Positions 1-26,575 of a stretch of 26,575 nucleotides of DNA are shown piece by piece. This stretch comes from a virus, in the IMG/VR virus record IMGVR_UViG_3300010885_011839, positions 1-26,575 of that record. One strand, written 5' to 3'. The number at the start of each line of letters is the position of its first letter. Position 1 is the first letter of the stretch. Under the pieces are notes generated by a model that did no database searches, was not told the DNA's origin, and saw only the letters and a list, made by a program, of their open reading frames with translations. The position numbers were made by a program, and so were the translations under genes.

Positions 1-296
1 GTAGCACTTGTTGGTGTAATAGAGGCAGTTAAACTTGTAGCCTGATATGTGCTAGAGGTAGTAACTGTATTGGTTGTAGTAGTAGCATTAACTACCTGCA
101 ACACACTCCCTGTTGGCAGAGATGCCTTTGCCACACCACCACTCGCACTCAATGTACCAGTTACCGCTACCCCTGTGGATGATATAGCCGCTATGGTTGT
201 TGTACCACTCTTGATATTAGTGTTGCCTGATGTATCTACAGACGTAAGGACAATCCCGCCTGTACCTGTTGTTACTGATGATATTGAGTTTGCCAT
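1..296 (-). CDS. Tail fibre-like protein, N-terminal part (runs off left edge)
   Basis: Reading the minus strand from the ATG at 296 gives an open frame of 98 codons with no stop before the window edge, so the gene is partial. It is preceded by AAGGAAC about 7 nt upstream, a good ribosome binding site. The product starts MANSISSVTTGTGG and is rich in Thr, Ser, Gly and Ala. It contains a LPTGSVLQVVNATTTT segment of a type common in phage fibre or virion-surface proteins of environmental phages. Low complexity and position at the end of the virion block support a fibre or fibre-associated role. The receptor-binding part would lie outside the window. The exact function is inferred. Confidence 0.7.
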   Translation of the reverse strand, partial: MANSISSVTTGTGGIVLTSVDTSGNTNIKSGTTTIAAISSTGVAVTGTLSASGGVAKASLPTGSVLQVVNATTTTNTVTTSSTYQATSLTASITPTSA

Positions 297-305
297 TATA
301 GTTCC

Positions 306-1064
306 TTATAAAATCATCCAACGTACACCAGCTTCAAGTGTAACTGCCTTACCTGCTGCAATCGTTATTGGTCCTGTTGATGTGGCTGAATTTCCAGTGG
401 TAACGGTTATATCTTCGTTGATGGTCTGTGAGTTTACCCACATCCCTTTAGTGGTTGAGTTACCGCCACCTAGCGCACCCCATGCTGCACCGTAGCCCTC
501 AAAAGATGAAGTAGTAGAGTTATACCTAATTTTTCCAGCAGTTGAAGCACCACGCTCTGCCGTAGTACCTGAAGGGATTATAAGTGAATCTGTGGCTGAT
601 GTACCTACTACACCAGAAACTGTAACACTCGTTGCAGAGGCTACGCCAAGTACAGGGGTGATTAGCGTTGGAGTGTTGTCTACTACAAACTTAGTGCCTG
701 TACCTGTTTGGCTTGCTATGCTTGTGGCATTGCCTACTGAAGTGATTGGGCCTGTTAAATTGGCGTTTGTTGTAACTGTTCCAGCTGTTGTAGCTGTAGC
801 TGCGTTTCCGCCTATTGAAAGTGCTGTTGCTGTACCCGTTAGGCTTGTACCCGCGCCGCTAAACGTAGTGCCTGTAATTGTAGTGCCTGTAATTGTAGTG
901 CCTGTAATTGCCGCCGCAGTAGTCGCGCCTATAGTCGCGCCATTAATTGTGCCCCCAGTAATTACAGCTGTAGATAATTCTGCATTTATATTGGTAAAAT
1001 TAGAGTCTAGCTCAGTGTTAGTTAATGGAGACCCTTTGCCTGCGCGCGTTACTATAGTAGCCAT
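306..1064 (-). CDS. Tail fibre-like protein with repetitive shaft
   Basis: 252 aa, with AGGGG upstream of the ATG. The N-terminus contains TRAGKGSPLTNTELDSNF, a segment I recognise from many phage fibre or fibre-adaptor proteins. Residues of about 30-110 are a Thr/Gly/Ala-rich low-complexity shaft that includes tandem ITGTT pentapeptides. The C-terminal third (about 165-252) has AERGASTAGKIRYNSTTSSFEGY, trimmed here to its sense: the short module that ends many fibre shafts and reports a 'new object' in the fold. The chain ends in VRWMIL. The gene lies 9 nt upstream of the partial fibre gene on its left. Virion surface fibre is likely, but receptor and assembly partner are unknown. Confidence 0.75.
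   Translation of the reverse strand: MATIVTRAGKGSPLTNTELDSNFTNINAELSTAVITGGTINGATIGATTAAAITGTTITGTTITGTTFSGAGTSLTGTATALSIGGNAATATTAGTVTTNANLTGPITSVGNATSIASQTGTGTKFVVDNTPTLITPVLGVASATSVTVSGVVGTSATDSLIIPSGTTAERGASTAGKIRYNSTTSSFEGYGAAWGALGGGNSTTKGMWVNSQTINEDITVTTGNSATSTGPITIAAGKAVTLEAGVRWMIL
866..910 (-). repeat. Three perfect 15-bp tandem repeats inside the fibre gene
   Basis: The plus-strand unit TAGTGCCTGTAATTG occurs at 866-880, 881-895 and 896-910 without mismatch. On the coding strand it encodes the pentapeptide repeat ITGTT of the fibre shaft. Because 15 is a multiple of 3, gain or loss of a unit would keep the frame. Confidence 0.9.
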
Positions 1065-1076
1065 GATTTACCCCTA

Positions 1077-1538
1077 TTATGCAGCAGACAACGTAATTGT
1101 CCATGTAATAACCATTGTATCAGAAGCAGCTTTATTTACTACTGCAAATACTGTACGGCATAACATATCCCCAGCAGTAGACGCATTAAATACACCGGCT
1201 TCTGTAATTGCTCCAGTACCTTCACCTGCAGAAAACGTTGAAACATAAACTACTTTTTCATTATTACTTCCTGCAATTGTAGTACTATCGAGTACTTTCC
1301 GACTACCTAGAATACTACCTAAATTAGTATCACCTGCCACTGCCGCTGATACCCCAGACCCAACACCCATATAGCTCATTACACCTTTAGTAGTTCCAAC
1401 CATGCGACTAATAATAAATGCTAGTCCAGTATTTACTACTAAGTTATTTTCAGTTTTATCTTCTTTAATATTTCCATTACTATCAGTTACTACAATGTGA
1501 AGAATACCTGCAAGTTTTAATTGTTCATTTGTGTTCAT
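1077..1538 (-). CDS. Virion or fibre-associated protein
   Basis: 153 aa, with a strong AAGGAG site before the ATG. The central part has a VGSGVSAAVAGDTNLGS segment and the C-terminal half an AITEAGVFNASTAGDMLCRT segment. This pattern is typical of small phage proteins encoded beside tail fibres, in which an 'EAG(I/V)FN' turn precedes the last strands of a beta sandwich. It is encoded between two fibre-type genes in one operon. A fibre-associated or baseplate accessory role is inferred from context and this motif. No enzymatic residues stand out. Confidence 0.65.
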   Translation of the reverse strand: MNTNEQLKLAGILHIVVTDSNGNIKEDKTENNLVVNTGLAFIISRMVGTTKGVMSYMGVGSGVSAAVAGDTNLGSILGSRKVLDSTTIAGSNNEKVVYVSTFSAGEGTGAITEAGVFNASTAGDMLCRTVFAVVNKAASDTMVITWTITLSAA

Positions 1539-1548
1539 GTATTACTCC

Positions 1549-2208
1549 TTAAGAAAAAACTCGCGAATCGCCTACGTAATCTTCCGCGAAATAACTAAAA
1601 TCTACGTATCCTTGACTATATAAACTACCAGTACTACCGGCTCCTACTGCATCAGATAATCCTGATGTAACAGATAGAAGTACAATTTCACTAATACTTA
1701 CGGCATCATTTATACCTTTACTAGATACTATGTTTACAGAATCATTAATATTACTAGTATCTGTTATACCTCTATTAAACGTAAGTACTAATGTAGACGC
1801 TATAGTAGTAGGAAGTTCTACTAATATTTTTAGCATCTCCCAAACTGGTTGTCTACCTTCAGTATAAGTTTGGTCACTTGGCGCTCCTGTTATATAGTCC
1901 TCAGCAAAATATGGTTCACCATCACTAAATCCTGCTCTATCACCTAAAACTTTAGTAGGTACTATTATTAGATTATCTTGTATATCTATACTATCTATAA
2001 TATTTTTTGTAAAATACTTTGCTATTTGTTCTTGAATAGATACTATATCTACAGCTAATACATATTTTATAAAGGTACCTAGTGCTATTGTTACTTTTAA
2101 TGCTGCTACCCGTAAAGATAATTTTGATGCCGCTGCACTAACAGCCAGTCTTTTAGACATAACTCCAAGTGCAAGTTTAACTCCAAGCGTAAAAACATTA
2201 AGTTTCAC
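1549..2208 (-). CDS. Virion protein with repeated YFAEDY motif, function unknown
   Basis: 219 aa. The start overlaps the stop of the upstream BppU-like gene as ATGA (4 nt), which implies translational coupling. Residues 1-60 are hydrophobic and Ala/Leu/Val-rich, almost a membrane-like or coiled segment. The motif YFAEDY occurs at 100-105 and again at 206-211 near the C-terminus. The part between (about 145-190) has loosely repeated units of the INDSVNI type, about 20 residues apart. YFAEDY-type segments occur in fibre-operon proteins of other short-tailed phages as I recall. A structural role in the fibre or tail tip is inferred; I do not recognise a defined family. Confidence 0.55.
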   Translation of the reverse strand: MKLNVFTLGVKLALGVMSKRLAVSAAASKLSLRVAALKVTIALGTFIKYVLAVDIVSIQEQIAKYFTKNIIDSIDIQDNLIIVPTKVLGDRAGFSDGEPYFAEDYITGAPSDQTYTEGRQPVWEMLKILVELPTTIASTLVLTFNRGITDTSNINDSVNIVSSKGINDAVSISEIVLLSVTSGLSDAVGAGSTGSLYSQGYVDFSYFAEDYVGDSRVFS

Positions 2209-2531
2209 GCAAACTCCTCACGAAGTTCAAATTGCAAAATATTATATATTGTTTCCCTAGTACCTCCACTAAGAACTACTTCTAATTCCCCTTCATATTC
2301 CCCAGCATCTTGGTCTAAATCTCCTACTAACCATGCTACTACTGCTACCCCATTAACAGCGTCGGTAATAGTAGCTATCCTACTAAATAATAACGTAGTA
2401 GAATTAGCTGCTCTAAAATGTAATGTAACTGTAGCAGACGTAAGATTAACTGGTAAATTTGTTAACGTATCAGTAATAGTACACCGTAATTGTGGTGCTG
2501 TATCATTGCGTACAAGTTTTATGGCAGACAT
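2205..2531 (-). CDS. BppU N-terminal-like (IgG-like) virion protein
   Basis: 108 aa, with AAGGA about 7 nt before the ATG. The sequence starts IKLVRNDTAPQL, then has alternating beta strands, the VTLHFR strand, and GEYEGELEV near residue 85. This order resembles the N-terminal immunoglobulin-like domain of the phage baseplate upper protein family (BppU), which links receptor-binding proteins to the tail. Here the domain stands alone with no C-terminal extension. Its place between adaptor-like genes and fibre genes fits a connector role. The family call is by eye and moderate in confidence. Confidence 0.6.
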   Translation of the reverse strand: MSAIKLVRNDTAPQLRCTITDTLTNLPVNLTSATVTLHFRAANSTTLLFSRIATITDAVNGVAVVAWLVGDLDQDAGEYEGELEVVLSGGTRETIYNILQFELREEFA

Positions 2532-2541
2532 TTATAATCCT

Positions 2542-3213
2542 TCAAGAAAATGATTGCATACGTACAGATACAACACCTCTAGCATTACCTAGATTAGCTC
2601 GGGCTCTACGTTCTGTAAGTTGTGAAAGATATTGTTTAGCGTGGTATGCCGCTAGTTCTCTATCAGACCAATTTGTGTTAGGCAATACTAAAAGTTGCTG
2701 CAGCGCTCCGTGCATAATTACATCTTCTAAATCATCAAATATAGTCTCGTCCATACCAGATGAATCTCTAGTAGGTTTAAGTGCGTAAAACATACGCATA
2801 GTGTACGTATATTGTGCATCTGGTAATGGAAGTACTGCAAATTGATTAGGGGTTATTTGCGTTATAGACTGAGGAGTACTTCCGAACTGTTCAATATCTG
2901 CAGACGTAGTATATTTATCTGCCCACGCCGGGTACATTTCTAGAGCTTTATCTAAAGTTAGTATATCTAATGGACTATCGTTTAATAATGCAGTAAACAC
3001 CGCATGTACATCTGTATCCGCTGGTCTATTATAATTATATGTATACGTTCCCGGAATCAAATTAAATTTAGGTTGCTGATATCTCCATGCTAGAGTTTTT
3101 TCACATACATTTATAGCAGTATTTCTAATGTACTGAATTACTGTTTGTTGCGGACATCCCGGAACACTAGGTTGTAGGCGTGTTGCAAGTGTAGAAAAAT
3201 CACGTGTGAACAT
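2542..3213 (-). CDS. Head-tail adaptor or tail-tube-like virion protein
   Basis: 223 aa. The ATG shares one base with the stop of the preceding gene (TAATG). The layout is helical N-terminus, a QPKFNLIPGTYTYNY segment at about 50, a conserved acidic patch DDLEDVIMHGALQQLL near 165, then a Glu/Arg-rich C-terminal helix. This resembles the short-tail adaptor and nozzle-associated proteins found directly after the first adaptor in podoviruses, and it has the same general build as the gene before it. The pair could form successive rings below the portal. This role rests on gene order and fold-like pattern, without a diagnostic motif. Confidence 0.55.
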   Translation of the reverse strand: MFTRDFSTLATRLQPSVPGCPQQTVIQYIRNTAINVCEKTLAWRYQQPKFNLIPGTYTYNYNRPADTDVHAVFTALLNDSPLDILTLDKALEMYPAWADKYTTSADIEQFGSTPQSITQITPNQFAVLPLPDAQYTYTMRMFYALKPTRDSSGMDETIFDDLEDVIMHGALQQLLVLPNTNWSDRELAAYHAKQYLSQLTERRARANLGNARGVVSVRMQSFS

Positions 3214-3854
3214 TAGATTACCTGTTTCGGCTCAAGTCCGCCTTGTTCTGTATCTGTAATAACTCTAGCTTGAAGTCCTACGTCTAGATTTCGCATAAAT
3301 GATTCTTGGTACATTTTGGCGCGTCCTGAATTTACATGTTCATTATCGACAGATTCTGCTAAATATATTGTGCCATCTACTATAGCAGGAAGATACGCAT
3401 TAGGTATCCCTATCGTATCACTTAGTCCGTAGTCTGATGGTATCTGAACATACTCCCCTACAAGAACTACTCCTGACGAGGGGCGCGGGTACACAAAAAA
3501 TTTATTAGGATTTCGGACATGGCGCATAAAATTAACTGGAAATCCTGACGGTTCATTAACCCATCCCGGATATGTTTGGTCTAGTGTATCTCTAGATACT
3601 TCAGTTATAGCATCACCATTTTTTACTTGAAATATTTCTACTAGTCTTAAGGAATCTGTTGGAGTTGACTGTAATACTACATTAGCTGTTGTAGATATAT
3701 CTGCAATTACAGAAAATAAATCAGGACGAATTACTACCATGCGTTTAATAATTTGATTTATAAACCCTAGTAATACTATATCAGAATACCTATATGTAAC
3801 TCTAGTATCCTGAATAAGCTGCCTAACTTCTGTAATTACAGCACTAGGTGTCAT
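3213..3854 (-). CDS. Phage adaptor protein (head completion)
   Basis: 213 aa. The start overlaps the preceding stop by 4 nt (ATGA). The N-terminal half is helical: VITEVRQLIQD at residues 6-16, then LLGFINQIIKRM. A strand region follows with NPNKFFVYPRP, and the C-terminal part returns to helix (AIVDGTIYLAES). This order, including 'F.VYP.P' and a helical tail with a 'Y..A' pattern, matches the phage adaptor proteins (of the DUF6682 type) found with large portals in short-tailed phages. The protein would bind under the portal to close the capsid and receive the tail. Family assignment is by pattern and was not searched. Confidence 0.65.
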   Translation of the reverse strand: MTPSAVITEVRQLIQDTRVTYRYSDIVLLGFINQIIKRMVVIRPDLFSVIADISTTANVVLQSTPTDSLRLVEIFQVKNGDAITEVSRDTLDQTYPGWVNEPSGFPVNFMRHVRNPNKFFVYPRPSSGVVLVGEYVQIPSDYGLSDTIGIPNAYLPAIVDGTIYLAESVDNEHVNSGRAKMYQESFMRNLDVGLQARVITDTEQGGLEPKQVI

Positions 3855-4117
3855 TTAGGAAATCCTCTAGCAGCTTCTTCTGCTAATTCTGGTGGCGTAT
3901 ATGGTACTTGCTCTGGTATGTTTTCAGTAGACAAATCTAATACAGCTTTTCGTTTCTGTTGCCCAATGCGTACAGCTGCAATTGCACCCGTTTTTACAAA
4001 CCGTTCTGGATACGCAATTTCCTCTGTAATTATTTCACAATCTATATTCTTGGCAAGTATTTCATTATAGTCGTATATAAATCCGTCTTTCTTTACTCTA
4101 ATATACATAGTACTCAT
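3851..4117 (-). CDS. Small virion-operon protein, function unknown
   Basis: 88 aa, with an AAGGAT site upstream and a 4-nt overlap with the adaptor gene. It starts MSTMYIRVKKDGFIYDYN, with a second in-frame ATG at codon 4 as an alternative start. The chain is charged with a Pro/Glu-rich C-terminus (EQVPYTPPELAEEA). Similar short proteins with 'MYIRVKKDGFIYDYNE'-like starts occur in phage structural operons. A head-completion accessory role is possible; nothing in the sequence proves it. Confidence 0.5.
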   Translation of the reverse strand: MSTMYIRVKKDGFIYDYNEILAKNIDCEIITEEIAYPERFVKTGAIAAVRIGQQKRKAVLDLSTENIPEQVPYTPPELAEEAARGFPK

Positions 4118-4131
4118 TTTATATAATCCTT

Positions 4132-4896
4132 TTATGCAATTCTTTGTACTACAACAATAGACGATGGGACTTCAGGTACAGCTGGAGGGCCTACTATAGC
4201 TGCAGTATATTCAATTGTAACGGCAACATTAGTTGGTTTCCATAGTATTCTAATATATTGCCCAGCAGTAACTACAACATATAGCACAATCTGAAAAAAC
4301 CCTTTTCCGCCGTCTCCAACTTTTGGTACTGTTACAGATGTAGCAGACCTATCTATATTTACATCATTAAGAGTGGCCCAAATAGTTACATCGTAATCTG
4401 CTACCCCTGAATTACTAAGTTGTAAGCTAGGAGCAATCATATATGTTCCTGCAGCAGCAAATGTGATACGTGTTAACGACGTACCATCTGTTACCATAGT
4501 TACTCCAGTACCAGTGACGTCAGTGGTACCAAATTTCACAGCAGTAACTGCTGATGTACTTCCAGTTTGGTCAGTAATATCTGAAAACGCAGCATGTGCT
4601 AGTCCAGTAATTGTATTAAACGGTACAGTTCCTGCAGTAATAGCTACTTTAGATATATTTACAGACCCAGTTCCATTGGGGGATAGTACTAGATTTCCAT
4701 TGGTATCTAGTGTACTAATAGTATTACCATCAAACTCAATATTATCTACAGATGCAGATAGTGTTCCTAATTTCATAGCTGTAGCTACACCAGTTCCGCT
4801 GTACACAGTTTTTTCAGTTGCTGTAGGCCCACTGTCTATATGTAGTATCTCATTATAAGTACTAGCTATAGTACTACTGGTTAAATTTGCAGCCAT
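4132..4896 (-). CDS. Virion protein with C1q/TNF-like C-terminal domain
   Basis: 254 aa, with AGGAG before the ATG. The N-terminal half is low-complexity and fibre-like, with VLSPNGTGSVNISKV near residue 70. The C-terminal half (about 130-235) has the strand order of a C1q/TNF-type jelly roll: TRITFAAAGTYMIAPSLQL, then DVTIWATLNDVNI, then GFFQIVLYVVVTAGQYI. Such domains trimerise and are common in phage head or tail decorations. Its place between capsid and adaptor genes suggests a head-surface or neck fibre. The domain call is by eye. Confidence 0.65.
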   Translation of the reverse strand: MAANLTSSTIASTYNEILHIDSGPTATEKTVYSGTGVATAMKLGTLSASVDNIEFDGNTISTLDTNGNLVLSPNGTGSVNISKVAITAGTVPFNTITGLAHAAFSDITDQTGSTSAVTAVKFGTTDVTGTGVTMVTDGTSLTRITFAAAGTYMIAPSLQLSNSGVADYDVTIWATLNDVNIDRSATSVTVPKVGDGGKGFFQIVLYVVVTAGQYIRILWKPTNVAVTIEYTAAIVGPPAVPEVPSSIVVVQRIA

Positions 4897-4909
4897 TTAT
4901 ATCTCCTAA

Positions 4910-5251
4910 TTACCCGCGTAAAATTAGTGTAATATTAACAGCATTAGAACCGCCGCCAGTAATAGTAGGTTTTAGATATGCCGCAGAAGATAATATTTCA
5001 AAAATACTAGCCACATTAGCTGATACAGTAGTACCGCTAATATCTTTTATGGCAAAAAACGTAGTATTATCGTTCGACGATTGTAATGTTATTGTCGCTC
5101 CACCAAATGTACCATAAATTTGAACACTTGCATAAGGTGATTTTCGTGTTATAACAGTCTGTGATACTAGTGTATCTCCAGTTACAACTTCCTTCCAAGT
5201 GACATGTGGAACTCCAGCTACAACAGACACTACAGGGGAAACAGTTGCCAT
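4910..5251 (-). CDS. Small beta-rich virion protein
   Basis: 113 aa, start supported by TTTAGGAGAA. The sequence is predicted beta-rich, with TVSPVVSVVAGVPHVTWKEV at the start, an ATITLQSSNDNTTFFAI segment and an AVNITLILRG end. The 'L..S.D...F..I' pattern is seen in small phage decoration proteins. It lies between two other small beta proteins downstream of the capsid gene, so a capsid or neck decoration role is likely. No family is recognised. Confidence 0.5.
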   Translation of the reverse strand: MATVSPVVSVVAGVPHVTWKEVVTGDTLVSQTVITRKSPYASVQIYGTFGGATITLQSSNDNTTFFAIKDISGTTVSANVASIFEILSSAAYLKPTITGGGSNAVNITLILRG

Positions 5252-5270
5252 AATTATTCTCCTAAAGGAA

Positions 5271-5284
5271 GGGGCCTAAGCCCC
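5271..5284 (-). promoter_or_regulatory. Intergenic GC-rich hairpin
   Basis: GGGGC and GCCCC arms (5 bp) flank a 4-nt loop in the gap between two virion genes. On the minus strand the hairpin is followed by TTCCTTT, so it could be a weak attenuator or an RNA-processing or stability element. The T tract is too poor for a confident terminator. Confidence 0.45.
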
Positions 5285-5295
5285 AACCAGTTATA

Positions 5296-5751
5296 TTACG
5301 ATGGTAACAATGGTACTGTATACCATTGAGTTGTACTAGATGCCACAAACATAGCACTAGTAACAGCTGCCATAGTTATTGCACTATTTGATGCAATTGC
5401 ATTAATAGCTGCCCCAGTAGCTGGATATACTAAAAGTGTTTTTGCTGTTGTAGTAGTTTTTACAATACAAACTGCACCTGCAACAGCTGTTGGTAAACGT
5501 ACACCTAAAGCATCATTTGCACCTACTACTACGGATAACCCTTCAACTAAAGCTGCAGCACCCGCTTGGTTTGCACCAAGTGGAGTAACAGGTGTAGTTA
5601 CAGGAATACGAACCGCACCAGTAACGCCACTGGTAGCTGTAAGGGTGGTAAAGGCCCCAGCTGCAGGAGTAGTTTGACCTATAGGAGCAGCATCAATTCT
5701 GCCACTATTAATAGTCAAATTGTCCTGAGCAATACCGCGATAAACGCCCAT
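5296..5751 (-). CDS. Virion-operon protein, fibre-like
   Basis: 151 aa, start supported by AAAGGAG. Residues of about 12-45 contain the 'SG.ID..PIG..TPA.GAFTTLT' pattern common in phage fibres and collar proteins. The rest is Ala/Thr/Val-rich with strand-like alternation and ends TTQWYTVPLLPS, a type of end seen in fibre-like proteins where an aromatic residue closes the domain. It follows the decoration candidate in the capsid operon. It may decorate the capsid or be a short head fibre. Role inferred. Confidence 0.55.
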   Translation of the reverse strand: MGVYRGIAQDNLTINSGRIDAAPIGQTTPAAGAFTTLTATSGVTGAVRIPVTTPVTPLGANQAGAAALVEGLSVVVGANDALGVRLPTAVAGAVCIVKTTTTAKTLLVYPATGAAINAIASNSAITMAAVTSAMFVASSTTQWYTVPLLPS

Positions 5752-5770
5752 TTTAATCTCCTTTATACAT

Positions 5771-5786
5771 AGGGGCCGAAGCCCCT
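5771..5786 (-). promoter_or_regulatory. Intergenic hairpin with UUCG loop
   Basis: On the minus strand AGGGGC-TTCG-GCCCCT forms a 6-bp stem closed by C-G around a UUCG tetraloop, an exceptionally stable RNA fold. It lies between the decoration candidate and the next gene, immediately 5' of the next ribosome binding site, with no T tract. It is more likely an mRNA stabiliser or partial attenuator than a terminator. Confidence 0.55.
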
Positions 5787-5791
5787 AATAA

Positions 5792-6244
5792 TTAGTTACA
5801 ATCTGCAATAATAGCAAATGCACGAATAACAGCTGTAGTTGGAACAGCAGTATTGATTAATAAATCAATAGTATCTGCTGTAGCTACAAGTGTTGGATTT
5901 GCTAAGTTAGCAACAGTAAAACCTACTGGAGTTGCTGGGGCGTCATTCGCATAAGCATTAGCTGCTGCTGGTGAACCGCCTGTATAACCTAAGTCAAAAG
6001 TTGCAGTACTAGTATCAGCAGTTACAACATCAATACCCGCAGTTAATACAATTGAACCTGCTGGGACTGGGATTACTTGTAAAATATCTGCAGCAGCTAA
6101 TGCAGTAGCACCAGCAGCTAAACGTGCAGCAACAATTGCTGCAAAATCTAAAGTAACTTCAAACTTAGTTGTTGAAACAAGACCGTCAGCAGGATACGCA
6201 GCGGTACCTTTATTAAAGCCAAGGGTGTCAGTATATGTAGCCAT
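5792..6244 (-). CDS. Capsid decoration-like protein
   Basis: 150 aa from the ATG at 6244, which has AGAGGAAT just upstream. An ATG 15 nt further upstream lies before this site and is less likely. The product begins MATYTDTLGFNKG, a start seen in small proteins encoded right after major capsid genes. It is Ala/Thr-rich with beta alternation, a DLGYTGG turn near residue 88, and a hydrophobic C-terminal strand VIRAFAIIADCN. Direct placement after the capsid gene suggests a head-stabilising protein present in similar copy number. That role is inferred. Confidence 0.6.
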   Translation of the reverse strand: MATYTDTLGFNKGTAAYPADGLVSTTKFEVTLDFAAIVAARLAAGATALAAADILQVIPVPAGSIVLTAGIDVVTADTSTATFDLGYTGGSPAAANAYANDAPATPVGFTVANLANPTLVATADTIDLLINTAVPTTAVIRAFAIIADCN

Positions 6245-6274
6245 GATAATTCCTCTCAATCAAATATATAAAAT

Positions 6275-6290
6275 GGGGAGCGTACTCCCC
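6275..6290 (-). promoter_or_regulatory. Hairpin after the capsid gene with UACG loop
   Basis: On the minus strand GGGGAG-TACG-CTCCCC makes a 6-bp stem with a UNCG-class tetraloop, followed by ATTTTATATA. It sits directly between the stop of the capsid gene and the start of the next gene. The short T-rich tail could allow partial termination and so lower expression of downstream genes relative to the capsid. Confidence 0.5.
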
Positions 6291-6295
6291 GGTAA

Positions 6296-7219
6296 CTATA
6301 CAGTAACAACAGCTGTAGATAGAGCTTCACCTTTGGTTACTTTGTAGCCATATACTTGAAGGCCGCGAATAATATTACCAAATGTTGCTTCTGAACGAAT
6401 TGTTTCCATATTGGTCATTTGTGATGCAAATGTAAAGCCCATTTTATGACCAGCGATAATGCTAGTTTTGCCTGCTGATACATTTAGATTATGGCTTACA
6501 TAGATAGTAAAACGGTCTACCATACCTAAACGACCATTACGGACAATAGACATACTATCACCTGTTAATGACGCATCTTTTAACTCAGATTTTTTAATTA
6601 ACCCAGCCAAACGTGCTGGAATGACTAAGAATCTGTCTCCCTCTGGAGCATTAGCTTCATCTAGTACAGAACCCATATCAACAATTAAATCAATAATAGA
6701 TGTAGTACCACCAGCACCGTCTTTAGAAACAGTTAATGGTGCTGCTGTTGTGCCTAGATTAAAGGCAGATGATTGTTCGCCAGCTGTAAGGCCTTTGTTA
6801 AATGTAGAAATGCCCGGTAAAATATCTGTCAAAACGCGAGTATCAATTTTGATTTTCATACGTTCTGAAGCATCTTTAGACCATGTATCCATTAAATTAA
6901 TATCTGATTGAACTTTATCCACATCATCTTCAACGCAGGCAAAATATTCACCTTTATCAATAATTAATTGGATTTTTGGTTTATCAGGATTTTCTACTGT
7001 TAAAGTTTGACCTTTAACATAATCACGGATTGTAATTTCTGGTGTAGTACGGATATTAACCGTGTCACCATACTGACGAATTTCACCTTCATAGGCTGTG
7101 TTAGAGATTGCTGCGAGCACTGTTGCATCGTAGAAATTCTCAATAAGTTTACCTGACCAAATCTCAGGGATAAAGTTGCCGCTGTAATTAGGGCGGCCCG
7201 GTGCGGTTGCGTAAGACAT
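6296..7219 (-). CDS. Major capsid protein
   Basis: 307 aa, with AAAGGAG before the ATG. It has the look of an HK97-fold coat protein of short-tailed phages: an N-terminal arm ending in NFIPEIWSGKLIENFYDATVL, then QYGDTVNIRTTPEITI with the P-loop-like strand, a 'KGEYFACVEDDVDKVQSD' spine-helix segment near residue 95, and a long alpha spine. RFLVIPARLAGLIK near residue 195 and the IAGHKMGFTFASQM segment near 262 are typical for this group. It follows the scaffold gene by 16 nt. It would form the capsid shell. Name is by resemblance and synteny. Confidence 0.9.
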   Translation of the reverse strand: MSYATAPGRPNYSGNFIPEIWSGKLIENFYDATVLAAISNTAYEGEIRQYGDTVNIRTTPEITIRDYVKGQTLTVENPDKPKIQLIIDKGEYFACVEDDVDKVQSDINLMDTWSKDASERMKIKIDTRVLTDILPGISTFNKGLTAGEQSSAFNLGTTAAPLTVSKDGAGGTTSIIDLIVDMGSVLDEANAPEGDRFLVIPARLAGLIKKSELKDASLTGDSMSIVRNGRLGMVDRFTIYVSHNLNVSAGKTSIIAGHKMGFTFASQMTNMETIRSEATFGNIIRGLQVYGYKVTKGEALSTAVVTV

Positions 7220-7235
7220 AATAAAACTCCTTTAA

Positions 7236-8252
7236 TCAAGCATTTATAGTTATACGATTCTCTCGCTGTGCAGCGAAAATATCGCGTTCAATACGGTCTC
7301 TCTCAGGTTCACGTCCTTTAAATTTACCAGACCTTACGTCATCAAAAAAACTTCTGATATCATCGGGGGTATAAACTTTAGACTTGTTAGATGTTGGGGC
7401 TCCTGAGTTCTTTGAACGTCCGGGAGCTACCTGTTTTTCTAACTCTGATTGATACGTAGATTTATTGGTTTGAGCAACATTAGCTTGTCCAGTAGTGTCA
7501 AGCCAAGTGCGGAAAAAACTAGCTACACGACGGGCATCAAGTGACCGCTGTGCATCATCAAGGTACGTCTGCCGAGTTATTCCAGTTAAAGGGTCTGTGT
7601 CTAATAGCCAAGTTTGAAACGCTTGGTTATCATTTATTTCCCTCCAATTAGATTGCTCTGCAGTTAATTCAGACCAAAACGCTTGCTCTGACGACATAGC
7701 TTGCCTTTGTGCTACCGCTTGAACTTGCGGAATAACATTAGTTTGCATTTGTTGTATTAAACTTTCAATATGGGCTAGTCGTTGGGTCATAGGTACTATT
7801 TCTTCACGACTAACTTTTCGCATTACATCAAGTGACTCACCATATTCTTCAACATCTTTATCGGAAACAAGTTTCTCAATAGTTTGTTGTGGTTTATTAT
7901 CCTGCTGTTGTGCTGATATTGAAGCTAGCAATTGCTCCATCTGTTGTACGCGGCTTTGCATGTCCCTATTTTGCTGATGCAATCTAGGTACTTCTGCGTT
8001 GTACATTCCTTGTAACGTCTTATATTTCTGGACGATAGTATCTTCCGACACTCTTTCATCATTAGTTTTCTGCTCCTCTGCTAATGATGGGTTAGCATCA
8101 TTCTGCGTTACAGTCTCGTCGGCTTGCTCGATAGCTTCGACAGTACCATTGGCTAAATTATTATCTTCGCCTGTGTTGTTGTCCATATCGAGTTGTTTAT
8201 ACAGCTCTTGTACAGCCTCGGTTTGTTTGCGAATTTGCTCTGGAAGTGCCAT
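7236..8252 (-). CDS. Capsid scaffolding protein
   Basis: 338 aa, with AGGAG about 7 nt upstream. It is highly acidic and Gln-rich with long helical stretches. Residues 95-125 (PRLHQQNRDMQSRVQQMEQ) form a clear coiled coil, and a second Gln-rich helix is near 170-195. The C-terminal third has DDIRSFFDDVRSGKFKG, a basic amphipathic segment of the kind that contacts coat protein. Composition, length and position directly before the capsid gene fit an internal scaffold of P22-like assembly. No protease motif is visible, so it may leave the head by exit rather than by cleavage. Confidence 0.75.
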   Translation of the reverse strand: MALPEQIRKQTEAVQELYKQLDMDNNTGEDNNLANGTVEAIEQADETVTQNDANPSLAEEQKTNDERVSEDTIVQKYKTLQGMYNAEVPRLHQQNRDMQSRVQQMEQLLASISAQQQDNKPQQTIEKLVSDKDVEEYGESLDVMRKVSREEIVPMTQRLAHIESLIQQMQTNVIPQVQAVAQRQAMSSEQAFWSELTAEQSNWREINDNQAFQTWLLDTDPLTGITRQTYLDDAQRSLDARRVASFFRTWLDTTGQANVAQTNKSTYQSELEKQVAPGRSKNSGAPTSNKSKVYTPDDIRSFFDDVRSGKFKGREPERDRIERDIFAAQRENRITINA

Positions 8253-8295
8253 GTTGAACGCTCCTATTGGTGTGCGTGATTAATCGGCGAGTTCA

Positions 8296-8511
8296 TTATA
8301 ACTTTGCCGCTATAGAAGGGGCATCTTTAGCAAGTTTATACAACTCACTTAAAACCTGACAGCGCCCCTGATAAACTGTCGGGTTATTTACCGCACTTGG
8401 AAGTTGTTCTAGTTCGTGCATCCTCCATTCGCCTATCCATTCTAGTAACTCTGGATATTGGCGAACAACATTTGCAAGCGCTTTAACTACTTGAGGTTCC
8501 GGCTTAATCAT
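8296..8511 (-). CDS. Small protein coupled to portal, function unknown
   Basis: 71 aa. The ATG overlaps the portal stop as ATGA (4 nt), which indicates translational coupling. The chain is helical, with VKALANVVRQYPELLEWIGEW and a YQGRCQVLSELYKLAK helix. Short proteins with 'YQG.......L' at this locus are frequent between portal and scaffold genes in short-tailed phages. It may assist portal or scaffold incorporation, but this is inferred from position only. Confidence 0.6.
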   Translation of the reverse strand: MIKPEPQVVKALANVVRQYPELLEWIGEWRMHELEQLPSAVNNPTVYQGRCQVLSELYKLAKDAPSIAAKL

Positions 8512-10565
8512 GCAGCCCTCCCACTAATACGATTTTGTACTGTATTTGCTTCCATTCCACCTTTTGGAGCTCCGTTAGGCAGTTCCGGAGTACCCGCAGG
8601 AGCCTGTTGCTGTTGTGATGCAGCAGCTGCCCGCGATTGTACACGTCCCTGATATCCAGATTTCTCCCGAGATGGAACTACTTCATCTACAGGCATTTGC
8701 AATCCTTTAGCCACTTCGCGAAGTATCGCGGCACGACCATCCTTACCAATTATCTCCATATCTACTGGATTGGCGGTTGCATTAAGGAATTCTATACGGC
8801 GAATGTTTACTGTTTCTTTGACTGCTAAGTTAATTGCTCCCTTAGCTAGAACCACAACATCGCCTTTAATTGATTCATCTTCTACATATCGCATATTATA
8901 TACAAATTGACGTAGCACTACTGGTTTTACTATGTCTGTATCAATATACATAACTACTTGGCGAATACCTTTACCTGCTGCGCCCATTAACATTGATAGA
9001 CCTGAAGATGTACGTCCTGCACCTTGTACGTTTAAGTCCCCATACACATAAGCTGGAATACCTGAATGGTCATCAGCTAAACGGCTAAACTTCTCATATA
9101 CTGCCATTAGTTCTGTAGCCCGTGAATCTGGCTGTGTAAAACGAATAGCTGGAGCACTAGACCCAACAGGGTCGTTTGTAACTTGCCAAATTTTCCACGG
9201 TGATAATTGCGTTATATCTTCATTAGGTGGAATTCGTTCTAAGTTTACTTCAACTTGTGGTCCAGACGATATACCCATGTTATTTACTAATGCCCTAGCA
9301 GCTGCATTACATACGCCTTGGAGGTCCTCAATAATTTTAGGGATACCTTTACCCCAAAATGCTCCCGGAGCTTTAATAAACGATGTTTTTGCGTACGGTT
9401 TTTCACCTAATGGGTCATAGTTTAGTACGGCTTTAATAACATAATTACCTACTATCCATACATTAGCATCATATTCCCTAGCAGCATCAGGTACTTCATC
9501 TTCTGATAGCCCCCATTCAATAAGCATTTTACCTGACACTTTACCCCAAAATTCTAGGGCATCAAATTCTTCTGTTGGACGCATATATGCGTAGAACTTA
9601 CGTTCTTCTTCATCTTTTTGAAGTTCCACATCTTCATTAATCCATGATTGACCATTACCAATATCTAATACTTTTCTAATAGCTTCTTCGTCGTACCCCG
9701 GAACCCCTATTAAATCAGATAATTTCATACGTGTCATAGGATGGTGTTCAAATAGATACCCATCTTCTATAGTTGTAACACCCGGTTCAGGATATATACG
9801 GAACGGGTCTACACGTTCATACTCAGGACCTAATACATCTGTAGCTTCTACTGTAGTTTGCCCAGCAGAGTTTATTTTCCATCCTAATGTACGTTGTCTA
9901 CGAACAACTGGTCCTTTGATGAACGCAGCAGGAAATGTAACTAAATCAGTAATAAAATCGTTGAATGATAATTCCCATCCACCTTGTGCAAACTGGTCTT
10001 GAATCTTAACTTTCATACGGTCTGCGCGAGTCTGTGCCGCACGTAATATATAGAACCTATAGTCTTGCCCTACCATTTCTTTAATCTCCTCCATCTCATC
10101 AGGAGATGGGGCCTTGCCGTATTCCTGTACTAGTTTAAGTACACGTTCTGCAAAGATACCTTGAACTTCTTTAGTTTGTGTAGGGGATAACTCAGGAATT
10201 GGCGACGCTTCTAAGTCCCACGGTGGAGACCCATTATCTAACATAATGTCTCGAAGCCATGATTCAGCAGCACGACATTTAACCTCTGTAACCATCATGT
10301 AGATTTCTGACCCACCTTGATTACGTATTTGTCTTACTTTATCTGCTTCATATTCACCATTACGTTGGCGTAATGCTTTTAGCATTTCTTGCTCTATAGG
10401 CCGTTTTGCCATTTGAGCAACGTCCCAACAATTACGTAAATACCCAACTAACCCTAAAATAACAGGTTGGTTTTGCCGTTCAGCCAATGCTTTATCCGAC
10501 GACTCTTTTTCCTGCCGAGCAATCTGGTCATTATTTACTACTCTAAGAAATGTTAATCCTGCCAT
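8508..10565 (-). CDS. Portal protein
   Basis: 685 aa, about the length of P22-type portals. The start directly follows the stop of the preceding gene, with AGGAAAAGG nearby. Conserved-looking parts are the N-terminal helical region (residues of about 30-70), the DPFRIYPEPG segment near 255 and the middle GKGIPKIIEDLQGVCNAAARA helix near 410, which corresponds to the part of portals that contacts the terminase and tail. A GAGRTSSGLSMLMGAAGKG stretch near 520 is the glycine-rich tunnel-loop region. The C-terminus is Gln/Ala/Pro-rich. Twelve copies would form the DNA channel at the capsid vertex. Synteny with terminase and scaffold supports this. Confidence 0.9.
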   Translation of the reverse strand: MAGLTFLRVVNNDQIARQEKESSDKALAERQNQPVILGLVGYLRNCWDVAQMAKRPIEQEMLKALRQRNGEYEADKVRQIRNQGGSEIYMMVTEVKCRAAESWLRDIMLDNGSPPWDLEASPIPELSPTQTKEVQGIFAERVLKLVQEYGKAPSPDEMEEIKEMVGQDYRFYILRAAQTRADRMKVKIQDQFAQGGWELSFNDFITDLVTFPAAFIKGPVVRRQRTLGWKINSAGQTTVEATDVLGPEYERVDPFRIYPEPGVTTIEDGYLFEHHPMTRMKLSDLIGVPGYDEEAIRKVLDIGNGQSWINEDVELQKDEEERKFYAYMRPTEEFDALEFWGKVSGKMLIEWGLSEDEVPDAAREYDANVWIVGNYVIKAVLNYDPLGEKPYAKTSFIKAPGAFWGKGIPKIIEDLQGVCNAAARALVNNMGISSGPQVEVNLERIPPNEDITQLSPWKIWQVTNDPVGSSAPAIRFTQPDSRATELMAVYEKFSRLADDHSGIPAYVYGDLNVQGAGRTSSGLSMLMGAAGKGIRQVVMYIDTDIVKPVVLRQFVYNMRYVEDESIKGDVVVLAKGAINLAVKETVNIRRIEFLNATANPVDMEIIGKDGRAAILREVAKGLQMPVDEVVPSREKSGYQGRVQSRAAAASQQQQAPAGTPELPNGAPKGGMEANTVQNRISGRAA

Positions 10566-10949
10566 TTACTTACCTTTTCCTAGGTCTTGTTTAGCGTTCC
10601 AGAATGGTGATTTACCTTCTAACGCTCGTTTTTGTGCACTTCTTACTGCTACTCCTACTACAGACTGTGGTACTGTATTAGTTTGTCGTATATAATTTAC
10701 ATCGGCTGGGTGCATACCTTTAACAATACTAGGCATTTCTTTACCGTCTACACTTATAGATTGTTCAGTCATAACTGACCGTCCATCTGGCATACGAATT
10801 TCACCTAAAAATCCTCGTTCTTTTTTCTCTTTACTATTGTGTCTTAGCCCGTAATTATCTTCTACTATACCACCGTTCAGATAACTTTTTATCTTAGGAT
10901 GGTTAGACACCATAGACAACTGTTTATTAGCACAATGTTTCACTAACAT
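10566..10949 (-). CDS. Conserved phage protein between terL and portal, unknown
   Basis: 127 aa. The start overlaps the preceding gene by 7 nt and has AAAGG a few nt upstream, so spacing is tight. The sequence includes LGEIRMPDGRSVMTEQSISV and KEMPSIVKGMHPADVNYI, a pattern of small proteins found between terminase and portal in environmental phages. A downstream Met (MVSNHP) is an alternative start without a ribosome binding site. Role unknown. Confidence 0.55.
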   Translation of the reverse strand: MLVKHCANKQLSMVSNHPKIKSYLNGGIVEDNYGLRHNSKEKKERGFLGEIRMPDGRSVMTEQSISVDGKEMPSIVKGMHPADVNYIRQTNTVPQSVVGVAVRSAQKRALEGKSPFWNAKQDLGKGK

Positions 10950-11299
10950 TTGCCTTTCTTAACAATACCACCTTTTTTATATGATGGAATTGAGGCTGCA
11001 AGTGCTTGTTCTTTCTTTACTCCAGCTGGAGGATTAGGCCCAAATAGCTTTTCCCCCATTTCTTGAGACATATGTCCTTGTGCTTTATCTGCTAAATACG
11101 CATTGGCTTTAGCTGCTGGAACAAATGCAATATTTGCTACACCTTTCATTGCAGTACCAACTAATTTACCGGCTACTCCTACACCTTTAGCATCTGGAAA
11201 CTTTGGATTAGGTGATAATGTTTTTGTAGTATCAATTTTATATGAGTCACTACTTTTAAGTTTTGGATTATCCGAAGTAAATGATTGTTGTTTTGGCAT
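10943..11299 (-). CDS. Small basic phage protein, unknown
   Basis: 118 aa from the ATG at 11299, which has AAAGGAA 6-7 nt upstream. An ATG 36 nt further upstream is open but lacks a ribosome binding site. The chain is Lys-rich with Pro/Gly-poor helices, has AKANAYLADKAQGHMSQEMGEKL in outline near 65-85, and ends with a short YKKGGIVKKGKC tail. Lys-Gly-rich tails of this 'KKGGIVKKGKC' type are common in virion-operon proteins of environmental phages. Nothing points to a defined function. Confidence 0.55.
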   Translation of the reverse strand: MPKQQSFTSDNPKLKSSDSYKIDTTKTLSPNPKFPDAKGVGVAGKLVGTAMKGVANIAFVPAAKANAYLADKAQGHMSQEMGEKLFGPNPPAGVKKEQALAASIPSYKKGGIVKKGKC

Positions 11300-11315
11300 T
11301 TTAGATTCCTTTAGA

Positions 11316-11597
11316 TTAACAACAGCCAATATCATTGGGTTCTATTTCTTCTCTAGCTACAATGTCTACTGCATGGTCTACTGATATACCGGTATTTACT
11401 AGACTAGCTATTTTTTTAAGCCCAGCTTTATTAGTTTTGATACCCTCATCAATAGCTTCTAGGTATAACGTACCTCCAGCGATTTGTTTTGCTGGTAACG
11501 GGCGCATTTCATATCCGATACGTGGTTGTTTTGCAGAAACTCCACTAGTATCCATTTTAGGATTTGTGGAATAAACCGTAAATTCTTTTCCAGCCAT
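11316..11597 (-). CDS. Small phage protein, first gene after a new promoter
   Basis: 93 aa. GGGGG lies 5 nt before the ATG. It starts MAGKEFTVYSTNPKMDTSG and has a helical C-terminal half (AGLKKIASLVNTGISVDHAV) ending in CC. It is the first gene downstream of the minus-strand terminator and promoter between it and terL, so it leads the transcription unit that carries the portal and capsid genes. Function unknown. Confidence 0.55.
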   Translation of the reverse strand: MAGKEFTVYSTNPKMDTSGVSAKQPRIGYEMRPLPAKQIAGGTLYLEAIDEGIKTNKAGLKKIASLVNTGISVDHAVDIVAREEIEPNDIGCC

Positions 11598-11634
11598 TTT
11601 TACCCCCTAATACATATAGATATATTGTGGCATA

Positions 11635-11663
11635 GTTGTACCAATAAGTATACGTATTGTCAA
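11635..11663 (-). promoter_or_regulatory. Sigma70-like promoter for the portal-capsid unit
   Basis: On the minus strand a perfect TTGACA (11658-11663) is followed by a 17-nt spacer and TACAAC (11635-11640), 4 of 6 to the -10 consensus. It lies just 3' of a terminator and about 37 nt upstream of the next ATG at 11597, an arrangement that would start a separate transcript. Confidence 0.65.
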
Positions 11664-11671
11664 GTATATTT

Positions 11672-11704
11672 ATAAAAAAGCCCCGAAAATTTCTTATCGG
11701 GGCT
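11672..11704 (-). terminator. Intrinsic terminator after terL
   Basis: The arms AGCCCCGA (11679-11686) and TCGGGGCT (11697-11704) form an 8-bp GC-rich stem with a 10-nt loop. Reading on the minus strand, the stem is followed directly by TTTTTTATA. This is a standard rho-independent terminator for minus-strand transcripts ending after terL. On the plus strand no T run follows, so it acts in one direction. Confidence 0.85.
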
Positions 11705-11750
11705 AACATGAGCGACTTTGGAGAACTCATGGGGTGACAAAAAGACTATA

Positions 11751-13139
11751 TCAGGTCCATCCAGCAGATGCAACATGTTTTATTTCTCTACGCAACATCA
11801 TATGACCACCTTCTCCTGCTGTAGCTATATGTAACATTAGGTATTGTAACGCCTCAGCTACATGAGAATGTTTATTTTTATCCAGTTCCCCATCGCCTTT
11901 TGGTTTATATCTATACCCACCCATCATTGCAGCTTTTAACTGTGTACATCGAGGGTCTACTAAAAACGCTGGGTCCCCATCTACTTGCCGCATAAGATAC
12001 TCATCTACTGCATTTATCCGAGCAGATACGTTATTAGTTTTAGCAGGAATAACGCGTAATCCTTCGGCTTTAATTATGTCTACCGCACTTCGTTCATCAG
12101 TCTGTGCTCGCTGAATCCCAGCTGGGTCAACTACAATAAGTATAGGAGCCCCGGGAAATCGCTCATATAATAGTGGTTTAAGCATAGTTCGAATAAACCG
12201 CTGTATTCCCATATCAAAGCTAACACACTCATCAAGTATTAACGCACGACCACGTGGGTCTTGCTGCCCAATAACAGCAGCTGGAGTTAGTCCTAAATCC
12301 ATACCTATAACTACTGGTCTAACTCCATTTGATATACTTCTAAGTCCTGTTTTTGCCATGTGGTAATCTGGCCTAAAGTATTTATACACTGGCATACCAG
12401 CACTCGAAAGCCCGTACTCACCATCAATGTAAACTCTAATATATTCTTCAGACCTACCCTGCGTATCATAGTACCCATCTGGTAAGTTATCAATATTCTC
12501 AGCATACGGACTGCGCCCACTTGGCTGCTTAAATACTGCCCATCCATTATTGTTTGGAGAAACGCCGTCCTTTATGTCCAGCCCCTCCATCTGGTAGTAC
12601 CACCACGTATCCATTGTTGGAGGATTTGTATCAGCCCACATACCATGCCAAGTTGGACCACCATCTTTTGCACTTGGAAACCGACCAATACGTTTCGACA
12701 TGGCATCGACAATATCTGGATGTATATCTCTGCACTCGTTAAACCATGCAAAAGTTAATTCTAACGAGTTTAAGTTGGCTACATCATCTGCGTCGTCTAA
12801 CGCACGAAACATTATTTCACACTCAATGTCCCCTACTTTGAAAAAATACGTCTTGGTCGTGCGCATGTACTGTCCACATTGCCCCGGCGGAAACCAATCC
12901 AAGAATGTCTTAATCGTAGTATCCTGCAACTGCCGCACCGTTTCTCGTACTACTGCAGCACGTGACTTTCGTATACCATTTGCATTAGGTTCTTGCATTG
13001 ACGCTCTGCGAACTACTTCAAACGAGCAAGTTACAGATTTACCTGACCCTACTGGGCCCATGAGTGTACGCATCTTAGCGTTACTCTCCATAAACTTTTC
13101 ACCTGTTGGAGGCGGAGTATAGTTTATCTCATATGCCAT
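11751..13139 (-). CDS. terL: Terminase large subunit
   Basis: 462 aa. The ATPase domain has Walker A GPVGSGKS at residues 28-35, a Walker B-type strand TFAWFNE at 129-135 with catalytic Glu135, and a DTNPP motif at 170-174, as seen in coupling motifs of this group. The nuclease domain (about 270-445) has the acidic strands GMDLG (Asp281) and VVDPAG (Asp338), consistent with an RNase H-like active site, and a C-terminal HSHVAEALQYLML helix with a likely third site. The enzyme cuts and pumps DNA into the capsid. Its start overlaps the preceding gene by 11 nt. A terminator follows it. Confidence 0.95.
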   Translation of the reverse strand: MAYEINYTPPPTGEKFMESNAKMRTLMGPVGSGKSVTCSFEVVRRASMQEPNANGIRKSRAAVVRETVRQLQDTTIKTFLDWFPPGQCGQYMRTTKTYFFKVGDIECEIMFRALDDADDVANLNSLELTFAWFNECRDIHPDIVDAMSKRIGRFPSAKDGGPTWHGMWADTNPPTMDTWWYYQMEGLDIKDGVSPNNNGWAVFKQPSGRSPYAENIDNLPDGYYDTQGRSEEYIRVYIDGEYGLSSAGMPVYKYFRPDYHMAKTGLRSISNGVRPVVIGMDLGLTPAAVIGQQDPRGRALILDECVSFDMGIQRFIRTMLKPLLYERFPGAPILIVVDPAGIQRAQTDERSAVDIIKAEGLRVIPAKTNNVSARINAVDEYLMRQVDGDPAFLVDPRCTQLKAAMMGGYRYKPKGDGELDKNKHSHVAEALQYLMLHIATAGEGGHMMLRREIKHVASAGWT

Positions 13140-13389
13140 GAGGTAATCCCTGATGTTTTTCTGATAGTAGCATCACTACGTACTCAATTCCATGCTTTTT
13201 ACTTTTGGTAATTTTAATTTTATACGACATTTTTAACTCTGATAGCTTAATCCCCAACACTTGAGCATCACCTATATGCTCAAATTTAGCTGCTAATATC
13301 CCATCGTATGTAGTATTAAACTCCGATATTAGGGTATTTTCTGGATTATTCTGCGTAGTCAATGGCTGGTATGTCTGTAGAATTGTCAT
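13129..13389 (-). CDS. Small protein between terS candidate and terL, unknown
   Basis: 86 aa. The frame overlaps the upstream gene by 44 nt and terL by 11 nt. No good ribosome binding site precedes the ATG at 13389, so translation may be coupled, or the real start may be a later codon such as the GTG at about residue 44. The C-terminal part SYKIKITKSKKHGIEYVVMLL is basic and strand-like. Function unknown. Confidence 0.4.
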   Translation of the reverse strand: MTILQTYQPLTTQNNPENTLISEFNTTYDGILAAKFEHIGDAQVLGIKLSELKMSYKIKITKSKKHGIEYVVMLLSEKHQGLPHGI

Positions 13390-13840
13390 TATCGTATGTA
13401 TTAGCCTCTATAGTACGGACATCTTGAGGGGTATTCCCTAAGTTTATAGTAATTCGTACCCCGCCACCACCTGTCGTATCTTGCGTTGTGTCTTTCGGCT
13501 CTAATCCAGCCCATTTTACGGTGGATTTTATCAAATCAGCTTTAACTGCTGGGGATACAGCAGCATCATGAATCAATAACCATGAGGTTGTAAGCAATTC
13601 TTCAGCTTGCGCTCGGGCTTTTAACCTAAACGTCATACCTTTATCGCGTATTTCCCCCCTATAGTGGTCTACTTTCTTGAGAAATATAGGGTCAGCGTTG
13701 TATATAAGTACGTCACTGGCAGTTATGTTGTGTCTAGTTATAACTTCCTGCAGCGATTCACCACTACCCTCTAAGGTTAGTGCTACGTCGAACGCCAGTC
13801 TGTCTGACCATTTAGTATGATATAGAGGTAAGGTATCCAT
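13346..13840 (-). CDS. Terminase small-subunit candidate
   Basis: 164 aa from the ATG at 13840. An open frame continues 113 codons further upstream but runs through promoter and repeat sequence, so that extension is unlikely. The N-terminal half has helices consistent with a DNA-binding region (SDRLAFDVALTLEGSGESLQ, then VITRHNITASDVLIY, a helix-turn-helix-like pair). A central KARAQAEELLTTSWLLIHDA helix could be an oligomerisation segment, and the C-terminus is Thr/Gly/Asp-rich. Position just upstream of terL at the head of the virion block supports a small terminase that recognises the packaging site. Likely promoter positions would make it leaderless. Confidence 0.65.
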   Translation of the reverse strand: MDTLPLYHTKWSDRLAFDVALTLEGSGESLQEVITRHNITASDVLIYNADPIFLKKVDHYRGEIRDKGMTFRLKARAQAEELLTTSWLLIHDAAVSPAVKADLIKSTVKWAGLEPKDTTQDTTGGGGVRITINLGNTPQDVRTIEANTYDNDNSTDIPAIDYAE

Positions 13841-13846
13841 TTCTGC

Positions 13847-13875
13847 AGAATATCTATAAATTACGATAGTGTCAA
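13847..13875 (-). promoter_or_regulatory. Sigma70-like promoter of the packaging unit, leaderless
   Basis: On the minus strand TTGACA (13870-13875), a 17-nt spacer and TATTCT (13847-13852) form a promoter. The ATG begins 7 nt after the last -10 base (13840), so the predicted start of transcription falls on the A of the ATG. No ribosome binding site is present. Confidence 0.6.
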
Positions 13876-13893
13876 CAATTATTTGGATGGGCA

Positions 13894-13995
13894 TAACTTT
13901 ACACGTTGGTATTTTTAGTGGGTAATTTTTTGGGGTAGGTAACTTTACACGTGCTAGATTTTGAGTGGGCGTAACTTTACACGTGCTAGATTTTG
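13894..13995. repeat. Three AACTTTACACG direct repeats upstream of the packaging promoter
   Basis: TAACTTTACACGT occurs at 13894-13906, and a 24-bp version that extends to CTAGATTTTG is present twice without mismatch, at 13940-13963 and 13972-13995 (period 32 bp). All three lie just upstream of the minus-strand -35. They are candidate binding sites for a phage regulator. The related AACTTGACACTAGATTTTTG occurs at 15843 in the origin region. Confidence 0.8.
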
Positions 13996-14085
13996 GGTCG
14001 TGCTTTAAGCGGTTTACCATCATAGGGGGGGCCATCGCCTCGCCTGTCCACCTACCCACCCCCTGCGAACGCGCGTGCGCGCGAA

Positions 14086-14130
14086 CGCCTGAGCGCGTAA
14101 CGCCTGAGCGCGTAACGCCTGAGCGCATGA
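14086..14130. repeat. Three tandem 15-bp GC-rich repeats
   Basis: CGCCTGAGCGCGTAA occurs at 14086-14100 and 14101-14115, then with two changes at 14116-14130. The surrounding 14030-14135 is strongly GC-rich compared with the AT-rich genome and includes GCGAACGC twice. The block ends with GCGCAT-G-ATGCGC. It is non-coding in the chosen annotation and could mark a packaging site or protein-binding region. Confidence 0.85.
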
Positions 14131-14165
14131 TGCGCAACTTCATCTTTGCCGAGTTGCCGAAATTG

Positions 14166-14207
14166 TCGTAACTTGTCATTTTTGTAAACTTCTGTCAGTC
14201 TGAAATT
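14166..14207 (+). promoter_or_regulatory. 42-bp promoter-like module, copy 1
   Basis: This block matches 15979-16020 at 34 of 42 positions without gaps, with identical ends (TCGTAACTTG and CAGTCTGAAATT). It contains a -35-like TTGTCA (14173-14178) and, 17 nt on, CAGTCT (14196-14201), a poor -10. It lies upstream of the first early cassette. It is either an activator-dependent early promoter or a regulator site. The flanking GAAATTGTCGTAAC appears at 14159 and 14202. Confidence 0.55.
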
Positions 14208-14256
14208 GTCGTAACGGCACTGCCACTACGACAGCAGGTGCAAACCTGCACCTGCT
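14207..14256 (+). promoter_or_regulatory. Two tandem leader hairpins before the first early gene
   Basis: TGTCGTA (14207-14213) pairs with TACGACA (14227-14233), with an inner GGC/GCC step. The next hairpin has AGCAGGTGC (14233-14241) and GCACCTGCT (14248-14256) with a 6-nt loop. The ribosome binding site follows at 14269. This is a structured 5' leader of the type that could control translation or transcript stability. Confidence 0.6.
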
Positions 14257-14278
14257 CTTTTAAAACTTGGAGAACGAT

Positions 14279-14542
14279 ATGGACAACAGTCCAGTGTGGT
14301 TGCCTGTTAATGAGGAAGGCTTATCCTCATCAACCAAAGCGCGTTATGCTGAGCTTGCCAAAGCCCGCCTAGCTGAGAAATCAGCAAAAGCGGTGTTTGA
14401 AGCGGCTTTTACTAAGGATAACGTAGACAAAGTGCCTAAAGGCATGATGTTAGCTTTCGGATACCGCTTCGGCAAACTTGCCGTAGCAATAGTGCCGAAA
14501 GAGGCAAGTAAGTCTACAAGCAAGGCTAAGAACTACTTTTAG
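14279..14542 (+). CDS. Small early protein, paralogue A
   Basis: 87 aa from the ATG at 14279, which has GGAG 6 nt upstream. A TTG 12 nt further upstream overlaps the ribosome binding site and is rejected. The product has a helical middle (AELAKARLAEKSAKAVFEAAF), a conserved DNVDKVP turn, then LAFGYRFGKLAVAIV and a basic Ser/Lys tail. It aligns without gaps with the gene at 16301 in residues of about 5-70. It is the first gene of the early cassette 14279-15020. Function unknown; no enzyme motif is visible. Confidence 0.7.
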   Translation: MDNSPVWLPVNEEGLSSSTKARYAELAKARLAEKSAKAVFEAAFTKDNVDKVPKGMMLAFGYRFGKLAVAIVPKEASKSTSKAKNYF

Positions 14543-14560
14543 CCGAGAGCAGTAGCGGTA

Positions 14561-14596
14561 AGGCAGGTGCCGTCTCACCTGCCACCTTTCTTGGAG
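14561..14596 (+). repeat. 36-bp direct repeat with hairpin, copy 1
   Basis: An exact 36-bp match to 14853-14888. It includes GGCAGGTG (14562-14569) and CACCTGCC (14576-14583), an 8-bp perfect stem with loop CCGTCT, followed by ACCTTTCTTGGAG, the ribosome binding site of the next gene. Confidence 0.9.
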
Positions 14597-14602
14597 CAAG
14601 TT

Positions 14603-14839
14603 ATGCTTTATACATTAAAGCCTGACCTTAATGCCATTAGCATGGCGCTTCCTGAGCTTGATTTGGTTGACCAATGCGATTGGGAAAACCATGTTGAGTT
14701 TTTATCACTTGAAGAAGCAGGGTTAGAGGAAATTTCTAGCCATCCGATTCATGGTGGTAAATGCGACGCTGACACGACAAGCGGTGGTGTGCTTGAGTAC
14801 ATCGCTTGGTTCTATGACGGCGAAGTGGAAGTGGACTAA
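14603..14839 (+). CDS. Small early protein, unknown
   Basis: 78 aa from the ATG at 14603, with GGAG 6 nt upstream inside the 36-bp repeat. The product is acidic (LDLVDQCDWENHVEF, EEAGLEEISSHP) with a C-terminal YIAWFYDGEVEVD. No recognised domain. A second upstream codon that would lengthen the frame lies in the hairpin and is not used. It is the middle gene of a three-gene cassette. Confidence 0.65.
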   Translation: MLYTLKPDLNAISMALPELDLVDQCDWENHVEFLSLEEAGLEEISSHPIHGGKCDADTTSGGVLEYIAWFYDGEVEVD

Positions 14840-14852
14840 GAACCAAACGGTT

Positions 14853-14888
14853 AGGCAGGTGCCGTCTCACCTGCCACCTTTCTTGGAG
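14853..14888 (+). repeat. 36-bp direct repeat with hairpin, copy 2
   Basis: Exact second copy of 14561-14596. The hairpin arms are 14854-14861 and 14868-14875, and the repeat ends in the ribosome binding site of the third cassette gene. The 292-bp distance between copies spans one gene. Confidence 0.9.
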
Positions 14889-14894
14889 ATAGAT

Positions 14895-15020
14895 ATGCGT
14901 ACCCTTGCAGACATACAGTATGAAGATTGGATTTTAAAATGCGAACGAGTAGATGGTGGGTGGCAATACGCTTGCTTTCAAATGATGCGCATGCAACTAC
15001 GTACTCAGATGTACCAGTAA
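14895..15020 (+). CDS. Very small early protein
   Basis: 41 aa, with TTGGAG 6 nt upstream inside the repeat. The product MRTLADIQYEDWILKCERV is followed by a DGGWQYACFQMM segment and a short basic end. It is too short for a family call, but it has a strong ribosome binding site and a conserved leader shared with the neighbouring gene, so it is likely real. A terminator begins 4 nt after its stop. Confidence 0.55.
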   Translation: MRTLADIQYEDWILKCERVDGGWQYACFQMMRMQLRTQMYQ

Positions 15021-15024
15021 TACC

Positions 15025-15051
15025 AACCCAGCTCACAAGGCTGGGTTTTTT
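15025..15051 (+). terminator. Intrinsic terminator of early cassette 1
   Basis: AACCCAGC (15025-15032) pairs with GCTGGGTT (15040-15047) around a 7-nt loop, followed by T residues to 15051. It closes the three-gene cassette 14279-15020. Confidence 0.9.
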
Positions 15052-15245
15052 ACGTCTCAGACTTCTACAATCGACGCGTAGCGCGTTAAAAGCATTAAGC
15101 TAAGGGGTAGTATAGGGCCAATAGCTGTTGTTGTTTGTTATCGTATATAAATACCATACGTCGGGGGTTTATAGCTCGCTGTAATTGGGGTCGTATAGCG
15201 CATTATGTCGGGGGGGATTTAGAATATGTATATAAATCAACAACA

Positions 15246-15265
15246 TAACTCTTATATAAGAGTTA
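15246..15265. promoter_or_regulatory. 20-bp perfect palindrome
   Basis: TAACTCTTATATAAGAGTTA reads the same on both strands. With no central spacer it is more like a dimeric protein operator than a terminator. A half-site ACTCTTATATA recurs at 15605. Confidence 0.75.
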
Positions 15266-15451
15266 AAATGAGCAATAATTCTATACAAATCAACAAGTTA
15301 TAGCGTAATGCTAAGGTACTTTTACTGTCGGCTATGTAAAGTTTGTTCAGTTAAAAATGCAATGCTATATACATCAAGTACTTACAGCTCTTTTATTGCG
15401 AGTCCGTACATCAAACTGCTTAAAATATAGGCAGAAATAGGGCAAAAACAC

Positions 15452-15526
15452 CAACAATCTGCAACAATCTGTGAAAATATGTGAGAATCTACGCAAAAAC
15501 AGTGTAATGTTATAGAGTTATCCACA
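15452..15526. promoter_or_regulatory. Phased 10-bp repeats and perfect DnaA box
   Basis: CAACAATCTG occurs at 15452-15461 and 15462-15471 in tandem, followed by two looser 10-bp units (TGAAAATATG, TGAGAATCTA). A perfect TTATCCACA box is at 15518-15526. A weaker GTATTCACA lies at 15897-15905. An AT-rich tract follows within 20 nt. Together these have the form of a replication origin or regulatory region that uses host DnaA. Confidence 0.6.
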
Positions 15527-15618
15527 GGCTTACGTTACACAAAAAAAATGAGCTAAAATAATAATATCCAATGAAATCATATATATATATAAGTTTATTA
15601 AAGTCACTCTTATATATA

Positions 15619-15738
15619 AATAATCTAAACAATCTGTAAAATATAGCTTTTTTTCGAATACTAGCTCTACATTTTTCGTTTTTGTAAAAACTTTTCTCAA
15701 CAACATAACTTCTAAATTCGTAGATTGTTTAGATTATT
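15619..15738. repeat. 17-bp inverted repeat flanking AT-rich segment
   Basis: AATAATCTAAACAATCT at 15619-15635 has a perfect reverse complement at 15722-15738. The arms are 86 nt apart. The core AACAATCT is shared with the phased repeats at 15452. Confidence 0.85.
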
Positions 15739-15978
15739 ATATTACCCCCATAAGTTTACACACCCTGCACAATGGCTCTGTATATGGCTTTGCTAAAATA
15801 CTTTACACATTACACTGTTAAGTTATCGAGCTAAATTAAGGTAACTTGACACTAGATTTTTGCCCTAAATCACAGATTATTTTAGTGTACACTTTGGTAT
15901 TCACAGATTTTTTGTATAACTTAGCATGTAAAGTTAACCGCTGAAATATAAACTTAACACTAATATCGCTAAGCAAAC

Positions 15979-16020
15979 TCGTAACTTGACACTTTTTTCA
16001 CCTCATGCCAGTCTGAAATT
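15979..16020 (+). promoter_or_regulatory. 42-bp promoter-like module, copy 2
   Basis: Partner of 14166-14207. It contains a perfect TTGACA (15986-15991) and, 17 nt on, CAGTCT (16009-16014). It lies about 60 nt upstream of the first gene of the main early operon. An AT-rich TTATATATTATTATT follows at 16051. Candidate early promoter with an unusual -10. Confidence 0.55.
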
Positions 16021-16044
16021 CGGCAAGGCGACCTCGCTTTGTCG
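16021..16044 (+). promoter_or_regulatory. Leader hairpin downstream of module copy 2
   Basis: CGGCAAGGCGA (16021-16031) and TCGCTTTGTCG (16034-16044) can pair as RNA along 11 positions with two G-U pairs. In practice the tight 2-nt loop would open by one or two pairs. It begins directly after the module, like the hairpin at 14207. Confidence 0.45.
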
Positions 16045-16081
16045 TGTTAAGTTATATATTATTATTTTACTGGAGGCTAAT

Positions 16082-16288
16082 ATGCCAATGAACGTAGACA
16101 CACCAATTACTGTATTACCATACAAAGCACCTAGAAAGCATAGGAAGCCTGAGAACGCTATTAGCATGGTGAAGTGGCTTGATGGCGACATGATGTACTT
16201 TTCTAGCTTCAAACGTGATAGCAGTGCTATTGCATACATGAACCTACTAATTGATAGTGGCTATCAAGCCTCTGTCGTAATGAAATAA
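16082..16288 (+). CDS. Small early protein, unknown
   Basis: 68 aa from the ATG at 16082, with TGGAGG 5 nt upstream. An earlier in-frame ATG at 15986 would pass through the promoter module and hairpin and is rejected. The product has a basic LPYKAPRKHRKPENAIS N-terminal part and a C-terminal YMNLLIDSGYQASVVMK helix. It is the first gene of the main early operon, followed 12 nt later by paralogue B. Function unknown. Confidence 0.6.
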   Translation: MPMNVDTPITVLPYKAPRKHRKPENAISMVKWLDGDMMYFSSFKRDSSAIAYMNLLIDSGYQASVVMK

Positions 16289-16300
16289 CTGGAGAACGAT

Positions 16301-16576
16301 ATGGCTACATCAACAACTAAACTAAACTTCCTACCAATAGACGAGGATAGCTTGTCTAAGGCTAACAAAGCACAACTTGTTACTATGCGTAAAGCAAAAG
16401 AAGCATACAACAACGCTAAAGCAGTATTTGAGGGTAACTTCATTACTGATAACGAGGACAAAATACCTACTAGCCACACACTAGCATTTGGGTATAACTT
16501 TGGGCGTATCGCTGTTGCCATAGTAGAAGCTAAATCTGGCTACAAAGCACCTAAAAAAGTAGCGACGTATTTCTAA
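16301..16576 (+). CDS. Small early protein, paralogue B
   Basis: 91 aa. The leader TGGAGAACGATATGG matches that of the gene at 14279. It aligns without gaps with paralogue A over about 65 residues: LP..E..LS..., the helical AKAVFE block, a DN.DK.P turn and LAFGY.FG..AVAIV. The C-terminus differs (APKKVATYF). Divergence is clear but the motif order is kept. Function unknown; an early host-modifying or regulatory role is only inferred. Confidence 0.7.
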   Translation: MATSTTKLNFLPIDEDSLSKANKAQLVTMRKAKEAYNNAKAVFEGNFITDNEDKIPTSHTLAFGYNFGRIAVAIVEAKSGYKAPKKVATYF

Positions 16577-16600
16577 CAACAACCACAACAATCACAAGGA

Positions 16601-16623
16601 TGGGCAGGCTAATAACCTGCCCA
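16601..16623 (+). promoter_or_regulatory. GGCAGG/CCTGCC leader hairpin
   Basis: TGGGCAGG (16601-16608) and CCTGCCCA (16616-16623) form an 8-bp stem with a 7-nt loop, immediately before the ribosome binding site of the next gene. Same core as the hairpins at 14562 and 14854. There is no T run, so it is not a terminator. Confidence 0.6.
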
Positions 16624-16641
16624 TAATCATGGAGAATGAAA

Positions 16642-16803
16642 ATGACTGAAATATATGTAGTGGAGTTTTGCAGTTCAAACATTGATTTTGAAAACAATTA
16701 TCAAGCTAAAGAATTTAGGTCTAAAACTAAAGCTGAAGCTGAAGTATTGAGCCTTGCTTGGCAAGGTCTTTCTACTCGTATATACATTAAGGAGATTAAA
16801 TGA
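16642..16803 (+). CDS. Small early protein, unknown
   Basis: 53 aa, with GGAGAATGAA before the ATG. The sequence MTEIYVVEFCSSN is followed by YQAKEFRSKTKAEAEVLSL, a beta-then-helix pattern, and IYIKEIK at the end. The stop overlaps the next start (ATGA). Such short strand-helix-strand phage proteins are common and of unknown role. Confidence 0.6.
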   Translation: MTEIYVVEFCSSNIDFENNYQAKEFRSKTKAEAEVLSLAWQGLSTRIYIKEIK

Positions 16804-17003
16804 TGAACAAAGCAGAAGTAAACCTAGTATTCACAATTAACCTTGATAGCGCTATGGAGGGGTGGAGTGCGGAAAAACAAATGACGTACTACCGCGACCT
16901 ATTGGCTGAAAATGACCTTGATACCCTTGTTGTATTTCGTGATGAACTTATAAGTGGGAACGTTAAATTAGTATTAGAGGAGAGCAATGATGATGAACAT
17001 TGA
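16800..17003 (+). CDS. Small early protein, unknown
   Basis: 67 aa. The start overlaps the preceding stop and has GGAG 5 nt upstream; a second in-frame ATG follows directly. The product MNKAEVNLVFTINLDSAMEGW has a strand, then a helix (AEKQMTYYRDLLAEN), then a strand (NVKLVLEES). The fold resembles short ferredoxin-like phage proteins. No function can be given. Confidence 0.55.
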   Translation: MMNKAEVNLVFTINLDSAMEGWSAEKQMTYYRDLLAENDLDTLVVFRDELISGNVKLVLEESNDDEH

Positions 17004-17142
17004 ACAATTAGCAATAGAGGCAGGTGTTATTCATGTTGATGAAAGTAGCACATACTGGACTGAGAACAATGCCATAGAGGTGCTGGATAAGTTTGCACAG
17101 GCAGTAATAAGGGAATGGCTAAAGGAGAACAGTGATGACTAA
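16987..17142 (+). CDS. Small early protein, unknown
   Basis: 51 aa. Three consecutive in-frame ATG codons (16987, 16990, 16993) follow GAGGAGAG; the first is taken. It overlaps the preceding gene by 17 nt. The product MNIEQLAIEAGVIHVDESS ends in the helix NAIEVLDKFAQAVIREWLKE. This pattern, a short leader then a C-terminal helix with an 'F...V...' spacing, is widespread in small genes of proteobacterial phages. Role unknown. Confidence 0.55.
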   Translation: MMMNIEQLAIEAGVIHVDESSTYWTENNAIEVLDKFAQAVIREWLKENSDD

Positions 17143-17326
17143 AGAACTGTTAGAGAAAATTATAGCGTGGCTACAAGATGAAGTAAACAACACCGACATG
17201 ACAGAAGGTCTTGCAGAGGACAACGAGGACTTCTTAATGGCAGGGCGCAGAGAGTGCGCTGAGGGCTTATTGGGGTATATAACAACCATAGGGGGGCGTG
17301 ATGCCGATAGTCAAAATAGCCAATAA
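17135..17326 (+). CDS. Small early protein, unknown
   Basis: 63 aa from the ATG at 17135, with AGGAG upstream; a GTG one codon earlier is also open. It overlaps the preceding gene by 8 nt. It is acidic and helical (KELLEKIIAWLQDEVNN, then ECAEGLLGYITTI). No known motif. The tight overlaps fit one operon. Confidence 0.55.
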   Translation: MTKELLEKIIAWLQDEVNNTDMTEGLAEDNEDFLMAGRRECAEGLLGYITTIGGRDADSQNSQ

Positions 17327-17660
17327 AGACGCTAGAAAATATGTGCAGAACCGTATTGCGTTTGACGGTAGTAACCTGTTTGCTAGATATGCCACAGATA
17401 ATTTGTATGTGGTGTACAGCTATGGGTTTCACTTTCCTATGTACATATGGGATAACACTTGCGGTATATGGTTACGCAACATAACTGAAAAGAGTGCATC
17501 AACAGCTAGACAATATAATGAGTGTTGCCCTGATTTACCTGAACATATGACGGACTATTCAGTAGCAGATATGGTGTCAATAGTATATGCAAAGGGGTTA
17601 GTAGGGGCAATTAAACAACGAGTTCTTACAGGTGAAAAAGGAGGTATGTATGGCAATTAA
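17301..17660 (+). CDS. Phage protein of unknown function
   Basis: 119 aa from the ATG at 17301, with GGGGGG 4 nt upstream and a GTG one codon earlier as an alternative. The first half has DGSNLFARYATDNLYVVYSY and HFPMYIWDNTCGIWLRN, beta strands with aromatic residues. The second half is helical and ends QRVLTGEKGGMYGN. I have seen similar proteins, with a 'F.....LY.VYSYG.HFP' run, in many phages and plasmids as an uncharacterised domain. It may be a small host-interaction or modification-resistance protein, but no evidence decides. Confidence 0.6.
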   Translation: MPIVKIANKDARKYVQNRIAFDGSNLFARYATDNLYVVYSYGFHFPMYIWDNTCGIWLRNITEKSASTARQYNECCPDLPEHMTDYSVADMVSIVYAKGLVGAIKQRVLTGEKGGMYGN

Positions 17661-17793
17661 ACTACTAATGGAATGTTATGTGGATGATGAAACACAAGCA
17701 GATAAGGTAGCAGTGCTTATATGTGAAACATTTCATATAGCAGTAAGTATGAAAACAGAAGCGGTGAACGAGGAGAACGACAATGACGATTAA
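17650..17793 (+). CDS. Very small early protein
   Basis: 47 aa. A strong AGGAGG lies 5 nt before the ATG, and the start overlaps the preceding gene by 11 nt. The product MAIKLLMECYVDDETQADKV is acidic and its second half is helical. No domain is recognised. Strong start signals make it a likely real gene despite its length. Confidence 0.55.
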   Translation: MAIKLLMECYVDDETQADKVAVLICETFHIAVSMKTEAVNEENDNDD

Positions 17794-17956
17794 ACGATTA
17801 TATGCAGTTCGTAATGGCAATAAAGTAGTAAAACAAGGTAATGAAGCAGTATATTTTGCTACTAGAGAGGATGCTAGGGCATTTAAAAACACCTTAGGCG
17901 ATGGTAATTTCTTTATAACCTATGGCATTGACCATAAACTTTACAAGGGGCAATAA
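17783..17956 (+). CDS. Small early protein, unknown
   Basis: 57 aa with GAGGAGAACGACA upstream; it overlaps the preceding gene by 11 nt. The product has RLYAVRNGNKVVKQG, then FATREDARAFKNTL, a beta hairpin followed by a helix, and a C-terminal strand DHKLYKGQ. This strand-turn-strand-helix pattern with 'AV..G' is common in small phage proteins that bear on DNA or RNA binding, but its role is not known. Confidence 0.55.
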   Translation: MTIKRLYAVRNGNKVVKQGNEAVYFATREDARAFKNTLGDGNFFITYGIDHKLYKGQ

Positions 17957-17957
17957 A

Positions 17958-18947
17958 ATGAGAGCAACGCTGATGAAAGACACACTCAAACGCTTATACA
18001 AGAAACAACGTACAACATGTATAGAGGGTATGCCCGGAGGTGGTAAGACAACCGTAGTACACGAAGTAGCTAAAGAGCTTGGTGTACCATGTATAGAACG
18101 ACATATGCCAACAATGTTGGTTGAGGATTTTGGTATTCTTTACCCAAATGCTGATGGTAATACATTGCACTACAAGTTACCTGATTGGTTTCCAGTTAAG
18201 GGTAAAGCACCTGATGAGGGTATCTTGTTATTTGATGACCGCAACCAAGCCAATGCTGACCTACAGAAAGTATTAGCTAACATCTGTCAAGCGAGAACGC
18301 TACATGGAGTACCTATGCCTGATGGATGGCAAGTAATTAGTACTGGTAATAGACAGTCAGACCGAGCAGGTGCTAACAAAGTACTGAGCCATTTACGTAA
18401 TAGAGAAACAGTTATTGAGTTAGATACACACCTTGACGACTGGACATCATGGGCTATTGACCATAATGTGGCTAACGAAGTTATTAGTTTTATTCGATTT
18501 AGACCTAACTTATTACATGATTTCGACCCACAACGTGACCAAAATGCTACACCACGTTCATGGGTAGAGGGTGTAAGCGATATGCTTGGATTAGTAGCAT
18601 CAGAAGCCGAGTATGAGTGCTTTAAGGGTGCAGTAGGAGAGGGTGCAGCTGCTGAGTTTGTAGGGTTTATGCGTATATTTCGTAAACTACCAAATCCTGA
18701 CGCAATCCTGCTTAATCCGACTACTAGTGATGTGCCAACTGACCCTGCAACGCTGTATGCCTTGAGTGGTGCTATTGCAGAACGAGCTACTGAGGGTAAT
18801 TTTGATAGAGTATGTACCTATGCAGGGCGTATGCCACCTGAGTTTAGCGTTCTGTCAATCAGTTATGCGGCTCGTAAGAACCCTGACCTAGCGAATACAC
18901 AAGCGTTTACTAAATGGTCTATGGAACACCAAGATATATTGTTTTAA
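17958..18947 (+). CDS. MoxR-type AAA+ ATPase
   Basis: 329 aa from the ATG at 17958. GGGG lies 7 nt upstream; the longer open frame starting 36 nt earlier would overlap the previous gene and lacks a site. Walker A is GMPGGGKT at residues 24-31. The segment near 50-62 (PTMLVEDFGILYP) resembles the substrate-loop region of MoxR/CobS-like ATPases. Walker B is GILLFDD at 88-94, with Asp94 where Glu is usual. Sensor 1 is STGNR (Asn130), and LSHLRNRE at about 144 fits the arginine-finger region. A conserved-type RFRPNLLHDFDP near 195 follows. Such ATPases remodel partner proteins together with VWA proteins, and a VWA protein is two genes away. Confidence 0.85.
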   Translation: MRATLMKDTLKRLYKKQRTTCIEGMPGGGKTTVVHEVAKELGVPCIERHMPTMLVEDFGILYPNADGNTLHYKLPDWFPVKGKAPDEGILLFDDRNQANADLQKVLANICQARTLHGVPMPDGWQVISTGNRQSDRAGANKVLSHLRNRETVIELDTHLDDWTSWAIDHNVANEVISFIRFRPNLLHDFDPQRDQNATPRSWVEGVSDMLGLVASEAEYECFKGAVGEGAAAEFVGFMRIFRKLPNPDAILLNPTTSDVPTDPATLYALSGAIAERATEGNFDRVCTYAGRMPPEFSVLSISYAARKNPDLANTQAFTKWSMEHQDILF

Positions 18948-18951
18948 CAAC

Positions 18952-18965
18952 AGGGCGAAAGCCCT
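18952..18965 (+). promoter_or_regulatory. GNRA-loop hairpin between ATPase and next gene
   Basis: AGGGC and GCCCT arms close a GAAA tetraloop, a stable RNA hairpin. It stands 5 nt after the ATPase stop and 16 nt before the next start, between genes expected to be co-translated. It may protect the transcript or set relative expression. Confidence 0.55.
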
Positions 18966-18980
18966 ATTTAAGGAGTTTAT

Positions 18981-19832
18981 ATGAACCTGAATGACAGAGC
19001 ATTATTAGTGCAGTTATCTGTATCACAGTGGACAGCACGTAAGTACGACAAAAAAGTAACGCAAGATATTGCGATAGCTAACCATACAACAATGGATGCA
19101 GGGCGCTATAACAAAGCATTATTGCCTATGAACGACTCATTAGACAATGTGCATAAGAAAACAACTTATATACGTACTAAATTTTACGATAACACGTTGC
19201 CTTGGGGCATTGAAGGAACAATGATGTTACCGACTGCTAACTACCTTAACTTTATGACCGAGTTTCGTCGTGAACATAACGAATGGGAACACTTAGTTAA
19301 CGTATTTTTACTGGATTATCCTACACTTGTGGATAACGCAAAGCGTGTATTAAATAATATGTACAACGATGACGACTACCCTAGTGTAGACGTTATTAAG
19401 GACAAATTTAAAATGGACATGGCTATATTTCCTGTGCCTAGCACCGATTTTAGAGTACAGATAGCTAGTGACGAACTGACACGTATCCAACAAGATGTTG
19501 AGGTAAGAGTTAAACAAGCCCAACAGAAAGCTATTACCGAAGTGTGGACAAGGTTATATGACAGGGTAAAAAACATGGCTGACAAGTTAGCCGACCCTAA
19601 GTCTATATTTAGGGACACCCTAGTAGAGAATTTAAGAGAGCAATGCAATATGCTATCTCGCTTAAATTTTACTGATGACCCTAATCTCGAAACTATGCGT
19701 CAACAAGTTGAGGATAGTTTGTTAAAACATCCTGAAGCACTAAGAAATAATCCTGATTTACGTAGCGACACAGCATTAGAAGCCAAGTCTATTATGGACA
19801 AGATGTCTGTATTTATGGGAGGTATGGTATGA
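18981..19832 (+). CDS. Middle gene of the ATPase-VWA module, unrecognised
   Basis: 283 aa, with AAGGAG before the ATG. The gene lies between the MoxR-type ATPase and the VWA gene and overlaps the latter by 4 nt. The N-terminal half has a NLNDRALLVQLSVSQWTAR motif and PWGIEGTMMLPTANYLNFM near 75-95. Residues of about 145-245 are long helices with heptad-like spacing (EVRVKQAQQKAITEVWTRL, then NLREQCNMLS), probably a coiled coil. It may bridge the ATPase and the VWA protein or act as their substrate adaptor. A match to DUF3150-type proteins is a guess. No catalytic motif is visible. Confidence 0.65.
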   Translation: MNLNDRALLVQLSVSQWTARKYDKKVTQDIAIANHTTMDAGRYNKALLPMNDSLDNVHKKTTYIRTKFYDNTLPWGIEGTMMLPTANYLNFMTEFRREHNEWEHLVNVFLLDYPTLVDNAKRVLNNMYNDDDYPSVDVIKDKFKMDMAIFPVPSTDFRVQIASDELTRIQQDVEVRVKQAQQKAITEVWTRLYDRVKNMADKLADPKSIFRDTLVENLREQCNMLSRLNFTDDPNLETMRQQVEDSLLKHPEALRNNPDLRSDTALEAKSIMDKMSVFMGGMV

Positions 19833-20986
19833 CAAGCGTTATTAGAAAAAGAGAAACTAGCAAAGAACCAATGAGTGTAGCTGACGAAGCCAAAGTAATA
19901 CGGTCTATCGCCAAAGCTAGAACATCATTGGTACTAGAACACGCATTTATAGGAAATATTGCCTTAAATTTACCTATGAAATTGGACTATGACATACCAA
20001 CTGCCGCAACAAACGGTAAAGAAATTAGGTATAACCCAAACTTTATTGAGGGATTAAATGATGAGGAACGTAAATTTCTTATTGCTCATGAGTGCTTTCA
20101 TCCTATGCTTGACCATCCAACACGTCGGCATGGCAGAGATATGCGTAAGTTCAACAAAGCAGGCGATTATGTTATCAACAAGTTGTTGACAGATGAGGGT
20201 ATTGGAAAGATGCCTATTGGTGGACTTCTATCTGATGAGATATATAAGGCAGGTGGCGGTACTACTGACGGCATATACAATGTACTACCTGATGAAGATG
20301 ATAGCGACGATGGTAACGACCCTATGGATGATTGTGAGGATGGTGGTGGTACACCTGCTGACCAAGCACAACAGGAAGCTGAATGGAAAGTACGAGTAGC
20401 TCAAGCGGCTCAAGCCGCTAAAATGATGGGGCAGTTATCTGCAGGATTAGCTAGATTAGTAGGTGAGGTATTGCAACCTAAAGTTGACTGGACTGATGTG
20501 TTACGTAGATTTGTTGTCAAGTTACGTACTGATGAGCGTACATGGGCTAGACCGAATAGACGATTTATTGCACAAGGAATGTACTTGCCTAGTGTAAGTG
20601 GTGAAGCATTGGGTGAGATTGTATTCTTTATAGATTGTTCAGGGTCTATAACACCACCGATAATCAACCAGTTTGGTGCTGAGGTAATTGCTACTAAAGA
20701 GGACTGTAACCCATCAAAAATTCACTTGATATATTTTGATAGTTCAGTAAGCCATCATGCTGAGTTTGGTAGAGATGACACAGTTCACGTCGAACCGCAT
20801 GGTGGTGGTGGTACAGCGTTTAGCCCATGTTTCCAATATCTAGTAGACCACAATATAGAGCCTGTTGCTTGTATATTTTTGACCGACTTAGAGTGTAATG
20901 ACTTTGGTGTTGAGCCTGACTGTCCTGTGTTATGGGTATCAACTGGTAGAGATACTGCACCATTTGGTGAAGTAGTGATGATGTGA
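19829..20986 (+). CDS. VWA protein with HExxH metallopeptidase-like N-terminus
   Basis: 385 aa. The start overlaps the preceding gene as ATGA. An HECFH motif (His87, Glu88, His91) with a nearby His96 and a following AGDYVINKLL matches the putative metallopeptidase domain of the DUF2201 type. An acidic Asp/Gly-rich linker covers about 155-175. The C-terminal VWA-like domain (about 255-385) has the MIDAS motif DCSGS at 269-273, Thr329 in the GGGGTAFSP turn, and Asp353 in FLTDLE, so all metal-coordinating positions are present. Such proteins normally act with a MoxR ATPase. Whether the HExxH site cuts peptides is unknown. Confidence 0.85.
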   Translation: MTSVIRKRETSKEPMSVADEAKVIRSIAKARTSLVLEHAFIGNIALNLPMKLDYDIPTAATNGKEIRYNPNFIEGLNDEERKFLIAHECFHPMLDHPTRRHGRDMRKFNKAGDYVINKLLTDEGIGKMPIGGLLSDEIYKAGGGTTDGIYNVLPDEDDSDDGNDPMDDCEDGGGTPADQAQQEAEWKVRVAQAAQAAKMMGQLSAGLARLVGEVLQPKVDWTDVLRRFVVKLRTDERTWARPNRRFIAQGMYLPSVSGEALGEIVFFIDCSGSITPPIINQFGAEVIATKEDCNPSKIHLIYFDSSVSHHAEFGRDDTVHVEPHGGGGTAFSPCFQYLVDHNIEPVACIFLTDLECNDFGVEPDCPVLWVSTGRDTAPFGEVVMM

Positions 20987-21000
20987 TGGAGTATAAAATT

Positions 21001-21597
21001 ATGGAAATTACTAAAGAGATGCTAGACCATTACCGAGATATAAATGTCATGCACGACGATTGGGATGAGGATGTAAAAAATGATTTTACTGCAAAATTAG
21101 CTACTAAAGGCATAGTAGCTGACGCTGTATATTGGACTGGATTTTGGTCGCAAGGTGATGGTGCTTGCTTTGAGGGATATGTAGACGATATGACATTGTT
21201 TATGGATACGCATTTTACTGCCGACGAATATCCAATGGTACGTATGCTTGCACAGCAGGATAGTAGAGCTATACATATAACTTGTAGACACGTAGGTAGA
21301 TACTACCACTACAAAGCAGTAAGTATAAACATAGAGGTTGAGGAATTTAGTCAACACATGGACACACCGTCAGAATTTCATGAGCAGATTATTCAGTCTT
21401 ACGATACTAAACTATCGTTTGAATTAGTCCCCTTTGAGAAAGATGTTGTGGAAATATTTGAGGACTATATGAAAGATTTATATAAGGATTTAGAAGCGCA
21501 GTACGAGTATTTAACTAGTGATAAAGCAGTAAAAGAAGCAATTATAGACAATGAGTACCATATTAACTATGAGGAGAACCAAGATGGCAACAGTTAA
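21001..21597 (+). CDS. Phage protein with GFWSQGDGACFEG motif
   Basis: 198 aa from the ATG at 21001, with GGAG 9 nt upstream. A start at 20986 that overlaps the VWA stop is also open. The motif VYWTGFWSQGDGACFEGYV near residue 40 is common in phage and plasmid proteins of unknown function, some of which are labelled antitoxin-like without firm support. The chain is acidic with a helical C-terminus. It follows the module directly, overlaps the next gene by 14 nt, and may be co-expressed. Function unknown. Confidence 0.65.
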   Translation: MEITKEMLDHYRDINVMHDDWDEDVKNDFTAKLATKGIVADAVYWTGFWSQGDGACFEGYVDDMTLFMDTHFTADEYPMVRMLAQQDSRAIHITCRHVGRYYHYKAVSINIEVEEFSQHMDTPSEFHEQIIQSYDTKLSFELVPFEKDVVEIFEDYMKDLYKDLEAQYEYLTSDKAVKEAIIDNEYHINYEENQDGNS

Positions 21598-22219
21598 ATT
21601 TTCAGGGGAACTACGTAAGGCTATTACAGATAAAGCAAGGGAAGTATTTCAGAAGCAGATTGATACTGCGAGAGCAGACTACCCAAGTGAGTGGGCAGAC
21701 ACTATTTATGAACGAGGTATGGCTGAGTATACAGAACATATAAATAAACTACCTACAGAATTTTTTCAGAAGTTTGAAACCCTTGTACTTGTTGCAGTAG
21801 GGAACACAATACTATCCCCTAATATCAAACTACAGTATAAAACCCCAGTATCAATACCTTATACATGGGAAGCAGGCGGTAGAATTAAGAGTTTAAATAG
21901 ATGGTCTGTTAACGAGATATCGTTATCTTCAGACCCAATATGGGCAGACATAGAGCAACAAGTTGAGGAATACAAAGCAAAAATAGATACTTTAGAATTT
22001 AAGAGAGATACGTTTGTAAGTAATGTAAAACAAGTTATTGAAGCCTATGAAACTCTAGCCCCTGCGCTAAAGGTATGGACACCTTTATGGGATTTATTAC
22101 CCGAACATACTAAAGAACGACATAAAGAAATAAAGACAAGAGAGAAAAAAGAAGTTAACATAGATGTAGACTTAAGCTCTATGACTTCTGCAGTAGTTAT
22201 GCACAAATTAACGAGATAG
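21584..22219 (+). CDS. Early protein, possible Nmad5-like, unknown
   Basis: 211 aa from the ATG at 21584, with GAGGAGAACCAAG upstream. An earlier ATG in frame is inside the previous gene and lacks a site. The N-terminus (LRKAITDKAREVFQKQI) and the second half (a helical stretch from about 130-165, then LKVWTPLWDLLPEHTK) resemble phage proteins that I associate weakly with the putative nucleotide-modification-associated family Nmad5. The C-terminus VDLSSMTSAVVMHKLTR is a pattern shared by such genes. I hold this at low confidence. Confidence 0.5.
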   Translation: MATVKFSGELRKAITDKAREVFQKQIDTARADYPSEWADTIYERGMAEYTEHINKLPTEFFQKFETLVLVAVGNTILSPNIKLQYKTPVSIPYTWEAGGRIKSLNRWSVNEISLSSDPIWADIEQQVEEYKAKIDTLEFKRDTFVSNVKQVIEAYETLAPALKVWTPLWDLLPEHTKERHKEIKTREKKEVNIDVDLSSMTSAVVMHKLTR

Positions 22220-22228
22220 GGGATATAT

Positions 22229-23038
22229 ATGTATTATGATGAATGTACAGCAAAATCTTATAGAGCAATGGAGGTATGGTTTTCCAATGCAAAAACACCT
22301 ACTAAAGGCAGACCACTAAAGGGGTGGGCTAGAGTATTCAAAGTAGATAATACATACGAAGTACGTAGTAGCAGATGGAACGAAACTCTAATTGCTACGT
22401 ACTATCCTGACGATACAATAGTAATGAGTTTAACACCACAACAAGCTAGATGGACTAGCCCTACACTAAGTAGTGCATTACATAGGGCTATACCAATTTC
22501 ATGGATGCGTAAGAATACAGGTGTATATTCTGTACAACACAACCAAATTATAAATAACTGGATGCAAACACACACTACTTGGTATTCTGTATCTGCTCAA
22601 GGATATGAATATTTTGAGGGTATTAAATTTGACCTGACTACTGGGGAGTGTCTTAACCCTAAACCTAACATACTACTAGTTCCTAATACAGACGCTAGAT
22701 TATTATGGCTTAGGGCTTCTAGGGCATTTAAACATGGTATCAAGGTACGAGCTAGGATGGGAGTACTAGATGCTTTGTGCAAACAAGTTTCTGTATCATC
22801 CGACGATTGGCAAAAACCTGACTGGCATAATGATGTATGGGTATCTAGATTATATAATGATATCAAAGACAAACAATTCTCTAAGGAATTACTACTAGGG
22901 TTTGTTATGTCGTCGGATATAGGATTTTGGAGGAATGAAAGACCAACTACAGAAACAACTATTGAAGCAGTAAATAATGTAATTAGAGAACTAAGCATGA
23001 AACTTAGAGTTAAATTCGGAGTATTCCCACAAGAGTAA
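22229..23038 (+). CDS. Early protein, unknown
   Basis: 269 aa. The start has GGGGATATAT nearby, a weak site. The product is Trp- and Tyr-rich. The N-terminal 60 residues are beta-like (ARVFKVDNTYEVRSSRWNET). A central LWLRASRAFKHGIKVRARMG segment at about 170-190 is basic, and the C-terminus is helical (IEAVNNVIRELSMKLRV). I do not recognise the family. Basic surface and operon position suggest nucleic-acid or host-factor binding as one possibility. Confidence 0.55.
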   Translation: MYYDECTAKSYRAMEVWFSNAKTPTKGRPLKGWARVFKVDNTYEVRSSRWNETLIATYYPDDTIVMSLTPQQARWTSPTLSSALHRAIPISWMRKNTGVYSVQHNQIINNWMQTHTTWYSVSAQGYEYFEGIKFDLTTGECLNPKPNILLVPNTDARLLWLRASRAFKHGIKVRARMGVLDALCKQVSVSSDDWQKPDWHNDVWVSRLYNDIKDKQFSKELLLGFVMSSDIGFWRNERPTTETTIEAVNNVIRELSMKLRVKFGVFPQE

Positions 23039-23054
23039 CCATTAGGAGAACAAT

Positions 23055-23393
23055 ATGACCGCAGTTAAAGTACACAAAATAAGTAAATCAGAACATTGCC
23101 GTAGAATAATAAAGCAGTATCCTACTATGAACATTAAAGAGGTAGCAAATAGAGCTAACTGTGACGTATCTTTGGTATACCAAGCTAGATGTATACTACG
23201 TAAAGAAATTACTGTTACGAAACCACCACAAGAAGTTCCTACAAACGTAGTAATTGACATAAATAAACTAATCAAAGAACAATTATCCCCTGAAAAATAT
23301 AAAGGGTATCTAATCGGTAGTCTGATTGCGTCTGCTATGCGTAAAGATATTAATAGTGTAATTAGAATTGCCCAAGTATTAGGTGAGGTGTGA
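23055..23393 (+). CDS. HTH-type DNA-binding protein
   Basis: 112 aa, with AGGAGAACAAT before the ATG. Residues of about 27-49 form a helix-turn-helix pattern: IKEVANRANCDVSLVYQAR, with the small residue at the turn and a recognition helix that begins at SLVYQ. The C-terminal half (INKLIKEQLSP...YLIGSLIASAMR) is probably a dimerisation helix. It is the only clear regulator candidate in the window. The 20-bp palindrome or the AACTT repeats could be its targets, but this is untested inference. Confidence 0.6.
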   Translation: MTAVKVHKISKSEHCRRIIKQYPTMNIKEVANRANCDVSLVYQARCILRKEITVTKPPQEVPTNVVIDINKLIKEQLSPEKYKGYLIGSLIASAMRKDINSVIRIAQVLGEV

Positions 23394-23394
23394 T

Positions 23395-23547
23395 ATGGAC
23401 AATTATATAGTTACGCAAACAGTAGTATACACATGGTATACGAAAGCCATTGATGCAGAAGATGCACTAACAGTAATACTAGACAACCCCCCACATTGCA
23501 CAGATGCAAGTGCTACACCTATAGCTAAAGTATTAGAGGAGAAATAA
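23395..23547 (+). CDS. Very small early protein
   Basis: 50 aa. The ATG starts 1 nt after the preceding stop. The site upstream is GAGG, weak, so coupling is likely. The product MDNYIVTQTVVYTWYTKA is followed by IDAEDALTVILDNPP, a strand-helix pattern, and ends in LEEK. No known family. Confidence 0.5.
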   Translation: MDNYIVTQTVVYTWYTKAIDAEDALTVILDNPPHCTDASATPIAKVLEEK

Positions 23548-23548
23548 A

Positions 23549-23809
23549 ATGGCAATTGAAAAATACTACATAGGCACAGTAAACGAGCGTAATGGTGGTA
23601 TGGAATACGATAGTCAGTATTTATTCTGTACAAGAGGAAGCCCCGATAACTACAGCGAGAAAGTAACTAAGAACTGGAGAGGTGGCGATGTATATGACAA
23701 AGAATATGATGGGTACTGGAGTGATGACACACTAATGTTTAACGGCGGTTATAAAGAAATACCCCAACAAGACTTTGATGTGCTTAAGAAATACCTAGCA
23801 AACTTATAA
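23549..23809 (+). CDS. Small phage protein, unknown family
   Basis: 86 aa, with GAGGAG upstream. The product MAIEKYYIGTVNERNGGMEY has an N-terminal beta hairpin, and the C-terminal half has GYWSDDTLMFNGGYKEI followed by a helix. Proteins that begin with 'YIGTVNERNG' occur in many phages and plasmids. The function is unknown, but the start signature supports a real gene. Confidence 0.6.
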   Translation: MAIEKYYIGTVNERNGGMEYDSQYLFCTRGSPDNYSEKVTKNWRGGDVYDKEYDGYWSDDTLMFNGGYKEIPQQDFDVLKKYLANL

Positions 23810-23820
23810 GGAGAAACAAA

Positions 23821-24030
23821 ATGAATACTAAAAAAAGAGCGACAAGAGGGCGAGTTATGATGTGGCTAGGTAGCGATATAGACTACGGCGGATTAGTAGA
23901 TTTAATTACTGAGTTTGCTAATAGCGAGTACACCAATGACGAGCTTTACAAAAATGTGATGGACTACGACATTGAGGATGAGGAAGATACCGATGAGCGA
24001 GATTTAAAATGGCAAACTAGCCCAAACTAG
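23821..24030 (+). CDS. Small acidic early protein
   Basis: 69 aa, with AAGGAGAAACA before the ATG. It has a basic first 12 residues (KKRATRGRVM), then an acidic DYDIEDEEDTDERD tail. The short charge-split layout suggests protein or nucleic-acid binding. No known family. Confidence 0.5.
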   Translation: MNTKKRATRGRVMMWLGSDIDYGGLVDLITEFANSEYTNDELYKNVMDYDIEDEEDTDERDLKWQTSPN

Positions 24031-24040
24031 GAGAATGATG

Positions 24041-24241
24041 ATGAAACTAACTGATGAGCAAAACTTAGAGCTTAAGAAAACTAAGTGGAATAAGGTGGGT
24101 ACTCAAGGTGATGAGTGTGTATGGGTAGTTATATATGCAGATGAGATTAAGCGTGATGCATGGGATAGCATATGCAAACTAACAGGGCATGATGTAGAGG
24201 ATAGCTCAGTAAAACTATTAGTGATAGGAGAGAAACCATGA
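24041..24241 (+). CDS. Small early protein, unknown
   Basis: 66 aa from the ATG at 24041, taken because three ATGs follow the GGAG at 24030-24033 and this one has the best spacing of 7 nt. The product KLTDEQNLELKKTKWN has an N-terminal helix, then beta strands (CVWVVIYADEIKRD and SSVKLLVIGEK). Its stop overlaps the next start by 4 nt. No known family. Confidence 0.5.
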   Translation: MKLTDEQNLELKKTKWNKVGTQGDECVWVVIYADEIKRDAWDSICKLTGHDVEDSSVKLLVIGEKP

Positions 24242-24396
24242 ACTATGATAAATACCCCCGCTCAAGCCAAGAAGCCTTTGGGGTTAGGCTACAGAGTGAG
24301 GACTTTGAGGACAATCATGACGACAAGATTACAGTAGGTGAGGTTGCCTTTGTAATCATTATGATTGGTATCGGGTGGTTGCTATGGACGAAGTAG
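24238..24396 (+). CDS. Small single-pass membrane protein candidate
   Basis: 52 aa, with AGGAGAG before the ATG. It is hydrophilic for about 30 residues (charged, with QSEDFEDNHDDK) and then ends in a hydrophobic segment VGEVAFVIIMIGIGWLLW that would span the membrane once, with a basic-poor C-terminus TK. It overlaps the next gene. Early expression and one membrane span fit a host-envelope-acting protein, such as an entry-exclusion or toxin-like factor, but this is inference. A lysis function is unlikely from early placement alone. Confidence 0.5.
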   Translation: MNYDKYPRSSQEAFGVRLQSEDFEDNHDDKITVGEVAFVIIMIGIGWLLWTK

Positions 24397-24749
24397 CTAC
24401 GCTTATCCCGAAGCAATCTGAACTAACATCTGTGCAGAAGTTGCTGTATGCTGAAATCCAAAAGGCTGACCGTACTGGCAAGAGCCTAATGGAACAGGGG
24501 TATGACCGTTCAGATATTCAATACAGTATGAGATTATTAGTTGATAGTGGGTTTATATTTAAGTATGGTATAGGGGCTAATACTTTCTTTACGCTGAACA
24601 AATCTGACGAGAAGCCTAAGAGGTTAAACCCTATCGTGCTACCCGAAGGACTACAAGACAATCAAGCCCTAGCATTTCGCATGGGGTACACAGATACCAA
24701 GCCAGCTAAAGGCAAAATACATAAAGGGATTATGTCACATGAACATTAA
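24384..24749 (+). CDS. Early protein with winged-helix-like pattern
   Basis: 121 aa from the ATG at 24384 (a GTG 9 nt earlier is also open); the upstream site is weak. It has PKQSELTSVQKLLYAEIQKA at about 10-28, DRSDIQYSMRLLVDSGFIF at about 45-65 and TFFTLNKSDEKPKR as a strand region, so helix-turn-helix plus wing is plausible. The C-terminal part is basic, with an ALAFRMGY segment. It may be a transcription or DNA-binding protein, with modest confidence. Confidence 0.5.
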   Translation: MDEVATLIPKQSELTSVQKLLYAEIQKADRTGKSLMEQGYDRSDIQYSMRLLVDSGFIFKYGIGANTFFTLNKSDEKPKRLNPIVLPEGLQDNQALAFRMGYTDTKPAKGKIHKGIMSHEH

Positions 24750-24918
24750 ACTAGAATTTAACGATGAGGGTGTTATCTATGAACTCATGGATATTGTCGT
24801 GCTTGCACACCTAAAGAATACTAGGGAAGTGTTAGGTAAAGAGATAGAAGTTTATGGTGACGGTAGTAAAGAAGTCTACGATGCCCTTGGTGTTTTAATT
24901 GGATATTTCGGGAGGTAG
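24739..24918 (+). CDS. Very small early protein
   Basis: 59 aa. AAAGGGA lies upstream, and the start overlaps the preceding gene by 11 nt. The product is mostly strand-helix (NIKLEFNDEGVIYELMDIVV, then NTREVLGKEIEVY). No known motif. The spacing to the next gene is 2 nt, with a GGAGG inside its end that serves the next start. Confidence 0.5.
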   Translation: MNIKLEFNDEGVIYELMDIVVLAHLKNTREVLGKEIEVYGDGSKEVYDALGVLIGYFGR

Positions 24919-24920
24919 AC

Positions 24921-25091
24921 GTGAGTAAGAACAAGAACAACATTACTGGTGACAAAATCATCAGTAAGAAGAACACTACCGACTACACCGATAACTTTGA
25001 TGGGATATTCCGTAAGCGTAAGGCTGAGATTGATGAGCAGTTAGCCGAAGCTGAAGTTGAGGACTTTAAGGAGAACAAAGATGACATGTAA
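24921..25091 (+). CDS. Small charged early protein, GTG start
   Basis: 56 aa. GTG start with a strong GGAGG 5 nt upstream that lies in the preceding gene. The product is very charged (SKNKNNITGDKIISKKN, then RKRKAEIDEQLAEAE), with a C-terminal helix. It is likely soluble and unstructured at the N-terminus. It overlaps the next gene by 11 nt. No family recognised. Confidence 0.5.
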   Translation: MSKNKNNITGDKIISKKNTTDYTDNFDGIFRKRKAEIDEQLAEAEVEDFKENKDDM

Positions 25092-25287
25092 CGGAGATTG
25101 TAATCAAGGTCGTGAGTGTATCTGTGAGTGTATGGAAATAGTAGCAAATGGGAAGTTGGCTGATTTTGAAGTGCCTCAACACATTGTCGTAGAATTTACA
25201 GATGCTGGTGCTAATTTGAATTTTCAGCACTTGTTTGATAAAGGCATACGGGGTAACTACAAAATTATTCTGGAGAAAATAGAATGA
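25081..25287 (+). CDS. Small Cys-rich early protein
   Basis: 68 aa from the ATG at 25081, with AAGGAGAACAAAG upstream. The N-terminus CNGDCNQGRECICECM has Cys at residues 3, 7, 13, 15 and 17. This is a possible metal-binding knot; such 'CNQGR.C.C' starts are frequent in phages of proteobacteria. The remainder is strand-like. It overlaps the next gene by 4 nt. Function unknown. Confidence 0.55.
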   Translation: MTCNGDCNQGRECICECMEIVANGKLADFEVPQHIVVEFTDAGANLNFQHLFDKGIRGNYKIILEKIE

Positions 25288-25565
25288 AACAACATAAATG
25301 GCACAAAGAGATTAAAGCATGGGCTGATGGGGCTGTGATTGAGTGGACATTTAGAGGTTTATGTGAGTGGCATACAGATACACGACCTGATTGGGCTGAT
25401 GGTAGATGTGACTTCCGCATCAAATCACAACCAAAAGAGCCGAAGTATTTGTATGTGTGGCATGAGCTTAACTATGGGAAAGCATACATTACAGCAAACG
25501 TAAGTGCATCCAATGTCCCAGCGGGATATGCTTATTTAGAAAAGATGGAGGTGCAAGATGACTAA
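25284..25565 (+). CDS. Small phage protein, KWHKEIKAWADGA family
   Basis: 93 aa with GGAG upstream, and an ATGA overlap with the previous gene. It starts KQHKWHKEIKAWADGAVIEW and has DRCDFRIKSQPKE-type sequence near 45-50, a pattern seen in many phage proteins that share 'I..WA.G..I......W......P.W.....FRIK'. I know no proven role. The pattern suggests a small RNA- or protein-binding fold. Confidence 0.6.
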   Translation: MKQHKWHKEIKAWADGAVIEWTFRGLCEWHTDTRPDWADGRCDFRIKSQPKEPKYLYVWHELNYGKAYITANVSASNVPAGYAYLEKMEVQDD

Positions 25566-25836
25566 CAGAGAACAGTTTGAAGCGTGGGCTACCCGCCATG
25601 AAGTTAATACAATGCGAGTAACAGTAGGTGATGCCTACATGACGAATGCGGCGTATATCACATGGGAAGCATGGGAAGCACGAGGTGAGGTAGATGCCAA
25701 GCGTATTACTGAGTTGGAAGAGAGAATTAAATTAGCTTTAAGTTTATTAGACGTAAATGATTACACAGACACACATTTAATGGGCAACTGTATAACCCTA
25801 GCAAAAAAATCCTTAACCAAGATTAAAGGAGAGTGA
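25558..25836 (+). CDS. Small early protein, unknown
   Basis: 92 aa. GGAGGTG lies upstream, and the start overlaps the preceding gene by 8 nt. The product has TNREQFEAWATRHEV and AAYITWEAWEARGE, repeated Glu-Ala-Trp units, then a coiled helix (AKRITELEERIKLALSLL). Similar small 'EAWE' proteins are common in phages of proteobacteria. Function unknown. Confidence 0.55.
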   Translation: MTNREQFEAWATRHEVNTMRVTVGDAYMTNAAYITWEAWEARGEVDAKRITELEERIKLALSLLDVNDYTDTHLMGNCITLAKKSLTKIKGE

Positions 25837-25839
25837 GTG

Positions 25840-26463
25840 ATGGCTAAAGACGAAGCACTAAAGATTGCTATTGAGTGTGGGTTTAAAAGAGTTATAGAAC
25901 CGCCATGTGACTACTACAAAGCTACGGAAGAACAACTTGAAGCCTTCGCCAAAGCACTAGCGGAACAACCAACACAAGAGCCAATATATACAAATGGCGA
26001 CAGAACTATGACTATGAAAGATAGAAACTTTACAAGCGAAGGTAATGGGTATATTCAAGATAACAATTTTGACTTTGATGCAGGGTTAAGGATAGATGGT
26101 GATTTTGTAGATGATGAACGTAACCAATATGCACAGATGATTTGTAATGCGCTTAATACTCAACAACCAATACAAGAGCCAATGATAGTTAAGCAAGATA
26201 ATGGGTTGGTACTAAAACTAGGGTATGACGATTTACCTAATGGAACACCTTTTTACACCCACCCCAAAGAATGGCAGAGTTTAAGTGGAGAGGAGTTTGT
26301 TGCAATTGCTAAATCTATATGGGGTGACAACTTAGGTATGGGTGATGGGTATGGCTACACAGTAGCTTGGGCATCCAGCTACGCAACGATTGAGCCGTCT
26401 AGCAAGATGTTACTTTTACTTCAAAAGATTGACGAGGCATTAAGGGAGAAGAATGATGTTTAA
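25840..26463 (+). CDS. Phage protein, unknown (208-aa frame)
   Basis: 207 aa from the ATG at 25840, with GGAG 8 nt upstream and a GTG one codon earlier as an alternative. The N-terminal helix contains ALKIAIECGFKRV and FAKALAEQ. Two repeated Q-P-I/T-Q-E-P segments separate it from a central beta part, and EWQSLSGEEFVAIAKSIWG near 148-167 lies in the second half. This 'TQEP...EWQ.L...E' module is typical of early proteins in phages of beta- and gammaproteobacteria. Function unknown. Confidence 0.55.
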   Translation: MAKDEALKIAIECGFKRVIEPPCDYYKATEEQLEAFAKALAEQPTQEPIYTNGDRTMTMKDRNFTSEGNGYIQDNNFDFDAGLRIDGDFVDDERNQYAQMICNALNTQQPIQEPMIVKQDNGLVLKLGYDDLPNGTPFYTHPKEWQSLSGEEFVAIAKSIWGDNLGMGDGYGYTVAWASSYATIEPSSKMLLLLQKIDEALREKNDV

Positions 26464-26575
26464 TTCTGATAGGTGTGAATGTGCCGCTACTTGCTACCAC
26501 GAATGTATGTGTGATTGGGTAGTAAAGAAACAATGGCAAGGACTGAGTGATGATGAGATACGGGATATAGCTAAC
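26456..26575 (+). CDS. Cys-rich early protein, partial at right edge
   Basis: 40 codons are visible from the ATG at 26456 (GGAG 7 nt upstream; an ATG 3 nt earlier is also in frame). The start overlaps the previous gene by 8 nt. The N-terminus has Cys at 7, 9, 13, 17 and 19 (CECAATCYHECMC), then WQGLSDDEIRDIA, a short motif recurrent in early phage proteins. A metal-binding knot is plausible. The end lies outside the window. Confidence 0.5.
   Translation, partial: MFNSDRCECAATCYHECMCDWVVKKQWQGLSDDEIRDIAN

What the first reader, a model, noticed from the sequence alone, without database searches (positions are those of the whole stretch)
17958..20986. Phage-encoded MoxR ATPase, unknown partner and VWA/HExxH protein as a compact operon
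Three genes in a row with tight overlap give a MoxR-type AAA+ ATPase, an unrecognised coiled-coil-rich protein and a VWA protein with a full MIDAS and an HExxH site. In cells, MoxR-VWA pairs remodel or insert metals into partner proteins, and some are proposed parts of conflict systems. A phage copy in the early region, next to small host-acting candidates, may remodel a host complex or counter a defence. It may be an uncharacterised system, with the middle gene as its specific part.
Basis: partly seen in the sequence, partly recalled or inferred. Interest (0 to 1): 0.75.

Follow-up and report, generated by a model that had tools for sequence, protein, structure and literature searches.

The report
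Phage three-part AAA+/VWA remodelling machine
Next to its DNA-copying genes, this phage carries three linked genes for an ATP-driven protein-remodelling machine with a metal-site partner and a poorly known third subunit; the same trio occurs on plasmids, and its two-part core is an unexplained core gene pair of phage N4 and its kin.

Summary
In detail: 17958-20986 (+) encodes a MoxR/midasin-clade AAA+ ATPase, a 283-aa middle protein (MID) and a DUF2201-type HExxH metallopeptidase-VWA protein with a complete MIDAS. It is not a chance cluster. All 148 of 159 loci long enough to show it have the order ATPase-MID-VWA, and a census anchored on the terminase found the trio in 19 of 19 loci with enough sequence. 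The trio is a core module of a ~55-kb phage lineage, followed by DNA polymerase A, a RecB-like nuclease and a SNF2 helicase. The ATPase-VWA pair is homologous to N4 gp24-gp25, core genes of N4-like phages, which lack MID. MID is not phage-specific: it has 33-39% identical relatives between the same two partners on Burkholderiales PRTRC plasmids, and it is remotely related to DUF3150, which pairs with MoxR and HExxH-VWA proteins beside ssb-recT-exo on MOBH conjugative plasmids. Best reading: a ternary AAA+/VWA remodeller serving the element's own replication/recombination complex (function inferred, about 0.5). A virion-assembly role, already proposed for jumbo phages, is the main rival. Counter-defence has no support. 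This is a new variant of a known kind.

The parts
17958..18947 (+). MoxR/midasin-clade AAA+ ATPase, 329 aa (phrog_1297; homologue of N4 gp24)
   Evidence: phrog_1297 E 2.1e-71; profile of the family finds midasin AAA domains at E 7.9e-28; start supported by SD and relatives
18027..18050 (+). Walker A GMPGGGKT
18222..18239 (+). Walker B ILLFDD; Asp in the place of the usual catalytic Glu
   Evidence: DD in 84 of 86 ATPases in the set; the two DE rows are phage G and the Planktothrix phage
18981..19832 (+). middle protein MID, 283 aa, third subunit; homologues on PRTRC plasmids, remote relative of DUF3150
   Evidence: tblastn 33-39% identity on Burkholderiales plasmids; DUF3150 best E 8.7e-4 over 23 members, below the cut-off for the window protein; hhalign vs DUF3150 E 0.0043; BFVD fold hit to a DUF3150 phage protein E 1.3e-17
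19829..20986 (+). DUF2201 metallopeptidase-VWA protein, 385 aa (phrog_1314; homologue of N4 gp25)
   Evidence: Pfam DUF2201_N E 1.9e-49, DUF2201 E 9.7e-24; phrog_1314 E 1.4e-99
20087..20101 (+). HExxH (H87 E88 C89 F90 H91)
   Evidence: H87, E88, C89 and H91 invariant in 32 sequences; HExxH in N4, phage G, plasmids and others
20153..20167 (+). NxAxD (N109-D113), probable third zinc ligand D113
   Evidence: N109, A111 and D113 invariant in 32 sequences, same motif in 13 of 14 DUF2201-type proteins checked
20633..20647 (+). MIDAS motif 1, DxSxS (D269-S273)
   Evidence: D269, S271, G272 and S273 invariant
20801..20815 (+). MIDAS motif 2, GGGGT (T329)
   Evidence: invariant
20885..20887 (+). MIDAS motif 3, D353
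   Evidence: invariant
20983..21597 (+). accessory gene D1 (phrog_5162), overlaps the VWA stop by 4 bp; not constant in relatives
   Evidence: phrog_5162 E 1.6e-25; found in 39 of the scanned loci
21551..22219 (+). accessory gene D2, 222 aa, weak Nmad5 similarity; found after the trio in nearly all loci that reach far enough
22229..23038 (+). accessory gene D3, 269 aa, unknown; found after D2

Best explanation
A dedicated ternary AAA+ remodelling machine. The ATPase probably forms a MoxR/midasin-like hexamer; the metallopeptidase-VWA protein is its substrate-bearing partner (MIDAS grips a ligand; the HExxH site binds zinc and may cut or hold the target); MID is a constant third subunit, probably an adaptor or scaffold between the machine and its target. 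The target most likely belongs to the element's own replication/recombination apparatus (polymerase, helicase, nuclease, single-strand binding or annealing proteins), which the machine assembles, loads or turns over in the middle phase of infection. Shown here: the three genes, their motifs, strict linkage, the replication-gene neighbourhood and the plasmid relatives. Inferred: hexamer, complex formation, catalysis, target.
For: Trio order and strand constant in 148 of 159 loci, the other 11 cut by contig ends; 19 of 19 in a terminase-anchored sample with at least 6.8 kb on that side. The order ATPase-MID-VWA-(D1)-D2-D3-polA-RecB-like-SNF2 follows in the related genomes. Pairs without MID in other lineages also lie upstream of replication genes: SBP1 helicase and polymerase, Ab09 with an N4 gp37 (helicase)-like gene overlapping the gp25 homologue, Rhizobium phage TM27A DNA polymerase I, N4 helicase/polymerase, Slicko01 RFC small subunit. 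On virion-less MOBH plasmids the analogous trio adjoins ssb-bet/recT-lambda exonuclease. N4 gp24/gp25 are core genes, middle transcripts, and absent from the listed virion proteins (PMC4193335). Catalytic and MIDAS residues are invariant.
Against: Neighbourhood is indirect. The Planktothrix phage, PA5oct and phage G neighbourhoods show no obvious replication genes. On PRTRC plasmids the trio is nearer T4SS genes. The PA5oct ATPase homologue carries an 'ESI-MS/MS' note that may mean virion association. The pair works without MID in N4-like phages, so MID's need is unexplained. No complex was modelled.
Confidence: 0.5

Rival explanations
1. Virion assembly/maturation chaperone-protease: the MoxR ATPase and the metallopeptidase-VWA protein fold, assemble and proteolytically process structural proteins, as proposed for group 2.2 jumbo phages, with MID as a virion-protein adaptor.
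For: PMC7824862 describes a MoxR + metallopeptidase-vWA pair in group 2.2 jumbo phages and proposes this role, by analogy to Acidianus two-tailed virus tail assembly. PA5oct ATPase homologue annotated 'ESI-MS/MS', structural genes nearby. In roseophage RPP1 four virion genes lie near the gp24/gp25 homologues (PMC4193335).
Against: The same cassette sits on plasmids that make no virions. In this lineage it is on the opposite strand from the structural genes, next to replication genes. N4 gp24/gp25 are middle genes and not in the virion protein table.
Confidence: 0.25
2. Host-directed or counter-defence machine: the module remodels or cleaves a host complex.
For: MoxR-vWA ternary systems with a third component are proposed conflict systems (PMC7159879); some phage zincins are thought to act on host proteins (PMC7824862).
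Against: Core and strictly conserved, not patchy; slowly evolving ATPase (median 81% identity to the window); no convincing PADLOC match; no effector domain; also on plasmids.
Confidence: 0.12
3. Metal-insertion or cofactor-maturation chaperone (NorQD/CbbQO/CobST-like) for a phage metalloenzyme.
For: NorQD and other MoxR-VWA pairs insert metals (PMC13036017); the IncC partners match CobT and CbbQ_C; NorD VWA among the fold hits.
Against: No metalloenzyme client gene was recognised beside the trio; its neighbours are DNA enzymes and unknown small proteins.
Confidence: 0.08
4. Chance cluster of unrelated genes.
For: The pair occurs without MID in N4, SBP1, phage G, TM27A and phiFa within the regions read.
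Against: Linkage in all testable relatives and on plasmids of distant hosts.
Confidence: 0.01

Closest known systems
Escherichia phage N4 gp24-gp25 and Schitoviridae homologues (phrog_1297 + phrog_1314)
   Same: Homologous MoxR-like ATPase and DUF2201 metallopeptidase-VWA, same order, upstream of helicase/polymerase; function unknown
   Different: No MID between or near them in the regions read; Walker B is DE, here DD; about 25-35% identity
MoxR ATPase - MID - VWA cassette on Burkholderiales PRTRC plasmids
   Same: All three genes, same order, MID 33-39% identical, Walker B also DD in those checked, HExxH and MIDAS
   Different: Mostly lies between the PRTRC cassette and T4SS genes; no phage genes; on the Simplicispira plasmid several small genes separate ATPase from MID
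MoxR - DUF3150 - VWA cassette of IncC and other MOBH conjugative plasmids (MoxR/VWA genes also noted in pCAR1, R478, Rts1, SXT and R391, PMC2642839)
   Same: Same three-part logic and mostly the same order; VWA protein has an N-terminal HExxH; DUF3150 is co-linear with MID in profile comparison and the fold search of MID hits a DUF3150 phage protein
   Different: ATPase is CbbQ_C-type and VWA CobT-type in IncC; DUF3150 protein about 400 aa; in IncC the ATPase is separated from the rest by ssb-bet-exo; beside ssb-recT-exo
MoxR-vWA ternary conflict systems (VMAP, iSTAND; PMC7159879)
   Same: MoxR + vWA + third component
   Different: Third component is not VMAP or iSTAND; no effector domains; phage/plasmid core gene
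Midasin/Rea1, RavA-ViaA, NorQD
   Same: AAA+ ring driving a VWA/MIDAS partner to remodel a target; midasin is the closest solved ATPase by profile
   Different: No known shared target; to my knowledge no zincin domain and no MID-like subunit in these

Membership tests
N4 gp24-gp25-type ATPase/metallopeptidase-VWA pair (phrog_1297/phrog_1314) | Full-length match of both proteins to both PHROGs | tested here: met
   E 2.1e-71 over 10-340 and E 1.4e-99 over 17-383
N4 gp24-gp25-type ATPase/metallopeptidase-VWA pair (phrog_1297/phrog_1314) | Neighbouring genes upstream of replication genes | tested here: met
   (with MID inserted here)
DUF2201 metallopeptidase-VWA | Both Pfam domains above cut-off, with HExxH and MIDAS | tested here: met
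   169.2 vs 23.2 and 84.3 vs 26.4 bits; motifs invariant
MoxR AAA+/VWA pair | AAA+ motifs and a genetically linked VWA protein | tested here: met
   Pfam AAA over cut-off, AAA_5 just below it
MoxR AAA+/VWA pair | Hexamer with the VWA protein engaging the ring | not testable with these tools
   no complex prediction available
DUF3150 (PF11348) | Score above the gathering cut-off | tested here: not met
   13.7 vs 24.9 bits, E 0.04; best of 23 relatives E 8.7e-4; plasmid MIDs show no DUF3150 match
DUF3150 (PF11348) | Remote similarity in profile, fold and gene context | tested here: met
   hhalign E 0.0043, co-linear N-terminal region, though probability only 8%; BFVD hit to a DUF3150 phage protein E 1.3e-17; same gene position
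MoxR-vWA ternary conflict systems (PMC7159879) | Third component VMAP or iSTAND and variable effector domains | tested here: not met
   No such Pfam family matched MID or VWA; only weak AAA hits in PADLOC
NorQD/CbbQO/RavA-ViaA activators | Linked metalloenzyme or client gene | tested here: inconclusive
   Neighbours are replication genes and unknowns

The most novel reading that the evidence does not exclude
MID/DUF3150 defines a previously undescribed third subunit of a MoxR/VWA-zincin machine that phages and conjugative plasmids share, and the machine acts on the element's replication/recombination complex: a mobile-element-specific counterpart of midasin-type remodelling, tuned by a Walker B Glu-to-Asp change.
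Probability: 0.35. Interest if true: 0.65.

Novelty: new variant of a known kind. Interest (0 to 1): 0.42.

Why it matters
gp24 and gp25 are core genes of all N4-like phages compared in PMC4193335, yet their function was not assigned there. Finding the same pair, with a constant third subunit, in an unrelated phage lineage and on PRTRC plasmids, and an analogous cassette on MOBH resistance plasmids, says the machine serves something these elements share, and that is more likely DNA metabolism than virion building. It makes the question testable in E. coli with N4 and gives a defined three-protein complex to purify. It also flags a database error: phrog_1314 is labelled 'HNH endonuclease', and many phage records carry that name for this metallopeptidase-VWA protein.

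Tried and rejected
Genome-contig scans with MID alignment A1 and with a plasmid MID found no relative: the patterns were unsuited, so absence from chromosomes is not shown. A viral-contig scan with the Simplicispira plasmid MID found none either. Direct DUF3150 membership rejected. Phage G gp569 as a MID equivalent: coiled-coil matches only, no MID match. MID against solved structures gave only generic helical bundles. Start at 17922 rejected for 17958. 'HNH endonuclease' for the VWA gene rejected: no HNH match in Pfam, zincin and VWA instead; a separate HNH gene is inserted beside it in some relatives. Monophyly of MID-bearing systems: trees left the deep branches unresolved. A literature search for DUF3150 found nothing.

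Full report
WHAT IS THERE. The window is a 26,575-base virus record. Structural genes (terminase, portal, major head protein) lie on the minus strand in the left part, and many small genes and the module lie on the plus strand. The three genes are tightly packed (33 bp, then -4 bp), and the next gene overlaps the VWA stop by 4 bp.

PROTEINS. The ATPase has Walker A, a Walker B with Asp-Asp, sensor 1 and the PR motif. Its family profile finds midasin AAA domains as the best solved relatives (E 7.9e-28), so 'MoxR/midasin clade' is the safest name. The VWA protein is a two-domain DUF2201 protein. Its N-terminal region resembles selecase (MJ1213), weakly by sequence (E 0.024) and by fold (probability 0.94, E 0.06); its C-terminal part is a VWA fold (Z about 12 to VWA/integrin I domains over some 126 residues at about 2.4 A), with the NorD VWA also among the Foldseek hits. 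HExxH, a probable third ligand D113 and all MIDAS residues are invariant in 32 sequences and mostly kept in N4, phage G, other phages and plasmids. MID has no convincing Pfam, PHROG or PDB assignment on its own. Its model is of moderate quality (pLDDT 76, pTM 0.53): a mixed N-terminal region with two long helices and a helical C-terminal part.

LINKAGE. In 159 loci (the window included; some contigs appear twice), 148 show all three genes in order on one strand, and the other 11 are cut by the contig end. To avoid selecting on the trio, I sampled by terminase: all 19 loci with at least 6.8 kb beyond the terminase on that side, up to L183, contain it, one with the VWA gene cut by the contig end; shorter ones run out within or before the trio. 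The downstream order is D2, D3, DNA polymerase A, RecB-like nuclease, SNF2 helicase as far as each locus reaches; D1 is variable. All 16 long IMG/VR records tested encode a family-A polymerase, and one was read in full.

RELATIVES. 533 phage records carry a VWA relative and 651 an ATPase relative, mostly N4-like, plus jumbo phages and others. N4 gp24-gp25 are the homologous pair, core genes and middle transcripts of N4-like phages (PMC4193335). They have no MID. MID itself is found in Planktothrix/Synechococcus phages between the same partners and on Burkholderiales plasmids, where the trio follows the PRTRC cassette on three of the four read. More remotely, MID resembles DUF3150: hhalign E 0.0043 (a single comparison, low probability) with co-linear N-terminal motifs, Pfam E 8.7e-4 for the best relative, and a BFVD fold hit E 1.3e-17 to a phage DUF3150 protein. 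On IncC and other MOBH plasmids DUF3150 is beside a VWA protein that, in the two checked, also has an N-terminal HExxH, with a MoxR-type ATPase and ssb-recT/bet-exo. The MoxR and VWA genes of such elements were noted before in pCAR1, R478, Rts1, SXT and R391 (PMC2642839).

A SMALL SIGNATURE. All 84 ATPases of this lineage and the PRTRC-plasmid ATPases checked carry DD in Walker B, while the MID-less phage ATPases checked, and the Planktothrix phage, carry DE. The Glu-to-Asp change may slow hydrolysis (inference).

HOW IT MOST LIKELY WORKS. By analogy to NorQD, where a finger of the VWA protein enters the ATPase ring and ATP-driven motion strains a linker (PMC13036017), the ATPase would act on the metallopeptidase-VWA protein, and MID would fix the target. 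The replication/recombination neighbourhood recurs in several phage lineages and on virion-less plasmids, so I favour a role there. The virion-assembly proposal for the jumbo-phage pair (PMC7824862) is the chief rival and has some support (PA5oct MS note). Counter-defence has no direct support.

LIMITS. No complex was modelled; the metal site was judged by motif and fold match, not by coordinates; plasmid neighbourhoods were read in about ten records, not counted in all; chromosome scans failed technically; deep tree branches are unresolved.

Noticed in passing
window 19829-20986; phage records: phrog_1314 is labelled 'HNH endonuclease' although its members are DUF2201 metallopeptidase-VWA proteins; the name has spread to many phage records. 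A real HNH gene inserted next to it in some phages probably caused the mislabel.
   Followed up: partly
window 18222-18239: Walker B Glu replaced by Asp throughout this lineage and in the PRTRC-plasmid ATPases checked, not in the MID-less phages checked.
   Followed up: partly
L178 6788-7339 (G001 26788-27339): An HNH/homing-endonuclease-like gene is inserted between ATPase and MID in this relative, which explains its wide spacing and perhaps that of other spaced loci.
   Followed up: partly
window 21551-22219; L178 10491-11111: D2 has weak similarity to Nmad5 (nucleotide-modification-associated domain; E 0.0023 and 8e-4, below cut-off) and follows the trio in nearly all relatives.
   Followed up: partly
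window 20983-21597: D1 (phrog_5162, unknown) overlaps the VWA stop here, is not found in about half of the relatives, and lies upstream of the ATPase in a few.
   Followed up: partly
L165, L166, L167 (Burkholderiales plasmids): The trio sits shortly after the PRTRC (ParB/ThiF-related) cassette and before T4SS genes; I found no description of a functional link between PRTRC and this machine.
   Followed up: no
L160 12051-13091: In the Planktothrix phage a gene annotated as anti-CRISPR AcrVA2 lies two genes after the VWA gene.
   Followed up: no
IMGVR_UViG_3300037493_001128 (L082, L183, L264): A second contig is 99-100% identical to the window over the trio and terminase proteins.
   Followed up: no
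L179 3731-11881 (minus strand; G001 43731-51881): This lineage encodes a 2716-aa protein on the structural strand, possibly an ejected virion protein.
   Followed up: no
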